Shown: positions 1 to 64,000 of the stretch, one piece after another
How the letters are laid out: every line of letters starts with the position of its first letter
Numbering within the stretch: the first letter of the stretch is position 1
Origin: Hymenobacter sp. DG01
Lineage (GTDB): Bacteria > Bacteroidota > Bacteroidia > Cytophagales > Hymenobacteraceae
Assembly (NCBI RefSeq): GCF_006352025.1
Contig: NZ_CP040936.1
Span: 1,922,001 to 1,986,000 of the forward strand
Length of the DNA: 64,000 nt
Direction of reading: 5' to 3'
The notes under the pieces: generated by a model
Seen by the model: only the letters and a program-made list of their open reading frames with translations
The model's database searches: none
What the model was told of the DNA's origin: nothing
Translations under genes and position numbers: made by a program

Positions 1-2012
1 TTAGCTTCTTTAAGCGACAGAGTTTTCACTTCGGGCATTTTCTGCTCGTTGGGCTGCTGCCAGTAGGTGTAGCCGATGTGAGTCTGGTCCATCATGTGGT
101 TCCACTTGCCTCCGGCCAGGGCGTGGTAGCGCTTCGTAATTTCGGCATCCTTGGCGTAGAGGGCCCGGGCTTTTTCGGCCAGCTCATTGGTGTTGGCCTG
201 GCCTTTTTGGGCCGCATCGTGGTTCAGGGCCACGGTGTAGTACAGCTCGTTGAGGTTGGCGCAGGCCTGCACAGGGTGCAGCACCAACTGGTAGTAGGCG
301 TCGCGGGAGGTGGCCGGAATCTTCTGGTTGATGGCTTCGGCGCGGGCTAGCAGCTGGTTGTACTCGGCTACTACCGTGGCCCACTCGCCGGTAGCGAGGC
401 TGTAGGTTTTCTGGTCGAGCAGCTCGGGCTTGCGGCGGGCGTTGTACTTGGCGTACTTGGCCAAGATGTCGGCAATGTCGGCGGCATTCTTCTCCCCAAA
501 CTGCTCGGCAGCCCAGCGCTGGGTATATGCGGCCACGTCGGTAGCCTTAATCTGGTCGGGGTTCCAGGCGTAATTCAGGAAGAAGCTGATGGGCAGCTCC
601 ATGGGCTTCAGGTCGCCCACGTTCACAATCCAGATCTGGTTGGCGCCGTACTCGTGGGCCAGGTGCATTTGCTCCCAGATGCGGGGTAGCGGGTTCGTGT
701 TCAGCCACTTGTAGTTGCGTGGGCCACCCACGTAGTCGAAGTGGTAGTAGATGCCGTAGCCGCCGCTGCGGGGCTTCTCACCGGGCTTGGGCAGCTTGCG
801 AAGGTTGCCCCAGTTATCGTCGCAGAGCAGCAGCGTCACGTCGTCGGGTACGCGCATGCCCCGGTCGTAGTAGTCCTGTACTTCCTTGTAGAGGGCCCAG
901 AGCTGGGGCGTTTGCTCGGCCGGTTTGCCGGTGGCTTCGGCCAGAATCTGGCGCTGGTCGGCCACGATGCGCTCCAGCAGGGAAATGTTGCTTTCCTCGC
1001 TCATGGGCTCGTCGCCGTCGCCGCGCATGCCAATAGTCACGATGCTTTCGTGGGTGCCCATGTTCACGATGCCCTGGCGCCAGAAGTCGGCCAGCGTTTT
1101 CTGGTTGGTCTGGTAGTTCCAGGGGCCCGAGCCGAAGCGCTTCCACTCCTGCTGGGCCCGCAGCATGGGCTCGTGGTGGGATGTACCCATTACCACGCCG
1201 TACTCGTCGGCCAGCACCGGGCTTTGCTTGTCGTCGTCGTTGAAGGCATTGCCCCACATGGCGGGCCACAGGTAGTTGCCCTTCAGGCGCAGAATCAACT
1301 CAAACACGTGCACGTACATCTTCGAGTTGATGCCCCCGAACTTCTCCTTGGCCCAGCCGCTCAGGGCCGGCGCCTCGTCGTTGAGGAAGATGCCGCGGTA
1401 CTTCACTTTTGGCTCGCCCTGGGTGTGGCGCCCCGCCGCCACATAGAGCGCCTTCTGCGGCTGCACCGGCACATCGGCCCACCAGTACCACGGCGACACC
1501 CCGATTTGCTGCGACACATCATAGATGCCATAGATGGTGCCGCGCTTGTCGCTGCCGGCAATTACTAGGGCCCGGTCTACGCCCGCCATCGGCTTGTCAA
1601 CCGTTTGCACCACAAACGTTTCCCACTTGCCCATCAGAGCTGAGGCATCCAGCTTGCCGGCTTGCACCAGCCCATCAATCAGCGGACTTTTGCCCAGGGT
1701 ACCAATCAGCACCACCTCTTTGCCTTTGGGCGCCTGGTCAGTCGTCAGGGCAGGCTGCTGCTTGGTAACCCGCTGCACGTCAGCCTGCAAATCCCGGGCG
1801 GCGCGCAACACGCCGGGCCAATCCTGGGCACTGGCGAACAGCGGCGCTACCTTGCCGGAGGCGGCCAAGGCAAAGCTACCCTTGCTTTTTTTCGCGGAAA
1901 TGTAGGTTTCGCCTAAGCCAGTCGGCGTATCGGCCCAGCTTGGCGTGTAGGCCAGTAAGAGCAGCAGTAGGGCCAGCGAGAAGCGGGTTAACCTATGGAG
2001 GGATGGAGACAT
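1..2012 (-). CDS. GH115 xylan alpha-1,2-glucuronidase, 3' end outside window
   Basis: This reading frame codes about 670 residues from an ATG at 2012 and runs off the left edge with no stop, so the C-terminus is missing. It begins with a signal peptide (basic start, Leu-rich core, ending near PSWA, residue ~27), so the enzyme is exported. Segments such as KYRGIFLNDEAPALSGW, LRLKGNYLWPAMW and VTIGMRGDGDEPM are typical of GH115, which removes (4-O-methyl-)glucuronic acid from internal xylose residues of polymeric xylan. It is the last gene seen of the run xylB-xylA-GH51-GH10-GH115 and starts 105 bp after the GH10 stop. It complements the GH67 enzyme upstream, which acts on the terminal residues of oligosaccharides. 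The family call is from recognition of conserved segments; the substrate is inferred from family and context. Confidence 0.88.
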   Translation of the reverse strand, partial: MSPSLHRLTRFSLALLLLLLAYTPSWADTPTGLGETYISAKKSKGSFALAASGKVAPLFASAQDWPGVLRAARDLQADVQRVTKQQPALTTDQAPKGKEVVLIGTLGKSPLIDGLVQAGKLDASALMGKWETFVVQTVDKPMAGVDRALVIAGSDKRGTIYGIYDVSQQIGVSPWYWWADVPVQPQKALYVAAGRHTQGEPKVKYRGIFLNDEAPALSGWAKEKFGGINSKMYVHVFELILRLKGNYLWPAMWGNAFNDDDKQSPVLADEYGVVMGTSHHEPMLRAQQEWKRFGSGPWNYQTNQKTLADFWRQGIVNMGTHESIVTIGMRGDGDEPMSEESNISLLERIVADQRQILAEATGKPAEQTPQLWALYKEVQDYYDRGMRVPDDVTLLLCDDNWGNLRKLPKPGEKPRSGGYGIYYHFDYVGGPRNYKWLNTNPLPRIWEQMHLAHEYGANQIWIVNVGDLKPMELPISFFLNYAWNPDQIKATDVAAYTQRWAAEQFGEKNAADIADILAKYAKYNARRKPELLDQKTYSLATGEWATVVAEYNQLLARAEAINQKIPATSRDAYYQLVLHPVQACANLNELYYTVALNHDAAQKGQANTNELAEKARALYAKDAEITKRYHALAGGKWNHMMDQTHIGYTYWQQPNEQKMPEVKTLSLKEA

Positions 2013-2117
2013 CGAATAACCTTGAAGATGAAATGAAACTGACCCGGCAACTGTGGCTACGGCAGCGAGTGTTAACATTCTGCCGCGTCAGTAGCCGGTA
2101 GCGTATCTGGTTCGGGC

Positions 2118-3233
2118 TTACTTGCTCGCCCGGAGCACTGCCTGCACCGCTGGCTTTGGCTGGTAGTTGCGGTCAAACAGCAAAGGGTAGCTCGTGCGGC
2201 CTCGGATCGGCCAGTCGTTCAGCCAGGAGTCGGCGTCGGTCACGCCCCAGAGCGTAACCCGGTCGATGACGTCGCGGTGCTTGTGAAACAGAGCAAACAG
2301 GTCGGCGTAGCGTTTGGTCAGCTTCTGCTGCACCGAATCAGGCAGGCCGGTGGTGTACACGTTGTATTTGGCATCGGCCCCGAACGTTTCGGCAATGTCG
2401 GCGCCCTGGCGGCGGCTGGGGTTCGGCAGCACGTCGATGTCCAACTCCGTGAAATTGACTTTGCATCCCAACTGAGAGAAGGCCACGATGCTGGCTTCCA
2501 CATCCTCTAGGCTAGGCTTAGTGAGGCCGTAGTGGCCCTGCATGCCAATGGCGTCCACCTTGATGCCTTTCGCCTGCAGGCTCTTGACCAGCTTGATGAC
2601 GCCCGCCCGCTTTTCGGGACGGTAGAGGCTGTAGTCGTTGTAGTAGAGCTGTGCTTTGGGGTCAGCTTTATGGGCATACTCAAAGGCCTTGGCGGCAAAA
2701 TCCTCCCCGAGGATTTCCAACCATTTGGTTTTGCGCAGGTCACCCTGCTGGTCGTCGATGGCTTCGTTTACCACGTCCCAGCCCGCAATTTTGCCTTTGT
2801 AGCGCCCCACCACCGTGTTAATGTGCTCCTCCAGCCGCTTCAACAGCAGTTCCCGGCTGGCGGGTTTGCCCTCAGCATCCTCAAACACCCACTTGGGCGT
2901 TTGCTGGTGCCACATCAGAGTGTGGCCAATCGTGAACATTTTGTTTTGCTGCCCGAAGGCCACGTAGTCGTCGGCGGGCTTGAAGTTGTACGTGTCCGGT
3001 TTCGGGTGCACAGCCTCCCACTTGAGCAGGTTTTCGGGGCTGATGGTGTTGAAATGCTTCTTCACCAGGTCCATCGACTTAGCATCACGGCCGCTTATCT
3101 GGCGGTTGTTGAGGGCAGCGCCCACGTAGAAATCCTTTTTGAAGGCATCCTTCAAGGGCTGATCCGCCTTGGGTCCAAAGCCGAGGCCAAGGCCGGCTAG
3201 CGCAAGGCACACGAGTGCTTTCTGAGGTTTCAT
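2118..3233 (-). CDS. GH10 endo-1,4-beta-xylanase (single domain)
   Basis: A 371-residue single-domain GH10 xylanase that cuts the xylan backbone. The acid/base is Glu157 in WDVVNEAID and the nucleophile is Glu263 in FTELDID. HTLMWHQQTP and YYNDY are further family blocks. I chose the ATG at 3233 (MKPQKALVCL) because the upstream in-frame ATG adds an arginine-rich stretch unlike a signal peptide. The N-terminal 20 residues are hydrophobic and glycine-rich, so a signal peptide is likely, but the cleavage site is unclear and no T9SS domain follows. It may therefore be periplasmic and act on imported oligosaccharides, unlike the second GH10 at 8388. It lies 58 bp after the GH51 stop and is probably cotranscribed. 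Confidence 0.92.
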   Translation of the reverse strand: MKPQKALVCLALAGLGLGFGPKADQPLKDAFKKDFYVGAALNNRQISGRDAKSMDLVKKHFNTISPENLLKWEAVHPKPDTYNFKPADDYVAFGQQNKMFTIGHTLMWHQQTPKWVFEDAEGKPASRELLLKRLEEHINTVVGRYKGKIAGWDVVNEAIDDQQGDLRKTKWLEILGEDFAAKAFEYAHKADPKAQLYYNDYSLYRPEKRAGVIKLVKSLQAKGIKVDAIGMQGHYGLTKPSLEDVEASIVAFSQLGCKVNFTELDIDVLPNPSRRQGADIAETFGADAKYNVYTTGLPDSVQQKLTKRYADLFALFHKHRDVIDRVTLWGVTDADSWLNDWPIRGRTSYPLLFDRNYQPKPAVQAVLRASK

Positions 3234-3291
3234 AAATCGGTTCTGAATGATGGAGCAGCCGGGCACACGCCGCCGCTGCCTCGACAAATAC

Positions 3292-4875
3292 TTACTTCAA
3301 TTCCAGCACCAGCACCGACTGCGGGGGCACTTCCACGCTGAGCTTGTCGCCGCGCTTGCGGGCGCCGTTGAAGGCGGCCAGCTTAACGTTGTTGGGCTTG
3401 TCGAAGGTGTTGTGGTCGGCCACGTTACCGGAGGTGAGGATGCGGCCCGACACAGTTTTCCAGCTGACGCCGGGTAGGACGGTTTCCAGCTTCTGGCTTT
3501 TCTTCGTGTCGAGGTTGACCAGGGAAATGTGCACGACGCCGGCCTTGTCCCGCGAGGCGGAGGCGTTCAGGGCCGGCAGCTTCTCGCCGTTGAGCACGTA
3601 GTCGGGGCTGGCAAACTGCAGGGGCAGGAGTTGGGCATCCTGGTGCACCTGGTACAGATCGAAGACGTGGTAGGTAGGCGTGAGCAGCATCCGCTCCTTG
3701 TCGGTCAGGACGAGGGCCTGCAGCACGTTCACGGCCTGGGCCAGGTTGGCCCCACGCACCCGGTCGGCGTGGTTATTGAAGATGTTGAGGGTAGTACCGG
3801 CCACCAGGGCATCGCGAAGGGTGTTTTGCTGGTACAGATGGCCGGGGTTGGTGCCCGGTTCCACGTCGGTCCATACGCCCCACTCGTCCACCAGCAGCGC
3901 TACCTTCTTGTCCTTGTCGTACTTGTCCATGATGGCGGCGTGCTTGGTGACCACGGCGTCTATTTTCAGGCAGTTGCGCAAGGTGTTGAAGTACTGCTGC
4001 TCATCGAAACCGGTGGCCTTGCCCTTACTACCCGTCCAGCTACCGGTGGGCAGGGTGTACTGGTGCAGGGTCAGGCCCCACATCTGGTTGAGCGGGATGT
4101 TTTTCATGCACGTTTCCGTCCAGTGGGCATCGTCGCCGTTAGCCCCGCTCACGATTTTCTTGAGCGGCGGCGAGGCGGGGTAGCTGTGGGCGAAGGTGGC
4201 GTAACGCTTGTACACATCGGTGTAGTACTCGGCCGTCATGTTGCCGCCGCAGCCCCAGCTTTCGTTGCCAATGCCCCACCACGACACGCCATACGGCTCA
4301 GGATGGCCGTTTTTGCGGCGCTCCAGCACCAGCGGCGTATCGTCGTTAGAGTTGAGGTACTCCATCCAGCCGGCCATTTCCTGCACCGTGCCGCTGCCTA
4401 CGTTGGCCGCCAGGTAGGGCTCGGTGCCCAGCAGCTTGCACAGCTCCAGGAACTCGTGGGTCCCGAAGGAGTTGTCCTCCAGGTTGTTGCCCCACCACAT
4501 GTTCAGCATTTTGGGGCGCTGAGCCGCGGACCCTACCCCGTCGCGCCAGTGGTAGGTATCGGCAAAGCAGCCGCCGGGCCAGCGCAGGTTGGGCACCTTA
4601 ATCTTGCGCAGGGCCTCCACAATATCCATCCGGATGCGGCCCTGCTTGGGTACGTTCAGCTTTTCATCTACCCAAAAGCCGTCGTAAATACACCGGCCCA
4701 GGTGCTCGGCAAAGTGCCCGTAAATGTGCTTGCTGATGACGACTTTCGGGTTGCCGGGCTGCACGGTTATGGGGATGGTTTGGGCCTCTGTTGGAGCAGC
4801 CGTTAGCAGGACCAGGCCAGTAGCCAGGCCGAGGGTTTGGCGCAACAGGCGGGGTAGGGAGAAAGGTTGGGACAT
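3292..4875 (-). CDS. GH51 alpha-L-arabinofuranosidase
   Basis: A 527-residue GH51 enzyme that removes arabinofuranosyl side chains from arabinoxylan. The acid/base is Glu205 in WWGIGNESWGCGG and the nucleophile is Glu331 in LLVDEWGVW. NLRWPGGCFAD is another GH51 block. The start at 4875 (MSQPF) gives a signal peptide with a hydrophobic core (residues ~14-28) ending near EAQ, so it is probably periplasmic. The longer in-frame start at 4944 would put part of a palindromic intergenic repeat into the protein and is rejected. The gene follows xylA with a 259-bp gap that holds that repeat, so it may have reduced read-through or its own promoter. Confidence 0.93.
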   Translation of the reverse strand: MSQPFSLPRLLRQTLGLATGLVLLTAAPTEAQTIPITVQPGNPKVVISKHIYGHFAEHLGRCIYDGFWVDEKLNVPKQGRIRMDIVEALRKIKVPNLRWPGGCFADTYHWRDGVGSAAQRPKMLNMWWGNNLEDNSFGTHEFLELCKLLGTEPYLAANVGSGTVQEMAGWMEYLNSNDDTPLVLERRKNGHPEPYGVSWWGIGNESWGCGGNMTAEYYTDVYKRYATFAHSYPASPPLKKIVSGANGDDAHWTETCMKNIPLNQMWGLTLHQYTLPTGSWTGSKGKATGFDEQQYFNTLRNCLKIDAVVTKHAAIMDKYDKDKKVALLVDEWGVWTDVEPGTNPGHLYQQNTLRDALVAGTTLNIFNNHADRVRGANLAQAVNVLQALVLTDKERMLLTPTYHVFDLYQVHQDAQLLPLQFASPDYVLNGEKLPALNASASRDKAGVVHISLVNLDTKKSQKLETVLPGVSWKTVSGRILTSGNVADHNTFDKPNNVKLAAFNGARKRGDKLSVEVPPQSVLVLELK

Positions 4876-4918
4876 GGGCGGGAGGTAGGAAACAGTGGGA
4901 AAGGTCGGGCACAAAAAA

Positions 4919-5033
4919 ACGTCATGCTGAGCTTGCCGAAGCATCTCTACCGGCTTCGGTGGGATAAACCCCGGCGAAGCGGTAGAGATGCTTGGCTATG
5001 CCGACCTTCGGTTCGACAAGCTCAGCACGACGT
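4919..5033. repeat. Palindromic intergenic element, family A
   Basis: This imperfect palindrome of about 115 bp lies between xylA and the GH51 gene. The outer arm at 4919-4935 pairs with 5017-5033, and an inner arm containing GAAGCATCTCTACCG (4938-4952) pairs with its complement near 4979. A similar inner core occurs in the palindrome at 43763-43858, so it appears to be a dispersed element. It could fold into a long RNA hairpin between cotranscribed genes, damping or protecting transcripts; that role is inferred. Confidence 0.7.
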
Positions 5034-5134
5034 TCTGTATTTTCCGGTACAAGCAACAAACGATCCTGGCCGACCTTTCCCCCTTGGGTTCCCACGCCCT
5101 TAGGAAGGCCGGCCAGTTTCGTTTGTAAAGTCGC

Positions 5135-6466
5135 TTAGATGTACTGGTTGATGATGTTTTCCAGCCACTCCTGCTTGCCGCTGCGCAGGGTGGGCTCGCC
5201 GTGCTCGTGGGCAATGCGGCGCAGGTCTTCCAGGGTCAGCTGGCCTTTCTCGAAGGCAGCACCCTCACCCGAGTCAAACGAGGCGTAGCGCTCGGTGCGG
5301 AACTTGCGGTAAGCCGACTTCTCCAGGATGTCGTTGGCTACCACCAGGGCGCGGGCGAAGGTGTCCATGCCGCCGATGTGGGCCACGAAAATATCCTCCA
5401 GGTCGGTGGAGTTGCGGCGGGTTTTGGCGTCGAAGTTGATGCCACCGGGCTTGATGCCGCCGTGCTCCAGAATGATGAGCATCGATTCGGTCAGCTCATT
5501 TAGGTTGTTGGGGAACTGGTCGGTATCCCAGCCGTTCTGATAGTCACCACGGTTGGCGTCCATAGAGCCCAGCATATTGGCGTCGGCGGCTACCTGCAGC
5601 TCGTGCTGGAAGGTGTGGCCAGCCAGGGTGGCGTGGTTTACTTCCAGGTTCAGCATGAAGTCGTCCTGCAGGCCGTACTCTTTCAGGAAGCCGATTACGG
5701 TAGCGGCGTCGAAGTCGTACTGGTGCTTGGTGGGCTCGGCGGGCTTGGGCTCAATGAAGAACTTGCCCTGGAAGCCCTGCTTGCGGGCGTAGTCGCGGGC
5801 CATGGTCAGGAAACGACCCATGTGCTCCAGTTCGCGCTTCATGTTGGTGTTGAGCAGGGTCATGTAGCCTTCGCGGCCACCCCAGAACACGTAGTTTTCG
5901 CCGTTCAGAGCAATCGTCGCGTCCAGCGCATTCAGCACCTGAGTGCCGGCGTGGGCTACCACTGCGAAATCGGGGTTGGTAGAAGCGCCGTTCATGTAGC
6001 GCGGGTTCGAAAACACGTTGGCCGTGCCCCACAGCAGCTTAATGCCGGTTTCCTGCTGCTTCTGCTTGGCGTACTCTACAATGCGCTGCAGGTTGCTTTC
6101 GTACTCGCTCAGCGAAGAGCCTTCGTCCACCAGGTCGATGTCGTGGAAGCAGTAGTAAGGGGTGCCGAGCTTGGTGAAGAACTCGAAGGCAGCGTCCATC
6201 TTGTCCTGAGCACGGCCCAGAATATCACCTTTAGCATCCCAGGAAAACTGCTTGGTGCCGGGGCCAAACGGGTCACCGCCGGTGCCGGTGAAGGTGTGCC
6301 AGTACGAAATGGCGAAGCGCAGGTGCTCCTTCATCGTCTTGCCGGCTACAATGCGGTTCTCATCGTACCATTTGAATGCGAGCGGGTTGTCCGACTCACG
6401 ACCTTCAAACTTAATGGTATCGATGCCCTTGAAGTACTCCGTCTTAGAAAGCGTGCTGAGCGACAT
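5135..6466 (-). CDS. xylA: Xylose isomerase
   Basis: A 443-residue cytoplasmic enzyme that converts D-xylose to D-xylulose with divalent metal ions. Both family signatures are present: [11 protein letters not shown] with the catalytic pair His108/Asp111, and FIEPKPAEP with a metal-ligand glutamate. GSMDANRGD and the C-terminal metal-binding [14 protein letters not shown] region are also intact. Length matches the long (class II) xylose isomerases. I chose the ATG at 6466 (MSLSTL), which overlaps the 3' end of xylB by 23 bp. This implies translational coupling in an xylB-xylA operon. The upstream in-frame ATG at 6526 would extend the overlap inside xylB without a conserved sequence. Confidence 0.97.
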
Positions 6467-7970
6467 GGTGGGAAGTAGTGGTAGGTGAAAGAATTTGTTG
6501 GGTGAGGGCCTCATGCCAGCGGGCATAAGCTGAGTGGTATTGCTCCTGCAGGGCAGGGGTAGGCTCCAGGGTCAGGATGCGCTCCAGCCCGGTGAAGGCT
6601 TCTGTGGGGCTGGCGTAAAGCCCTACCCCTATGCCGGCACCACGGGCCGCGCCCTGGGCCGCATCGGTGTTATAAAGCTCCAGCTCCACGTTGCCGCTGT
6701 TCACGAAGGCCTCGCGGAACACTGGGCTCAGGAACATGTTGGCGTTGCCGGCGCGCACCTTGCGCACCTGCACTCCCGACTCTCGCATGATGTCCATGCC
6801 GTAGTTTAGGGCGAAAACGATGCCTTCCTGGGCGGCGCGCAGCACATGGCTCCGGCCGTGAATATTGAAGCTGAGGCCGCGCAGCTCGGCGGTAGTGGGG
6901 CGGTTTTCCAGCACTCGCTCGGCGCCGTTGCCGAAGGGCAGGAACTGCAGCCCCTCCGCTCCTACCGGGGCTTGCGCCGCCAGCTGGTTCATTTCGTCGT
7001 AAGGGAGCTCGCCCACAACCTTGCGGAGCCAGCTGTTCAGAATGCCCGTGCCGTTTACGCACAAGAGCATGCCATTACGGGGCTGAGCCGGAGTGCTGTT
7101 GACGTGCACGAAGGCATTCACGCGGGAGCGGGCATCTACTACGGGCTGGTCGCTGATGCCATATACTACCCCCGAGGTGCCGGCCGTAGCGGCAATTTCG
7201 CCGGGCTGCAGCACGTTGAGAGAGAAGGCGTTGTTGGGCTGGTCGCCGGCGCGGTAGGCAATGGGCGTGCCGGCGTGCAGGCCCAGCTCCTGGGCGGCCT
7301 CAGGTGTCAAGCGGCCCTGCTCGGCGAAGGTATCCACTACCTCGGGCAGCAGGTCGCGGCTGATGCCGTAGAAATCCAGCAAGTCCTGGGCAATGGCCTG
7401 CTCCCGGAAGTTCCAGAACACCCCTTCCGATAAACCCGACACCGTGGTGCACAGGCGGCCGGTCATCTGAAAGGCAATAAAGTCGCCGGGCAGCTGAATT
7501 TTGTGGATCTGCTCGAAAATGGCCGGCTCGTTTTCCTTTACCCACTTGAGCTTGGAAGCTGTGAAGTTGCCGGGCGAGTTCAGCAGGTTCTGCAGGCAGT
7601 ACTCCTCTCCCAGGCCCTCGAAGGCCTGGTTGCCGTACTCCACGGCGCGGCTGTCGCACCAGATAATGGCGGGGCGCAGCACCTTGCCGTTCTTATCTAC
7701 CAGTATCAGGCCGTGCATCTGGTAGGTAATGCCGATACCGGCTACCTGCGTGGCATCGAAGCCGTAGGTCTGCTTTAGCTCGTGGGTAGCATTTACTACC
7801 TCCTGCCACCACCGCTCCGGGCGCTGCTCGGCCCAGCTGGCCAGCGGCGCCAGTATTTCCATTTCCTTTTTAGGAGAGGTGACGCTGGCCAGGCAGCGGC
7901 CAGAATCGGCATCGAGCAGGGCTACTTTAATGGAGGAGCTGCCGATATCGTACCCGAGCAGGTAGTTCAT
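6444..7970 (-). CDS. xylB: Xylulokinase
   Basis: A 508-residue FGGY-family sugar kinase that phosphorylates D-xylulose to xylulose-5-phosphate, the entry to the pentose phosphate pathway. The N-terminal [13 protein letters not shown] is the phosphate-1 loop, IWCDSRA lies near the sugar site, and ATAGTSGVV and [13 protein letters not shown] are the C-terminal ATPase blocks. I chose the ATG at 7970 (MNYLLGYD) because the first residues immediately enter the kinase fold. It is the first gene of the second minus-strand run. A LacI-type double operator with a shared promoter-like box lies about 240 bp upstream at 8207-8249, so its transcription is probably induced by xylan products. Confidence 0.96.
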
Positions 7971-8206
7971 GGGTGGGAGTTCAGGGGAGCTACCGGGGTA
8001 GCCCAGTGGGAAGCCAGGGTCCGCTAGGCAGCGGACCACAGATCAGCAACGCTTGGAAATATTCAATTTTAGCCACTACCGCAACTACCTATACCAGCTT
8101 GTTGCCTGTCGCCGCTAAAAGACCACTTCCAGGGTTTAGTATTCGAATATACAGCAACAGCTTTTCCAGAAGATACTATCAAAACCCTTGTAACAGGCTT
8201 ATTTTC

Positions 8207-8249
8207 AAATAAAAATACCGAAAACGTTTCCGAAAACGGTTCCGATAGG
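8207..8249 (-). promoter_or_regulatory. Double LacI-type operator and AT-rich box upstream of xylB
   Basis: These 43 bp match 24425-24467, upstream of uxuA, at 40 of 43 positions. They hold two AAAACG-type cores (GAAAACGTTTCC and GAAAACGGTTCC) centred at 8225/8226 and 8237/8238, 12 bp apart, next to an AT-rich tract that reads TATTTTTATTT on the coding strand of xylB. AAACGTTT-like palindromes are typical of LacI-family operators, and a LacI-family gene is at 24588. The rest of the 416-bp gap (7971-8387) holds the terminator at 8297-8341; no further gene was seen. Confidence 0.8.
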
Positions 8250-8296
8250 CAGCAAGCAATAATTTTATTTTCGTAGAATATCTTCGAATAGTAAAA

Positions 8297-8341
8297 CGAA
8301 CAAGGCGCGTAGCGCACTATCTGCACTACGCGCCTTGTTCG
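8297..8341 (-). terminator. Intrinsic terminator after the GH10 gene
   Basis: A 16-bp stem (CGAACAAGGCGCGTAG at 8297-8312 with its complement at 8326-8341) surrounds a 13-nt loop. Read on the minus strand it is followed by TTTTAC. It lies 46 bp after the stop of the GH10 gene at 8388 and separates the uxuA-to-GH10 run from the xylB run. Confidence 0.85.
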
Positions 8342-8387
8342 TGATAGTTCTATTTAACCGGAAACCAGGTGCTAAAGCCGCTCTATG

Positions 8388-10262
8388 CTACTGGAGAACT
8401 ACTTTATAAGAAAGTAATTGCCCACTCTCCTCTACCTGCACTACATACAAACCGGGGGCTACTGCCAGCTGCAGCTCCTGGGTAGGCAGGGCTTTGGCGC
8501 TCAACTGTTGTACTACCCGGCCCTGCAGATCCAGTACCCGCACCTGCGCGGCTTTGCTCAGGCCGCTGAGGGTAATGCGGCCATGGGTGGCGGGGTTGGG
8601 GTACACCCGCACCTTGGAGGCTTGGGCGGCTTTGCTGCTGAGCACGGTGGCCTGCACGTAGGTGCGCAGCCAGGCCAGCGCCGAGCGCTCGGTGTTGTCG
8701 GCGTTGGCGAGGTAGGCGCCCTGGGCCGTGCGCCAGTGGCCGGGACGGTAGCCCCACAGGGTCACGCCCTTCACGGCCGGGTGCGTCCAGAGGGTGGGGA
8801 ATACGCGCTGGTACTCGGCCAACTGCACGGCATCGTCAAGCTGGTTCGAGGAGTTTACACCATCAATGTCCAGCTCCGTAATATAAAGCGGCTTGCCGGC
8901 CGAAGCCAGCACATCGAGGTTGGCCTGCAGAGTAGCGGCCGGGATGTTACGGGTCTCGAAGGCGTGACCCTGAATGCCTACCCCGTCCACCAGGTTGCGC
9001 TCCTTGAGCAGGTTGATGATGCCGAGGTAGCGCTGGGCGCTACCGCTGCTGGTGATTACGCCGTAGTCGTTGATCATGAGCTGGGCCTTGGGGAAGTATT
9101 GCCGGGCCAGCTGAAACGACTTGATTACCCAGTCCCAGCCGGTGGCGCCGGCCCCACCCAGGGCTTCGTAGTAGTTGCCGGCGCCGCTGCCGGGGGTGTT
9201 GGGGCCGTTGTTGCCAGTGGAGCCGTTCAGGGGCAGGTCGTTGGTAGCTTCGTTCACGACCTCAATCTGGTCGAGGTCGGGGTAGCGCTGGGCCACGGCC
9301 GCAAACCACTCGTTGATTTCGGCCAGCTGCTCGGCAGCGGGCAGGTTTTCAATCCAGACCGGCTGCTGCTGCCCCCAGATGAGGGTGTGCATCTTGAAGG
9401 GGTAGCCCTTAGTCTTGGCCAGAGCGTAGGCCGAGTCCAGCTCGGTCCAGTTCATCTGGTTACGGGTGCCTTCCACGCTGCCCCACTTGCCGGCGTTTTC
9501 CGGCGTTACCTGGTTGAAGTAGGCGTTGAAGAAAGGCTTCTGGGGCTGGCTGTACACCCCGCCCAGGAACTTCGACTTACCGGCCGCTAGCACCGGACCT
9601 TTGGGAATAAAGGTAACCGGGGCGGTAGTAGAGCCCTGGGCGCCGGCATCGAGGTTAGCCACGGTGAAGTGGAGGCCCGTAGCGCCAAATACCAGCTTGT
9701 CAATGTCCAGGCCGTCTTCCCGGGCCCCAATCTGAAAGGTCTGGGTCAGGCTGCCGGCTGCTACTGTGAAGTTGATGGGCGCCTCGCCCCCGTTGAATTT
9801 TGAGAGGTTAATCCACTTCCAGACGCCATTGGTTGCCCCGCCGGCTCCGTCCACGGCAATGTTGCCGCTGGTGTAGCCCACGGAGTTCAGCTGGTTGACG
9901 GTAATCCAGTCGGCGTCAGCATCGACCTGCTTGGTCCCGAAGCCATTACCGTAGTAGAAACTGTCGTCGTTGGCGGTGGCGGGTCCTACCCGCACACGGG
10001 CGTAGAGGTCGTAGGCGCCGGCGCCGGGGAACGTTACGGAGTAGGTGATGACGCGCGCGGCCGTGCCGGGGTTCTGGCTGTTAATCGTAGCCGTGGGCTT
10101 CACGGTCACGTACTGCACGTCGGCCTGAGTGGCAGTGTTCCAGTCGGCGCCCAAGGTGCCGGTTTCGGCCTGCTGCACCACGGGCGCATTCTGCGCCCAG
10201 GCGGCCCCATTGCCGAGGAGAGCGAGTAGCGCTCCGGCAAAAAGAGTAGAGGTTTTGAACAT
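8388..10262 (-). CDS. GH10 endo-xylanase with N-terminal CBM-like and C-terminal T9SS domains
   Basis: A 624-residue secreted xylanase. A signal peptide (residues 1-23, ending AWA before QN) leads into a carbohydrate-binding-module-like beta domain (about 28-195, with a CBM6-type start QAETGTL), then a GH10 domain (about 220-540) with acid/base Glu338 in VVNEATND and nucleophile Glu463 in ITELDID. The last ~70 residues begin VYPNPATHGRITLSG and end in a sorting domain of the type IX secretion system, which would move it to the cell surface or medium. The ATG at 10262 gives the signal peptide directly. A 255-bp gap without recognised features separates it from the GH3 gene upstream, and a terminator follows. 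It is probably the surface enzyme that opens polymeric xylan for the SusCD pair. Confidence 0.93.
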   Translation of the reverse strand: MFKTSTLFAGALLALLGNGAAWAQNAPVVQQAETGTLGADWNTATQADVQYVTVKPTATINSQNPGTAARVITYSVTFPGAGAYDLYARVRVGPATANDDSFYYGNGFGTKQVDADADWITVNQLNSVGYTSGNIAVDGAGGATNGVWKWINLSKFNGGEAPINFTVAAGSLTQTFQIGAREDGLDIDKLVFGATGLHFTVANLDAGAQGSTTAPVTFIPKGPVLAAGKSKFLGGVYSQPQKPFFNAYFNQVTPENAGKWGSVEGTRNQMNWTELDSAYALAKTKGYPFKMHTLIWGQQQPVWIENLPAAEQLAEINEWFAAVAQRYPDLDQIEVVNEATNDLPLNGSTGNNGPNTPGSGAGNYYEALGGAGATGWDWVIKSFQLARQYFPKAQLMINDYGVITSSGSAQRYLGIINLLKERNLVDGVGIQGHAFETRNIPAATLQANLDVLASAGKPLYITELDIDGVNSSNQLDDAVQLAEYQRVFPTLWTHPAVKGVTLWGYRPGHWRTAQGAYLANADNTERSALAWLRTYVQATVLSSKAAQASKVRVYPNPATHGRITLSGLSKAAQVRVLDLQGRVVQQLSAKALPTQELQLAVAPGLYVVQVEESGQLLSYKVVLQ

Positions 10263-10517
10263 GATAAATGGGAAAAGTGGGTGTTTAAAAGCAGCCCCGG
10301 CAGGCAATGTGGGAGCCTGGCTGGGCTGTGGTTGGGAGCTACTGGAGGGGTAGGAAAATCAATCGGCTTCCCTTGGCCCCTCTCCGGAAAAGGATAGGGG
10401 AACTAGTTTCAGCATCATTCTGGCTTATCTTTCCCTCCCCCCTCCAGCCGAGAAGTCAGCTTATACTTCCAGCTTTTAGCCCCTCGAAGAGAAGACAGGA
10501 GGTAGGCGAACCAGAAA

Positions 10518-12704
10518 TTACTTAACCGCCAACACCGCCGTGGCCGGCTTGCTGGCCCCGAGGGTTTGGCTGCGCGCAGAGGGTAGGGAGCCGCCCACGG
10601 CAATGGTCACGGGGGCGGTGGGCGCTACCGATTTGCCCTGGGCGTCGATGAGGGCCAGCTGCTCGGGGGTGAGGGTGAACTTGATGGTGGCGCTGGCGCC
10701 GGGCTGAAGCTGCACGCGGCGGAAGTGTTTGAGGGCGTAGCGCGGAATCTGCTGGCCCTGTCGAGGGGTATGGGTGAGGTAGAGCTGCACCACTTCCTCA
10801 CCGGCTACTTTGCCAGTGTTGCGCACGGTGGCTTCTACTTCTACCGGCTTGTTCCGGGCTGCTTTCTTGGGCAGCTTCAGGCCGGAGTACTCAAATTTGG
10901 CGTAGCTCAGGCCGTAGCCAAAGGGGTACATGGGCTCCTGGCTCATGTAGCGGTAGGTGCGACCCAGCATGCCGTAGCTTTCGTAGGCGGGCAGCTGGTC
11001 GAGGCTCTTGGGGAAGGTGATGGGCAGCTTGCCCGAGGGCGACACTTTCCCGAACACGATGTCGGCCACGGCGTTGCCGCCTTCCTGACCGGGGTACCAG
11101 GCCAGCACCACGGCATCGGCCAGTTCGTGCACCTCCGAGAGGTTCATGGGGCTGCCGCCAGTAATGATGGCTACGATGGGCTGGGTGTTGTTTTTGCGCA
11201 GGCCACGCAGGAAATCAATCTGGTTCTGGGGCAGGTTGTAGTCGAGCCGGTCGCCGAATGAGGGAGAGGCAATGGACTCGCCCTCCTCTCCTTCCAGCAG
11301 CCCCGTAATGCCCAGCACTACAAACGTAGCATCCGAGGTGCGGGCCGTGCCGCTCACCCAGTCCACGCCGTTCTGGTTGGGGCGGTCGAGCAAGGCGCCG
11401 GGACGGTACTGCATCTGGCTGGCGGGACTCACCCCGGCCACCAGACCCTCCAGAATAGTTTTCATCTCGGGGTTGACGCCGTAGTAGTTGCCCAGCAGCG
11501 CGTCGAGGTTGGCGGCGTTGGGACCCGTCACGAAGTACTTGGCTAGGTCGTTGCGCAGGGGTAGCACGCCGTTGTTTTTCAGCAGCACAATGGACTTCTG
11601 GGCGGCCTCGCGGGCCAGGGCGCGGTGCTGGGGGCTGTTGATGACCTCGGCGCCCAGCTTGTCGTAGGGGCTGCTGCCGGGGGCGTCAAACAAACCCAGC
11701 TTGAACTTGGTGCGCAGCAGAATGGCCAGGGAGCTGTCCATCTTGGCCTCCGTGGTCAGCCCTTTCTGCACCGCCTCGGGCAAGGACGGGTACACGCTGC
11801 CGCAGTTCAGGTTTACGCCGCGCTCCAGGGCCAGAGCGGCGGCCTCGGCGGGCGTTTTCACCACGTTGTGACCCTTGTAGAAGTCCACCAGCGCCCAGCA
11901 GTCCGACACGATGTGGCCCTTAAAGCTCCACTGCTTGCGCAGCACATCCTGCAGCAGGTACTGGTTGCCGCAGCAGGGCTCCCCGTTGGTGGCGTTGTAG
12001 GCGCACATTACGGCTTCCACATCGGCATCTACCAGCTGCTTAAAGGCCGGCAGATAGGTTTCCCGCAAATCCTGGGGCGAGGCCACGGCGTTGAACTCAT
12101 GGCGCAGCTTCTCGGGGCCACTGTGCACGGCAAAGTGCTTGGCGCAGGCCGCTACTTTCAGGTGCTGGGGGTCAGGGCCCTGCAAACCTTTCACAAACGC
12201 TACCCCCAGGCGCCCCGTCAGGGTCGGGTCCTCGCCGTAGGTTTCCTGGCCCCTACCCCAACGCGGGTCGCGGAAGATGTTGATGTTGGGCGTCCAGAAC
12301 GTGAGGCCGCTGTACTGCTGGCGGTAGCCCTTGGCCACGGAGGCGTTGTACATGGCGCGGGCCTCATCGGAAATAGCCGTGGACACACGCAGGGCCAGGT
12401 CGTCGTCGAAAGTAGCGCCCAGCCCGATGGCCTGCGGGAACACCGTAGCGGCACCCGCCCGCCCTACCCCGTGCAGGGCCTCGTTCCACCAGTTGTAGGC
12501 CGGGATGTTCAGCCGCTCAATGGCCTTGCTGTTGTACATCATCTGATCGGCCTTTTCCTCCAGGGTGAGGCGCGAAATCAGGTCCCGTACCCGCACGTTC
12601 ACGGGCTTGGAGGGGTCGAGGTAAGCGGCCGGAGCCTGCTGGGCCTGTACCGTGGGCAAGCTCAGGCAGGCCAGCACCCCCGATAGGAGCAGATGTTTCT
12701 TCAT
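10518..12704 (-). CDS. GH3 beta-xylosidase / beta-glucosidase
   Basis: A 728-residue exported GH3 enzyme with a signal peptide (residues 1-22, ending VQAQ). The (alpha/beta)8 domain carries the nucleophile Asp268 in GHIVSDCWALVDF, with the substrate-site blocks ARCM-like PRWGRGQETYGEDP and AKHFAVHSGPE. The alpha/beta sandwich and a C-terminal fibronectin-III-like domain (from about residue 610, with LTHTPRQGQ) follow. HGVGRAG with NWWNEALHG resembles GH3 beta-xylosidases of the xylan-1,4-beta-xylosidase type, and context supports release of xylose from xylo-oligosaccharides in the periplasm. Activity on beta-glucosides or arabinosides cannot be excluded. It sits between the acetylesterase and the GH10 gene in the same orientation. 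Confidence 0.93.
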   Translation of the reverse strand: MKKHLLLSGVLACLSLPTVQAQQAPAAYLDPSKPVNVRVRDLISRLTLEEKADQMMYNSKAIERLNIPAYNWWNEALHGVGRAGAATVFPQAIGLGATFDDDLALRVSTAISDEARAMYNASVAKGYRQQYSGLTFWTPNINIFRDPRWGRGQETYGEDPTLTGRLGVAFVKGLQGPDPQHLKVAACAKHFAVHSGPEKLRHEFNAVASPQDLRETYLPAFKQLVDADVEAVMCAYNATNGEPCCGNQYLLQDVLRKQWSFKGHIVSDCWALVDFYKGHNVVKTPAEAAALALERGVNLNCGSVYPSLPEAVQKGLTTEAKMDSSLAILLRTKFKLGLFDAPGSSPYDKLGAEVINSPQHRALAREAAQKSIVLLKNNGVLPLRNDLAKYFVTGPNAANLDALLGNYYGVNPEMKTILEGLVAGVSPASQMQYRPGALLDRPNQNGVDWVSGTARTSDATFVVLGITGLLEGEEGESIASPSFGDRLDYNLPQNQIDFLRGLRKNNTQPIVAIITGGSPMNLSEVHELADAVVLAWYPGQEGGNAVADIVFGKVSPSGKLPITFPKSLDQLPAYESYGMLGRTYRYMSQEPMYPFGYGLSYAKFEYSGLKLPKKAARNKPVEVEATVRNTGKVAGEEVVQLYLTHTPRQGQQIPRYALKHFRRVQLQPGASATIKFTLTPEQLALIDAQGKSVAPTAPVTIAVGGSLPSARSQTLGASKPATAVLAVK

Positions 12705-12867
12705 AGGGTGGGAAAGGAGGAGTCAGGAAACGCAACGCCCTGAGGCCCCGAAAACTCGGGACCTAACAAAGCGGCATAGTACGGGTAGGTGCGGACGTCA
12801 GCCTGGGGAGCCGACGGGTAGGTAGGGTTGCTTCGGAAGAAAGACTTTAGAAGCAGCAAAAGGGCAG

Positions 12868-14826
12868 TTATTGAGCCGGTGCGGTTACTGGCACGCTGGC
12901 CTGAAACGGCGAAGCGGGTAGTCCTTCCTTGTTGTAGAGGTTGGCGCCCTCTGGGTTATCGGCCCAGGCGTAGCGCACGGCCACGGGAGTAGGCACGGCA
13001 TCGCTCCAAACCACCACCTTGTCGCCTTCAATCCGGGCCTGGGCCCACACGAATTTCTTGTCGGACCCGGCCACGGCGAAGTGCTTCAGCGCACCGCCGC
13101 CTTGGGCCGCCAAGCCGCCCCCGATACCCGAAAAGCTCAGCGTCACCTGGTTGCCGCTAACCTGCATGGACTGGTAGAGCGGCCCCGAGGCTACTACTTT
13201 TTTCTCGCCGTAGGCTACCTGCTGCGCCGCCAGCGCCAGGCGGTGCCCCACGGTTTGCTTGTCCAGGGGGTGAATGTCGTTCCACTCGCCCACATCCGTA
13301 GCCACGGCCATGGCGGTGCGCGGCACAGCCAGGGTGCGGCGCTGGGCGTCGCGTACTTCGGCCCAGCCACTCTCGCCGGGCTCCGGCCTCGTCACCATGA
13401 AATTGGCCAGTTGCACGTATAGAAACGGCAGGTCGGGCCGCCGGAACTGGGCGCGCCAGTCACTGATCAGGCCGGTCATCAGGGCTTGGTAGTCCTGGGG
13501 GCGGCCGGCGTTGCTCTCGCCCTGGTACCAGAGCACGCCCTTGAGGGCATAGGGCAGCACTGGGGCAATCATACCATTAAACAGGGCACCGGGCTGAAAC
13601 TGAAAGGGCGTTGTGCCGGGTGTAGGCGACAGCGCGGCGCCCAGCCTGTACTGCCAGGGCCCGCGCAGATCCAGGTTCTGCTCACCGGCCCGCAGCTCGT
13701 ATTTTTTGTCGGGCGTGAAGCCGCCACGGCCCCCGTTGCTGATCAGGCGCACGATTACCACGTTTTTGCCGGCCTTCAGCACACCGGGCTTCACTTCGTA
13801 TTTGCGGGGCGGATACTGGTAGCCGGTGGTGCCCACCAACTGCCCGTTGATGTAGGTAGAGTCGGCATCGACGAGGGTGCCCAGCTCCAGGCGGGCAGGC
13901 TGCCCTACCATGCTGGCGGGCACCTCTACCTCTTTCCGGAACCACACCACACCATTCACCAGGCCCAGCGGAGTCTGGTCGGCCCAGTAGCCGGGCACGC
14001 CCATGGTGCGCCAGTCGCGGGCATCGTAGGCCGGTTCCGACCATTTTTGCTGGCCGCGGACCTCGCCCTGGTCGGCCTGGTAGAGGCGCTGGTACCAGCC
14101 GGCTACGGCCGCGCCTTCGCGCTGCCGCTGCCCGGCTACCTGGGTGCTGTCGCGGTACTTATCGGCCTGCTGCACGTAGTTCGGGAACTGGCGCAGGGCG
14201 TCGGCGCTCAGCCAGGCTTCGGCAGGCGAGCCACCCACAGCATCCTTGATGAGGCCCACCGGCACCTGGTACTTGGCGTTAATTTCCTTGGCGAAGAAGT
14301 AGCCTACCGCCGAGAACTGCAGCACCGTCTGCGGGTCGGCGGCTACCCATTTGCCGCCGGCCACGTCGGTGCGGGGCTTCTGCAGGGTAGAGGTCATGGG
14401 CACCTCAAACTGCCGGATGCGCGGGTTGGCAGCCTGGGCAATGGCCTCCGGAAACTTGTCGCGCAGGCGCGACATGGGCGTTTCCATGTTCGACTGCCCC
14501 GAGAGCAGCCACACGTCGCCTACCAGCACATCAGTCAGTTCTACCTGGTTTGAGGCCTTGAACCGCATGGTGTAGGGCCCGCCGGCTGCTTGAGCCGGCA
14601 GCGTTATGGTCCACTTGCCGGCGGGGCCGGTGGTGGCGGTGTAGGTTTTGTTGCGGAAGGTCAGGGCGACCTTCTCACCCTGGGCAGCCCAGCCCCAGAG
14701 GGTCAGCTTCGTATCCCGCTGGAGCACCATTCCGTTGCTAACCAATCGTGGCAACCGGACCTGGGCTACGGCCGCGTGGCTGAGCAGTGCGGTTGCTACG
14801 AACAGGATATTGGAAATCAGCTTCAT
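12868..14826 (-). CDS. SASA-family carbohydrate O-acetylesterase (sialate O-acetylesterase-like)
   Basis: A 652-residue exported esterase that probably removes acetyl groups from xylan or xylo-oligosaccharides. After a signal peptide (residues 1-21) it has LSGQSNME with the catalytic Ser112, VLWYQGESNAG (about 431-441) and NDIHP with Asp517/His519, the SGNH-like catalytic set of the SASA family. An additional jelly-roll domain resembling the sugar-binding domain of GH2 enzymes (about 265-395) is inserted between the serine and the Asp/His blocks. I chose the ATG at 14826 (MKLISNI) because it begins the signal peptide. Many homologues are called sialate O-acetylesterase, but the xylan locus makes acetyl-xylo-oligosaccharide the likely substrate; this is inference. 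Confidence 0.87.
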   Translation of the reverse strand: MKLISNILFVATALLSHAAVAQVRLPRLVSNGMVLQRDTKLTLWGWAAQGEKVALTFRNKTYTATTGPAGKWTITLPAQAAGGPYTMRFKASNQVELTDVLVGDVWLLSGQSNMETPMSRLRDKFPEAIAQAANPRIRQFEVPMTSTLQKPRTDVAGGKWVAADPQTVLQFSAVGYFFAKEINAKYQVPVGLIKDAVGGSPAEAWLSADALRQFPNYVQQADKYRDSTQVAGQRQREGAAVAGWYQRLYQADQGEVRGQQKWSEPAYDARDWRTMGVPGYWADQTPLGLVNGVVWFRKEVEVPASMVGQPARLELGTLVDADSTYINGQLVGTTGYQYPPRKYEVKPGVLKAGKNVVIVRLISNGGRGGFTPDKKYELRAGEQNLDLRGPWQYRLGAALSPTPGTTPFQFQPGALFNGMIAPVLPYALKGVLWYQGESNAGRPQDYQALMTGLISDWRAQFRRPDLPFLYVQLANFMVTRPEPGESGWAEVRDAQRRTLAVPRTAMAVATDVGEWNDIHPLDKQTVGHRLALAAQQVAYGEKKVVASGPLYQSMQVSGNQVTLSFSGIGGGLAAQGGGALKHFAVAGSDKKFVWAQARIEGDKVVVWSDAVPTPVAVRYAWADNPEGANLYNKEGLPASPFQASVPVTAPAQ

Positions 14827-14921
14827 GAGGATATGTGCGTGACTGAGGAAGATGAGCAAGGTACCAGAAGAAGAAGCCGTAGCTTCCTTGCGGAAAACCA
14901 CGGCTTCTGTCCTGGCGGCAA

Positions 14922-16676
14922 TTAATAGCCGGGGTTCTGGGTAATCTTACCGCCGGTCCGGTCAATGTCCTGCTGCGGAATCGGACGGAGCACGTGGTAG
15001 GGCTGGATGTTGGCCGCCGCGTCGGAGCCGTAGGTGCCGCTGATGCCATTCACGGGCACGGTCTTATTGACGGTGGCCGGCACGCGGGTTACGGGGTTGG
15101 TTTTCACCCGCTCCACCAGCTTGCCGGTGCGGGTCAGGTCCATCCAGCGCATCACCTCGCCGCCCAGCTCGCGGGTGCGCTCATCCAGAATGAAGTCGAT
15201 GTTGAGCTGGCTGGCCGTGATGCGCATCTGGGCTTCCTTGCCCGGCGCCGCAGCCCGCACCCGCACCGTATTGATGAAGTCGACGGCCTTGGTCATGTTG
15301 TTGAGGTACATGTTGGCCTCGGCGGCAATCAGGTAGGTTTCAGCCAAGCGGTACACGATGAAGGGACGAACTGAGGGCGCGTTGGTGCTGGCCCGGCGCA
15401 CGTCGTCGTACTTGTTCATCACGGGGTAGTACTCGCGGGTGTGCTGGCTGGGCTGGATTACCCGGTAAGGCACCGGGCGGCGGGCGGCGATGCGCGCCAG
15501 TACGGCGGCCGGCAGCTCGTAGCTGGGGTACCAGAGCGAGGTGTCGCCGATGATGGCGGCAGTGCTGCCACTGGCCGCGCCCGGCGAGTTGACGTACCAG
15601 GTGGTCGTGAACCACTTGTTGAAGCGCGTGTCGGTGGTGCGCAGGGTCCGGCCAGCTTCGCCGGGCATGTTGTAGGAGTTGAGCAGGTAGGGCGTGGGCA
15701 CGAACCGGGCAAATGGCCGGCCGTTCTTCAGGTCGCGCACCATGTTCGGGATGCCCTGCTCGTAGCGGCTGCGGTAGAAGAAGCTGGAAGCGTTGCCGCC
15801 GTTGAAGTAGTTCTGCTCGCTGGTCTGCGTGAAGGTTGGGTCGGTGCTGTACTGCACGTTCATCAGCACCTCGGGGCCGTTTTCGTTCTGGTCGGCAAAC
15901 ACGCGGGCGGGGTCGGCTTCCAGGTTTTTGCCGTAGCGCGTGCGGTTGTTGATCAGCTCCTCGGCGTACTGCGCGGCCTTGGCGTAGTCGTCGGCCTGCT
16001 TGGCCGTGGAGGTGGCGCGGGTCAGGTACACTTTGGCCAGAATGTGCAGGGCCGTGGCGCGCGACACGCGGCCGGGCTGGCCCGGTGTGTTGGCAATGTT
16101 GGCCAGCGCATCCGTCAGGTCCGCAATAATGGCGTTGTAAACGTCGGCAATGGGCGTGCGCGCAATGTCGGTGGTAGGCGTATCGCGGAATTCGAGCTGC
16201 AGCGGCACGTCGCCCCACTGCTGCACCAGCAGGAAGTAGTAGTGGGCGCGCAGCACTTTGGTTTCGGCCACAATCTGCTGCACGCGGGCCGCCGGAATGC
16301 CCTGCACCGTGGCGGCGTATTTCAGCACGCCGTTGGCCCCGTTGATGTACTGGTAGTAGTTGTTCCACTGGTTGGTTACCACGCCGGCCGAGGGCCCGAA
16401 GTTCAGGCCGCGGGCATACTCGTGAAAGCCATCCTGGTCGGCAATGCCGCGCATGAACTCATCGGTACCCGTCACGGCCATGTACATGGCCTGCTCGTTG
16501 CCGTAGATGTTGCGGTGGCCGGCGTACACGCCGGTCAGGCCGGCCTCCACGCCCTGCGGAGTTCCCAGAAACGACGGTACCAGAACGGATTGGGGATCTT
16601 CTTCCAGAAGATCTTCGCACCCGCTAACGGACACGAGCAGAGCAAGTCCCAGAAGTGCAAGAAAAGACTTTTTCAT
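14922..16676 (-). CDS. SusD-like outer-membrane glycan-binding lipoprotein
   Basis: A 584-residue SusD/RagB-family lipoprotein. The start at 16676 gives a lipoprotein signal with the lipobox VSGC (Cys20) followed by acidic EDLLEEDP, which fits surface export in Bacteroidota. TPR-like helical segments such as VLRAHYYFLLVQQWGDVP and ATALHILAKVYLT, and the C-terminal FILDERTRELGGEVMRWMDL, are diagnostic. It lies 100 bp after the susC stop and would form the lid of the SusC transporter, binding xylo-oligosaccharides. The longer in-frame ORF starting at 16769 has no lipoprotein signal and is rejected. Confidence 0.95.
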   Translation of the reverse strand: MKKSFLALLGLALLVSVSGCEDLLEEDPQSVLVPSFLGTPQGVEAGLTGVYAGHRNIYGNEQAMYMAVTGTDEFMRGIADQDGFHEYARGLNFGPSAGVVTNQWNNYYQYINGANGVLKYAATVQGIPAARVQQIVAETKVLRAHYYFLLVQQWGDVPLQLEFRDTPTTDIARTPIADVYNAIIADLTDALANIANTPGQPGRVSRATALHILAKVYLTRATSTAKQADDYAKAAQYAEELINNRTRYGKNLEADPARVFADQNENGPEVLMNVQYSTDPTFTQTSEQNYFNGGNASSFFYRSRYEQGIPNMVRDLKNGRPFARFVPTPYLLNSYNMPGEAGRTLRTTDTRFNKWFTTTWYVNSPGAASGSTAAIIGDTSLWYPSYELPAAVLARIAARRPVPYRVIQPSQHTREYYPVMNKYDDVRRASTNAPSVRPFIVYRLAETYLIAAEANMYLNNMTKAVDFINTVRVRAAAPGKEAQMRITASQLNIDFILDERTRELGGEVMRWMDLTRTGKLVERVKTNPVTRVPATVNKTVPVNGISGTYGSDAAANIQPYHVLRPIPQQDIDRTGGKITQNPGY

Positions 16677-16776
16677 ATAAAGTAGCGCCGCGGCGCCGGT
16701 TGAATCGTTGAAAAGGAGGTGAGAAAGGCGGCCGGAAACCGAGGCAGCTCCCGGCCCGCCGGCCCACAATCAGTAG

Positions 16777-19700
16777 TTAGAAGCCCAGATTCAGGCCCAC
16801 AATGAAGGCGCGCGTAGCCGGGTAAGACACCCCGCGGCCTGCTACCCCGGCATTGCCGTTAGACGGGTTGCCGTCCGTGAATTCGATGCCGCCCTGGCTG
16901 GAGTTGGCGTTGTTGAAGCGCGACGAGTACGACAGCGCATCCGGGTCAATGGCCTTGTTCTTCTTATACACGTCCACCGGCGACCAGATGAAGGGGTTCT
17001 GCACCTGCACGTAGATGCGGGCCGTGCTCATTTTCACCTTGCTGAACAGGCTGCTCGGCAGCGCGTAGCCCAGATCAATGCTGCGCACCTTGACGAAGGT
17101 GCCGCTTACGTAGCCCAGCACGCGGCTGTCGGTCTGGTAGTCGCCGATGCCCTGCACCGGCTGCGGGAAGTTGTTGGTAGGGTTCTGCGGCGTCCAGTAG
17201 TCCAGATTGATCTGGTTGCGGCGGCCGTCGAAGGTGGTAAAGTACGAGGGGCCGAACAGCAGCGGATCGACGATGGTGGCGCCCACGCGGGTGAGGGCCA
17301 CGGCCGTCAGATCGAAGCCTTTGTACTTGAAGCGGTTGGTCAGGCCGGCCTCAAACTTGGGCTGGCGCGAGCCGATGATCTGGCGGTCGGCGGCGTCGAT
17401 GCGGCCGTCGTTGTTCACGTCCTCAAACTTGATCTGGCCGGGCAGCGTGCCGTAGCGGGCCGCTTGCGACTCTTCGCCCAGCTGCCAGATACCGGTTTTT
17501 TTGTAGTCGTAGATAACGTACAGCGGCTGGCCGATGAAGCGCTGGTTAGCCAGGTCGTCGATAGGGTCGCCGTTTTCGTTGTAGCGGTTCAGGTCCAGCA
17601 CTTTCTCGCGGTTCACCGTGAAGTTCCAGTCCGTAATCCACTCAAAGCCCCGGTCGCCGCCGGTACGCATGTTGATGGTCGAGAGCGTAATTTCCAGGCC
17701 ACGGTTCTGGGTTTTGCCCGCATTCACGAGCACCGAGGTGTAGCCGCTGGAGCCCGGCAGCGCGAAGGGCAGCAGCAGGTCGCTGGTGCGCTGCTGGTAC
17801 AACTCTACCGAGCCGCTCACGCGGTTGTCGAAGAAGCCGAAGTCCAGCCCGAAGTTGGTGGTAGTGGTGTATTCCCAGCCCAGGTCGTTGTTCGGAATGC
17901 TGCCCGGCACCACCCCTACCGCGCCGGTGGAGCCGTAGGTGTAGTTGCCGTTGCCGAGGCCGGTGTTCAGCGAGCCGAGGGTCTGGTAGGGGTTGATGGC
18001 CGTGCTGCCCACGCGGCCGATGCTGGCGCGCAGCTTCAGGCCGCTCACCCAGCTCTGGTCCTGAATAAAGCCTTCGTTGGCAATGTTCCAGGCCACGGCC
18101 GCCGAGGGGAAGGCCTTGTACTTGTTGCCCGGCGACAGGCGCGATGAGCCATCGACGCGCATGGTCACGGTGGCGGAGTAGCGGTTGTCGAAGGCGTAGT
18201 TCAGGCGGCCCATGTAGGAGATGATGTCCCAGCGGCTAAAACCGCTCGTGGAGGTCACCGGCTTACCCGCGCCCAGGTTGTTGTAGAGCTGGTAGTTGGT
18301 GGGCAAATCCTGCACCGTGGCCGAGAAGTTGTCGGTGCGGAAATCCTGGATGCTGTACAGGCCCGTGAAGTTCACGTCGTGCTTGTCGGCGAAGGTGCGG
18401 TTGTAGAGCAGCAGGTTTTCCAGTAGAATGTTGGAGGCCGTGTTGCCGGAGCGCCCAGCCTGGTTGACGCCCGTGCCGCGGGCCGGCGTGCCGGTAGCAA
18501 AGAAGTTGCCACCCGTTTCGGACCGGAAATCCAGGCCCACGTTCAGGCGGTAGTCCAGGCCCTTGAGGATGTTGACCTGGCCGTAGAGGCTGTTGAAGCT
18601 GCGCAGCCGGCGGTTCTGCTCCTTATGGGCATCTTCAACGTAGTACGTCAGCGGGTTGGGCAGGGCCGTATCGGTGTTCGGGAACAGAATCGGCAGGCCG
18701 TTGGCATCGTAGGGCGAGGCCAGCGGGCTGCCCGTCAGAATCGAGTTGATGATGTTCAGGTTCGGGTCGTCCTGCTGAATGTAGGTATTCAGCGTGTTGA
18801 AGCCGATTTTCACCCGCTTGCCAATCTGCTGGTCCAGGGTGCCGCGCAGCGAGAAGCGCTGAAACTGCTGCACCGGCACCACGCCCGTTTCGTCGTAGTA
18901 GCCCAGTGAGGCCGAGTACTGGGTCTGTTCATTACCGCCCGACATGCCCAGGGCGTGGTTCTGCAGGCGCCCCTTCTGAATCAGCAGGTCCTGGTAGTCG
19001 GTGAAGCGGCCGGCGGCCAGGTTGTCCCGCTCGCCCTGAGTCAGGAAGGTGGGCGTAGCTACCGGGTCGAAGGTGGGGTTGCGGGCCCGGTAGGCGCGCA
19101 GGCGGAAATCGTAGAACTCCTGCCCATTCTGCAGGTCGAACTCGCGCGCCTGCTTCACGCCGTAGTAGCCGCTGTAAGTAACGCGCGTCGGGCCGTTTTT
19201 GCCGCGCCGCGTCGAAATTAGAATAACACCGTTGGCGCCGCGGGCCCCGTAAATGGCCGTGGAAGAGGCATCTTTCAGCACTTCCAGCGACACGATGTCG
19301 TCGGGGTTCAGGTCGTTGAGGCTGCCATCGTACGGTACCCCGTCCACGACCAGCAGCGGGTCGTTGGAGCCCGAGAACGAGCGGTTGCCACGGATGCGGA
19401 TCACCGGGTTCTGGCCGGGGGTGTTGCTGGAGCTCGAAATGTTCACGCCGGCCGCGCGGCCCTGCAGGGCCTGGCCCACGTTGGCCACCGGCACGTCGCG
19501 CAGGCTCTGCTCATCCACGGAGGAAATTGCGCCCGTTACCTGGCTTTTCTTCTGTACGCCGTAGCCTACTACCACTACCTCATTCAGGGCTTTGGCATCG
19601 GTGGAGAGCGTAACGTTGAAGGTCGTGTTTGAGCCGATCGGCCGCTCTACCGACACGTAGCCGATAGCCGAGAACACCAGAGTGTTGCCCTGGGCGGGAG

Positions 19701-19941
19701 CTTGCACGGTAAAGGAGCCGTCGGTGCCGGTAGAGGCGCCGGCCGAGGTGCCTTTCACCAGCACCGTTACGCCCGGGATACCCTCGCCGGTAGCCTGGTC
19801 GGTTACGCGGCCCGTAATGGTGCGGGCAGTTTGCGCTTGTACCTGCGTAGGGGCAAGCAGCGCGCCAGTCAGCGGCAGGCCAGCAGCAAGCATCAGCGGC
19901 CAACCCAGCCCAAGGGCCGATTTTCGTATAGTTGATTGCAT
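16777..19941 (-). CDS. SusC-like TonB-dependent outer-membrane transporter
   Basis: A 1054-residue SusC/RagA-family receptor that imports oligosaccharides using TonB energy. A signal peptide (about 1-36, ending VQAQ) is followed by a carboxypeptidase-regulatory-like domain (about 41-115, TGRVTDQATGEGIPGVTV), a TonB box-like EVVVVGYG, the plug domain (about 125-235, with IRIRGNRSF and PLLVVDGVPY), and a 22-strand barrel ending in aromatic-rich strands. It is the fourth gene after uxuA and pairs with the SusD gene downstream. No anti-sigma or HTCS-type gene is beside it; the divergent LacI-family gene is the only regulator seen in the locus. Confidence 0.96.
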   Translation of the reverse strand: MQSTIRKSALGLGWPLMLAAGLPLTGALLAPTQVQAQTARTITGRVTDQATGEGIPGVTVLVKGTSAGASTGTDGSFTVQAPAQGNTLVFSAIGYVSVERPIGSNTTFNVTLSTDAKALNEVVVVGYGVQKKSQVTGAISSVDEQSLRDVPVANVGQALQGRAAGVNISSSSNTPGQNPVIRIRGNRSFSGSNDPLLVVDGVPYDGSLNDLNPDDIVSLEVLKDASSTAIYGARGANGVILISTRRGKNGPTRVTYSGYYGVKQAREFDLQNGQEFYDFRLRAYRARNPTFDPVATPTFLTQGERDNLAAGRFTDYQDLLIQKGRLQNHALGMSGGNEQTQYSASLGYYDETGVVPVQQFQRFSLRGTLDQQIGKRVKIGFNTLNTYIQQDDPNLNIINSILTGSPLASPYDANGLPILFPNTDTALPNPLTYYVEDAHKEQNRRLRSFNSLYGQVNILKGLDYRLNVGLDFRSETGGNFFATGTPARGTGVNQAGRSGNTASNILLENLLLYNRTFADKHDVNFTGLYSIQDFRTDNFSATVQDLPTNYQLYNNLGAGKPVTSTSGFSRWDIISYMGRLNYAFDNRYSATVTMRVDGSSRLSPGNKYKAFPSAAVAWNIANEGFIQDQSWVSGLKLRASIGRVGSTAINPYQTLGSLNTGLGNGNYTYGSTGAVGVVPGSIPNNDLGWEYTTTTNFGLDFGFFDNRVSGSVELYQQRTSDLLLPFALPGSSGYTSVLVNAGKTQNRGLEITLSTINMRTGGDRGFEWITDWNFTVNREKVLDLNRYNENGDPIDDLANQRFIGQPLYVIYDYKKTGIWQLGEESQAARYGTLPGQIKFEDVNNDGRIDAADRQIIGSRQPKFEAGLTNRFKYKGFDLTAVALTRVGATIVDPLLFGPSYFTTFDGRRNQINLDYWTPQNPTNNFPQPVQGIGDYQTDSRVLGYVSGTFVKVRSIDLGYALPSSLFSKVKMSTARIYVQVQNPFIWSPVDVYKKNKAIDPDALSYSSRFNNANSSQGGIEFTDGNPSNGNAGVAGRGVSYPATRAFIVGLNLGF

Positions 19942-19997
19942 GAGGAGTGGGAACTTTAAAAGTGTGGGATGTTGCAGGTTATCCGCCGCAGCAGAAG

Positions 19998-20810
19998 TTA
20001 AAAACCGATGGAATTACCACCATCGACGGGTAAGGAAGCGCCGGTGATGTAGCGGGCCCCCTCGGAGGCCAGGAACACGGCCGCGTGGCCGATGTCAGAG
20101 GGTTGGCCGAACTTGCCCATGGGCGTGCGGCGCATAGCCCGGTCACGGCGGTCGGGGTCAGAGTTCATGGCCGTGCGGCTCATTTCCGTTTCGATGAAGC
20201 CGGGAGCAATGGCATTCACGCGCACATTGTGCTTGGAGAACTCCGAGGCCAGCACCTTCACCATGCCCTCTACCGCCGACTTAGAAGCAGCGTAAGCCAC
20301 TACCCTATCGATGCCGTAGTAGGCAGCCATGGAGGAAATCATCAGAATAACGCCGCTTTTGCGCTCCACCATGCGCTTGGCGCACACCCTGGTCAGGGCA
20401 AACACGGCATTCAGGTTGGTGTGAATGATGCGGCTGAACTCCTCGTCGGTTACATCCAGGGCCGGCTTCTTCATGTTGATGCCGGCGTTGTTGACCAGAA
20501 TATCCAAGGGGCCGTGGGCGGTTTCAATCTGCTCCACCAGGTCTTCCAGGGTATCCAGGGCGCACACGTCGTTGGTGAGGTAGTGCACCGAGGGGCCCAG
20601 GTCGGCTACGGCCTCCTGAAGCACGGCCTCGCGGCGGCCCGTGATGATGACGGTAGCGCCGGCCGTAGCCATGCACCGGGCAATTTCCAGCCCGATACCG
20701 GTACCGCCGCCCGTCACGAGGGCCAGCTTCCCTTCCAGGGAAAAGGTGCCCGGCTGGTGCTGCCCGTTGGTTTGGGTATGCGGAGAAACAAAGGACTGGA
20801 TGTGTGCCAT
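19998..20810 (-). CDS. SDR oxidoreductase, probable D-fructuronate reductase (UxuB function)
   Basis: A 270-residue short-chain dehydrogenase with the NAD(P) motif TGGGTGIG (residues 33-40), NNAG (107-110), Ser159/Ser160 and the catalytic pair Tyr173/Lys177 in YAASK. The C-terminal DGGNSIGF end is typical of SDR enzymes. It sits 31 bp after the GH67 stop and two genes after uxuA. Glucuronate released by GH67/GH115 is isomerised to fructuronate, reduced to mannonate, then dehydrated by UxuA. The classical UxuB (mannitol dehydrogenase family) is absent from the window, so this SDR is the best candidate for the reductase step. That assignment is contextual; gluconate 5-dehydrogenase-like activity is an alternative. 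The ATG at 20810 was chosen because upstream in-frame sequence lies inside the GH67 gene. Confidence 0.78.
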   Translation of the reverse strand: MAHIQSFVSPHTQTNGQHQPGTFSLEGKLALVTGGGTGIGLEIARCMATAGATVIITGRREAVLQEAVADLGPSVHYLTNDVCALDTLEDLVEQIETAHGPLDILVNNAGINMKKPALDVTDEEFSRIIHTNLNAVFALTRVCAKRMVERKSGVILMISSMAAYYGIDRVVAYAASKSAVEGMVKVLASEFSKHNVRVNAIAPGFIETEMSRTAMNSDPDRRDRAMRRTPMGKFGQPSDIGHAAVFLASEGARYITGASLPVDGGNSIGF

Positions 20811-20841
20811 GCGAGAAAGAATAGGACTGTCTTGTAAGGGG

Positions 20842-22950
20842 TTAGCGCAGCTGGTAGATATCCACCAGCTCCTTGATTTCGGCCAGGGGGCGGGTAGGCG
20901 GCGGGAGGCCGGGGGGCAGGGGCCGCTTGGCGTAGGTCTGGAAGTAGAGCACGCAGGCATCGCGCCACCACAGGGCCTCACGGTGCTGAATGCGCAGGCG
21001 GGCGGCTACATCGGCGTGCAGCTCGGGGTCCACAGCCGGCTTGGCCTGCTCCCACTGCTGCTGCATCCAAAGCACGGAGTCGGCGCCGGTGTAGTAGCGG
21101 GTGGTTAGCTCGTCCCAGAGGGTGCGGCCGGTGCTGAGCTGCTGCCCCCAGCCCACATGATGGAACCAGAGCAGGTAGTCGGGCGGGCAGGTGGCCGGGT
21201 TGCTCCACACCTGACGGGCGCCGGGGGCGTACAGGCTCAGGGCGTTGGAGCCGCTAGCGGTGCGGTTGAAACCGAGGCCCTCGGCATCGGCCTTGTGGTA
21301 GTACACGGAGGTCCAGTCGGGGCGGGCGCTTTTCTCCAGCCAAGGCTCAGGGCCGTAGTGAATGCTCTGACCCATGATGTGGTGCAAACCCAGCGGCGTG
21401 GTATAGCGTACGTAAACATCGCGCGACTGATTCAGGACCTGCGTAACGCTGGCCACGGCTTTGGGCTCGCGCGTCACGGTCATTTTGGTCCACTCATCGG
21501 CAATGGCCTCGGAGCTGAGCGTATGATCCCAGGCCAGGCGGCCGTAGGCGTACCAGTTGGCTTGCCCCACCGGGTGGCCGGTCCAGTTACGGTCGGAGCC
21601 GATGTTGGCTACCCCCGCAATACCGCTGAGGTTGTGCTTTTCCAGAGTACCATCTACCACCTTGGCCACCGTAGAGCCAGAGCCCTGGGCGTGGGTATCG
21701 GCCTCAAGGCACTCTTTAATCAGCGGGCCCAGGTACACAAGGTGGGTAGCGAAGCCCAGATACTCCTGGGTTAGCTGCACCTCCAACACCAGCGGGGTGC
21801 GCGGCATGGCCCCAAACAGCGGGTGGAACGGCTCCCGCGACTGGAAGTCAATCGGGCCGTTTTTTACCTGCACCAGCACTTTGGGGTTGAACTTGCCATC
21901 TAGAGGCTGAAACTCTTCGTAGGCTTCCTTGAACCGGTCGCCTTTGGAGTTGGCTTTGTACACGAAGGCCCGCCACATTACTACCCCATCGTGGGTGCCC
22001 AGGGCCGTGGCCAGCATGTTGGCGCCATCAGCGTGGTTGCGGCCATAGTCTTGCGGGCCAGGTTCGCCTTCGGAGTTGGCCTTTACCAGAAAGCCCCCGA
22101 AGTCGGGAATGGTCTTGTAGATTTCGTCGGTTTTGGCTTTCCACCACTGCTGCACCTTAGGGTCCAGGGGGTCGGAGGTGGGTAGGCCCCCGATTACTTT
22201 GGGCGCGGCCCAGAACACCGAGAGATACACCCGGATGCCGTAAGGGCGCATTACGCCTGCCAGGGCGGCTACCTTTTGCAGGTACTCGGCCGTGAGGTAG
22301 CGGGCGCTGGCGTTTACGTTATTGAGTACTACCCCATTCAGGCCGATGGAAGCATTGGCGCGGGCGTAGTCCTGGTAGCGCGGGTCGAGGCGGTCGGGCA
22401 GCTCCAGCCACTTCCAGATGGAAGAGCCGGCGTAGCCACGCTCCACGGTGCCGTTGGCGTTATCCCAGTGGTTGAGCAGGCGGTACTGAATGCGGGGCTG
22501 GCTGCTCAGGCTGAGTTTGTCGGGCAGCTGCCCGGTTTGCACCTGCCGCAGCAGGGCAAAGCAGCCGTAGAGCACGGCGGCATCGGTGGGGCCGGTAATT
22601 TCCAGCCCGTTTTTCTGGCTTGTGATGCGGTAGCCTTCCCGGCCCAGAGCAGGGTCCGGGGCTACGCGCAACCGAATGCTACCCCTACCGCCCGGCGCCG
22701 CCCCTATCGGCACCGGGCGCCCCAGCAGTCCTTGCAGCCCGAGTTGCAGCTCGTGCGCGGCGGTTTGCAGGGTGGGGGTTGCATTGGATTCCACTACAAT
22801 ACCCCGGGCCTGCGCCTGCCAGGCCTTGCGCAGACCGGCTTCGGGCAGTTCGTCATACTTCAGCCACAAACGGTAGCCGTCATCGGCGCGCCCCGGAAGG
22901 ACGGTACCGAAACAAAGCAGCGCGAGTAGCAGAAAAAAGCGGGGTAGCAT
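20842..22950 (-). CDS. GH67 alpha-glucuronidase
   Basis: A 702-residue exported enzyme that removes (4-O-methyl-)glucuronic acid from the non-reducing end of aldouronic acids made by GH10 xylanases. The signal peptide (residues 1-22, ending GRA) is followed by the beta-rich N-terminal domain and the (beta/alpha)8 domain with NHWDN and GGFLVKANSEGEPGP, where Glu294 is the likely acid, then MWRAFVY and the GH67 C-terminal helical domain. The start at 22950 (MLPRFF) gives the signal peptide and leaves 46 bp after uxuA. The open frame extends upstream to 23382, but that part lies antisense-free inside uxuA in another frame and codes a Thr/Ala/Arg-rich shadow. The enzyme supplies glucuronate to the UxuA branch encoded beside it. 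Confidence 0.94.
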   Translation of the reverse strand: MLPRFFLLLALLCFGTVLPGRADDGYRLWLKYDELPEAGLRKAWQAQARGIVVESNATPTLQTAAHELQLGLQGLLGRPVPIGAAPGGRGSIRLRVAPDPALGREGYRITSQKNGLEITGPTDAAVLYGCFALLRQVQTGQLPDKLSLSSQPRIQYRLLNHWDNANGTVERGYAGSSIWKWLELPDRLDPRYQDYARANASIGLNGVVLNNVNASARYLTAEYLQKVAALAGVMRPYGIRVYLSVFWAAPKVIGGLPTSDPLDPKVQQWWKAKTDEIYKTIPDFGGFLVKANSEGEPGPQDYGRNHADGANMLATALGTHDGVVMWRAFVYKANSKGDRFKEAYEEFQPLDGKFNPKVLVQVKNGPIDFQSREPFHPLFGAMPRTPLVLEVQLTQEYLGFATHLVYLGPLIKECLEADTHAQGSGSTVAKVVDGTLEKHNLSGIAGVANIGSDRNWTGHPVGQANWYAYGRLAWDHTLSSEAIADEWTKMTVTREPKAVASVTQVLNQSRDVYVRYTTPLGLHHIMGQSIHYGPEPWLEKSARPDWTSVYYHKADAEGLGFNRTASGSNALSLYAPGARQVWSNPATCPPDYLLWFHHVGWGQQLSTGRTLWDELTTRYYTGADSVLWMQQQWEQAKPAVDPELHADVAARLRIQHREALWWRDACVLYFQTYAKRPLPPGLPPPTRPLAEIKELVDIYQLR

Positions 22951-22996
22951 GCGCAGGAAAGGGTAGAAAGGTCGAGGTTGGGTAGGGCGGCGTGGG

Positions 22997-24253
22997 CTAA
23001 ACAAAGCGGGTGGCGTGGGCCTCGTCGGAGAGCTGAGCGGAAGCATTTTCTTCGGAGGCCTCCAGGTTGCGGCGAATGCCGAGCTCCAGCCCCCGAAGTT
23101 CGGCCAGCCCGCGCAGGCGGCCAATGGCGGAGTACCCGGGGTAGGTGCGCTTTTCCAGGTCGTCGAGCATCTGGTGGCCGTGGTCGGGGCGCATGGGCAA
23201 GCTGGGGTTGCCTCCGCCGGTGCGGGCCCGGCGCAGCTCTTCGCGCACCAGCTCCTGCACCACCGCGTACATATCCACGTCGCCCTCCAGGTGGTCGGCC
23301 TCGTGGAAGTTGCGCGGGTTTTCCTCGCGCTTGGTGGCGCGCAGGTGCACAAAGTGAATGCGGTTCCCGAGGCGCCGCACAATACCGGGCAGATCGTTAT
23401 CGGGCCGCACGCCCAGGGAACCAGTGCAAAAGGTCAGGCCATTGGCCGGCGAGTCGTAGGCCTGCAGCAGGCCTGCCAGGTCGGCTTCGGTGCTTACTAC
23501 CCGGGGCAGGCCCAGCAGCGGGAAAGGCGGGTCATCGGGGTGAATGCAGAGGCCAATGCCCACCTCTTCGGCTACCGGGCCTACCTCCCGGAGGAAGTAG
23601 TACAGGTTTTCGCGCAGGGCATCAGCATCAATAGTGGCGTACTCATTCAGCAGCTCCTGAAAGCCGTTCAGCTCAAACGCCTCTTCGGAGCCGGGCAGGC
23701 CCAGCAGCACCACGTTGGTGAGGGTAGTAATTTCTTCCGGGGTCAGGGTAGCGAACTTAGCGCGGGCGGCAGCGGCTACCTCGGGCTCGTAGTCTGCTTC
23801 GGCACCCGGGCGGCGCAGAATGCAGAGGTCAAAGAGGGCGAAGTCTTCCCACACAAAGCGCAGGGCCCGCGAGCCGTCGGGCATCTCGTAGGTCAGGTTG
23901 GTGCGCGACCAGTCCAGCACCGGCATAAAGTTGTAGCACACGGTGCGGATGCCACAGGCAGCCAGGTTACGCAGACTCTGCTGGTAGTTGCGGATGTACT
24001 CGGCACGGGCCGGCCGTCCTTTCTTTATATCCTCGTGCACGGGCAGGCTTTCCACCACGGCCCAGTGCAGGGGTGCGTACCGGTCATTATCGGCTTCAAT
24101 CAGCTGCTGGCGGGCCCGAATGTCGTCTTGGCTCCATACTGACCCGACGGGCAGCTGGTGCAGGGCGGTTACTACGCCCGTACAGCCGGCCTGCCGGAGA
24201 GCAAAAAGAGAAACCGGGTCCTGGGGCCCGAACCAGCGCATGGTGTGCAGCAT
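22997..24253 (-). CDS. uxuA: D-mannonate dehydratase
   Basis: A 418-residue UxuA-family enzyme that dehydrates D-mannonate to 2-keto-3-deoxygluconate. The N-terminus MLHTMRWFGPQDPVSL, the block VCYNFMPVLDWSRT, and the metal-site segments GLCIHPDDPPFPLLGLPRV, NGLTFCTGSLG and HFVHLRATKRE are characteristic. It is the first gene of the 16-kb minus-strand run and is divergent from the LacI-family regulator. The 334-bp gap (24254-24587) contains the double operator at 24425-24467, so both genes are probably controlled from it. No uxaC (uronate isomerase), kdgK or kdgA gene is in the window; these must lie elsewhere if the pathway is complete. Confidence 0.95.
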   Translation of the reverse strand: MLHTMRWFGPQDPVSLFALRQAGCTGVVTALHQLPVGSVWSQDDIRARQQLIEADNDRYAPLHWAVVESLPVHEDIKKGRPARAEYIRNYQQSLRNLAACGIRTVCYNFMPVLDWSRTNLTYEMPDGSRALRFVWEDFALFDLCILRRPGAEADYEPEVAAAARAKFATLTPEEITTLTNVVLLGLPGSEEAFELNGFQELLNEYATIDADALRENLYYFLREVGPVAEEVGIGLCIHPDDPPFPLLGLPRVVSTEADLAGLLQAYDSPANGLTFCTGSLGVRPDNDLPGIVRRLGNRIHFVHLRATKREENPRNFHEADHLEGDVDMYAVVQELVREELRRARTGGGNPSLPMRPDHGHQMLDDLEKRTYPGYSAIGRLRGLAELRGLELGIRRNLEASEENASAQLSDEAHATRFV

Positions 24254-24424
24254 AAAAGCGTACTCTTCTAACCAAAAAGTCCTATTAACTATTCAGTAGT
24301 AATCCCGCGGGCTATCTGGCAAGGTTTTCGTCCAGCACAGCAGTTAGGGAGTACTTACTACCGAAGATAGAAGAACAATTGAGCGGATTAGCAACCTAAA
24401 AACCGGCCTAAATGCCTGATTTCT

Positions 24425-24467
24425 AAATAAAAATATCGAAAACGTTTCCGAAAACGTTTTCGATAGG
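24425..24467. promoter_or_regulatory. Double LacI-type operator between uxuA and its regulator
   Basis: This box contains a perfect inverted repeat: TATCGAAAACG at 24434-24444 and its complement CGTTTTCGATA at 24455-24465, with a 10-bp centre. It can also be read as two AAACGTTT operator cores 12 bp apart (centres 24443/24444 and 24455/24456). An AT-rich tract reading TATTTTTATTT toward uxuA abuts it. Forty of 43 positions match the xylB upstream box at 8207-8249. It lies 172 bp before uxuA and 121 bp before the regulator gene. No other feature was recognised in this 334-bp gap. Confidence 0.84.
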
Positions 24468-24587
24468 TATTAATAACACCTGGCGAGGCAAAATTTTTTC
24501 TGTAGATTATCCCTGAATTAAAAAGTATCGCATCGGCCTTGACTTTTCAAATCATCTGCCCAATTTTGAAATAATTCAATTCCATCC

Positions 24588-25766
24588 ATGATTAAATGCA
24601 CCAAGTGCCGGTCGGCCGACGCTGTAATGCGCGCCGGCTTCATTCGGGGGCGGCAGCGGTACCACTGTAAGGCGTGCAACTACCACTTCACCGATGAGAA
24701 GGCCCTGCCCCTCCCCGAGAAGAAGCGCCGGCAGACCACCATCAGCGACGTAGCCAAGGAATTGGGGGTAGCCCCGTCCACAGTTTCGCGCGCCCTTAAC
24801 GGGCATTCTGACATTAATGTGAATACCCGGCAGGCCATTCTGGAGGTGGCCCGCCAACTCGACTACCAGCCTAACCTGCTGGCGCAAAGCCTGAAAAGCA
24901 GCGAAACCAAAACCATCGGGGTGGTGATTCCCGACATTGAGCGGCCATTTTTCGCAACGGCTGTTAGCGGTATTCAGCAGGTAGTGGCTGAGGCCGGCTA
25001 CCGCGTGATGATCTGCCAGTCGAAGGAATCCTACGATATGGAGGTCAGCAACGTGCAGGCTCTCATTGCCAGCCGCGTGGACGGGCTGCTGATCTGCCAC
25101 TCCCGCGAAACCGAAAATTTCGACCACGTAAAGCAACCTGCCAGCCGGGGCATTCCCATTGTGCACTTTGACCGGGTTTGCAACGAGGTAGATACGGCCA
25201 AAGTAATTCTCGACGACTGGAACGGGGCCTTCAGCGTAACGGAGCACCTGATTCAGCAGGGCGCCCGGCGCATTGCCATTCTGGCCGGCCCCGAAGGACT
25301 GCTCATCAGCCGCAACCGCCTGGCCGGCTACGTCAGCGCCCTGCAGAAATACGGCTTGCCCCTGCGCGACGAGCTGCGCATTCACATCAACTTCAAGCCC
25401 GAGCAGGCGGTAGCAGCCCTGGATACCTGGCTGGCCCTCCCCCACCCGCCCGACGCCATCTTCGCCATTAACTACACCAACGCCTTTGACTTGCTGGTGG
25501 CCCTTAAGGCCCGGGGCCTGCGCGTGCCTGAGGACGTCGCCGTGGTTGGCTTCGGCGACGAGTTTATGGCTTCCATGATTGAGCCGGGCCTGACGACGGT
25601 AAACCTGCACCCCTACCGCATTGGGCAGCAGGCGGCGCGGCTGTTCCTGGAGCAGGTGCGCGAGAAAGAAGCTTTTCAGCCCCGCACCTTCGTTATTACC
25701 GGCGACCTGGTCATCCGACAGTCCTCGCTGAAAAACAAGGGCGAGTTTTTCAAGTTGGATATTTAA
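24588..25766 (+). CDS. LacI-family regulator with N-terminal zinc ribbon
   Basis: A 392-residue regulator, about 50 residues longer at the N-terminus than ordinary LacI proteins. Residues 1-35 hold four cysteines (Cys4, Cys7, Cys27, Cys30: CTKC and CKAC) around RAGFIRGRQRYH, a zinc ribbon like that in IS1 InsA and related transposase accessory proteins. The LacI helix-turn-helix follows (about 51-72, TISDVAKELGVAPSTVSRAL), then the hinge (LLAQSLKS, 97-104) and a periplasmic-binding-protein-like effector domain (about 108-380, IGVVIPDIERPFF, DGLLICHS, VVGFGDEF). Position opposite uxuA with an AAACGTTT double operator between them implies local repression lifted by a xylan or uronate product. 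The effector is unknown. The ATG at 24588 is needed to include the cysteines; a shorter LacI-only protein has no ATG near residue 45. Confidence 0.92.
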   Translation: MIKCTKCRSADAVMRAGFIRGRQRYHCKACNYHFTDEKALPLPEKKRRQTTISDVAKELGVAPSTVSRALNGHSDINVNTRQAILEVARQLDYQPNLLAQSLKSSETKTIGVVIPDIERPFFATAVSGIQQVVAEAGYRVMICQSKESYDMEVSNVQALIASRVDGLLICHSRETENFDHVKQPASRGIPIVHFDRVCNEVDTAKVILDDWNGAFSVTEHLIQQGARRIAILAGPEGLLISRNRLAGYVSALQKYGLPLRDELRIHINFKPEQAVAALDTWLALPHPPDAIFAINYTNAFDLLVALKARGLRVPEDVAVVGFGDEFMASMIEPGLTTVNLHPYRIGQQAARLFLEQVREKEAFQPRTFVITGDLVIRQSSLKNKGEFFKLDI

Positions 25767-25772
25767 CAAACT

Positions 25773-25807
25773 GGCCGGAACCCACGCCTGAGGCGTGAAT
25801 TCCGGCC
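25773..25807. terminator. Hairpin between convergent genes
   Basis: The stem GGCCGGAA (25773-25780) pairs with TTCCGGCC (25800-25807), and an inner CACGCCTGAGGCGTG hairpin lies inside it. It begins 7 bp after the regulator stop and faces the lipoprotein gene at 25836, so it could end both transcripts. There is no long T-run. Confidence 0.65.
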
Positions 25808-25835
25808 GTTGTCTTTGCCGGCAGCTAATGCCAGG

Positions 25836-26156
25836 TTAGCGCGTGGTACCGGTAGTGTTGCCAGCGGTGGTACCCGTAGTGCCGCTGGTAGTACCCGTGG
25901 TGGTAGCGCCCGAGGTGCTGCCCGAAGTACTGCCGGTGGTATTGGCGCCCGAGGTGCTGTACGTAGTTGAGCCGCTGGTAGAACCCGTAGTGGCCGAGCC
26001 ACTAGTGGAGCCGCTGGTAGAGGCGTCGGTGCCAGAACCAGAACCGGCCGGGCTATCGGTGCTGGTGGAAGAGCAAGAGGCCAGGGCAATGCCCCCGCAG
26101 AATACTACCGCAGCCGCCAAACGGGCCGACCATGCGGAAAGGGAAGTGAGTTTCAT
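25836..26156 (-). CDS. Small Ser/Thr/Gly-rich lipoprotein
   Basis: A 106-residue protein with a lipoprotein signal: hydrophobic core ARLAAAVVFCGGIALA followed by lipobox ALASC (Cys28). The mature part is almost entirely Ser, Thr, Gly and Ala, in degenerate repeats of the STSGST type, with no recognisable domain. The N-terminal MKLTSLSAW is a convincing start, and the lipobox sets the frame against the opposite-strand Val/Pro-rich reading. It is probably a surface-anchored low-complexity spacer or mucin-like protein. No function can be assigned. The repeats make it prone to length variation. Confidence 0.72.
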   Translation of the reverse strand: MKLTSLSAWSARLAAAVVFCGGIALASCSSTSTDSPAGSGSGTDASTSGSTSGSATTGSTSGSTTYSTSGANTTGSTSGSTSGATTTGTTSGTTGTTAGNTTGTTR

Positions 26157-26403
26157 AGGATGCAGGTTGGTTGGAACAATGTGCTTCTGACAGGCTATCA
26201 GGCCATTACCGAGCTTATACGGGCTGGTGCCAAAAAAGTCGATAAACCATTGGTCGTGGTACGCCCGCGGCCGGGATAATAAGGAGGGCAGGCAGCTATA
26301 GGAGGATGAAGCGGCTGGATTTTATATATAACTCTTTCATTAATTAATAGTACTTTTATAAAAGCGCGTTGCCTTTCCGGCGGGGCTTTGATTTTAGTTA
26401 CGA

Positions 26404-28497
26404 ATGAAGCTAGTACTACTACTTGCCTGTCAGCTGATGCTGGCGGGCTGGAGCGTGGGCGCCGCCTGCGCCGCGCCGCCTTTATTCCACCCCGGCCCGC
26501 AACCGGCAGCCATTACCCGCATCGGCCAGATCCAGGGCAGCGGGGCAGCGGCTACGCCGGGCACTTACACCATTGAGGCCCTGGTAACGGCCGTGTACGC
26601 AAACCTGGCTCCGGGCGGGTTTTACGTGCAGGAATCCGCCGCCAGCGCCGATGCCGACCCAGCTACTTCCAACGCGTTGTTCGTGGTCCAGGCGGGGGCC
26701 ACTGTAAAGGCCGGCGACCTGGTGCGCGTGACGGGCACCGTGCTGGAGGGCCCTGCGGCTCCTTCCTCGGGCCAGGCCGTCATGACCGAGCCTACGGTTA
26801 CGGTGCTTTCCGCGGGCAACCCGCTGCCGGCCTTCACGGTGCTGCCGAACGCAACCTTCTCGGCGGCGGGGCTGGAACGCTACGAGGGCATGCGGGTGCA
26901 GTTTTCGGGCCCCCTGACCGTCACGGACGTGTATAACCTGCAGCGAAGGGGCGAGCTGACGCTGACTCCCGGGGGCACCCTGTTTCAGCCTACCCAGTTC
27001 ATTGACCCCAACGACAATCCCGCCACAGGCACTACCAGCACCGGCACCAGCAATATCGCCGCTATCCGGCAGTACGAGGCCGCCAACCTCGACCGGTCCA
27101 TTCTGCTCGACGACGGCAGCGCGGCTACCAACCCCCAGCCCATTCCGTACACCGATGCCACCTACCGCACGGTGCGGGTAGGCAGCACGGTAGAGGTGCT
27201 GCGGGGCGTGCTGGGCTACGGCTTCAACCAGTGGCGGGTGCAGCCCCTCCCCGCTCCGGAGGCCCCGCAGCTGACGGTGGCGCGCCCGGGCGTGCCGGCC
27301 TTCGGGCCCCTGGATCTGAAACTAGCCAGCTTTAACGTCCTGAACTACTTTAACGGCAACGGCATCGGGGGCGGCTTTCCGACCAGCCGCGGGGCCAAAA
27401 CCCTGCCCGACTTTGCCCACCAGCGCAGCAAAATCATCCGGGCCCTGGTAGCCATCAACGCCGATATCATCGGGCTGACGGAAATTGAGAATGACGGCAC
27501 GGGACCGGCCTCGGCCATTCAGGACCTGGTGAATGGGCTGAACCAGGCCGCCGGGGCCGAGGTGTACGCAGCCGTAAATGATGGGGGCGCCACCCAGCAG
27601 CCTAACAATACCGACCAGATTCACTGCGCCCTGATTTACAAGCCGGCCGAAGTGCGGCTGCTGGGCCCGGCCCTGGTAGCGGCGGTGCCGGGCGTATTCG
27701 AGCGCCCCCCGCTGGCCCAGCTCTTCATCACACGGCGCAAGCCCCGCCCCGATACGGTGGCTGTGGTTATTAACCACTTCAAGTCCAAGGGCAGCGGCAC
27801 GGGCCTGAACGCCGACCAGAACGACGGGCAGGGCGGCTCCAACGACCGGCGGCGCGGCCAGTCGCGGGCCCTGGTAGAGTTCATCAACACCACTGTAGTA
27901 CCGGCCGGCACCCGGCGCGTGCTCTGCCTCGGCGACTACAACGCCAACTACGAGGAAGACCCCATTGACATTCTGCGGGCGGCCGGGCTGGTAGCCGTGA
28001 CGCCGCCCACCAGCGCGTCGTATGTGTTCAAGGGCCTTACCGGCTCCCTCGACCACTGCATCGTGACGCCTAATCTGGTGGGCTTTATTGATGTGCACAA
28101 GTGGAACATCAACTCCTTCGAGCCCCTGTTTCAGCAGTACGACGTGGCCGGCGAAGCCACTGACGCCAACAGCCCCTTCCGCTCCTCCGACCACGACCCG
28201 GTGCTCATCGGGCTGAACTTCGCGGGCATCCGGCCCGCCAATGAAGCCAAAGCCCGCCTGTTTGTGTACCCCACCCCCACCGCCGGCAACCGCGTGTACC
28301 AGCTGCCGGCCAGCACGGGCATGCTTACCCTGGAGCTGGGCCTGCCCCAGGGCCCGCCTCTGCTCCATTTACAAGGCTCAGGGGCTTTGCTGCAGGCCGA
28401 GCTGAACCGGTACACGGCCCACTTGGCGCCGGGCATTTACGTGGTGCAGCTGCGGGGTAAAGGCCTTAACCAAACCCAGCGGGTCATGAAAGAGTAA
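26404..28497 (+). CDS. Secreted ExeM-like endonuclease/exonuclease/phosphatase-family nuclease
   Basis: A 697-residue exported nuclease. A signal peptide (about 1-23, ending ACAA) precedes an OB-fold-like region (about 35-190, with GGFYVQES and VRVTGTV), then an EEP catalytic domain from about residue 305. The catalytic residues are visible: Asn311 in LASFNVLNYF, Glu360 in GLTEIEND, Asp511/Asn513 in CLGDYNANYEEDP and Asp596/His597 in SSDHDPV. The C-terminal ~80 residues (RLFVYPTPTAGNRVYQLP... APGIYVVQLRG) resemble a T9SS sorting domain with Thr in place of the usual Asn of YPNP. Extracellular DNA degradation for phosphate or nucleoside scavenging or biofilm turnover is the family role. It stands alone between oppositely oriented genes. 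Confidence 0.9.
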   Translation: MKLVLLLACQLMLAGWSVGAACAAPPLFHPGPQPAAITRIGQIQGSGAAATPGTYTIEALVTAVYANLAPGGFYVQESAASADADPATSNALFVVQAGATVKAGDLVRVTGTVLEGPAAPSSGQAVMTEPTVTVLSAGNPLPAFTVLPNATFSAAGLERYEGMRVQFSGPLTVTDVYNLQRRGELTLTPGGTLFQPTQFIDPNDNPATGTTSTGTSNIAAIRQYEAANLDRSILLDDGSAATNPQPIPYTDATYRTVRVGSTVEVLRGVLGYGFNQWRVQPLPAPEAPQLTVARPGVPAFGPLDLKLASFNVLNYFNGNGIGGGFPTSRGAKTLPDFAHQRSKIIRALVAINADIIGLTEIENDGTGPASAIQDLVNGLNQAAGAEVYAAVNDGGATQQPNNTDQIHCALIYKPAEVRLLGPALVAAVPGVFERPPLAQLFITRRKPRPDTVAVVINHFKSKGSGTGLNADQNDGQGGSNDRRRGQSRALVEFINTTVVPAGTRRVLCLGDYNANYEEDPIDILRAAGLVAVTPPTSASYVFKGLTGSLDHCIVTPNLVGFIDVHKWNINSFEPLFQQYDVAGEATDANSPFRSSDHDPVLIGLNFAGIRPANEAKARLFVYPTPTAGNRVYQLPASTGMLTLELGLPQGPPLLHLQGSGALLQAELNRYTAHLAPGIYVVQLRGKGLNQTQRVMKE

Positions 28498-28529
28498 GGT
28501 TTTTCTCTGCTTCCTACCCCTGCTCCCGC

Positions 28530-29843
28530 CTATAACTCGCCCAGCCGCTTGCCCTGCTGCCGGCCCAGGCGCAGATGCTTGGCCTGCCCGATCAGCTGTG
28601 CCGAATAAATGCCCCGGTGGCCCGAGAACAGATAGGCCACCACGCAGGCCAGGGCCAGATACCCTCCGGCCGGCGTCCCGAACAGTTCCAGCCCCATGAG
28701 CAGGCAGGCCAGGGGCGTGTTGGCCGCGCCCGCAAATACTCCCACAAAGCCCATGGCTGCCAGCAGCGCCACCGGCAGAGGCACCACCACGGCCAGGGCG
28801 CTGCCCAGCGTGGCCCCCATAAAAAACAGAGGCGTTACTTCGCCACCCTTAAAGCCGCAGCCCAGCGTAAGGGCCGTGAGGCCCAGCTTCAGCAGGAAAT
28901 CGTGGGGCGGCAGTGGAGCGCCGAAGGCCGCCTCTATAACGGGTACGCCCAACCCGATGTAGCGAGTAGTTCCCAGGGCTCCTACGGCCGCTACTACCAG
29001 CACCCCGCCCACTACGGGCCGCAGCGGTGGGTAGGAAATACGGGCGAATTGCCGGCTCAGCCAGTGGGTAAGGGTAGCAAAGCTGCGGGCAGTCAGCCCA
29101 AACAAAGCCGCCGCCAGCAGGGCCCACCCCATTCCGGCCGGGGTAATGGGCAGCACGGCCAGCTGCGGGTAGTGCGTATGGCCCACGCCCCAGGCCCGCG
29201 TGACGAAGTCGGCGCTGAGGGCGGCCAGAAAGGCGGGCAGCAGGGCCTCGTAGCGAATGGTGCCCAGCCGGACCACCTCCAGCCCAAATACGGCCCCGGC
29301 CAGCGGCGTCCCGAATACCGAGGCAAACCCCGCACTCATGCCCGCCAGCAGCAGCAGGCGCCGGTCGCGGGGGCGCAGGCGCAGCGGGCGCGGAAGCTGG
29401 TCGGCCAGGGCGGCACCCATCTGCACGGCCGTACCCTCGCGGCCGGCCGAACCGCCAAACAGGTGGGTCAGCAACGTACCGCCCAGCACCAGCGGCACCA
29501 GGCGCAGCGGAACAGGGGTGGTAGGCGACTGTATTTCGTCGAGTATGAGGTTGTTGCCCCGCCCCACCAGAGTACCCGCGTGGTGGTAGGCCAGCCCGAT
29601 CAGGAAGCCCGCGGCGGGCAGAAGAACCAGAACCCAAGGGTGCAGCTCGCGCCAGGCGGTAACCCGCTCCAGCGCCACCAGAAACAGGGCCGAGGCGGAG
29701 CCCGCTGCCACACCTACCAAACCGCTCAGCAGCACCCAGCGCAGCACGAACAGCAGGGTAGCCGGGGTACTGAGCAAACGAAGGCGGGCCGGAAACAGCC
29801 GCAGAAACGCAGGACGATGACGCATACGCAAGACGAACAACAC
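28530..29843 (-). CDS. CLC-family antiporter, probable fluoride/proton (CLC-F) type
   Basis: A 437-residue polytopic CLC protein. The gating-glutamate segment is GSAGREGTAVQMG with Glu136, and the later helix block is GCGFKGGEVTPLFFMG. The first anion-filter motif, GSGIP in chloride CLCs, reads GNNLI (residues 96-100) preceded by GR. Substitution of the filter serine in this way is reported for the fluoride-exporting CLC-F subgroup, so fluoride/proton exchange is more likely than chloride transport; this is inferred from family knowledge. A shorter start at Met7 (29825) is possible. No cytoplasmic CBS domain is present, also as in CLC-F proteins. It stands alone; no fluoride riboswitch was recognised upstream. 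Confidence 0.88.
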   Translation of the reverse strand: MLFVLRMRHRPAFLRLFPARLRLLSTPATLLFVLRWVLLSGLVGVAAGSASALFLVALERVTAWRELHPWVLVLLPAAGFLIGLAYHHAGTLVGRGNNLILDEIQSPTTPVPLRLVPLVLGGTLLTHLFGGSAGREGTAVQMGAALADQLPRPLRLRPRDRRLLLLAGMSAGFASVFGTPLAGAVFGLEVVRLGTIRYEALLPAFLAALSADFVTRAWGVGHTHYPQLAVLPITPAGMGWALLAAALFGLTARSFATLTHWLSRQFARISYPPLRPVVGGVLVVAAVGALGTTRYIGLGVPVIEAAFGAPLPPHDFLLKLGLTALTLGCGFKGGEVTPLFFMGATLGSALAVVVPLPVALLAAMGFVGVFAGAANTPLACLLMGLELFGTPAGGYLALACVVAYLFSGHRGIYSAQLIGQAKHLRLGRQQGKRLGEL

Positions 29844-30096
29844 GATGAGGCACCCCGGCCGCTACCGCAGCGGCCGGTTCAGTAGGAATCATCAGCGCGG
29901 GGCCCGGGGCGCCGGCGGTTCGCGGTGGAAATCCATCACCGTATGCGGGGTAAAGATAGCGCCGCCCCGCATTAGCTGCCCCCTACCCCCGGAAAGTTAT
30001 TGAACCCGCCGGTCTGGCAGCCTCGGGGTAGGTTTTACTGAACCACTGGCTGACCCTGGCGTAAACAGCTATTTTCTAACCTATTACCTGTTTGCC

Positions 30097-30648
30097 ATGC
30101 GTCATACCTTCTGCTTTTCCCTGCTGCTGGGCAGCTTGCTTATCCTGGGCCTGGGCGCCCGCCCGGCCGCGGCCCAAACCGGAGAGGCCGTGAATGCCAC
30201 GGCTAACGGCACTCTGCTGGGCATGTCGAAGCTATCTACGGAGCATACTACCCTCATGAAAGCCGTGAAGGCCGCCGGCCTGGAGGAGGCCGCCCGGGGC
30301 ACCACCAAATACACCGTATTTGCGCCCACCAACGCAGCCTTCGATAAGCTGCCTGCCGGCAAACTGAATGAGCTGCTGCGCCCCGCCAACAAAGGCCGCC
30401 TGGCGCAGCTCATTGGCGCCCACGTAGTGCCCGGCAGCTACTTGGCCGCCAACCTTACCGATGGGCTGCAGCTGCAAACCGTGCAGGGCGAAACCCTGAC
30501 CGTGGTGCGCCAGGCCGGGGGAATTGCCCTGCGCAACAGCCAGGGCACCGTAGCCACCGTCGTCAACGATGATATCGTGGCTGAAAACGGAATTATCCAC
30601 TCCATTGATGCCGTGTTGGCGCCCGCCGCTGCCCCGGCTCAGAAATAG
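30097..30648 (+). CDS. Secreted fasciclin (FAS1) domain protein
   Basis: A 183-residue exported protein: signal peptide (about 1-26, ending AAAQT) followed by one FAS1 domain. The conserved blocks H1 (TVFAPTNAAFDKLP, about 68-81) and H2 (NGIIHSIDAVLAP, near the C-terminus) are present, as is the IGAHVVPGSY segment. FAS1 domains mediate adhesion at the cell surface or between cells; the ligand here is unknown. It lies 253 bp from the divergent CLC gene, with no clear operon partners. Confidence 0.9.
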   Translation: MRHTFCFSLLLGSLLILGLGARPAAAQTGEAVNATANGTLLGMSKLSTEHTTLMKAVKAAGLEEAARGTTKYTVFAPTNAAFDKLPAGKLNELLRPANKGRLAQLIGAHVVPGSYLAANLTDGLQLQTVQGETLTVVRQAGGIALRNSQGTVATVVNDDIVAENGIIHSIDAVLAPAAAPAQK

Positions 30649-30708
30649 CGCGGCCCCCTACCCCCGCCGGGGTGGCAAGGCCGCGCCATTCGTCTTACCT
30701 TTGCCGCC

Positions 30709-31002
30709 ATGAAACCGCCGCTCTTTCATATCGGACAGGAAGTTATCTGCACTAACGATGACTTTACCCTGCTGCTGGTCCAGAACCCCAACATCCAAAC
30801 CCCCAAGCGGGGCCCCATCTACACCGTTCGCGGCCTCTACGATACCCACCGGGGCTACGGCATCACCCTCCACGAAATCAACAACGCGGAGGTAGCGCCC
30901 GGCTTTCCGGAAGCCAATTTCCATGAGTCGCGCTTTGCCCCGGTGCCGCCGCTGGAGGAAATCAGCATAGCCGAGGCCATAGAGGAAAGTGTTACCGTGT
31001 AA
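30709..31002 (+). CDS. Conserved-looking small hypothetical protein
   Basis: A 97-residue soluble protein with no signal peptide or membrane segment. The N-terminal half reads like a compact beta fold (FHIGQEVICTNDDFTLL, GPIYTVRGLYD, GYGITLHEINN), and the C-terminus is acidic. I do not recognise a family; the IGQEVIC and YTVRGL pattern is reminiscent of small SH3-like or KOW-like barrels. The promoter-like TACCTTTG (30696-30703) lies only 5 bp before the ATG, which would give a nearly leaderless mRNA. A strong terminator follows at 31020, so this is probably a monocistronic gene. Confidence 0.7.
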   Translation: MKPPLFHIGQEVICTNDDFTLLLVQNPNIQTPKRGPIYTVRGLYDTHRGYGITLHEINNAEVAPGFPEANFHESRFAPVPPLEEISIAEAIEESVTV

Positions 31003-31019
31003 ACCCACCACGCCCACAC

Positions 31020-31051
31020 AGCGCCGACCCGGCTGGGTCGGCGCTTTTTTT
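31020..31051 (+). terminator. Intrinsic terminator
   Basis: An 11-bp stem (AGCGCCGACCC at 31020-31030 with its complement at 31035-31045) closes a 4-nt loop and is followed by six to seven T residues. It lies 17 bp after the stop of the gene at 30709. Confidence 0.92.
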
Positions 31052-31171
31052 ATGGGGCTTCGTCCCCACCGGTTTGTGTGAACCGGCGGGGGTAGCTGGG
31101 AAATTATTTCGCGGCCTTTGCCCTACGCGGCCTTACTTTTAGCAGATCATTTAGCCCCATTTTCTTACTGC

Positions 31172-34054
31172 ATGGCTCTATTCTACAAGTCTTTATTCCT
31201 GGTGGGCGGATTGTTAACGGCGGGTGCGGCCCGGGCCCAGGCCCCGTACCTCCAGAACCGGCTGCCCCAGGCCAATGCCGTAGCAGCCCCGCGCACGGCT
31301 CCCCTGCAACTGACCTTCTCGGAGCCAATGAGCGCCCAAACCGCCTCGCCCGATGCGGTACGGGTTGTAAGCGCCTGGCGGGGGCGGCTGGCGGGCACTT
31401 TCCAGGGCGCGGGCACCAACACCATTTCCTTTACCCCTGCCCAACCCCTGCTGGTCGGCGAGCCAGTGCAGGTGGGCGTAGGCACCCAGGCCACCAGCCA
31501 GGCGGGCACGGCGCTGGCCGCAGCTTCGCTCTTTCAATTCACCGCCGCCACGGCCCCCAGCACGGGCCGCTTTCTGGATGAGGAGGTAACCCTGGACCTG
31601 GGCCCGCGCTGCATGGCCGTGGGCGACATCAACAACGATGGCAACCCCGACTTTGTGGCCGGCGGCTCGGATAACATGCTGGCCGTGCGCCTGGGCGACG
31701 GGCAGGGCGGCTTTGCCCCGCCGCCGGCTCCCATCCCGGCCAGTTCAACCGGCGGTGGCTCGGCGCCCAGCAACGTGGAGCTGGCCGATGTCAACAAAGA
31801 TGGCTTCCTGGATATGCTGGTGGCCGACGGCTCAAGCCGGACAATGGCTATCTCCCTGGGCGATGGCACCGGCCGGTTCACGATTCCGGCGGCAGGCGGC
31901 CGCATATACCCGCCGGGCGAGAGCCTGCGCGGGCTGGTTGTGGCCGACTTCAATGCCGATGGCAACCTGGATTTCGCCGTGGGGCTGAGCCGCAGCAGCC
32001 AGGTGGCCGTGTACTATGGCAACGGCAAGGCCGGCTTCACGGCCCAGCCCCTGGTTGCCATCGACTCGCTACCCCTGTGGCTGGCCGTAGGGGATGTAAA
32101 CGCCGATGGCCGGCCAGACCTGCTTTCCCTGAATACGACTTCCGCGGGCAGTTCCGTGTCGGTGCGGCTTAACGACGGGGCCGGTGGATTTACGGCCCGC
32201 CCCCTGGTAGCTGTGGCCCCCGATGGCTATACTCTCGTCCTCGGCGACATCGACAACAATGGCACGCCCGATATCCTGACTACCAGCAGCAGCACCAACT
32301 CCGTGTCGGTGCGCCTCGGCGACGGCTCGGGCGGCTTCACGGCTCCAGCTACCCCCGAGGTAAAAGTGGGTCCCACGCCCCGCAACATTGCCCTGGCCGA
32401 CCTGAACCGCGACGGCCGCCTGGACTTTGTGACGGCCAACAATCAGCAGAATACCACCACCGTATCGGTGCGCCTGGGCAACGGAGCCGGCGGGTTCAGC
32501 CCGGCCGCCGTGCCCGAAGTTACGGTGGGCCTACAGCCCTATGCTCTGGCCCTGCAGGACATCAACAAGGACGGGCAGCCCGACCTGCTGGCCGGCAACA
32601 TGGGTATTTACTACTCCTCCACCGTCATCAGCTCGTACAGCCTGACGGTGCGCCTGGGCAACGGGGCGGGCGGCTTTGTAATGCCTGCCGGCGAACCGGT
32701 GGCCCTGGCCGACGCCGCTATCAAGACGGCCGTGGGCGACCTGAATAATGACGGCCGCCTGGATATTCTCAGCATCAATTCCCGGGGGGTGGCTTCCGTG
32801 CGGCTCGGTGATGGCAAAGGCCGCTTTGCCCCTCCGCCCGCCCCTACCCCCGCCGACATCAGCAGCATCGGCACCTACCCCGGCTGCCTGGCCCTGGGCG
32901 ACCTGAACAACGACGGCAACCTCGATTTCGTGACCAACATCACGGTTCAGTTTTCTCCGCGGCTGGCTATTTATCTGGGCGATGGGCGCGGAGGATTCAG
33001 CCCCCTGCCCGCCTCCGTGCCGCCCGTACCGATACGCTTCGACCAAGTGGACATGGTGCTGACGGACCTGACCGGCGACGGCAACCTAGATTTGCTTGGC
33101 TGCAGCCGCGACCAGGGCGTGGTATCGGTGCGGCTGGGCACGGGCACGGGCACCTTCACTACCCCGGCCGTGCCCGAGGTAAGTGTAGGCAACGCCCCGC
33201 TTGCCGTGGCGGCCGGCGACTTCAACAACGATGGTCGGATGGATTTTGCCACCGCCAACTACGTCCAGCGCCTGGAGGGCAGCGTTTCCATCCGCCTCGG
33301 CGACGGCACCGGCCGCTTTGCTCCGCCCGCCGCCCCCGCCCCGGCCGAGGTACAGCTGGGCGAGGACCAGCCCAACGACATTGCCCTGGGCGACCTGAAC
33401 AACGACGGCAATCTGGATTTTGTCATCTGCAGCGTGGAAGGCCTGAACGGAGCCGGCAACAATGTGTGCGTCCGGCTGGGTACGGGTACCGGCGCTTTCA
33501 CCACTCCGGCCGTAGCGCGCCTGCGCGTGTCCCTCGACCCTACCGGAGTAGCCCTCGGCGACGTGAACGGAGACGGCAACCTGGATGTGGTCAGCTCGGC
33601 CAAATACCGCAACCGGATGGCCGTCCGCTTCGGCGACGGTAAAGGCGGCCTGACGGTGCCCGCTACCGGCGGGCAGGTGGGAGTAGGTCCTTCCCCCTCT
33701 GATATTCTGCTGGCCGACGTGGACAACGACGGCGACCTGGACGCCCTGCTACCCCACGGAGCCGCGCGCAGCCTCTCGGTGCGCCTGAACGGAATTTTCA
33801 CGGGCACCGTGCTACCCGTGCGGCAGCCCACAGCCCTGGCTTCGGCCCCTCGGCTGGTGGTGTACCCCAACCCGGCCCGACAGGTAGTGCGCCTAGAGCA
33901 CGCGACTCCCCACGCCCCGCTGGTGCTGTTTGACCTGCTGGGCCGGGAGCAGCGGCGCCAGCCGGCCGGCCCCAGCTTCGACCTGAGCGGCCTCACTCCT
34001 GGGCTCTACATCCTGCGCAGCGGTACTCAGTCTGCGCATCTGGTAGTGGAATAG
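31172..34054 (+). CDS. Secreted FG-GAP/VCBS repeat protein with T9SS domain
   Basis: A 960-residue exported protein. The start at 31172 (MALFYKS) gives a signal peptide ending ARAQ (about residue 23); the in-frame ATG at 31118 adds an unlikely leader. An Ig-like domain of the SbsA/Big_5 type (about 30-125, LQLTFSEPMS, GTNTISFTPAQPL) comes first. Then come 14 FG-GAP/VCBS-type repeats, each with a Ca-binding DxNxDGxxD loop such as GDINNDGNPDF, which would build a beta-propeller or two. The end (VVYPNPARQVVRLEH... GLYILRSG) is a T9SS sorting domain. Likely a surface adhesin or polymer-binding protein; the ligand is unknown. Confidence 0.9.
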   Translation: MALFYKSLFLVGGLLTAGAARAQAPYLQNRLPQANAVAAPRTAPLQLTFSEPMSAQTASPDAVRVVSAWRGRLAGTFQGAGTNTISFTPAQPLLVGEPVQVGVGTQATSQAGTALAAASLFQFTAATAPSTGRFLDEEVTLDLGPRCMAVGDINNDGNPDFVAGGSDNMLAVRLGDGQGGFAPPPAPIPASSTGGGSAPSNVELADVNKDGFLDMLVADGSSRTMAISLGDGTGRFTIPAAGGRIYPPGESLRGLVVADFNADGNLDFAVGLSRSSQVAVYYGNGKAGFTAQPLVAIDSLPLWLAVGDVNADGRPDLLSLNTTSAGSSVSVRLNDGAGGFTARPLVAVAPDGYTLVLGDIDNNGTPDILTTSSSTNSVSVRLGDGSGGFTAPATPEVKVGPTPRNIALADLNRDGRLDFVTANNQQNTTTVSVRLGNGAGGFSPAAVPEVTVGLQPYALALQDINKDGQPDLLAGNMGIYYSSTVISSYSLTVRLGNGAGGFVMPAGEPVALADAAIKTAVGDLNNDGRLDILSINSRGVASVRLGDGKGRFAPPPAPTPADISSIGTYPGCLALGDLNNDGNLDFVTNITVQFSPRLAIYLGDGRGGFSPLPASVPPVPIRFDQVDMVLTDLTGDGNLDLLGCSRDQGVVSVRLGTGTGTFTTPAVPEVSVGNAPLAVAAGDFNNDGRMDFATANYVQRLEGSVSIRLGDGTGRFAPPAAPAPAEVQLGEDQPNDIALGDLNNDGNLDFVICSVEGLNGAGNNVCVRLGTGTGAFTTPAVARLRVSLDPTGVALGDVNGDGNLDVVSSAKYRNRMAVRFGDGKGGLTVPATGGQVGVGPSPSDILLADVDNDGDLDALLPHGAARSLSVRLNGIFTGTVLPVRQPTALASAPRLVVYPNPARQVVRLEHATPHAPLVLFDLLGREQRRQPAGPSFDLSGLTPGLYILRSGTQSAHLVVE

Positions 34055-34067
34055 CCTACCCCATCAA

Positions 34068-34113
34068 CAACGGAAAAGGCCCGGCGCTAATTAGCGCCGG
34101 GCCTTTTCCGTTG
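34068..34113. terminator. Perfect palindrome, bidirectional terminator
   Basis: A perfect 46-bp palindrome, with arms starting CAACGGAAAAGGCCCGG and no loop, lies between the convergent FG-GAP and GH2 genes. It should end transcription from both sides. The A-rich/T-rich part of the stem gives an imperfect T-tract in each direction. Confidence 0.85.
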
Positions 34114-34152
34114 TATAGTCAGACTGTACAGCTCAGCTGCCGGTGACTCCCG

Positions 34153-36642
34153 CTATTTCGTGGCCGCTGTTGTGGTTTGCAGCCGGATAGCGCCGTCTTT
34201 CAGGCCCTTGCCCGAAACCTTCAGCTGCACCTCCCCAGCCTGGGTGGTGGTTTGTACCAGCGCCACCAGTTGGCCTTGAAAAGCCTTCATGCGGGGTTCG
34301 TGGAAGGGCTGCAGGTTGGTGGCGTCGCCGTTGGCTACGGCCCGGAATTTGCCCGCCCCGCCCACGCTGAACTGCAGTTGGGTAGTGGCCTCGGGGCAGA
34401 GGTTGCCCTGGGCGTCCTCTACCCGCGCCGTCACGAAGGCCAGGTCCTGCCCGTCGGCCCGGAGGGTGGTGCGGTCAGCTACCAGCCGGATGTGGTGGGG
34501 CTGGCCGGCGGTGCGCACTTCCTCTTCGGCCACGGCCTTGCCGGCGGCGTCGTAGGCCACTACTTTGATGCTGCCGGGCTCGTATTTCACCTCATTCCAC
34601 ATCAGACGGTAGCGGGCCTGGGGGCTGCCGGTGGTGGTTTTGGTTTGGCGGCCCTGGCTTTTGCCGTTCACGAACAGCTCGGCCGAAGGGTAGCTGGTGT
34701 AGCAGAATACGGGCGTGGCCTGGCCCTCGCGGCCAGACCACGTCCAGTGGGGCAGCAGGTGCAGGGTAGGCTGCTGAGTGTTCCAGCGGGCCCGGTACAG
34801 GTAGTACCGGTCTTTGGGCAGGCCGGCCAGGTCCAGAATTCCGAAGTAGGAGCTGTGCGAAGGCCACCGCTCATCGTAGGGCGTGGGCTCCCCAAGGTAG
34901 TCGAAGCCGGTCCAGACGAACTCGCCCAGGGTGTAAGGCAGCTCGTCCTGGGCCACAAACTCGTCGTCGGGCACCTGCGACCAGCTGCAGGCCTCCAGGT
35001 CGTACGACGAGGATTGGTTATCGGGGTACTTCTGCTCCTTGGCCTGCACCACCGGAAACTTGTACACCCCGCGCGAGCTGACTGTAGAGGCCGTTTCGGA
35101 GCCCAGAATCATGCCCTGGGGCAGTTTGGCCTGGGCCTCGGGGTAGCGATGGGGCTTGTAGTTGAAGCCCGGAATATCAATAACTGAGGCAAAGTTGTTT
35201 TTCAGGTCGTCGTCGAAGCGGTCCATGCCCATGGTTACGGGCCGGGTAGGGTCCTCGCGGTGCACGATGTCTTGGAGGCGCTTGGCGATTTTGTTGCCGC
35301 CCGCGGTGCTCTGGTCGGGCACTTCGTTGCCGATGCTCCACATGATAACGCTGGGGTGGTTCCGGTCGCGGTGCACCATGTTCACCAGGTCCTTTTCGGC
35401 CCACTGGTCGAAATACTGGCTGTAGCCGTTCTTCACCTTGGGGGTTTTCCACTCGTCGAACGACTCGACCATGAGCATAAAGCCCATTTCGTCGCAGAGC
35501 TCTACCAGCTCCGGAGCGGGCATGTTGTGGGCGGTCCGGATAGCGTCGCAGCCCATGTTTTTGAGCAGGGTAAGCTGGCGGCGCAGGGCAGCCGTGTTGA
35601 TGGCCGCGCCCAGCGGGCCCAGGTCGTGGTGGTTGCACACGCCCTTGAACTTGCGCGGCTGCCCGTTCAGGGAAAAGCCCTTGCCGGCCTCGAAGGAGAA
35701 AGAGCGTATTCCGAAGCGGGTTTCGTACTCATCCTTGAGCTCCTCGCCGGCGAAGAGCTTGGAGGAGGCCGTGTACAGCGCCGGCGTTTCCGGCGACCAG
35801 AGCCGGGGCGTGGGCACCACCAGGTTTTGCTCGAAGGTTTGCCCATCCGTAGCGCCCAGCGGGGTGCTGAGGGTAGCCACCATCTGGCCCTGGGCGTCAC
35901 GAATTTCGGTTTGCAGGCGCAGGGCCGACGTGGTGCCGACCGGCGCTTCCACCTGGGTGCGCAGCTTTACCTTGGCGTAGTTCGCGTTGATTTCGGGAGT
36001 GGTGAGGTAGGTGCCCCAAACCGGAATATGCACGTCGTTGGTGACAATGAGGTGCACGTTGCGGTAGAGGCCGGCGCCGGGGTACCAGCGCGAAGACTCC
36101 GGCTGATTTTGCAGGCGCACGGCCAGGGTGTTGGGGCCGGTGGCGTTCAGGGCGCCCGTTACATCCACGTAAAACGAGTTGTAGCCGTAGGGCCAGACGG
36201 CTACCTCTTGCCCATTCACGAAAACGTGGGCGTCGCTCATGGCCCCGTCGAAGAGCAGCACGGCCCGCTTGCCCGGCCCGAAGCCCGGCACCGCCAGGGC
36301 CCGCCGGTACCAGCCCGTGCCAATAAACGGCAGTCCGCCGGTGCGGCCCGCTTTGGTGGTGGCCTGCGTTTCGTTGTTCTGCTCAATCCTGACTTTTTGC
36401 AGGTCGTTGGTGCTGCTGAACGGGCCGTAGATGGCCCAGTCGTGAGGCACGCTCACGGTTTGCCACTTGGCGTCCCGGAAGCCGGGCTGCTGGGCGGCGG
36501 GCTGCTCGCCCTTGGCAAATTTCCAGTCACTGGTAAGCAGGTACTCCCGGCGCACCTGCGCCCAGGTAAGGCCCGCCGGCAGCAGGAGCGCCCCCGCCAG
36601 GAGGCCGCGCCGCGCCAGCCGCGCAAATAAATCGTTGGTCAT
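34153..36642 (-). CDS. GH2 beta-galactosidase
   Basis: An 829-residue exported GH2 enzyme. The start at 36642 (MTNDLF) gives a signal peptide ending LTWAQ (about 29). The sugar-binding domain (about 35-210, VPHDWAIYGPFSS, GTGWYRR, NGYNSFYVD-like), the Ig-like domain, the TIM barrel with acid/base Glu440 in IMWSIGNEVPDQ and nucleophile Glu516 in ILGSETAST, and C-terminal Ig-like domains (DUF4982-like) follow the order seen in Bacteroidota beta-galactosidases. It is divergent from the GH53 endo-galactanase; together they would degrade pectic beta-1,4-galactan to galactose. Other beta-glycosides cannot be excluded. Confidence 0.92.
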   Translation of the reverse strand: MTNDLFARLARRGLLAGALLLPAGLTWAQVRREYLLTSDWKFAKGEQPAAQQPGFRDAKWQTVSVPHDWAIYGPFSSTNDLQKVRIEQNNETQATTKAGRTGGLPFIGTGWYRRALAVPGFGPGKRAVLLFDGAMSDAHVFVNGQEVAVWPYGYNSFYVDVTGALNATGPNTLAVRLQNQPESSRWYPGAGLYRNVHLIVTNDVHIPVWGTYLTTPEINANYAKVKLRTQVEAPVGTTSALRLQTEIRDAQGQMVATLSTPLGATDGQTFEQNLVVPTPRLWSPETPALYTASSKLFAGEELKDEYETRFGIRSFSFEAGKGFSLNGQPRKFKGVCNHHDLGPLGAAINTAALRRQLTLLKNMGCDAIRTAHNMPAPELVELCDEMGFMLMVESFDEWKTPKVKNGYSQYFDQWAEKDLVNMVHRDRNHPSVIMWSIGNEVPDQSTAGGNKIAKRLQDIVHREDPTRPVTMGMDRFDDDLKNNFASVIDIPGFNYKPHRYPEAQAKLPQGMILGSETASTVSSRGVYKFPVVQAKEQKYPDNQSSSYDLEACSWSQVPDDEFVAQDELPYTLGEFVWTGFDYLGEPTPYDERWPSHSSYFGILDLAGLPKDRYYLYRARWNTQQPTLHLLPHWTWSGREGQATPVFCYTSYPSAELFVNGKSQGRQTKTTTGSPQARYRLMWNEVKYEPGSIKVVAYDAAGKAVAEEEVRTAGQPHHIRLVADRTTLRADGQDLAFVTARVEDAQGNLCPEATTQLQFSVGGAGKFRAVANGDATNLQPFHEPRMKAFQGQLVALVQTTTQAGEVQLKVSGKGLKDGAIRLQTTTAATK

Positions 36643-36706
36643 AAGTAGCAGGAAAGAAGCCGTTGAGCCCATACGGGCAGGTAGGGAGGAAAGCAAGACA
36701 GAACCA

Positions 36707-36796
36707 GCGCAGCCCGGCCCTGCGGGCGCCGGAACCCGGCCGGCGGGACGCCCGCCCAGGGGCTATGCCCCCGCGAAAGAGCGGGCCGGGCTGCGC
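36707..36796. repeat. GC-rich multi-hairpin palindrome
   Basis: The outer arms GCGCAGCCCGGCCC (36707-36720) and GGGCCGGGCTGCGC (36783-36796) are complementary. Between them are two smaller stems (GGGCGCC...GACGCCC and CCCAGGGGC...GCCCCCG). It lies just upstream of the GH2 start codon, in its 5' leader or promoter region. It differs in sequence from the other palindromes of the window. Confidence 0.6.
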
Positions 36797-37112
36797 CTTC
36801 GCCCTGCATAAACGATTGCGTAAGTATAAAGCAAAACCAGAAACTTCCGTCTGCTCTATCCTTTTGCTTGGTTGGTCTGCCCGCCCTGGCAGCTTGCGTT
36901 CCACCCTATCAGGCAGGGCGCACAGTAACTAAGCACAACGTTCCGAGGCACCTAGCCCATTATGCTACACCCTGCACAGCATCGCTACCAAACACTGTAG
37001 TGTATGCGAAGCTGTAGGAATGCGTCGCGGGGCTCAGTACCAGGGCCTTTCGCGTGCTGTCCACCTTACTGGTTACTCTGGGTCGGGAGCGGGTTGCGGA
37101 GGGCTGATATGT

Positions 37113-37143
37113 GCAAACGTTTGCGTGTATTTTCCTATCTTTG
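37113..37143 (+). promoter_or_regulatory. Palindromic operator and promoter upstream of GH53
   Basis: GCAAACGTTTGC at 37113-37124 is a perfect 12-bp palindrome with an AAACGTTT core of LacI type. TATCTTTG at 37136-37143 matches the Bacteroidota -7 element TAnnTTTG. The operator would sit over the -30 region, the usual layout for repression. The GH53 ATG is 88 bp further on. The flanks differ from the xylan operators (GC instead of GA), so a different LacI protein may bind. Confidence 0.65.
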
Positions 37144-37230
37144 GTAGCTGGCGCGGGCAGTGCTGCTTGCCGGGCCCGCGCTTTAGTTTTTATACTCCCT
37201 CGTTCTTCTTCAACCCTGCTTCCTGTTTCT

Positions 37231-39030
37231 ATGACCCTACCTTTTCTCCTTAAATCTGCCCTGCGCCGGGGGCTGCTGCTGGGCCTGGCGGTGTGCCTGG
37301 GCCTGCTCACCTCCTTCTCCGCCGCGGCCCAGACCTTTGCCAAAGGCGCCGATACCAGCTGGCTTCAGCAGATGGAAGCTAACGGCTACAAGTTCTACAA
37401 CGAGCAGGGCGTGGAGCAGGACTGCTTCCAGATTCTGAAGAGCAAGGGTATCAACTCCATCCGGCTGCGGGTGTGGGTAAACCCCTCGATGGTGGACTGG
37501 GTGAACGGCCACTGCAGCCCCGGCGAAGTGGTGCAGATGGCTACCAGGGCCAAAAACCTGGGCTTCCGGCTCATGATAGACTTCCACTACAGCGACTCCT
37601 GGGCCGACCCCGGCCAGCAAACCAAGCCCGCCGCCTGGGCTGGCCACAGCTTCCAGCAGCTGCAGCAGGACGTGTACGACCACACTCTGAGCGTGATGAC
37701 AGCCCTGAAAAACAACGGCGTTACGCCCGAGTGGGTGCAGGTGGGCAACGAAATTCCCAACGGCATGCTCTGGCCCGAGGGCAACACCGCCAACTTCGGC
37801 CAGCTTACCCAGCTCATCAACCAGGGCTACGAGGCCGTGAAGGCCGTTAGCCCTACTTCTAAAGTGGTGGTACACCTGGACAAGGGCCACGACAACGCCC
37901 GGTTCCGCTCGTTCTTCGACCGCCTGACCGCCAACGGCGGCAAGTACGACGTAATCGGCCTCTCGTACTACCCCTACTGGCTAAACCAGGACTACTCCGT
38001 TTCCATCAGCGGCCTGCAGCAGAACCTCACCGACCTGGCCAGCCGCTACGGCAAGCAGGTGATTGTGGCCGAAGTGGGCGCCGACTGCACCAACGCCCCC
38101 CAGAATGCCTACGACATGCTGGTGGCCGTGCAGAACGCCGTGGCCGCCGTGCCCAACGGCAACGGCCTGGGCGTGTTTTACTGGGAGCCCCAGGGCTACC
38201 GCAGCTTCAGTGGCTACCAGCTCAGCGCCTGGGGCAACGATGGCAAGCCCTCCCCGGCCCTGAACGCCTTTCTGGTGACGCCCACCGCCCCGCCGCCCAC
38301 GGCCCCCATCACCAACCTGCTCGCCAACCCCAGCTTCGAGGCCAACGGCGCCACCCAATCTCCTGCCTCCTGGAGCACCTGGGCCAACAACACCGCCAAC
38401 CAGGCCGCCGACAAAACCGAAACCGGCGGCCAGAGCGGCACCTACCGCCTCACCCACTGGCTCGGCACGCCCTACCAGGTCAGCACCTTCCAGACCCTGA
38501 CGGGCCTGCCCAGCGGCACCTACACCCTGCGGGCCTGGGTGCTGAATGGCGGAGGCCAGAAAGCCTGCCACCTCTACGCCAATAACTTGAGCGGCACGGA
38601 AAAGAACGTGCCCCTGCCGCCCACAGAGGCCTGGGTCCAGATTCAGCTTACGGGCATTGAAGTCAGCAACGGGCAGTGCGAAATCGGGCTGTGGTCTGAT
38701 GCCAACGCGGGCAACTGGTGCAGCCTCGATAACGTGGAGTTTTTCCAGACCTCATCCCCGGCCCTGAGCAGCACCAACCAGGCCCCGGCCCCTACCAGCC
38801 GCCTCTACCCCAACCCCGTGGCCGATGTGCTAACCCTGACCCTGCCCACGGGGGTAGGCGCCGCCACCGTGCGCGTTTACTCCGCCACCGGGCAGCCCGT
38901 CCTCACCCGCACCCTCACCAGCTCGCCCGCCGGCCAGCGCCTCGATGTGTCGGGGCTGGCGGCCGGCCTGTACCAGCTGCGGCTGGAGGGTGGGGGCCGC
39001 ACCGAAACCCATAGGTTTATAAAGCGGTAG
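37231..39030 (+). CDS. GH53 endo-beta-1,4-galactanase with C-terminal binding and T9SS domains
   Basis: A 599-residue secreted galactanase. The start at 37231 (MTLPFLLK) gives a signal peptide ending AAAQT (about 34). The GH53 domain (about 36-365) has acid/base Glu174 in VQVGNEIPNGMLWP and nucleophile Glu281 in VIVAEVGAD; IRLRVWVNP and LMIDFHYSDSWADPGQQ are family blocks. A jelly-roll, CBM-like domain (about 370-520, NLLANPSFEANGA) and a T9SS sorting domain (RLYPNPVADVLTLTLP to the end) follow. It would cut arabinogalactan or pectic galactan at the surface, giving oligosaccharides for the divergent GH2 enzyme. An upstream in-frame ATG at 37111 lies inside the promoter and is rejected. Confidence 0.95.
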   Translation: MTLPFLLKSALRRGLLLGLAVCLGLLTSFSAAAQTFAKGADTSWLQQMEANGYKFYNEQGVEQDCFQILKSKGINSIRLRVWVNPSMVDWVNGHCSPGEVVQMATRAKNLGFRLMIDFHYSDSWADPGQQTKPAAWAGHSFQQLQQDVYDHTLSVMTALKNNGVTPEWVQVGNEIPNGMLWPEGNTANFGQLTQLINQGYEAVKAVSPTSKVVVHLDKGHDNARFRSFFDRLTANGGKYDVIGLSYYPYWLNQDYSVSISGLQQNLTDLASRYGKQVIVAEVGADCTNAPQNAYDMLVAVQNAVAAVPNGNGLGVFYWEPQGYRSFSGYQLSAWGNDGKPSPALNAFLVTPTAPPPTAPITNLLANPSFEANGATQSPASWSTWANNTANQAADKTETGGQSGTYRLTHWLGTPYQVSTFQTLTGLPSGTYTLRAWVLNGGGQKACHLYANNLSGTEKNVPLPPTEAWVQIQLTGIEVSNGQCEIGLWSDANAGNWCSLDNVEFFQTSSPALSSTNQAPAPTSRLYPNPVADVLTLTLPTGVGAATVRVYSATGQPVLTRTLTSSPAGQRLDVSGLAAGLYQLRLEGGGRTETHRFIKR

Positions 39031-39047
39031 CTTCCTGGCTACCACGC

Positions 39048-39102
39048 AACAGCAGGGCCCGTGCTGCTTCCTCCCCCTGGAAGTGGCACGGGCCCTGCTG
39101 TT
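39048..39102 (+). terminator. Terminator after GH53
   Basis: A 17-bp stem (AACAGCAGGGCCCGTGC at 39048-39064, complement at 39086-39102) encloses a 21-nt loop that itself holds a small hairpin. It lies 17 bp after the GH53 stop. The following T-tract is short. Confidence 0.75.
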
Positions 39103-39140
39103 AAGCGGGTATATTCCGAATACGGTTCGCCTTGGGATGA

Positions 39141-39344
39141 TCAGCTACCTTTTAGTTTTTCTGATACCCAACTAATTATGAATCCAACTACCAGTACAAT
39201 GCCTCCGATTATCATTGCCCATTTGACAAGAACTGCAAGAATATATAGGATAGGCGCTACAACATGCTCGATGAATAGTCCTATAACCGCAAAGCCAAGG
39301 ATTACCAGGATGAAGAGGCCCAAATAGTATAGAAGTGTTTTCAT
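39141..39344 (-). CDS. Small two-helix membrane protein
   Basis: A 67-residue protein made of hydrophobic segments (LLYYLGLFILVILGFAVIG and AMIIGGIVLVVGFII) with a short basic tail (SEKLKGS). I chose MKTLLYY at 39344 over an in-frame start ten codons upstream, because the upstream piece is polar and unrelated. No family recognised. It is the last of three small minus-strand genes in an AT-richer stretch next to the restriction-modification gene. Confidence 0.55.
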   Translation of the reverse strand: MKTLLYYLGLFILVILGFAVIGLFIEHVVAPILYILAVLVKWAMIIGGIVLVVGFIISWVSEKLKGS

Positions 39345-39394
39345 GATGAAAAATTTTTGCTCCCTGCGTGTCACCGAATGGACAACGCCATGAC

Positions 39395-39757
39395 TTATTT
39401 TTTGATCAGATTATGTAGAAAGTAGATGCCACCGCCTATTAAGGCTACTACTAGTCCTAACGCCATAACGGACTGCACAAGAACATGAAGCCAGTTCAGT
39501 AGCGGAATCAGGCAAATCAGGCCTCCCAAGTAAAGCAATCCAGCTACACACCCCCAATTATTACCTTCTTTACTGAATTTTGAGAGGCCATAACCTACTA
39601 GAAAGCAACAGGCAGCAGCAAGAATACCTATCCCAACATCGGTTGCTGATAATAGCTCTATCTCTTCATCACCGTAATAGTGGCCTCTATCGTAAATTCT
39701 TTGAGCACTTGCAGGGAGTGATACTCCTACTGCAATAACGGTTATTAACCTCTTCAC
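39395..39757 (-). CDS. Small membrane protein with signal peptide
   Basis: A 120-residue protein starting at a GTG at 39757 (MKRLITVIAVGVSLPASAQ), which reads as a signal peptide cleaved near residue 19. Two or three membrane segments follow (GIGILAAACCFLVGYGL, CVAGLLYLGGLICLIPLL, VMALGLVVALIGGGIYFL). The GTG shares one base with the stop codon of the gene before it (TAGTG), which supports translational coupling and the start choice. No family recognised. Codon use is AT-richer than in the surrounding metabolic genes, suggesting transfer. Confidence 0.6.
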   Translation of the reverse strand: MKRLITVIAVGVSLPASAQRIYDRGHYYGDEEIELLSATDVGIGILAAACCFLVGYGLSKFSKEGNNWGCVAGLLYLGGLICLIPLLNWLHVLVQSVMALGLVVALIGGGIYFLHNLIKK

Positions 39758-39978
39758 TATTTCCTATTGCCTTTCGATTTTAAGAGAAAGAAAACAATGG
39801 CGGCGCCACCTAAAATAATCCAGTTCATATTTCCTCGCACGCCCCGGTGATAGTGGTAGCCGCCAGTTTTTCTATTATGATGACCACCATCACTATCTAA
39901 GCCGCCACTATGGGCCATAACTTTAGGCGTGGTAAATAAGAGCAAAGCTGCAACTGTAATTGAGTAGAGTGATTTCAT
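39757..39978 (-). CDS. YHYH-motif small exported protein
   Basis: A 73-residue protein. The ATG at 39978 gives a signal peptide (MKSLYSITVAALLLF, ending VMA) directly followed by the histidine-rich motif HSGGLDSDGGHHNRKTGGYHYHRG, a pattern of the YHYH family that probably binds a metal. A C-terminal membrane segment (IILGGAAIVFFLL) and a basic tail end it. In other bacteria this motif occurs in small exported proteins of unknown role, sometimes fused to nuclease or SH3 domains. It starts the three-gene AT-rich set, one base overlapping the next gene. Confidence 0.68.
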   Translation of the reverse strand: MKSLYSITVAALLLFTTPKVMAHSGGLDSDGGHHNRKTGGYHYHRGVRGNMNWIILGGAAIVFFLLKSKGNRK

Positions 39979-40099
39979 AAAGAAGACAGGAATCCAGACA
40001 GCGCGCAAGAACCTAAAAAAATACCATTCTGACCTATCCAAAAGATTCGCTTCGCATAATTATCTTCCGCCCTCGATTTCTACCCCAGCTATTCCCTCC

Positions 40100-43000
40100 T
40101 TGACTTACCCCGAATTTGAAGCCCGCTGGAAGCCCGCCGGCGGCGCCGAACGTGCCAACTACGGCCTGTTTCTGCAAGACCTCTGCGACCTGCTGGGCGT
40201 ACCCCGCCCCGACCCCACCACCGACGACCCCACCCAGGACCAGTACGTGCTGGAACGGGCCGTGCAGTTCAACGACGGCCAGAAGAAAAGCACCGGCCGC
40301 ATCGACCTGTACAAGCGCGGCTGCTTTGTGCTGGAAACCAAGCAGGGCACCGATACCGCCGACCAGCAGCAGAAGCAGCAGCGCGCCGAGCTGGGCCTGG
40401 AGCCCGCCAAACGCCGCAAGGGCCACGCCGTGCGCGGCTCGGCCAAGTGGGCCGAAATGATGCAGGCGGCCCGCCAGCAGGCCCTGGGCTACGTGCGCGC
40501 CCTACCCCCCGACGAGCCCCGACCCTTGTTTGTGCTGGTGGCCGACGTGGGCTACTGCCTGGACGTGTATAGCAACTTTGCCGGGGTAGGCGACTCCTTC
40601 GTGCCCTTCCCCGACCAGACCCGCTTCCGCCTGCCCCTGGCCGCGCTCCAGGACGAGAAAACGCGGGCCATGCTCCGCCAGATTTTCCTGGAGCCCCGGG
40701 AGCTGGACCCCTCCCGCCGCGCCGCCCGCGTTACGCGGGAGCTGGCCGCCCGCCTGGCCAAGCTCTCGGAGCAGCTGGAGCGGGCCGGACACGCCCCCGA
40801 GGTGGTGGCCCAGTTTCTGATGCGCTGCCTGTTTACCATGTTCGCCGAAGACGTGAACCTGATTCCGAAGCAGAGCTTTACGGGCATGCTCAGCCAGTAC
40901 CGCACCCCCGAGCTGCTGGAGTTTCTGCCCGATGCCCTCCAGGGCCTCTGGCGCACCATGGATACCGGCGGCTTCTCCCCCGACCTGAAAGCCCGCCTGC
41001 GCCGCTTCAACGGCAAGCTCTTCCACGATGCCACCGCCCTACCCCTCTCCGCCGACCAGGCCGAGCTGCTGCTGCAGTCGGCTAAGGCCGACTGGACGGA
41101 GGTAGAGCCGGCCATCTTCGGGACGCTGCTGGAGCGCGCCCTCGACCCCAGGGAGCGGCACAGCCTGGGCGCCCACTACACCCCGCGCCGCTACGTAGAG
41201 CGCCTGGTGCTGCCCACCGTGCTGGAGCCCCTGCGCCGGGAGTGGGCAGCCGCCCAGGCCGCCGCCGCCCGCCGCCTCGACGAAGGCCAGCCCCGCGAGG
41301 CCCGCCAGGAGCTGGTGCGCTTCCTTACCCGCCTCACCTCCATCAAAATCCTGGACCCGGCCTGCGGCTCCGGCAACTTCCTGTACGTGACCCTGGAGCA
41401 CCTCAAGCGCCTGGAAGGCGAAGTGCTGGCCGCTATTAACAGCTACGGCCACACGGGTTTGCTGGAATTGGGCGGCGGTACCACCGTGAGCCCCCACCAG
41501 CTGCTGGGCCTGGAGCTGAACCCGCGCGCCGCCGCCATTGCCGACGTGGTGCTGCGCATTGGCTACCTGCAGTGGCACCTGCGCACCTACGGCCCCTCCG
41601 AGCTGCGCGAACCCCTGCTGGATGAGTACCAGAACATCCGCCAGCAGGATGCCGCCCTCCGGCACGATACGCCCCTACCCCGCCTCGATGCCCAAGGCCT
41701 GCCCGTAACCCGCTGGGATGGGTTTACTGTGAAGGTGAATCCGATTACGAATATTGAAGTGCCTGACGAAAAGGCACAGGTTACTGTATTAGATTATCCA
41801 AAACCTGTACCTGCAGAGTGGCCGGAGGCTGATTTTGTCATCGGAAATCCGCCGTTCGTAGGGATGAAAAAAATGCGGCTTGCATTAGGTGACGGTTACG
41901 CTGAGGCACTTCGCAAAGCCTATAAAGGAGTAGTCCCTGATTCTGCTGATTTGGTTATGTATTGGTGGTACAATGCTGCCAAACTCTTAAAAGAAGGCAG
42001 GATTGAGCGGTTTGGATTCATCACAACCAACTCCATTACTATGATTTTTAATCGTCGAGTAATGGAACATTTCCTAAGCAATGACAAAGCCCCTATTTCT
42101 CTAGACTTTGTTATTCCAGACCATCCTTGGGTTGATGGGGCAGAAGGTGCTGCAGTTCGTATTGCTATGACTGTAGCGCAGCGTGGTTCATCAGTAGGAC
42201 GATTGTTGAATGTAACTAAAGAGCATGCGGCAAATGATGAAACTGTTGAAGTCGAATTTATTGAGCAGGAAGGCATCATTAATTCCGACTTGTCTGTAGG
42301 TGCAGATTTAACAAGTGCTAAGGTCTTAGAGTCAAATTCTAGCCTCTGCTTTCTCGGGGTTAAGTTCTATGGTCAGGGTTTTGTTCTTGACAAAGCAACT
42401 GCTAAGTCATTAGAATCAACAAGCAGCAAAAGCCTTGTCAAAAGATTTGTTGGTGGGCAGGATTTAGTCAAGTCGCCTCGTGGCTTGCATGTAATTGATG
42501 CGACTGGGTACACAACCAGTGATTTGACGACGCAATTCCCTGATGCTTATCAGCGGCTTTTAACGCACGTTAAGCCTGAGCGTGACCACAATCCACGTGA
42601 GTCAAAGCGACAGAAGTGGTGGTTATTTGGTGAAAACCAGCCTTCAATGCGGGCAGCGGTAAAGGAGTTAAACCAGTACATAGTTTCTGCTGAAACCGCC
42701 AAGCATCGCACTTTTACATTTGTTCCAGGAGATTGGGTAGCAGAAGGGACGGCTGTTGTAATTGCTTCTGATGACCCCTTCATTTTAGGTGTTCTTTCTA
42801 GTAAAATCCATATAGTTTGGGCATTAGCAGCAGGTGGTGACTTGGGAGGTAATACACCCCGCTACAATAAATCCCGTTGCTTCGACCCGTTCCCCTTCCC
42901 GGCGGCCACGGCGGAGCAGCAGGCGCGCATCCGGGAGCTGGCCGAACAGCTCGACGCCCACCGCAAGCGCCAGCAGGCCCAGCACCCCACCCTCACCCTC

Positions 43001-43549
43001 ACCGACCTCTACAACGTGGTGGAGAAGCTGCGCGCCGGTCAGCCCCTGAGCACCGCCAAAGAGCAGACCATCAACCAGCAGGGCCTGGCCTCCGTGGTGC
43101 TCAGCCTCCATCAGCAGCTCGACGCCGCCGTGGCCGAGGCCTACGGCTGGCCCCCTACCCTCCCCGACGCCGAGATTCTGACCCGCCTCGTGCGCCTCAA
43201 CCACGAGCGCGCCCGCGAGGAGCAGCAGGGCCACGTCCGGTACCTCCGCCCTTCCTACCAGGCCCCCGAGCTGCAGCAGGCCGCCCTGGCCCTGCCCGCC
43301 GCCCAGGCCGCCTCAGCCGCCGCGGCCCTCACCCCCAACGCCACCGCCCTCCCCGATTTCCCCAAGGAGCTGGCCCAGCAGATGCAAGCCATCCGCGACG
43401 CCGTGCAGCAGGCGGGCCAGTCGGTAACGGCCGCCCAGGTAGCCGCCCGCTTCCGGCGCACCAAGCCGGAGCGCGTGCAGCCCCTCCTGGACACCCTCAC
43501 CGCCCTCAGCCTGCTCCGCACCACCGAGGAAGGCGCCTACGCGGCCTAG
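40100..43549 (+). CDS. MmeI-like type IIL restriction-modification enzyme (nuclease-methyltransferase fusion)
   Basis: An 1149-residue single-chain enzyme. The N-terminal PD-(D/E)XK nuclease has Asp69 in GRIDLYK and Glu79-X-Lys81 in VLETKQG. A helical connector (about 180-340) follows, then an adenine N6-methyltransferase with motif I DPACGSGNFL (from residue 419) and motif IV NPPF (583-586). The target-recognition region lies about 690-940, with a helical C-terminus. This order matches MmeI-type enzymes, which cut and methylate with one polypeptide and need no partner. The start is a TTG at 40100, as no in-frame ATG precedes the family-like N-terminus TYPEFEARWKP. From about 41740 to 42870 the DNA is clearly AT-richer than both ends of the same gene, suggesting exchange of the specificity region. 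The frame is intact. Confidence 0.9.
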   Translation: MTYPEFEARWKPAGGAERANYGLFLQDLCDLLGVPRPDPTTDDPTQDQYVLERAVQFNDGQKKSTGRIDLYKRGCFVLETKQGTDTADQQQKQQRAELGLEPAKRRKGHAVRGSAKWAEMMQAARQQALGYVRALPPDEPRPLFVLVADVGYCLDVYSNFAGVGDSFVPFPDQTRFRLPLAALQDEKTRAMLRQIFLEPRELDPSRRAARVTRELAARLAKLSEQLERAGHAPEVVAQFLMRCLFTMFAEDVNLIPKQSFTGMLSQYRTPELLEFLPDALQGLWRTMDTGGFSPDLKARLRRFNGKLFHDATALPLSADQAELLLQSAKADWTEVEPAIFGTLLERALDPRERHSLGAHYTPRRYVERLVLPTVLEPLRREWAAAQAAAARRLDEGQPREARQELVRFLTRLTSIKILDPACGSGNFLYVTLEHLKRLEGEVLAAINSYGHTGLLELGGGTTVSPHQLLGLELNPRAAAIADVVLRIGYLQWHLRTYGPSELREPLLDEYQNIRQQDAALRHDTPLPRLDAQGLPVTRWDGFTVKVNPITNIEVPDEKAQVTVLDYPKPVPAEWPEADFVIGNPPFVGMKKMRLALGDGYAEALRKAYKGVVPDSADLVMYWWYNAAKLLKEGRIERFGFITTNSITMIFNRRVMEHFLSNDKAPISLDFVIPDHPWVDGAEGAAVRIAMTVAQRGSSVGRLLNVTKEHAANDETVEVEFIEQEGIINSDLSVGADLTSAKVLESNSSLCFLGVKFYGQGFVLDKATAKSLESTSSKSLVKRFVGGQDLVKSPRGLHVIDATGYTTSDLTTQFPDAYQRLLTHVKPERDHNPRESKRQKWWLFGENQPSMRAAVKELNQYIVSAETAKHRTFTFVPGDWVAEGTAVVIASDDPFILGVLSSKIHIVWALAAGGDLGGNTPRYNKSRCFDPFPFPAATAEQQARIRELAEQLDAHRKRQQAQHPTLTLTDLYNVVEKLRAGQPLSTAKEQTINQQGLASVVLSLHQQLDAAVAEAYGWPPTLPDAEILTRLVRLNHERAREEQQGHVRYLRPSYQAPELQQAALALPAAQAASAAAALTPNATALPDFPKELAQQMQAIRDAVQQAGQSVTAAQVAARFRRTKPERVQPLLDTLTALSLLRTTEEGAYAA

Positions 43550-43762
43550 TGGGGTAATGGGTTGATGAACTGATTTTTAGCTCTAGAAAACTGTTTAAGT
43601 CAGCAAAACACGCCAGATCAGGCATGACAGTCAGAAAATAACTCAAACCGCTATACCAGCCGCCCTCAGCTAACAAACCCCGTGACCGTCTTGCCCAGCC
43701 CCGGTAGCATCTCGCGTACCAACACCGGGACTCGGTTCAGAAAGTCGCCAACAACTTAACAA

Positions 43763-43858
43763 ACCATCAAAGCAGAGCCCCGCGAAGCATCCCTACCGCT
43801 CCGTCTGAATGATTCAGCGAGGCGGCAGGGATACTTCGCGGGGCTCCGCCTTGATGGT
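43763..43858. repeat. Palindromic intergenic element, family A
   Basis: The outer arms ACCATCAA (43763-43770) and TTGATGGT (43851-43858) and the inner AGCCCCGCGAAGC arms pair to a long imperfect hairpin. The inner GCGAAGCATCCCTACCGC resembles the core of the element at 4919-5033. It begins 214 bp after the restriction gene and ends 6 bp before the reductase stop. The rest of the 314-bp gap holds nothing recognised. Confidence 0.7.
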
Positions 43859-43863
43859 ATTTT

Positions 43864-44574
43864 CTATTCCTGGGTTTGCTTAAACCGGTATTTCAGCCAC
43901 ACCACGTCGTTGTCGAGCTGCTGCACCTGGGCAAGGTACAGGCGGGTGGCGGGGCCTTTGGGCAGGTAGTCGCTCACCTCAAAGGTGGTTGGCGAAAGGG
44001 GCGTACCATCGGCCAGGGGCAGCACCAGCAGGCTCAGCTCGTCAATCAGGCCGGCATTAAGCAAAGAGCCGTTGAGGTGGCCGCCGCCCTCCAGCATCAG
44101 GGTTTTAATGGGAAACAGGGCCGCCAGCTGCTCCAGCACCACGGCAAAATCCACCTCTTTCTCACCCCCGAACAGGTAGGAAATGCCCTGGCGCTGCAGG
44201 TAGTACAGGTACTCGTCGCTGACCTGCTCCGTGAGCACCTCCACAATATGGTCGCCGCCGGTGGAGTTGGTTTCCCATCCCAGCTTGCCATGTGCGTCCA
44301 CGGCCACAGCAAAGGAGGTAGCGTCCGGGTCGCCGATGAAGGCCTCGCGGGCTATGGGTTGCGGAGCGGGCCGCAGCTCGGGCTGCACACCACCCGAGAA
44401 GTCGCGCTCCATGGTGATGCGCCCGCACATCCAGGCCTCAGTGGTAAAGGTTTCGTGGTACTTCTCGAAGTAGCCGGCAAAGGTGTCGGTCAGCTCCTGG
44501 TCCTTCCAGTTCGCGGACAGAATCTTTCCGTCCACCGTGGACATCATGTGGCAGATTACGTGGGGTCGTTTCAT
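43864..44574 (-). CDS. RibD C-terminal / dihydrofolate reductase-like family protein
   Basis: A 236-residue protein of the RibD_C/DHFR-like family. The N-terminus KRPHVICHMMSTVDGKI matches the family's first strand and its STVDG loop, and LMLEGGGHLNGSLLNAGLIDELSLLVLPL is the C-terminal NADP-fold block seen in RibD reductase domains. Stand-alone proteins of this kind reduce various pyrimidine, folate or unknown substrates; the actual substrate cannot be told. There is no neighbouring riboflavin gene. The ATG at 44574 is the first in the frame and starts the domain directly. Confidence 0.85.
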   Translation of the reverse strand: MKRPHVICHMMSTVDGKILSANWKDQELTDTFAGYFEKYHETFTTEAWMCGRITMERDFSGGVQPELRPAPQPIAREAFIGDPDATSFAVAVDAHGKLGWETNSTGGDHIVEVLTEQVSDEYLYYLQRQGISYLFGGEKEVDFAVVLEQLAALFPIKTLMLEGGGHLNGSLLNAGLIDELSLLVLPLADGTPLSPTTFEVSDYLPKGPATRLYLAQVQQLDNDVVWLKYRFKQTQE

Positions 44575-44785
44575 AGTAGGCCTTCAACGGAAATTACGCC
44601 GCCATGGCTTACTGACCCTGAAATACCCTGGCTCCATGATGCCGGCACGTTAAACACCGCCGGCCCCAATGGTTCAGTACGGGGAGTAAAGCACGGGGCC
44701 CGCCGCCGCTCGGTGTATGTGGCTCAATACCAGCAGTAGGGCGCGGACAAGCCCTGCACTACGGGCAAACACCTTTGAAAAGCAA

Positions 44786-44816
44786 AAAGCCCGTTTCTGA
44801 ATCAGAAACGGGCTTT
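44786..44816 (-). terminator. Terminator after tRNA-Ser
   Basis: A 15-bp stem AAAGCCCGTTTCTGA (44786-44800) pairs with 44802-44816. Read on the minus strand it is followed by TTTGCTTTT. It lies 4 bp downstream of the tRNA. Confidence 0.88.
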
Positions 44817-44820
44817 ACTG

Positions 44821-44908
44821 CAGAGAGGAAGGGATTCGAACCCTCGATGAGCTTGAGACCCATACACACTTTCCAGGCGTGCTCCTTCGACCACTCGGAC
44901 ACCTCTCT
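44821..44908 (-). tRNA. tRNA-Ser(GGA)
   Basis: An 88-nt class II tRNA. The acceptor arm AGAGAGG (from 44908) pairs with CCTCTCT (44828-44822) and is followed by discriminator G. The anticodon loop reads CTGGAAA with anticodon GGA, the long variable arm contains GGGTCTCAAGCTC, and the T-arm reads GAGGGTTCGAATCCCTT. CCA is not encoded. A terminator follows directly. Confidence 0.95.
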
Positions 44909-44976
44909 AGGATGCGGGGAAGTGGCGCAAAATAACACCCGATTTTCGGAATACGCAAGCCCCGGACCCCGTTACG

Positions 44977-46068
44977 CTACATTATCGTGATTTCGCCGCG
45001 CAGGTCCTGCGTGAGCAGGTGGCGGGTTTCCGGGGCGTTCTGCCTGAGTCCCAGCACGAACATGAGCTTGGCAATGGCTGCTTCCACGGTTACATCGGCC
45101 CCGCCTACTACCCCCAATTCGGTGAGGTAGGCGCTGGTTTCGTAGCGGCCCTGCATCACGCGGCCCTCCTCGCACTGGCTTACGTTGAGCAGGTGCACAC
45201 CCCGGTCAGCGGCGTCGCGCAGGCACTTGAGGAACCAGGGGGCGGTAGGGGCATTGCCCGAGCCGTAGGTTTCCAGCACGCAGCCGCGCAGGTCGTCGGC
45301 CTCCAGGTGGGCCCGCAGCACCCGCTCCGTCAGGCCCGGAAACAGGCGCAGAATGGTCACCCGGTCGTCGAGGCGCTGGTGGGCCAGCAGGGGCGCGGAG
45401 GGCAGCCGCCAAATCTGCTGGTCGTTGAAATCCAGCTCGATGCCGGCCCGGGCCAGGGGCGGGTAGTTTTCGGAGCGGAAGGCATTGTACTGCTGGCTTT
45501 CCACCTTTTTGGCCCGGTTGCCCCGAATCAGCAGGTCGTTGAAGAACAGGCATACCTCCGGCACTCGCGCCGTGCCGGCCGTGGGATGGCGGGCGGCGGC
45601 CATTTCCAGGGCCGTAACCAGGTTGCGGCGAGCATCGGTACGGATGCGGCCCACGGGCACCTGGGCGCCGGTAAACACCACGGCCTTGCCCAGATTTTCG
45701 AGTAGGAAGCTAAGCGCCGCCGCCGAGTAGGCCATGGTATCGGTGCCGTGCAGCACCACGAAGCCGTCGTAGCGGGCGTAGTTTTCCTCGATTAACGCCG
45801 CCAGCCGCAGCCAGTCGGCCACGGTCACGTTGCTGGAGTCAATGGGCTCGCCGAGGTTGGTGACTTCCACCTGCATATTCAGCTGGCGCAGCTCCGGCAT
45901 CTTCTTCCGGATCTGCTCGAAGTTCATGGGCACCAGCTCGCCGCGGCGGTTGTAGGCCATGCCCACCGTGCCACCGGTGTAAATGACCATGATGGCAGTT
46001 TCGGGCTTGGGCGGAAGCGGAGGGGTAGGCAAAGGGCGGGTGGTTGTGGTTGGGTGGTGAAACAGCAC
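44977..46068 (-). CDS. ansA: Type I L-asparaginase
   Basis: A 363-residue asparaginase that converts L-asparagine to aspartate and ammonia in the cytoplasm. The two family threonine motifs are present: MVIYTGGTVGMAYN near the N-terminus and VVLHGTDTMAYSA; VFTGAQVPVGRIRTDARRN is another conserved block. The start is uncertain. I use the GTG at 46068, which leaves about 27 residues before YTGG, close to the family's usual length. The ATG at 46170 would add 34 residues of poorly plausible sequence, and the ATG at 45990 would remove the first beta-strand. The gene is separated from TatD by the palindrome at 46204-46297. Confidence 0.9.
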   Translation of the reverse strand: MLFHHPTTTTRPLPTPPLPPKPETAIMVIYTGGTVGMAYNRRGELVPMNFEQIRKKMPELRQLNMQVEVTNLGEPIDSSNVTVADWLRLAALIEENYARYDGFVVLHGTDTMAYSAAALSFLLENLGKAVVFTGAQVPVGRIRTDARRNLVTALEMAAARHPTAGTARVPEVCLFFNDLLIRGNRAKKVESQQYNAFRSENYPPLARAGIELDFNDQQIWRLPSAPLLAHQRLDDRVTILRLFPGLTERVLRAHLEADDLRGCVLETYGSGNAPTAPWFLKCLRDAADRGVHLLNVSQCEEGRVMQGRYETSAYLTELGVVGGADVTVEAAIAKLMFVLGLRQNAPETRHLLTQDLRGEITIM

Positions 46069-46203
46069 GCCGGGGGTGGGCCGGACGGGTCGCCAAGTTA
46101 GGAATGAGGACCCACTGTACCGCTTACGAATCGGGGCGGGGCGGCAGACTTCATATAGAGACAGAGCCAAAGCATTTCGCGTCCCGCAGTGGTAATAGTA
46201 ACT

Positions 46204-46297
46204 GTCATTCCGGGCTGATTGAGGAATCCGGCGTGCTGACGTTGCCGAAGTAATCAGACGTCAGCACGCGAGATTCCTCGACTGCGCTCTGAATGAC
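46204..46297. repeat. Palindromic intergenic element, family C
   Basis: The outer arms GTCATTC (46204-46210) and GAATGAC (46291-46297) enclose inner arms GAGGAATCC...GCGTGCTGACG (46221-46241) and their complement (46259-46279). It lies upstream of the asparaginase gene and 81 bp after the TatD stop. Its sequence differs from family A. Function unknown. Confidence 0.65.
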
Positions 46298-46377
46298 GGT
46301 TTTACTTCCTGGATTCTATCTCTTTAGTAGCCGGCATTGGCTGAGGTTATGCTTAGCAAAGCATTCCTATAACTACC

Positions 46378-47154
46378 CTACTTCCCTACCTCCCCAAACA
46401 AGGCCAGGGTGTTGCGGGTGGTGACTTCGGCTACTTCCTCGGGGTCCTGGCCCATAATTTCGGCTACGCGGTGGGCCACGAAGGGCAGGTAGGCGGGCTC
46501 GTTGCGCTTACCCCGGTACGGGATGGGCGCCAGGTAGGGGCAGTCGGTTTCCAGCAGCAGGTGCTCCAGGCCCAGGCCCGGCAGCACCTTGTCGAGGCCG
46601 CCGTTCTTGAACGTCGCCACGCCCCCGATGCCCAGCTTAAAGCCTAGGCGGATTACCTCGTCGGCCTCCTGGCGGGTGCCGGAAAAGCAGTGAAACACGC
46701 CGCGCAGCGTGCCGTCCTGGGCGGCCGTAATAATGTCGGCGGCTTCGCGGAAGGCTTCGCGGGTGTGCAGTACCAGGGGGAGGTTGTATTTCTTGGCCAG
46801 ATCCACCTGAATGCGCAGGGCCTCCTGCTGCTCCGCCAGGTGGGTTTTGTCCCAGTACAAGTCAATGCCGCACTCCCCTACCGCCGCGAAGGGCCGGCGG
46901 CTCAGCCAGGCTTCCACCTCATACAGCTCCTTCTCGAAGTGGCGGGTGACGTGGCAGGGGTGCAGGCCCATTTGGGCAAAGCACTGCGAAGGATATTTGG
47001 CTTCCACTTCCAGCATGGGGTCAATGCTGGTGTGGTCGATGTTGGGCATGAAGATGGTGCGAACCCCGGCCTCAAAAGCCCGGAGCAGCATCTCATCCTG
47101 GTCGGGCTTAAACTGCTCGGAGTAAACGTGCGCGTGCGAATCGGAAAGTTGCAT
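46378..47154 (-). CDS. TatD-family metal-dependent DNase
   Basis: A 258-residue TatD hydrolase with a metal-dependent TIM barrel. The visible ligands are His7 and His9 in DSHAHVYS, Glu in VGECGIDLYWD, His in LVLHTREA and FHCFSG, and Asp in LLETDCPYLAP. TatD proteins are 3'-5' exonucleases linked to DNA repair and RNA quality control. The ATG at 47154 starts directly at the conserved motif. The gene lies just after the composite repeat at 47165-47563. Confidence 0.94.
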   Translation of the reverse strand: MQLSDSHAHVYSEQFKPDQDEMLLRAFEAGVRTIFMPNIDHTSIDPMLEVEAKYPSQCFAQMGLHPCHVTRHFEKELYEVEAWLSRRPFAAVGECGIDLYWDKTHLAEQQEALRIQVDLAKKYNLPLVLHTREAFREAADIITAAQDGTLRGVFHCFSGTRQEADEVIRLGFKLGIGGVATFKNGGLDKVLPGLGLEHLLLETDCPYLAPIPYRGKRNEPAYLPFVAHRVAEIMGQDPEEVAEVTTRNTLALFGEVGK

Positions 47155-47164
47155 GTCGCAAAGG

Positions 47165-47563
47165 TAATGAGGTGATGGGGTGACAGGTGATGAGGTGACA
47201 GGTGAATGGACGACTGGCGGCAGACTTCTGGCCGCAGGCCAGGCGTCTGCCCGCCGGCAAATCAGGCAAGTCTCCCGACTTGCGGCCGCCGAAGGCGGCC
47301 ATCCCGCGCCCGCACCATCTGCGCCGCTTGGCAGGATTACTAGAATATGAAAAAGGCAGCCTGCACGATATACTCATGCTGGCTGCCTTTTGGCCTCAGA
47401 AGAGGGTAGCAAGTTGTGCAAGTGACGCGGACGAACCCAGGCGCGAGTTGGCCGCCGTTGGCGGCCGCAAGTCGGGAGACTTGCCTGATTTGCCGGCGGG
47501 CAGACGCCTGGCCTGCGGCCAGAAGTCTGCCGCCAGTCGTCCATTCACCCATCACCTCATTAC
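47165..47563. repeat. Composite inverted repeat enclosing a terminator hairpin, copy 1
   Basis: Two 99-bp arms, 47203-47301 and 47449-47547, are nearly perfect inverted copies (GACTGGCGGCAGACTTCTGG... and its complement). Short outer arms (TAATGAGGTGATGGGGTGA and its near complement at 47546-47563) extend the symmetry. The 147-bp spacer holds a terminator hairpin at 47351-47391. No open frame with a recognisable product exists inside. It fills most of the gap 47155-47570 between TatD and the GH3 gene. A second copy is at 57531-57900 and a relic at 53268-53402, so it is a dispersed non-coding element. Confidence 0.85.
47351..47391. terminator. Hairpin inside composite repeat
   Basis: AAAAGGCAGCC (47351-47361) pairs with GGCTGCCTTTT (47381-47391) around a 19-nt loop. 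Each direction ends in a short A/T tract, so it could terminate the GH3 transcript on the minus strand. Confidence 0.7.
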
Positions 47564-47570
47564 CACCAAC

Positions 47571-49862
47571 TCACAACTTCACTTCCCCCGTCTGGCGAAT
47601 GTCGCGGGAGGAGCTGCCGACGAGCAGAGTGAATTTGCCAGGCTCCAGCACCCACTGCTTTTTGGCTTCGTCGTAGTAACGGAAAGCATCGGGGCCCAGG
47701 GTGAGGGTCACCGTTTTCGATTCACCGGGCTTGAGGAAGACTTTCTGGAAGGCTTTGAGCTCCTTTTCGGGGCGCTTCACGCTGGCCTGGTCGTCGTGCA
47801 CGTAGAGCTGCACCACCTCGGCGCCGGCTACTTTGCCTGTGTTGCGCACGCTTAGGGTTACCGTGGCGCTCTGGGCGGCGGGCTTCACCGTGAGCTTGCC
47901 GTAGTCGAAGGAGGTGTAGCTCAGGCCGTGGCCGAAAGCAAACTGGGGCGCTACCTTATAGGTATCGAAGTAGCGGTAGCCCACAAAGATGTCTTCCTTG
48001 TACGTCTGTTTCAGGGGGTTGCCGGGGGTGCTGGGGTACTCGCCCAGCTTGTGGGCCGGCGAATCTTCCAGCTTCACGGGGAAGGTGAAGGGCAGCTTGC
48101 CCGAGGGGTTTACATCGCCCAGCAGAATGCTGGCCAGGGCGTTGCCGCCTTCCATACCCGGGTACCAGGCCTCCACGATGCCCTTGGCCTGCCCCGCCCA
48201 CGCCGATACGTCAATAGGCCCGCCGCCCAGCAGCACTACCACTGTGTTGGGGTTGGCTTTCAGCACGGCCTGAATCAGCTCGTCCTGCCCGAAAGGCATT
48301 TTCATGTCGGGCTTGTCGTAACCCTCCGCGTCGTAGGCGTTGTCGGACCACACTTTGTAATCGTAGCCGTGGGTGGCGCCCCCCACAATGATGGCTACGT
48401 CGGCGGCTTTGGCGGCGGCCACGGCCTGCTCAATCAGCTGCGGATCGGCCTTCTGGTTGCGGGCAATTTTATAGCCGGGAGCGTAGGTGATTTTCGCTTG
48501 GGGGCCCAGGGCTTTCTGCAGGCCCTGCAGGGGCGTAATCTCATACTTTGCCTTTACCTGGGAGCTGCCGCCGCCCAGGGCGTTTTCGCGGGTAGCGTTG
48601 GCCCCGATAATGGCAAAGGACTTCGCGGTTTTCCGGAGGGGTAGGATGTTACCCTCGTTTTTGAGCAGCACGATGCCTTCCTCGGCCACTTTGCGGGCCG
48701 TGGCCTGGTGCTCGGGGGTGTTGTAGGCGCCGGGCTTGCGCTTGGCCCCGTCCATCATGTGGGTGGCATACATAACGCGCAGAATCCGGCGCACCTTGTC
48801 GTCTATCAGGGGCTCCAGAGACTTATCCTTTTTCACAGCCTCCAGAGCCGGCCGGCCGAAGAAGAACCGGTCATAGAGGCTGGGCATGTCCTCCTGCTTT
48901 ACCTGGCTGGCCGTTTGGTCCACGCTGTTGTACATCAGGGAGAGGTCGGTGCCCATTTCCAGATCGGTGCCGTTGCGCAGGCCTTCCTGAGTGTCATGCA
49001 CCGAGCCCCAGTCACTGATAACCAACCCCTTGAAGCCCCACTCCCCTTTGAGAATGTCGTTCATGAGGTAGGCGTTGTGGGTGGCATACTGGCCCCGGAA
49101 TTTGTTGTAGGAGCCCATGAGTGTATGCGCCCCGCCCTCCTGAATAGCGGCCTGGAAGCCCGGCAGGTAGATTTCGCGCAGGGCCCGCTCGCTCATGTAC
49201 ACGTCAATGTCGTTGCGGTGCTCTTCCTGGTTGTTGGCGGCGTAGTGCTTTACGCTGGCCGATACGCCCTGGTCCTGCACTCCCCGGATGTAGCCCACCA
49301 CCATCTTCGACACGAGGTAGGGGTCTTCGCTGAGGTATTCGAAGTTGCGGCCGTTCAGGGGAGTGCGCACGATGTTGATGCCAGGACCCAGAATAATGTC
49401 CTTGCCCCGGAAGGCGGCCTCACTGCCCAGCACCGAGCCAAAGGCGTAGCCCAGCTCGGGGTTCCAGGTAGAAGCCAGGGTGTTGCCGGTGGGCAGGTAG
49501 GTACCCGAGTCGTTCACGCCTTCGTCGGGCTTCCAGTCGCGGCCGTGCTCCAGGCGTACGCCGTGGGGGCCGTCGGAGGTAGCCATTTCCGGAATGCCCA
49601 AGCGCTTCACGCCTCCCGAGTTAAAGGAAGAGGTAGCGTGAATCATGGCAATCTTTTCCTCCAGGGTCAGCTTCTTGAGCAGCTCATCGATTTTAGCCTC
49701 GTTGCCCATCAGGGCCTGCTGGCGGTTGGTGCCGGCAGCTGTGGCAGTTTTGGGGGTAGCCGGAGTAGCGGCCCGCTTGGCTTGGGCAGTGGCAAGGTGG
49801 CTGGATGCGCAGAACAGAGCGGCCATCAGCAGGGCGCGGGAAGAGGGCGGGAACAGAGGCAT
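47571..49862 (-). CDS. GH3 beta-glucosidase
   Basis: A 763-residue exported GH3 enzyme with a signal peptide (about 1-26, ending ATAQ) and a short Ala/Thr-rich linker. The catalytic domain has the nucleophile Asp284 in GLVISDWGSVHD, with ATSDGPHGVR and SVKHYAANNQE as substrate-site blocks. The alpha/beta sandwich and a C-terminal fibronectin-III domain (YVHDDQASVKRPEKELKAF) follow. It resembles beta-glucosidases more than beta-xylosidases, judging by SDGPHGVR. It stands apart from the xylan locus, so cellobiose or other beta-glucosides are likely substrates. Its last codons and stop lie at the edge of the composite repeat. Confidence 0.92.
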   Translation of the reverse strand: MPLFPPSSRALLMAALFCASSHLATAQAKRAATPATPKTATAAGTNRQQALMGNEAKIDELLKKLTLEEKIAMIHATSSFNSGGVKRLGIPEMATSDGPHGVRLEHGRDWKPDEGVNDSGTYLPTGNTLASTWNPELGYAFGSVLGSEAAFRGKDIILGPGINIVRTPLNGRNFEYLSEDPYLVSKMVVGYIRGVQDQGVSASVKHYAANNQEEHRNDIDVYMSERALREIYLPGFQAAIQEGGAHTLMGSYNKFRGQYATHNAYLMNDILKGEWGFKGLVISDWGSVHDTQEGLRNGTDLEMGTDLSLMYNSVDQTASQVKQEDMPSLYDRFFFGRPALEAVKKDKSLEPLIDDKVRRILRVMYATHMMDGAKRKPGAYNTPEHQATARKVAEEGIVLLKNEGNILPLRKTAKSFAIIGANATRENALGGGSSQVKAKYEITPLQGLQKALGPQAKITYAPGYKIARNQKADPQLIEQAVAAAKAADVAIIVGGATHGYDYKVWSDNAYDAEGYDKPDMKMPFGQDELIQAVLKANPNTVVVLLGGGPIDVSAWAGQAKGIVEAWYPGMEGGNALASILLGDVNPSGKLPFTFPVKLEDSPAHKLGEYPSTPGNPLKQTYKEDIFVGYRYFDTYKVAPQFAFGHGLSYTSFDYGKLTVKPAAQSATVTLSVRNTGKVAGAEVVQLYVHDDQASVKRPEKELKAFQKVFLKPGESKTVTLTLGPDAFRYYDEAKKQWVLEPGKFTLLVGSSSRDIRQTGEVKL

Positions 49863-50106
49863 GAAACGGGTAGGGTAAATACGCGGAAAGATGAGGCAGC
49901 AGCCAGACCCCGCCGATTGTCAGGGGGCCTGGGTAGCCAAAGATATCGGCAGTGTGCCCGAAAATCCACCCCAAAAATGCGCTAATGAGTCTGTTAAGGC
50001 CGTTTTCATTCTGACCCCATACACTTACAGCACACGCAGCCCCGCGCCAGCCCAACCTTGCCAAGGCTCGGCCACGAAAAACAAGCGGTTAAAAAACAAC
50101 TACTTT

Positions 50107-51207
50107 TTAGCGGTACGCCCGCCCTTTCCAGGTAAAGGCCACCGGCAGCAGGCGAAAGATGACCAGCCCCCCACTGAGCAGAATCGTGTATAGCTCAAAC
50201 AAGGGCAGCAGCCCCAGGGGGGCGCGGCGCCCCACCCGCCGGAAGCACAGCCAGGCCCATGCCCCCTGCAGCAGCACCTTGCCGGCCCACACACCCAGGG
50301 CCGGCCCTACCCCCGCCACCACCGCAAACCCGGCCAGCACCAGGTAAAACGAGCCGTACAGCGCCAGGCAGGTTTTGAGCCAGGCGGGCAGCTGCTCCAC
50401 CCCACGCATCCAGCGCCGCCGCTGGTGCAGCAGCCCGTTCCAGGTGTATTGGGGCAGCGACTCGGCCAGCACCTCGGGCCGGAACAGGTTGCGGGAGGTG
50501 TACCCGCGCCGCAGCACTGCCTTGAACAGCTCGTAGTCTTCGGTGACGGAGAAGGGTAGCTGCTCATAGCCGCCGGTGGCCTCGTAGGCAGCACGGGTAA
50601 TGAGCATGTTGTTGCCCATGGCGGTTACCGGCCGGCCCAGGTCCGTAACCACCTGCACCAGCCCCAACGACATCAGCCAGTCGAGGCCCTGCAGGCGGTG
50701 GAACAGGCGCGGCCCCGTTACCAGCGTCAGGCCCGTAACAATGCCCACGCCGGGCCGGGCATGAGCCAGCAGCCCTTGCAGCCAGGTAGGCGGCACGGCA
50801 ATGTCGGCGTCGGTAATAAAGAAGAAGTCAGAAGAAGAAGCGCGGGCCAGATGGGCCAGCACATTAGCCTTGCCGCGGGCCGTGCCCCAGGCCTCGGTAA
50901 TGGACAGAAGACGAAAGGAACCGCCGTAACCCTGCATAGCGGCCGTGGCCACAGCGGCGGTATCGTCAGTAGAGGCATCGTCGCCGAGCAGGACTTCGAC
51001 CAGCCCCGGGGGGTAGCGCAGGGCCCGGATAGCTTGCAGGCAGCGGCTAATGGCGGCCTGCTCGTTGCGAGCGGCAATGAGAATGCTCACGCGCGGCAGC
51101 GGTTGGGGCAAAGGCCCCGGCTGGCTCCCCTGCTGCCGGACAAATAATATGGCCGCGGCGGCCAGCAGCCCAAACCAGCTCAGAAAATAAAGCGTCAACA
51201 GCAGCAT
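50107..51207 (-). CDS. Membrane glycosyltransferase, family 2
   Basis: A 366-residue GT2 protein with an N-terminal membrane helix (LLLTLYFLSWFGLLAAAAIL), a GT-A catalytic domain (VSILIAARNEQAAI, DDASTDD, ITDADIA and the processive-type QRRRW at LLHQRRRWMRG) and two or three C-terminal helices. Start at 51207 (MLLLTLYF); an in-frame ATG at 51255 adds a non-hydrophobic leader. It begins the polysaccharide cluster and could polymerise or transfer sugars across or into the membrane. It is similar in layout to the GT2 protein at 61448. Confidence 0.88.
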   Translation of the reverse strand: MLLLTLYFLSWFGLLAAAAILFVRQQGSQPGPLPQPLPRVSILIAARNEQAAISRCLQAIRALRYPPGLVEVLLGDDASTDDTAAVATAAMQGYGGSFRLLSITEAWGTARGKANVLAHLARASSSDFFFITDADIAVPPTWLQGLLAHARPGVGIVTGLTLVTGPRLFHRLQGLDWLMSLGLVQVVTDLGRPVTAMGNNMLITRAAYEATGGYEQLPFSVTEDYELFKAVLRRGYTSRNLFRPEVLAESLPQYTWNGLLHQRRRWMRGVEQLPAWLKTCLALYGSFYLVLAGFAVVAGVGPALGVWAGKVLLQGAWAWLCFRRVGRRAPLGLLPLFELYTILLSGGLVIFRLLPVAFTWKGRAYR

Positions 51208-51421
51208 ACAGCACAAAGAACGGGGCGACGCGGCACTTATCAGCACACCACCCACCCTGGCCCGACGCTGGAGGCACCTGACCAGTTAACACCCGCGCCT
51301 CTTGCACGGCACCCGCCTCCCCCCTGCCGGCTCTGAACCCTTCCGCATAGAAGTCAGCACGAGGCTAACTGGTCCGATGCCGGAGGTTCCCGACCGGAAC
51401 GCGCGGCTCCTCCCTACCCCC

Positions 51422-52051
51422 CTACAGCCGCTCGAAGCGGTAGCCGCGTTCGGCGAAATGGGCGAGGTAGCGAGGCAGCACGTAGCGCAGGTTAGGGCTG
51501 GCTTTCAGGCTGTCGTGAAACACGACTATGGAGCCCGGCCGCGACAAGCGAATGGCAGTAGCCAGGCAGGCTTCGGGGGCGAAATCCCGGTCGTAGTCGC
51601 AGGTGAGCATGTCCCACATTACTACTTTGTGGGTAAGGTTCAGCTCCCGGGCCAGGCCGGGCGTGATGCGGCCGTAGGGTGGGCGCAGCAGGGGCCGGGC
51701 CTCAGGCTGCAGCTCCGTGAGCAGCTCCTGGCACTGGGCCACATCCCGGAGGTAGTGGGCCTGCGGGTGACTCCAGCCGCTGATGTGGTGGTAGGTGTGG
51801 TTGGCCAGGCGGTGGCCCTGCTCCACTACCAGCCGCGCTACCTCCGGGTGGCGGCGCAGGTTGTCGCCCACGCAGAAGAACGTGCCTTTGGCCCCGTATT
51901 TTGCCAGCTCCTCCACCACAAACGGCGTTTCCTCGGGAATGGGGCCATCATCGAAGGTAAGGTAGAGGGTAGGCGGCGCGGTAGCGGGCATCTGCCAGAG
52001 GCAGTCCGGAAACAGCCGCTGAACCAGGCCCGGCATTCGGTGTAAGTGCAT
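51422..52051 (-). CDS. Polysaccharide deacetylase (NodB-like, CE4)
   Basis: A 209-residue NodB-domain protein with the metal-dependent deacetylase motifs: LTFDDGP (Asp34/Asp35), HTYHH (His85/His89), LRPPYGR, and VVFHDS near the C-terminus. It has no signal peptide. It probably N-deacetylates a cell-envelope or exported polysaccharide or peptidoglycan-type sugar. It stands between the GT2 and GT4 genes on the same strand. Catalytic residues look complete. Confidence 0.9.
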   Translation of the reverse strand: MHLHRMPGLVQRLFPDCLWQMPATAPPTLYLTFDDGPIPEETPFVVEELAKYGAKGTFFCVGDNLRRHPEVARLVVEQGHRLANHTYHHISGWSHPQAHYLRDVAQCQELLTELQPEARPLLRPPYGRITPGLARELNLTHKVVMWDMLTCDYDRDFAPEACLATAIRLSRPGSIVVFHDSLKASPNLRYVLPRYLAHFAERGYRFERL

Positions 52052-52135
52052 GGAAGGTCGGTTGTCAGGTACTGGCAGCCGGGGCCGCGCCGGATCAGCG
52101 CGCCCCCCGGCCCCGGCAGAGCCGCAAGCTACGGC

Positions 52136-53263
52136 TTACGCCACACTTGCTTCGATTTCCAGCCACAGGCGACGGGCGCTTTCTTCCCAGGAAAACCGCT
52201 CCACATTGCGCAATCCACGTTCTGTAAGCTCGGCACGGTAGCTCTCGGAGGCGTACACCTCCCCCAGCCCCTCAGCAATAGAAGCCACCGAAAACGGATC
52301 GACGAGGCGGGCCGCGCCGCCAGCTACCTCGGGCAGGGAGCTGCAGTTGGAGGTGATAACCGGGGAAGCGCAGGCCTGGGCCTCAATAACCGGAATACCA
52401 AAGCCCTCGAAATACGGCACGTAGCAGGTAGCCAGGGCGGCCGCGTACAGCTCCGTCAGCTCGGCGTCCGTCACGCGGCCGGTCAGGTGCACGTCGGAGC
52501 GGTGGCGCATCTGCTGGTACACCTCGAAGATTGGGCCGGCTTTCCAGGCCGTGCGGCCTACTACCAGCAGCTTCACGGGCGCGCCGGTGGCGTCCTTAAA
52601 CGCATCGAAGGCGCGAAGCAGATTCACCAGGTTTTTACGCGGCTGCAGGGCGCCTACAAACAAAAAGTAGGGCTTACCGGCGCTGAACCGCTCCCGCGTG
52701 GCCTGCTGCACGGCCGGGGGCTGAGGCCGGAAGTGGCTGTCGGCGGCATTATACACCACGCTGATTTTCCCGGGGGCTACCCCATAGGTTTGCACCAGGT
52801 CCTGCTTCGTGGCTTCCGACACAGCCACCACCCGCTGCGAGGCCCGCACGAAGCGCGGGGTGAAGTAGCGGTAGTACCTGAGCACCAGCCGGCTCACATC
52901 CTGCGGAAAATGCTCAAAGGCTAGGTCATGAATGACTGTGACGCGGGGCACCCGGGTCCGCAGGGTGGTGTAGCCATCGGGGCTGAGGAACACGGCCGGG
53001 CGGTGGCGGCCCAGCCAGCGGGCCACGGCGCCTTCAAACCAGGCCAGCCACAGCAGCGGGTGCCGGGCCGGCGGGGCCAGCACGTGCGGCACCACGTTCG
53101 GGCCCAGCCGGTACCGCTCATCAAGCGCCCGGTCAAACAGGAAATGAAACGTGTGCTCGGGGTGCTGCCGCACCAGGCAGCGCAGCGTTTCCAGCGTAAA
53201 GCGCCCGATACCCTCCAGCTTGTCGCCGGGCAATAAAAAACGGACGTTAACAGCTATTTCCAC
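52136..53263 (-). CDS. Glycosyltransferase family 4
   Basis: A 375-residue GT4 glycosyltransferase with a GT-B fold. The N-terminal half has NVRFLLPGDKLEGIGRFTLE, the C-terminal half YFLFVGALQPRKNLVNLLRAF and the sugar-nucleotide site FEGFGIPVIEAQACASPV. I place the start at the GTG at 53263 (reads VEIAVNVRF), which begins the first beta-strand. The in-frame ATG at 53377 would encode about 38 residues from the repeat at 53268-53402. It probably adds a sugar during polysaccharide assembly. Confidence 0.88.
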   Translation of the reverse strand: MEIAVNVRFLLPGDKLEGIGRFTLETLRCLVRQHPEHTFHFLFDRALDERYRLGPNVVPHVLAPPARHPLLWLAWFEGAVARWLGRHRPAVFLSPDGYTTLRTRVPRVTVIHDLAFEHFPQDVSRLVLRYYRYFTPRFVRASQRVVAVSEATKQDLVQTYGVAPGKISVVYNAADSHFRPQPPAVQQATRERFSAGKPYFLFVGALQPRKNLVNLLRAFDAFKDATGAPVKLLVVGRTAWKAGPIFEVYQQMRHRSDVHLTGRVTDAELTELYAAALATCYVPYFEGFGIPVIEAQACASPVITSNCSSLPEVAGGAARLVDPFSVASIAEGLGEVYASESYRAELTERGLRNVERFSWEESARRLWLEIEASVA

Positions 53264-53267
53264 TGGG

Positions 53268-53402
53268 GTGAGGAGGTGATGGGGTGAATCGTGACAGGTG
53301 ACAGGTGACAGGTGACAGGTGATGGGTGAGAAGGTGTACTGGCGGCAGACGTCTGACCGTTCTCTGTTACCATTCACCTGTCACCATTTACCTCATCACC
53401 TT
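53268..53402. repeat. Relic of composite repeat with GTGACAG heptamer array
   Basis: This stretch contains outer arms like those of the composite element (GAGGTGATGGGGTGA on the left; TCACCATTTACCTCATCACC on the right) and a short piece of its core (ACTGGCGGCAGAC, 53339-53351). Four perfect GTGACAG heptamers stand at 53291-53318. It overlaps the 3' end of the flippase gene, whose last nine codons (KGDEVNGDR) come from it. Confidence 0.7.
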
Positions 53403-54951
53403 TTCTCCTTAGCTGCCGGATTTCGGAGGGTTTTACTACCCCCAGCGCCCCTACCAGGGTCAGTAGCCAGAGGCCGGCGGCGGCGGTTTCCAGCCACCAG
53501 GGCAGCGCGGCGTAGGTGCGCAGGCCGTACCAGCCGGCGCACAGGCCCCCGAAGGCCAGCGCCAGCCGCCGCAGCAGGGCCCAGGGCAGCCGGACGCCCG
53601 TGCGGCGCGGGACCAGCCACACATACCCTACCGATACTACCACGGCGCAGAGCAGGGTATTGGCGGCCCCGGCCAGGGCGCCATAGCGGGGCATCAGTAG
53701 GAAGTTCAGGCCCACGTTCAGGGCTATACTGGCCGTTACCAGCCAGGAAACCGGCTTTTCGTGGTCGGTGCTGGTGAGCAGGGTGCTGTAGATGGCGAAG
53801 AAGGCATGCACCAGCACGTTCAGGAACAGCAGCTGCAGGCACTGAGTCATGCGGGCTACCTCGGCGGGCGTGCTGTGCGCGAACTGAAAAAACAGCAGCT
53901 CGCCCCGAAACAGACCGAAGCCCACCACGAACAAGAGCGGTACCGTAACCACGCGCTGCCCGAACCAGAGCAGATCCTGCTGCTCCTGGCGGCGGCCGGT
54001 GGCGTGAGCGAAGCGGGCAAAAAACAGCGGCAGCACCGTCCAGAGGTACATCATCACGGCATCAACCCAGCGGTAGGCGGCGGCATAGTAGCTGGCCTCT
54101 TTCGCCGATACCAGCCGCTCCAGCATTAGCATATCTACCCGCTCGTTGAGGCCGTACACCAGCGTAATCAGGGCCAGGGGCAGGCTATCGAGCAGAACCT
54201 GGCGGGCCTGCGACCAGCGCGGGCGCAGGGCCACGCGGCCGTAAAACCGCCGGATCAGTCCTACCAGCAGCAGAAAGGTAAAGCCCACGGCTATGGTGCG
54301 CACGCCCACGTACCGATCCAGCGTAAGGCCCAGGGGCAGCAAAGCCAGCACCAGCGCCAGCAGCAGCAGCCGCTCCAGCACCGAGAGCACGGCATCGGTA
54401 TTGAAGCGCTGGTGGGCCTGCAGCACGCCCCGCAGAAACAGCATATACTGGGTCAGCAGCAAGCCGGCAGCCGTTACGGCCAGCAGCAGCAGCCAGTGGC
54501 CCCGGTAGCCCAGCACCCAGCCCAGCCCCACCGTGGCCCCCAGAAAGCCTACCCCCAGCCCTACCCGCAAGGGGAGCAGAGTGGGGAAAAACTCCTGGAA
54601 AAAGCCTGGCCAGGCCGCCAGCCGCTTGGTAGTGAGCTGGGTAGTGCCCAGGTCGGAGATGCCGGCCACAATGGTAGCCAGGGTCAGCAAGGCCGTGAAG
54701 GTGCCGAATACCTCGTGGCCGAGGCGGTCCTGCACCACGTTTTCGAGCACCACCCAGGCCGGCTTTACCAGCAGGTTGAGCAGCACCACGAAGCTGATAT
54801 TTCCTAGAAAGCGTTTGATGCGATACGTCTTGAAGCCTTGGAATACAGGGGCAGCAGCGGGCTTTCTTTCTGGCCGGGCTAGGCTGCCAGGCGCAAAACT
54901 AGGCAAAATTGAGGCGGCAGACGTGGCGCCGCAGGCGCTTCCTGCGGCCAT
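53374..54951 (-). CDS. Polysaccharide flippase (Wzx/MOP superfamily)
   Basis: A 525-residue membrane protein with about 12-14 helices, of the Wzx/oligosaccharide flippase family. The segments FGTFTALLTLATIVAGISDLGTTQ near the N-terminus and GALAGAANTLLCAVVV near the C-terminus are typical. It would move lipid-linked sugar units across the inner membrane. The start is uncertain: the ATG at 54951 adds a polar 45-residue leader before KRFLGNISF. The last residues, RKGDEVNGDR, come from a repeat. It is divergent from the wzz-wzy pair, with which it forms a Wzx/Wzy-type system. Confidence 0.88.
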   Translation of the reverse strand: MAAGSACGATSAASILPSFAPGSLARPERKPAAAPVFQGFKTYRIKRFLGNISFVVLLNLLVKPAWVVLENVVQDRLGHEVFGTFTALLTLATIVAGISDLGTTQLTTKRLAAWPGFFQEFFPTLLPLRVGLGVGFLGATVGLGWVLGYRGHWLLLLAVTAAGLLLTQYMLFLRGVLQAHQRFNTDAVLSVLERLLLLALVLALLPLGLTLDRYVGVRTIAVGFTFLLLVGLIRRFYGRVALRPRWSQARQVLLDSLPLALITLVYGLNERVDMLMLERLVSAKEASYYAAAYRWVDAVMMYLWTVLPLFFARFAHATGRRQEQQDLLWFGQRVVTVPLLFVVGFGLFRGELLFFQFAHSTPAEVARMTQCLQLLFLNVLVHAFFAIYSTLLTSTDHEKPVSWLVTASIALNVGLNFLLMPRYGALAGAANTLLCAVVVSVGYVWLVPRRTGVRLPWALLRRLALAFGGLCAGWYGLRTYAALPWWLETAAAGLWLLTLVGALGVVKPSEIRQLRRKGDEVNGDR

Positions 54952-54959
54952 TTTTCCTC

Positions 54960-54967
54960 TATATTTG
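54960..54967 (+). promoter_or_regulatory. Bacteroidota -7 element for wzz-wzy
   Basis: TATATTTG matches TAnnTTTG. It lies 51 bp before the Wzz-like ATG at 55019, a suitable distance for a short leader. No clear -33 TTTG was found, so the call is moderate. Confidence 0.5.
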
Positions 54968-55018
54968 TTCGCCCCCGCTCGGCCTTTTCATCTCTCCGGC
55001 GGGCGGCCTTGTTGCACT

Positions 55019-56101
55019 ATGTCAGAGTCGTCGTATTCGCTTTTGGGGCTGTGGCCCATCATCAACCGTTGGAAAAAGCTGGTAGGTAGTGCCCTGGTCC
55101 TGGCCCTGATTGTAAGCATTATCGTGGCGCAGTCGCTGCCGAATATTTATAAGTCAACCGCCGTTTTCTTTCCTACCAACCCTCAAACCACTGACCCTGA
55201 CCGCATTGCCACTGAGGGCAGCAAGCTGGAGCTGGGCGGGCGCACCGAGGACCTGGACCGCATTATCACCATTGGTGAGTCGCAGCCGGTGGCCGAGCTG
55301 CTGATTAACCGCTTTCAACTGCACCAGCACTACGGCACGGGCCAGCCCGGCACCGACCAGGCCGACGACGCGGCTCTGCGCGAGTTCAGCAGCAACCTCA
55401 GCATTGTGCACAACGAGCGGGATGCCATTGAGCTAACGTTTCAGGACCGGGATAAGCAGCTGGCCGCCCGCATTGCCAATACCCTGGTGCAGGTAATCGA
55501 CTCCATCAACCAGCAGCTGACCCTGGAAAACCGCCGCAACGTGCTGGGCCTCTACCAGCAGCGCTACCAGTTTCTGAGCAACGAGTTTGAAAACTCGCGC
55601 CAGCAGCTGCTGCGTGCCCGCCGCCGCTACGGCATCTACGGCCTGGAGCAACAGTCGCGCTATCTGGCCCGCGAAATCATCAAGGTAGAAACCGAGCTGC
55701 GCACGGCCGAAGGCGGTGGGGCCGATGGGCGCAAGGTGGCCGGTTTGCGCCGGGCCCTGCGGGGACTTACCGAGGCGGAGCAGGGCAACGTCATCAACCT
55801 GGAAGACTACACCCGGGGCGTGGACTCGCTCAACTTGTTTACCTCCCGCATGACCGACCTGCAGGAGCGGCTGGTGAAAGCCCGCGGCGACTACGAAACC
55901 GCCGATCTGGCCCTGAAGGGTAAGCTTTCCTCCCTGTACCTGGTGCAGAAGGCCTACCCCGCTACCAAGAAAAGCAAGCCCGTGCGCTGGCTGATTGTGG
56001 CCGGCTCGGTGTTCCTGACCCTGGCCCTTTCGGTGGTGGTTATTACGCTGCTGGAACTGTGGCGGCGCACCCGCCAGCCGCAAGCTTCGGCGGGCCTATG
56101 A
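55019..56101 (+). CDS. Wzz-like polysaccharide chain-length/co-polymerase protein
   Basis: A 360-residue inner-membrane protein with the Wzz layout: N-terminal helix (about 22-44, LVGSALVLALIVSIIVA), a long periplasmic part with coiled-coil helices (about 140-300) and a C-terminal helix (about 325-350, LIVAGSVFLTLALSVVVITLL). There is no kinase domain, as in O-antigen-type regulators. The frame is open further upstream to 54533, but that part is antisense to the flippase; the ATG at 55019 starts at the correct cytoplasmic tail. Its stop overlaps the start of the next gene by 4 bp (ATGA). Confidence 0.86.
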   Translation: MSESSYSLLGLWPIINRWKKLVGSALVLALIVSIIVAQSLPNIYKSTAVFFPTNPQTTDPDRIATEGSKLELGGRTEDLDRIITIGESQPVAELLINRFQLHQHYGTGQPGTDQADDAALREFSSNLSIVHNERDAIELTFQDRDKQLAARIANTLVQVIDSINQQLTLENRRNVLGLYQQRYQFLSNEFENSRQQLLRARRRYGIYGLEQQSRYLAREIIKVETELRTAEGGGADGRKVAGLRRALRGLTEAEQGNVINLEDYTRGVDSLNLFTSRMTDLQERLVKARGDYETADLALKGKLSSLYLVQKAYPATKKSKPVRWLIVAGSVFLTLALSVVVITLLELWRRTRQPQASAGL

Positions 56102-57561
56102 GCCAGCGCTTAGCCCAGTGGCTTCCCCGCTCCCCGGAGCAACGACTGTTTGCGGGCTTTGTGCTGCTGCTGCTGGGTGGAGGGGCGGCTACCCTGCTGC
56201 AGGGCACGCCCATGGCCCTGCTACCCCTGGCGGCCGGCGTAGGCCTGCTCCTGCTCCTGACGGAGTGGCGCCTGCTCTACTACCTGCTGTTTGTTACGCT
56301 GGCTTTCTCGCGGGAGGTAGGGCTGCCCGGCGGCCTGAGTATGGATGTGCCTTCCGAGCCCCTGCTGCTGGTGCTTACCGGTTGCGTACTGGCTACTCTG
56401 TTGCTACGCCCAGCGGCTATTCCGGGGCGCGAACTGCGCCACCCGTTGGTTATCCTGCTGCTGCTGATGCTTTTGTGGGCTGTGGTATCCACTACATTTT
56501 CCGTGGATACCACCAAATCGGTGAAATACCTGCTGGCTAAAACCTGGTACCTGGTGCCGTTTGGCCTGGGCACCCTGCTGCTGGTGCGCCGCCCCCAGGA
56601 TTTGTGGCGGGTTGCGGGCCTGTACACCGCGGGGGCCTGCCTGACCGTATTTATCGTAGCCGTTCGGCACGCGGCGCACGGCTTCAGCTTCGAATCGATT
56701 AACGAGTCGGTACAGGTGCTGTACCGCAACCACGTCATTTATGCCACGGTGCTGGCCCTGCTGCTGCCCTTCACGCTGTATGGGGCGCGCAGCTCCCAGG
56801 GGGCGGCGCGGGTAGCCTGGCGCGTGGGCATGGTTATTCTGCTTTTCGGGCTGATTACGGCCTACGCCCGGGCCTCGGTGTTGGCGTTGCCGGTAGCAGG
56901 CCTGTTCTACGGTGTGGCCCGCCTGCGCCAGACCCGGCTGCTGCTGATAGTGGCCGTGGCGGGGCTGGTAACGGGTGCTACCTACTTCCTGAGCCAGAAC
57001 AACTACATGCTCTATGCGCCGGAGTTCGAAAAGACGGTGTTCAACGGTCAGAACTTTAGCAAGCACCTGGAGGCCACCTACAAGCTGCAGGATGTATCGG
57101 GCATGGAGCGGGTGTACCGTTGGGTGGCGGCTATCCGGATGACGGCTGCCAAGCCACTGGTGGGCAGTGGCCCCAGCACGTTTTATCCGGAGTACAAGCG
57201 CTACACTGTGCGCAGCTTCCGCACCTACGTGAGCGACAACCCCGAGAAATCAACGACCCACAACTATTTTCTGCTGGTGCTGGCTGAGCAGGGCTTCCCA
57301 GGCCTGATTCTGTTTTTTATTCTGCTGGGAGTGGCGCTGCTTACCTTCGAGGCCCTCTACCACCGTACCCGGCCCGGCTCCCAGCCCCGGTACGTGCTGC
57401 TGGCCTGCGGTATGAGCTTCGTGATTATCCTGTTCCATCTGCTGCTCAACGAACTAGTAGAAGTAGATAAAATCGGCTCTTTCTTCTTCCTGAACCTCTT
57501 CATGCTGATCCGGGTAGGCTCCTGGACAAGAAGTGAGTTGGCGAATGAGGTGATGGGGTGA
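56098..57561 (+). CDS. O-antigen ligase / Wzy-type polymerase
   Basis: A 487-residue protein with about 10-12 membrane helices and a large loop (about 320-385) containing VYRWVAAIRMTAAKPLVGSGPSTF and then TTHNYFLLVLAEQGFPGL, the O-antigen ligase/polymerase (Wzy_C) signature. It would polymerise or ligate the repeat units in the periplasm. It starts inside the Wzz stop codon (ATGA overlap) and is translationally coupled. The last codons (SELANEVMG and the stop) are formed by the left edge of the composite repeat at 57531. Confidence 0.87.
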   Translation: MSQRLAQWLPRSPEQRLFAGFVLLLLGGGAATLLQGTPMALLPLAAGVGLLLLLTEWRLLYYLLFVTLAFSREVGLPGGLSMDVPSEPLLLVLTGCVLATLLLRPAAIPGRELRHPLVILLLLMLLWAVVSTTFSVDTTKSVKYLLAKTWYLVPFGLGTLLLVRRPQDLWRVAGLYTAGACLTVFIVAVRHAAHGFSFESINESVQVLYRNHVIYATVLALLLPFTLYGARSSQGAARVAWRVGMVILLFGLITAYARASVLALPVAGLFYGVARLRQTRLLLIVAVAGLVTGATYFLSQNNYMLYAPEFEKTVFNGQNFSKHLEATYKLQDVSGMERVYRWVAAIRMTAAKPLVGSGPSTFYPEYKRYTVRSFRTYVSDNPEKSTTHNYFLLVLAEQGFPGLILFFILLGVALLTFEALYHRTRPGSQPRYVLLACGMSFVIILFHLLLNELVEVDKIGSFFFLNLFMLIRVGSWTRSELANEVMG

Positions 57562-57900
57562 ACTGGCGGGCAATCGGGCAAGCCTCCCGCGATTTGCGGC
57601 CGCGCAGCGGCCCGCTCACGCCGGTGCCGTTTGAGAGTTTTCACCTCTTTGTAACGCCATGAAAAAGCGAAGCCAGTGCAGGACAACTGCACTGGCTTCG
57701 CTTTTGGGTTCAACGGATAGGGTAGCTCTGCAAGCGCCTCCTGATGGCGCAGCTGGCTCTAACGCGGGCTGGCCGCCTTCGGCGGCCGCAAGTCGGGAGA
57801 CTTGCTTTATTTATCGGCGGGCAGACGCCTGGCCTGGGGCCAGAAGTCTGCCGCCAGTCCGTTCACTTCATCACCCTACTACCCCATTCACCAACTCACT
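57531..57900. repeat. Composite inverted repeat enclosing a terminator hairpin, copy 2
   Basis: The left side (57531-57610) and right side (57770-57900) are inverted relatives: AAGTGAGTTGGCGAATGAGG on the left answers CCCCATTCACCAACTCACTT on the right, and ACTGGCGGGCAATC answers the CCGCCAGT arm. The right arm (57770-57860) is close to that of copy 1 at 47449-47547. The left arm lacks about 40 bp of core. A terminator hairpin sits in the spacer at 57663-57705. It lies between convergent genes and fills the 334-bp gap. Confidence 0.82.
57663..57705. terminator. Bidirectional terminator hairpin inside composite repeat
   Basis: An 18-bp perfect stem AAAAGCGAAGCCAGTGCA (57663-57680) pairs with 57688-57705 around a 7-nt loop. 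The AAAA and TTTT ends give a U-tract in both directions, fitting the convergent wzy and PP2C genes. Confidence 0.92.
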
Positions 57901-59128
57901 TGAACCGACAACTCAGGATAGTTACGTCGTCGGCGAAGCCGGCGCCGCTGGCGTTATGGGCCTCGATTTCGCGGAGCAGCTCGCGGTGCACGGTGGGCAG
58001 TGGGGCGTAGCGGTTGTGGCGCAGCACCCGCAGCACGCCTTCCTCACCGAACTCATTCTGATCTTCATCGAACACTTCCGTCAGGCCATCGGTGTAAGAG
58101 AGTAGCAGGGTGCGCGGGGGCACGTAGATGGTGCCTACCTTCAGCATAGGCAGCTCGTCCATTACACCCAGCATAATAGAGCCTTCCTTCAGCAGCAGAA
58201 TCGGGCCGGAATCCGGAATCAGCAGGGGGTCGTTGTGGCCGGCGTTAACGTACTGCAGCTCCCGGGTAGCGCGGTTGTAGAGGCCGAAAAAGACGGTAAT
58301 GAACTTGTCGCCACCGGCGTTGCGGAAGATGAGGTTGTTGAGCTCCTGGGCTACGGTGCCCAAATCGGCCTGCTGGCGCAGCAGGGTGCGCAGCCCGGCT
58401 TGGAAGTTCGACATCAGCAAGGAAGCCGCCACGCCCTTGCCCGAAACGTCGGCCACGCAGAACAGAAACCGGTCGGCATCCAGGCTTACCACGTCGTAGT
58501 AGTCGCCGCCTACGGCCGTGTGGGGCACGTAGGAAGCATGCACGGCTACGTGGGCGTCGTTGGGGAGCTTGCGCGGGAAGAGCATGGTTTGCACTTCCTG
58601 GGCAATTTCAATTTCCTTGCGCATGGCCGCCGCCGCTACCCGCTGCCGGGCCAGGCGCCGGTTTTCAATGGCCCCAATGAGGATGTTGCTCAGCGTCTGC
58701 AGAAACTTGGTAGCTTCCTCGCTGGCGTAGTCCTCGTGCACGTTGCCGATGAGCACGTAAGCCAGCACCTCTCCGTTCTGTACCACCGGAATAACGGTTT
58801 CCAGGTGCTGCCACGCCGGGCCCAGGTTGCCGAAGCTGCTAAGGGGACACGGGACGCTGGTGCAGTTTTCCAGAATGGCGGCGGGCAGGGCGATTTTATA
58901 AAAATCGGGCAGGCCGGCCCCGAACGACACCGTGCACTGCCACTTGCCTTCCTCTTTCACGTAGAGCACCAGCCGCCGGATATTGAGCTGGCCGAGCAGG
59001 GTAAACTGGAAGATCTTGTACAGCGCGGCCTCGGTAGGGTCCTGGTTGATGGCCTGGGTGATTTCCAGTAGCGCCCCCAGCTCACGCTCCTTCAGGAACA
59101 GGCGCTTTTCGGGAGTAATCGTTGGCAT
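57896..59128 (-). CDS. GAF-domain PP2C-type serine phosphatase (SpoIIE/RsbU-like)
   Basis: A 410-residue cytoplasmic protein with an N-terminal GAF sensor domain (about 15-165), a helical linker (about 165-195, REIEIAQEVQTMLFP) and a SpoIIE/RsbU-type PP2C domain (about 200-408) with VGGDYYDVV, FCVADVSGKGVAASLL, NAGHNDPLL and GFADDVTILS, in which the metal-binding aspartates are present. RsbU-like phosphatases act on anti-sigma-antagonist proteins in partner switching. No anti-sigma or STAS gene is nearby, so targets are unknown. The stop codon is supplied by the edge of the composite repeat. Confidence 0.93.
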   Translation of the reverse strand: MPTITPEKRLFLKERELGALLEITQAINQDPTEAALYKIFQFTLLGQLNIRRLVLYVKEEGKWQCTVSFGAGLPDFYKIALPAAILENCTSVPCPLSSFGNLGPAWQHLETVIPVVQNGEVLAYVLIGNVHEDYASEEATKFLQTLSNILIGAIENRRLARQRVAAAAMRKEIEIAQEVQTMLFPRKLPNDAHVAVHASYVPHTAVGGDYYDVVSLDADRFLFCVADVSGKGVAASLLMSNFQAGLRTLLRQQADLGTVAQELNNLIFRNAGGDKFITVFFGLYNRATRELQYVNAGHNDPLLIPDSGPILLLKEGSIMLGVMDELPMLKVGTIYVPPRTLLLSYTDGLTEVFDEDQNEFGEEGVLRVLRHNRYAPLPTVHRELLREIEAHNASGAGFADDVTILSCRFK

Positions 59129-59243
59129 ATAGGCAGGGAGAAAGAAAGGCTACAAAAGAAAGAAACACCCCGAAAGTACGACGGTGCCACTCTACTCGAA
59201 ACCTGAACCGGGAGTTTATATGTGCGGCCAGCGGTCGGCGCCG

Positions 59244-60422
59244 TTAGCTCAGCGGAGTTTTGGGGTCGTAAGCATCGCGCAAGCCGTTACCTAACAGGTT
59301 GAAGCTCAGCACCAGCAGACTGATAGCCAGACCCGGCAGCAGCGTCAGCCAGAAACCGGCCGCGGTGCCCAGCAGCTGAAAGCCTTCGTTCACCATCAGC
59401 CCCCAGGAGGGCGCCGGCGGCTGCACCCCCAGCCCCAGGAAGCTCAGGCCGGCTTCCAGCAGAATGGCCGCCGCGAAGTTGCTGGTTGCCAGCACAATCA
59501 GGGGGCCAATCATATTGGGTAAGAGGTGGCGGGCAATCAGGCGGCTCTGGGGCAGGCCCAGTACGCGGCCGGCTTCCACGAAGGTTTTTTCGCGTAGGCT
59601 CAGCATCTGGCCCCGCACCACGCGGGCCACATCCACCCACATCGTCAGGCCCACGGCCACGAAGGAGGTCCAGACGCCTTTGCTGTCGAGGGCCAGGGAA
59701 ATGGCAATAACCAGCATGATGCCCGGAATGCTCCACACCACCGTCATCAGGCCCAGCAGCAAACTATCGACCCAGCCCCCCACGTAGCCCGCTACGGCCC
59801 CAATAAGCATCCCCAACGCCACGGAAATCAGGACGGCCACCAGCCCAATGCCCAGGCTCACGCGGGTGCCCAGCAGCAGGCGGCTCAGCTCGTCGCGGCC
59901 GGCTTTGTCGGTGCCCAGCCAGTAGGTGCGCGGCACAATGTGATCCTGCTCTATCTCCTGACGAAGCGCCGCCGCGGGCCCGGCGTGGCCCGTCACGGCC
60001 GACAGGGGGTAGGCCTGCGGCTGGTCGGCGAGGGCGGAGTGGTTTTGGTAAGGCGTGGTCAGGAGCGAATCGCCCTGGAAACGGTAGCCCCCGATGGGCA
60101 CTTCCTGAACCTGCGGAGCCTGGCCTTCCCACCAGGTACGCAGGAAGTTGCTACCCCCGGCGCGGGCCGAATCGGGCAGGGCCAGGCGCAGCACGGTAGC
60201 CCGGAAGCCGGGGGCTTCTTTCTGGAGCTGCACCAGGCCGTTGTTGGCGTTGGGCGAGTTATCGGGCAGCACCCAGTAGCCCAGCAGTGCCACCAGCGTG
60301 CACAGCACGATAAAGCCCAGCCCCAGCATGGCCGGCGCGTTGCGCAGCAGGCGCTGGCGCACGTAGTAGCTGGGCGGCCGGGCCACGGAAGCGGCGGCTA
60401 CGGGAGCCGTAGTAACTGCCAC
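59244..60422 (-). CDS. ABC transporter permease, DppC/OppC type
   Basis: A 392-residue inner-membrane permease for peptide or nickel uptake systems. It has the N-terminal helix (about 33-53), an unusually long periplasmic stretch before helix 2 (about 54-180, much larger than the ~60 residues typical of OppC), and then five helices with the EAA loop EAGRVLGLPQSRLIARHLLPN. YWLGTDKAGRDELSRLLLGTRVSLGIG is the DppC signature just before helix 2. No other subunit (ATPase, DppB or binding protein) is in the window. The gene starts 2 bp after the stop of the 85-residue gene upstream. Confidence 0.9.
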   Translation of the reverse strand: MAVTTAPVAAASVARPPSYYVRQRLLRNAPAMLGLGFIVLCTLVALLGYWVLPDNSPNANNGLVQLQKEAPGFRATVLRLALPDSARAGGSNFLRTWWEGQAPQVQEVPIGGYRFQGDSLLTTPYQNHSALADQPQAYPLSAVTGHAGPAAALRQEIEQDHIVPRTYWLGTDKAGRDELSRLLLGTRVSLGIGLVAVLISVALGMLIGAVAGYVGGWVDSLLLGLMTVVWSIPGIMLVIAISLALDSKGVWTSFVAVGLTMWVDVARVVRGQMLSLREKTFVEAGRVLGLPQSRLIARHLLPNMIGPLIVLATSNFAAAILLEAGLSFLGLGVQPPAPSWGLMVNEGFQLLGTAAGFWLTLLPGLAISLLVLSFNLLGNGLRDAYDPKTPLS

Positions 60423-60424
60423 GG

Positions 60425-60682
60425 CTAGCGGGTGTTGTGTTGGAGCAGCCCTTCCTTGGAGGCCAGAAAGTAACAGTCGCGCACGATGGCCCCGAAGGAG
60501 CTTTCCTCGAAGGCCAGCTCCGTATCGGGGTCGGGCCAGAAGCTGCGGATCAGGCCCTGCTCTAGCAGGCCGCGCAGGGTGCGCTCCAGCTCGGCGGGCC
60601 CGAGGCCGGTTTTCGGGCTCAGGTCAGCAAAAGAAGTGACGAAGTACAGCTCGTCGAGGATGTCAAATTCAGCGTCAGTCAC
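60425..60682 (-). CDS. Small winged-helix-like hypothetical protein
   Basis: An 85-residue soluble protein. The predicted helices DAEFDILDELYFVTSFADLS and GPAELERTLRGLLEQGLIRSF have the spacing of a winged-helix DNA-binding fold, with the remainder acidic. No family is recognised with confidence. It ends 2 bp before the start of the permease gene, so the two are almost certainly cotranscribed. A regulatory role or an accessory role for the transporter are both open. Confidence 0.68.
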   Translation of the reverse strand: MTDAEFDILDELYFVTSFADLSPKTGLGPAELERTLRGLLEQGLIRSFWPDPDTELAFEESSFGAIVRDCYFLASKEGLLQHNTR

Positions 60683-60813
60683 GGGGAAAGGCGGGTGGTT
60701 GTGCGGGGCAAAGGTAGGGTTTGGGAAGGTTCGGGGGGTAGCGGGAGGAATGTCCTTTTCTTAAACCAACGAAGCAATCTACACCTCGCTGTTATTTGAA
60801 AAAGGAATCCGGA

Positions 60814-61332
60814 TTATCTGTAGGCAACCGCCCCTGTAGGGATAGAGTGTTCAATATGCTGCTCCTGGAATTCGATATACGTAACAATAGCTTTGATTTC
60901 CCGGTCGGTGAGCTGGAAACTGGGCATCTCCTGCTTCTGGTACTGGTTGAAAATCTTCACTGCATACTCATCGCCCTTTGCCACCATTTTGCTGGAGTTT
61001 TTCACCCAGGGAATGATCCAGGATATAGGTCGGCGCTTGGCAATGCCAGCTAGGGCTGGTCCTACCACCACTTCGTTCACATCATGACATTGAGCGCAAT
61101 TGCCTTTGAACAGAGCATCACCGGCGGCAATTGCAGCGGCATCAGGGCCGGTTGGCTGTTGTGTTGGCATAGCGGGCTCGGCTGTTGGCTTAGCAAGCCC
61201 GCCCGCTAGTGCCGTCTCCACCTGCTCAGGCTGGGATAGCAGCCCGCTCATTGAAAATCCAAACACCATAATCGTACAGAAAATCAGCACCAAACTAGCC
61301 GGCATCACAACTTCTAACCACGCCTTATTCAT
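60814..61332 (-). CDS. Membrane-anchored mono-heme cytochrome c
   Basis: A 172-residue protein with an N-terminal membrane helix (about 9-31), an Ala/Pro/Thr-rich linker, and a class I cytochrome c domain (about 66-160). The haem motif is CAQCH (79-83) and the likely axial methionine is Met136 in QEMPSFQL. I chose the ATG at 61332 (MNKAW); the upstream in-frame ATG at 61401 adds a poorly plausible leader. It would carry electrons on the periplasmic face; partners are not in the window. Confidence 0.9.
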   Translation of the reverse strand: MNKAWLEVVMPASLVLIFCTIMVFGFSMSGLLSQPEQVETALAGGLAKPTAEPAMPTQQPTGPDAAAIAAGDALFKGNCAQCHDVNEVVVGPALAGIAKRRPISWIIPWVKNSSKMVAKGDEYAVKIFNQYQKQEMPSFQLTDREIKAIVTYIEFQEQHIEHSIPTGAVAYR

Positions 61333-61447
61333 ATTGAAACGGGAATGAAGGATGAAACAATAAAGACAGAATAAGTACGCGCCGAAACGCCGTAAACACA
61401 AGTATAAATGTGCCTTTATCTGCTGGCTTGGCTGATGCCCCTACCCC

Positions 61448-62665
61448 CTACTTAGCGCCCAACCTTCGGCCCTTCCATTTATAGCTGCCGCGCAGCCCCA
61501 ATAGGCCGGTGACCAGGGCGTAGGGCCCGTAGGCCAGCTGCAGGATCGGCACCCACCACAGCCACCCCGGTCGCCCCAGAAACCGCAACACCGGCCGCAG
61601 AAACACTACGTCGGCCAGGAGCTTGATGGCCCAAGCACTCAGTACCCCTACCCCCGAAACCACCCCAAACCACCACAGCCCTACCCCCACCGGAAACGTG
61701 AGGTTGCTCAGCAGCACCAGCACCGCCAGGCGTTGCGGGGCGGCGGTTTGGTAGTGGCGCCACTTGCTGGCCCAGCGCACCCGCTGCCGCAGTAGCTGGC
61801 GCACCGTAGGCTGGGCCGCCGTGCGGACCAGAGCCGCTTCCTGGGCCAGAAACCGGATGCTGCCGGGAAAGGCGGCGTGCAGCTTGTGCAGCAGAAACTC
61901 ATCGTCGCCGCTGGGCACGGCCTCGTTGCCCTGGTAGCCATTCACGGCAAAGAAATCGGCGCGGCGGTAGCCTAGGTTGGCGCCGTTGCACATGGTAGGG
62001 CGGTTCAGGCCAATACTGGCAGCCCCTACCCCTACCAATCCGGCTAACTCCAGGCCCTGCAGCGTTGCCAGCCAGCCGCTGCCCGTCAGGAGCACGGGGC
62101 CGCTGATGAAGCGGGCGGTGGCGTCCGCAGCGGCCAGCTTTGCGTAGGCCTGCACCCAGCCGGCGGGCACCCGGCAATCGGCATCGGTGAGGAGGACCCA
62201 GGGGGCGCGGGCTACCTGCACGGCCGCTTGCACGGCGGCTTTCTTGCCGGTGGGTGCCCCGGGCAGCTGCGCCAGCTGCACCAGCAGCACCGGAAACGGC
62301 AAATCCCGCGCCGCTGCGGTTACAATGCGGGCCGTGTCGTCGGTCGAATGATCATCGACCACAATCAGCTCTACCCCACCCGGAATCAGGTTTTGCTGGC
62401 GTAAGTCGTCGAGTAGGTTGGGCAGGTTTTCGGCCTCGTTGCGGGCCGCTACGATGATGGAAAAGCCGGGAGTTGCAGCTTCTTCTGGAGCTCCGCTGGT
62501 TTCAGCAGCGGCTGCCGCTGCTTCTGCTACCTGTGGCTCTTCAACTACCCTACCTCCTGATGCCGCCTGCCGCTGCCACGCCTCCCGAAACCGCAGCATC
62601 TGCCAGAGGTAGGCGCCGTTGAGGCCCAGCAGGGCCAAGGTGGCTATCCAGGCGCCGCTGCCCAT
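61448..62665 (-). CDS. Membrane glycosyltransferase, family 2
   Basis: A 405-residue GT2 enzyme: N-terminal helix (about 5-22), an Ala/Glu-rich linker (about 35-65), a GT-A domain (FSIIVAARNEAENLPNLL, VVDDHSTDD, LTDADCR, and QRVRWASKW) and two or three C-terminal helices. The start at 62665 shares one base with the upstream stop (TGATG), so the pair is translationally coupled. The frame is open upstream to 63454, but that is a shadow of the upstream membrane gene. It is related in layout to the GT2 gene at 50107. Confidence 0.88.
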   Translation of the reverse strand: MGSGAWIATLALLGLNGAYLWQMLRFREAWQRQAASGGRVVEEPQVAEAAAAAAETSGAPEEAATPGFSIIVAARNEAENLPNLLDDLRQQNLIPGGVELIVVDDHSTDDTARIVTAAARDLPFPVLLVQLAQLPGAPTGKKAAVQAAVQVARAPWVLLTDADCRVPAGWVQAYAKLAAADATARFISGPVLLTGSGWLATLQGLELAGLVGVGAASIGLNRPTMCNGANLGYRRADFFAVNGYQGNEAVPSGDDEFLLHKLHAAFPGSIRFLAQEAALVRTAAQPTVRQLLRQRVRWASKWRHYQTAAPQRLAVLVLLSNLTFPVGVGLWWFGVVSGVGVLSAWAIKLLADVVFLRPVLRFLGRPGWLWWVPILQLAYGPYALVTGLLGLRGSYKWKGRRLGAK

Positions 62666-63711
62666 CAGGAAGCAACCGGCGCGGGCCAGCTTTTCTGGCG
62701 CTTGCGCAGCACCTTCATCCGCAGCACGAACACCAGCCCAATGGCGCTGGGCACGGCGATATTCAGCACCCACAAGCTCAGGCTGGCGCTGAGCACAGGC
62801 AGCACCGGCTCGCCCAGCAAACCAAACAAGTGGGTGGCCGACAGCTCCCGCACACCCACGTCGGCGAGGGCGTTGAGCGAGGGCACCAACGACTTCAGCA
62901 GAAACGTGCCGGCTACGGCGGCCAGGGCCGGTCCTACCGGCGCCTGCACCCCGTAGGCCCATAGCAGCAACCCGAATTGCGCGCAGAACACGGCGTAGCG
63001 CAAACTGGAAATCAGCAGCACGGCCGTGAGGGCGCGGGCGGGGTAAGTGGGCATTACGGCCAGAAACCGGCTGAAGCGCCGGAGCGGACGCACGGCCTGC
63101 ACGGCCGCCACCAGCATTTGGGAGTAATAGAGGGGTAGCAAAACGGCCGCGTTCAGCAGCAGCGTAGCCAGCCCTACCCCCACCTGGGCCGCCGGGTAGC
63201 CCACCAGGTAAAACCGCAGCAGAAAATACAGCAGCCCCGCCGTGCCGGCCACTACCGTAGCCACCAGCTGACAGTAGCGCCCCAGAAATACCGCCCCCAG
63301 GGCATCGAGCCGCCGACTTTTCAGCTCGATGATGCGGCCGGCGTAGTCGCCTACCCGGTTGGGAGTCACGAACCCCAGGGTGAGGCCCACCAGCACCGCC
63401 CGGAAGCTGCGCCGAAACGATACCGGCTCCAGATGCCGGGCCAGGCGCCACCATTTCCAGGCTTCCAGCCCCCAGTTGAGGGGCATGAGCAGCAAAGCCA
63501 GCACCACCGGGCCCCGGCCTTCACCGCTGAGGGTGCGCCGGAGCAGGCCCCGCCAGGCGGCAGCCGTGGCTTCATCGGCCACTACGGAGTGCCAGAGCAG
63601 CCCCAGCGTGAGCAGCGTGATGAAGAGTTTGCCCGCTACTACCAGTCCGCGCCGCCGAGAGGCCGGTTCTTCCGGCTTTTGGACGTAGTTTTGTAGGTGA
63701 GGCGCAGACAA
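62665..63711 (-). CDS. Lysylphosphatidylglycerol synthase-like membrane protein (UPF0104/AglD type)
   Basis: A 348-residue polytopic membrane protein, with about 8 helices, of the lysylphosphatidylglycerol synthase transmembrane (flippase-like) family. FVTPNRVGDYAGRIIELKSR and LVPSLNALADVGVRELSATHLFG are the conserved blocks. Only the membrane part is present, with no transferase domain, as in the AglD/YbhN type. Proteins of this kind are proposed to flip or transfer lipid-linked compounds. Its stop overlaps the GT2 start downstream (TGATG), so the two probably act together on an envelope glycolipid. Confidence 0.86.
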   Translation of the reverse strand: MSAPHLQNYVQKPEEPASRRRGLVVAGKLFITLLTLGLLWHSVVADEATAAAWRGLLRRTLSGEGRGPVVLALLLMPLNWGLEAWKWWRLARHLEPVSFRRSFRAVLVGLTLGFVTPNRVGDYAGRIIELKSRRLDALGAVFLGRYCQLVATVVAGTAGLLYFLLRFYLVGYPAAQVGVGLATLLLNAAVLLPLYYSQMLVAAVQAVRPLRRFSRFLAVMPTYPARALTAVLLISSLRYAVFCAQFGLLLWAYGVQAPVGPALAAVAGTFLLKSLVPSLNALADVGVRELSATHLFGLLGEPVLPVLSASLSLWVLNIAVPSAIGLVFVLRMKVLRKRQKSWPAPVAS

Positions 63712-63797
63712 GTGGGCAGCTGGTTGATTTGCTTCGGCAAGTTACCGACGAAAATTCACCTCACTCTGCCTATCTTCTCGCTCTCCCCTAACCCGCT

Positions 63798-64000
63798 ATG
63801 ATTCTACCCCTTGCCTCTGCCGATCTGCTGCCCAAAGTGATTATGGGCGTTGACCCCGGTACCCAGATCATGGGCTACGCCGTGATTGAGGTACAGGGCC
63901 AGCAGGTGAACGTGCTGCGCTACGATGTCATCGACATGAAGAAGCTCGGCACCAACCACGCCCTCAAGCTCAAAAGAATCTATGAGCGCATGACGGAGCT
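63798..64000 (+). CDS. ruvC: Holliday junction endonuclease RuvC, 3' end outside window
   Basis: Sixty-seven residues of the N-terminus of RuvC, which resolves Holliday junctions together with RuvAB. VIMGVDPGTQIMGYAVIE contains the first catalytic aspartate, and the segment DVIDMKKLGTNHALKLKRIYER is typical of the family. The frame runs off the right edge. The ATG at 63798 fits the family with an N-terminal extension of about a dozen residues. It is divergent from the gene at 62665. Confidence 0.93.
   Translation, partial: MILPLASADLLPKVIMGVDPGTQIMGYAVIEVQGQQVNVLRYDVIDMKKLGTNHALKLKRIYERMTE

Follow-up and report, generated by a model that had tools for sequence, protein, structure and literature searches.

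Background

Textbook LacI regulators read DNA with a single module, on operators of 16–22 bp. One survey reports overlapping LacI sites, spaced by about 13 bp, upstream of 110 operons and calls binding at such sites hard to reconcile with structures (PMC4052901). In NrdR, a zinc ribbon binds specific boxes, and the ribbons associate in pairs (PMC12176259). Here we analysed a 64,000-nucleotide stretch of Hymenobacter sp. DG01 DNA (the window), which encodes a LacI regulator with a zinc ribbon ahead of its helix-turn-helix (HTH). A literature search for this combination, covering titles and the starts of abstracts, found no paper describing it.

A zinc ribbon precedes the LacI helix-turn-helix

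The ribbon-LacI gene (24588..25766, plus strand), defined by its open reading frame and profile matches, encodes 392 amino acids from an ATG start. Its zinc ribbon covers residues 4–36 (24597..24695, plus strand), as indicated by a match to NF050000, a 34-member alignment, conservation in 149/149 proteins and AlphaFold2 strands. The initial annotation had placed Cys4, Cys7, Cys27 and Cys30 around RGRQRYH at the N terminus of this reading frame with a LacI HTH after them, and both were confirmed, the HTH by a PF00356 match at residues 51–96 (24738..24875, plus strand; 52.5 bits, cut-off 27). Residues 51–380 comprise the LacI HTH and the sensor, with the Peripla_BP domains PF00532 (125.5 bits) and PF13377 (115.7 bits) above their cut-offs. 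NCBIfam NF050000, the N-terminal Zn domain of IS1/IS1595, scored 29.3 bits on the whole protein (cut-off 28) and 34.1 bits on the ribbon alone. Pfam InsA (PF03811) stayed below its cut-off of 26.1, with 17.8 bits for the whole protein and 22.2 for the ribbon alone, as did the Pfam IS1595 ribbon family PF12760 below its own, and family profile searches found no transposase domain in the protein. Against PDB sequences, the ribbon alone reached a best E of only 0.56; alignments to the relatives CcpA, PurR and RbsR start at about residue 45–50. An AlphaFold2 model from 23 sequences has ribbon strands at 13–19, 22–27 and 32–35, block pLDDT values of 81, 81, 86 and 72 for residues 1–40, and pLDDT below 50 at residues 39–46, the linker.

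We also considered a false start. Among in-frame ATG, GTG and TTG codons in the first 52, the only one besides the annotated ATG is the ATG at codon 14; as this lies within the ribbon, no alternative start cleanly removes it. Relative to 26 Hymenobacter loci, whose shared ancestry makes the counts non-independent, codons 1–36 differ in 91, 110 and 421 cases at codon positions 1, 2 and 3, and this third-position bias is as expected for a translated ribbon. A false start was rejected on the position of the sole other start, inside the ribbon, and on the third-position bias. The initial annotation had regarded the fusion as unreal should translation begin after residue 40; no usable start codon lies between there and codon 52, and the fusion is real.

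A conserved ribbon-LacI family in Bacteroidota

Judged by sequence, ribbon-LacI proteins are a conserved family that extends from Hymenobacter to Runella, Chryseolinea and Chitinophagaceae. Absence of the ribbon from homologues would likewise have spoken against the fusion, and further genomes of the genus do contain full-length fused orthologues. Among the matches listed in a 39-genome search, those starting at residue 1 came from this genome (G000), from same-genus genomes and twice from G034, a genome of another family, whereas most other LacI matches listed start between query residues 24 and 58. Query residues 1–60 retrieved 22 proteins, from Hymenobacter in every named case. Residues 1–66 of the G188 protein retrieved 46, its own record included, and their named sources include Chitinophagaceae, Ginsengibacter and Desertivirga.

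Scanning genome contigs yielded 173 loci, of which the best 80 were kept: 61 from Hymenobacter/Hymenobacteraceae and 19 others, including Rhabdobacter, Runella, Telluribacter, Chryseolinea, Ohtaekwangia, Flectobacillus and Siphonobacter. With 69 P records, these make 149 proteins (127 distinct N-termini), and 149/149 keep C-x2-C-x19-C-x2-C with R-x2-QR (R20/Q23/R24), a count that is not an unbiased rate because retrieval used ribbon words and patterns. R20, Q23, R24 and the four cysteines are invariant in an alignment of 34 deep members, all of which (34/34) match NF050000 at E ≤0.001.

To place the ribboned proteins among LacI regulators, a tree was built from 92 LacI cores without the ribbon part, 45 from ribboned and 47 from ribbonless proteins; at least five ribbonless loci on minus strands (L018, L021, L023, L025 and L026), which yielded no LacI core, are not among its rows, nor are the proteins of the Bacteroides UxuR/UxaR/KdgR LacI branch mentioned in PMC4052901. 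Ribboned rows formed two clades, one of 33 and the other of 12, and within the latter sits ribbonless L015 (support 97/87 and 100/99). The ribbon may have been gained once, with subsequent losses, or gained twice.

Origin of the ribbon

The ribbon had been proposed to be a transposon-type module recruited to the regulator. The NF050000 match above cut-off and the conserved fusion uphold part of this proposal; a transposon source is no more than possible, and a host ribbon-HTH protein has a similar ribbon. The only other place in this genome over the NF050000 cut-off encodes this 140-aa protein of InsA-like layout (G000:C1:1471898-1472317, corresponding to L267:2896-3318; minus strand). Its ribbon is 51% identical to the LacI ribbon over 39 residues, and its relatives occur at E <1e-50 in 25/39 genomes, its own included. 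On the IS1 transposase model it scored 77.7 bits, below the cut-off of 100, and its family matches include no LacI sensor. The LacI ribbon may derive from a host protein of this kind.

A predicted 34-bp operator in a glucuronoxylan locus

The locus had been annotated as serving glucuronoxylan use, in agreement with its UxuA, GH67, GH10 and GH3 genes. Divergent from lacI lies uxuA, for D-mannonate dehydratase (22997..24253, minus strand; PF03786, 415.9 bits), and on the same strand a GH67 alpha-glucuronidase gene (20842..23382; PF07488 and PF07477) whose true start is probably further in. Past the uxuA-GH67-SDR run come genes that look susC/susD-like, followed by esterase-like, GH3 and GH10 genes. 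Just 3′ of lacI, a small open reading frame (25836-26156, minus strand) consists mostly of Ser/Thr/Gly repeats after a lipoprotein-like start.

Between lacI and the uxuA-GH67-SDR run sits box 1 (24433..24466, unstranded), which alignment and symmetry identify as one predicted symmetric 34-bp operator, newly recognized here. Its outer pair, TAYCG-N22-CGRTA, falls exactly at 24434-24465, and the dyad lies between 24449 and 24450. The doubled operator core noted in the initial annotation is real, and the conserved symmetric unit that we found spans 34 bp. Box 2, a second predicted operator with the outer pair (8216..8247, unstranded), lies upstream of an FGGY sugar kinase gene, probably a xylulokinase (6444..8039, minus strand; PF00370). 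After the kinase comes a gene at 5135-6526 that we liken to xylose isomerase and that had no Pfam match at 1e-5. In genomes G424 and G204, too, a second box stands ahead of the same kinase and xylose-isomerase-like pair, and one box in G034 precedes susC/susD-like genes, beside genes that look to us like L-fucose use. Thus the arms persist although sensors and targets differ.

In aligned Hymenobacter intergenic regions, largely conserved islands at 24362-24370 and 24506-24511 flank box 1, and to us they resemble divergent Bacteroidota −7 elements. Should these islands be promoters, both would have the box on their upstream side, and the regulator could equally well activate or repress.

A template scan of 700 bp upstream of ribboned genes reached at least 24 of 32 positions in 80/81 regions. 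On the same template, random window stretches had a median score of 17 and a 95th percentile of 20, and the highest-scoring of them scored like the boxes themselves. As the template was built from the same ribboned set, other tests were made. Comparing mirror positions about the centre of 69 distinct boxes gave agreement in 973/1173 cells, against a shuffled mean of 887 (z = 11.1), whereas covariation about the two AACGTT side cores is at shuffle level (z = 0.95 and −0.59); the shuffles ignore relatedness, and the side-core values, which share that relatedness, act as a control. The idea that the ribboned box holds a pair of separate operators, each palindromic in itself, was rejected for this lack of side-core covariation, which by itself is compatible both with one central dimer and with two overlapping dimers. 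G at ±13, T at ±15 and A at ±16 are near invariant (at least 66/69 on each side), and the central C-G is present in 67/69 boxes on each side. Nearly invariant mirror letters on both sides indicate that the two outer halves are read equivalently. On the right flank, conservation drops beyond ±17 with T at 19 retained; on the left, an A-rich stretch goes on. In G188, 20 to 51 bp separate the box from the start codon that follows it.

The outer pair, not the doubled core, accompanies the ribbon

As a ribbonless control, 77 loci were tried; L206, L280 and L294 were dropped without a readable HTH, and the remaining 74 represent 71 distinct genes, as the pairs L015/L268, L026/L201 and L186/L277 are each one gene. 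The ribbonless set was read over 450 bp, and both sets were then compared over 400 bp. A doubled AACGTT core was found upstream of 38/81 ribboned genes and, by the same strict pattern, of 16/71 distinct ribbonless LacI genes. The proposal that the ribbon explains the doubled core was therefore rejected; with the overlapping sites already reported in PMC4052901, the doubled core is a wider feature of LacI regulators. The 15 distinct ribbonless doubled-core operators are conserved to about ±13, beyond which the right side is not conserved and the left is A/T-rich. TA at ±15,16 occurs in 1/15 of them on each side, compared with at least 66/69 ribboned boxes. By these comparisons, the feature that accompanies the ribbon is the outer pair CTATCG/CGATAG instead of the doubled core.

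The outer pair was detected within 400 bp upstream of 73/81 ribboned genes, which are not 73 independent cases since 61/80 kept loci are from Hymenobacter/Hymenobacteraceae; outside Hymenobacteraceae, it precedes 18/19 ribboned genes. When spacings of 14–30 were scanned, N22 was found in 73/81. Ribboned genes missing the pair are L085, L088, L097, L099, L100, L102, L103 and L153. At L102 the change is symmetric and preserves GATAG; upstream of the L153 gene the template scan found no box, and the L153 genome has one about 19 kb away. Upstream of the 71 distinct ribbonless LacI genes, the outer pair was absent from the 400 bp compared (0/71); exceptions in a looser sense are L190, which has the pair at a spacing of 24, and L190 and L210, each with a single CGATAG or CTATCG.

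Across 395 genomes of the phylum, where up to 12 candidate ribbon matches were scored per genome, both-strand (palindromic) box matches occur in 6/6 full-ribbon genomes compared with 1/389 others (G389). Allowing at most one mismatch on either strand, the figures were 6/6 and 3/389 (G306, G212 and G230). For the G188 family, ten matches besides G188 itself were collected, nine of ribbon length and one ribbonless; eight of the nine read as ribboned, L336 not. The strict outer pair precedes 4/8 of these ribboned genes (L328, L332, L333 and L335), and L330 and L331 keep 9 and 8 of the 10 outer positions around a LacI-like core. Neither L329 (8/10 outer positions, without a LacI-like core) nor L334 has a convincing box upstream.

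How the outer arms may be read

We put the probability at roughly 65% that the ribbon serves as an additional DNA-reading module, one that recognises the outer CGATAG arms of the operator. Each subunit would read the core with its HTH and an outer CGATAG arm with the tethered ribbon, and a dimer with four readers would then recognise a symmetric operator of 34 bp, where 16–22 bp is usual. The ribbon would bind zinc and contact DNA directly, with R20, Q23 and R24 as candidate base readers. The four DNA-binding elements per dimer proposed in the initial annotation fit the outer-pair data; as a cause of the doubled core they fail on the 16/71 ribbonless genes. As one predicted operator separates lacI from uxuA and another precedes the xylulokinase-like gene, both the glucuronoxylan locus and the regulator's own gene would respond to a sugar effector, which is probably derived from xylose or glucuronate.

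Two geometries can be drawn. One dimer on the central dyad would account for both arms and avoid a clash. Alternatively, dimers would sit on the two side cores, each centred on AAC-GTT. This is the canonical LacI centre, and the side cores match it better than the central dyad does; in LacI/PurR geometry, two fully docked side-core dimers would both need the central major groove and so compete for it.

The side-core geometry would also place the ATAG letters next to letters read by the HTH, so that the HTH or the basic linker might read the arms while the ribbon travels along as a metal or redox switch or in some other role. A Cys4 site could indeed respond to metal or oxidation, and a switch of this kind, as raised in the initial annotation, is possible. 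We consider this reading of the arms unlikely: a bare metal switch does not predict the invariance of R20, Q23 and R24 besides the cysteines, and ribbonless relatives retain the HTH and linker residues without the outer pair. L015 and its seven relatives (L268-L275, where L015 = L268) keep the SKSTVSRAL helix, the K-H-Q-T linker end and GGGAA-type cores, and neither the outer pair nor CGATAG/CTATCG was found upstream of any of the eight genes; L015 is the member in the tree, the others being placed by 65–100% identity to it. In G028, the genome of L015, the nearest box match has 3 mismatches, which is control level, and none lies near these genes. The ribboned Siphonobacter gene L148 has a GGGAA-type core plus arms. 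The link between ribbon and outer pair, these ribbon-loss relatives included, is an association at the level of sequence. Between the GGGAA-type cores of L268-L275 the distance is 19 bp in seven genes and 12 bp in L273.

It is improbable that the ribbon reads no bases and instead serves as a protein–protein module pairing neighbouring LacI dimers on the doubled operator. Pairing of NrdR ribbons (PMC12176259) and the frequent doubling of LacI sites (PMC4052901) lend this some plausibility; against it, doubled cores of the same spacing occur without a ribbon (16/71), and the tie of the outer pair to the ribbon (73/81 compared with 0/71) is left unexplained. That another protein, a partner of the ribboned regulator, binds the arms is very improbable: none of the results points to it, the pair holds its exact 22-bp spacing around the LacI cores while the dyad ranges from 35 to 340 bp from the ATG across ribboned genes, and the pair co-occurs with the ribboned gene by genome.

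To the broader reading, built on ribbon reading of the arms, we give even odds: a widespread Bacteroidota LacI class would have gained a modular second base-reading domain, with four readers on one 34-bp operator, core and arms that evolve separately, and loss of the ribbon together with the arms in one lineage. If true, it would offer a way into the puzzle of overlapping LacI sites, for which genes that have lost the ribbon and lack the arms provide a natural comparison of how close-packed sites are bound. A second reading module would also illustrate a gain of specificity amid LacI paralogues with near-identical recognition helices, and the family would allow operators to be predicted for many sugar loci of Bacteroidota that await characterisation.

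Comparison with known systems

With the LacI/GalR family (PurR, CcpA and RbsR), the regulator shares the PF00356 HTH, the Peripla_BP sensor and a central CG in the predicted operator; it differs by its extra N-terminal ribbon. The predicted operator spans 34 bp, compared with motifs of 16–22 nt for most of 1303 surveyed LacI regulators in a survey that searched 14–24 bp (PMC4052901). Escherichia coli GntR at gntKU likewise has two LacI cores that lie closer together than a pair of dimers would be expected to permit, about 13 bp apart there and 12 bp here, and section 9 of PMC4052901, which treats it, does not mention outer arms of the ribbon type. The ribbons of IS1 InsA and IS1595 transposases have in common with ribbon-LacI a Cys4 ribbon with QRYxC; in ribbon-LacI, a LacI HTH and sensor follow. 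NrdR is similar in part, with an N-terminal CxxC...CxxC ribbon, a flexible linker and a sensor, and with specific boxes that it binds (PMC12176259). It differs in having an ATP-cone, which is absent from the Pfam families listed for ribbon-LacI (25/30), and in ribbon-LacI the ribbon is an addition to an HTH.
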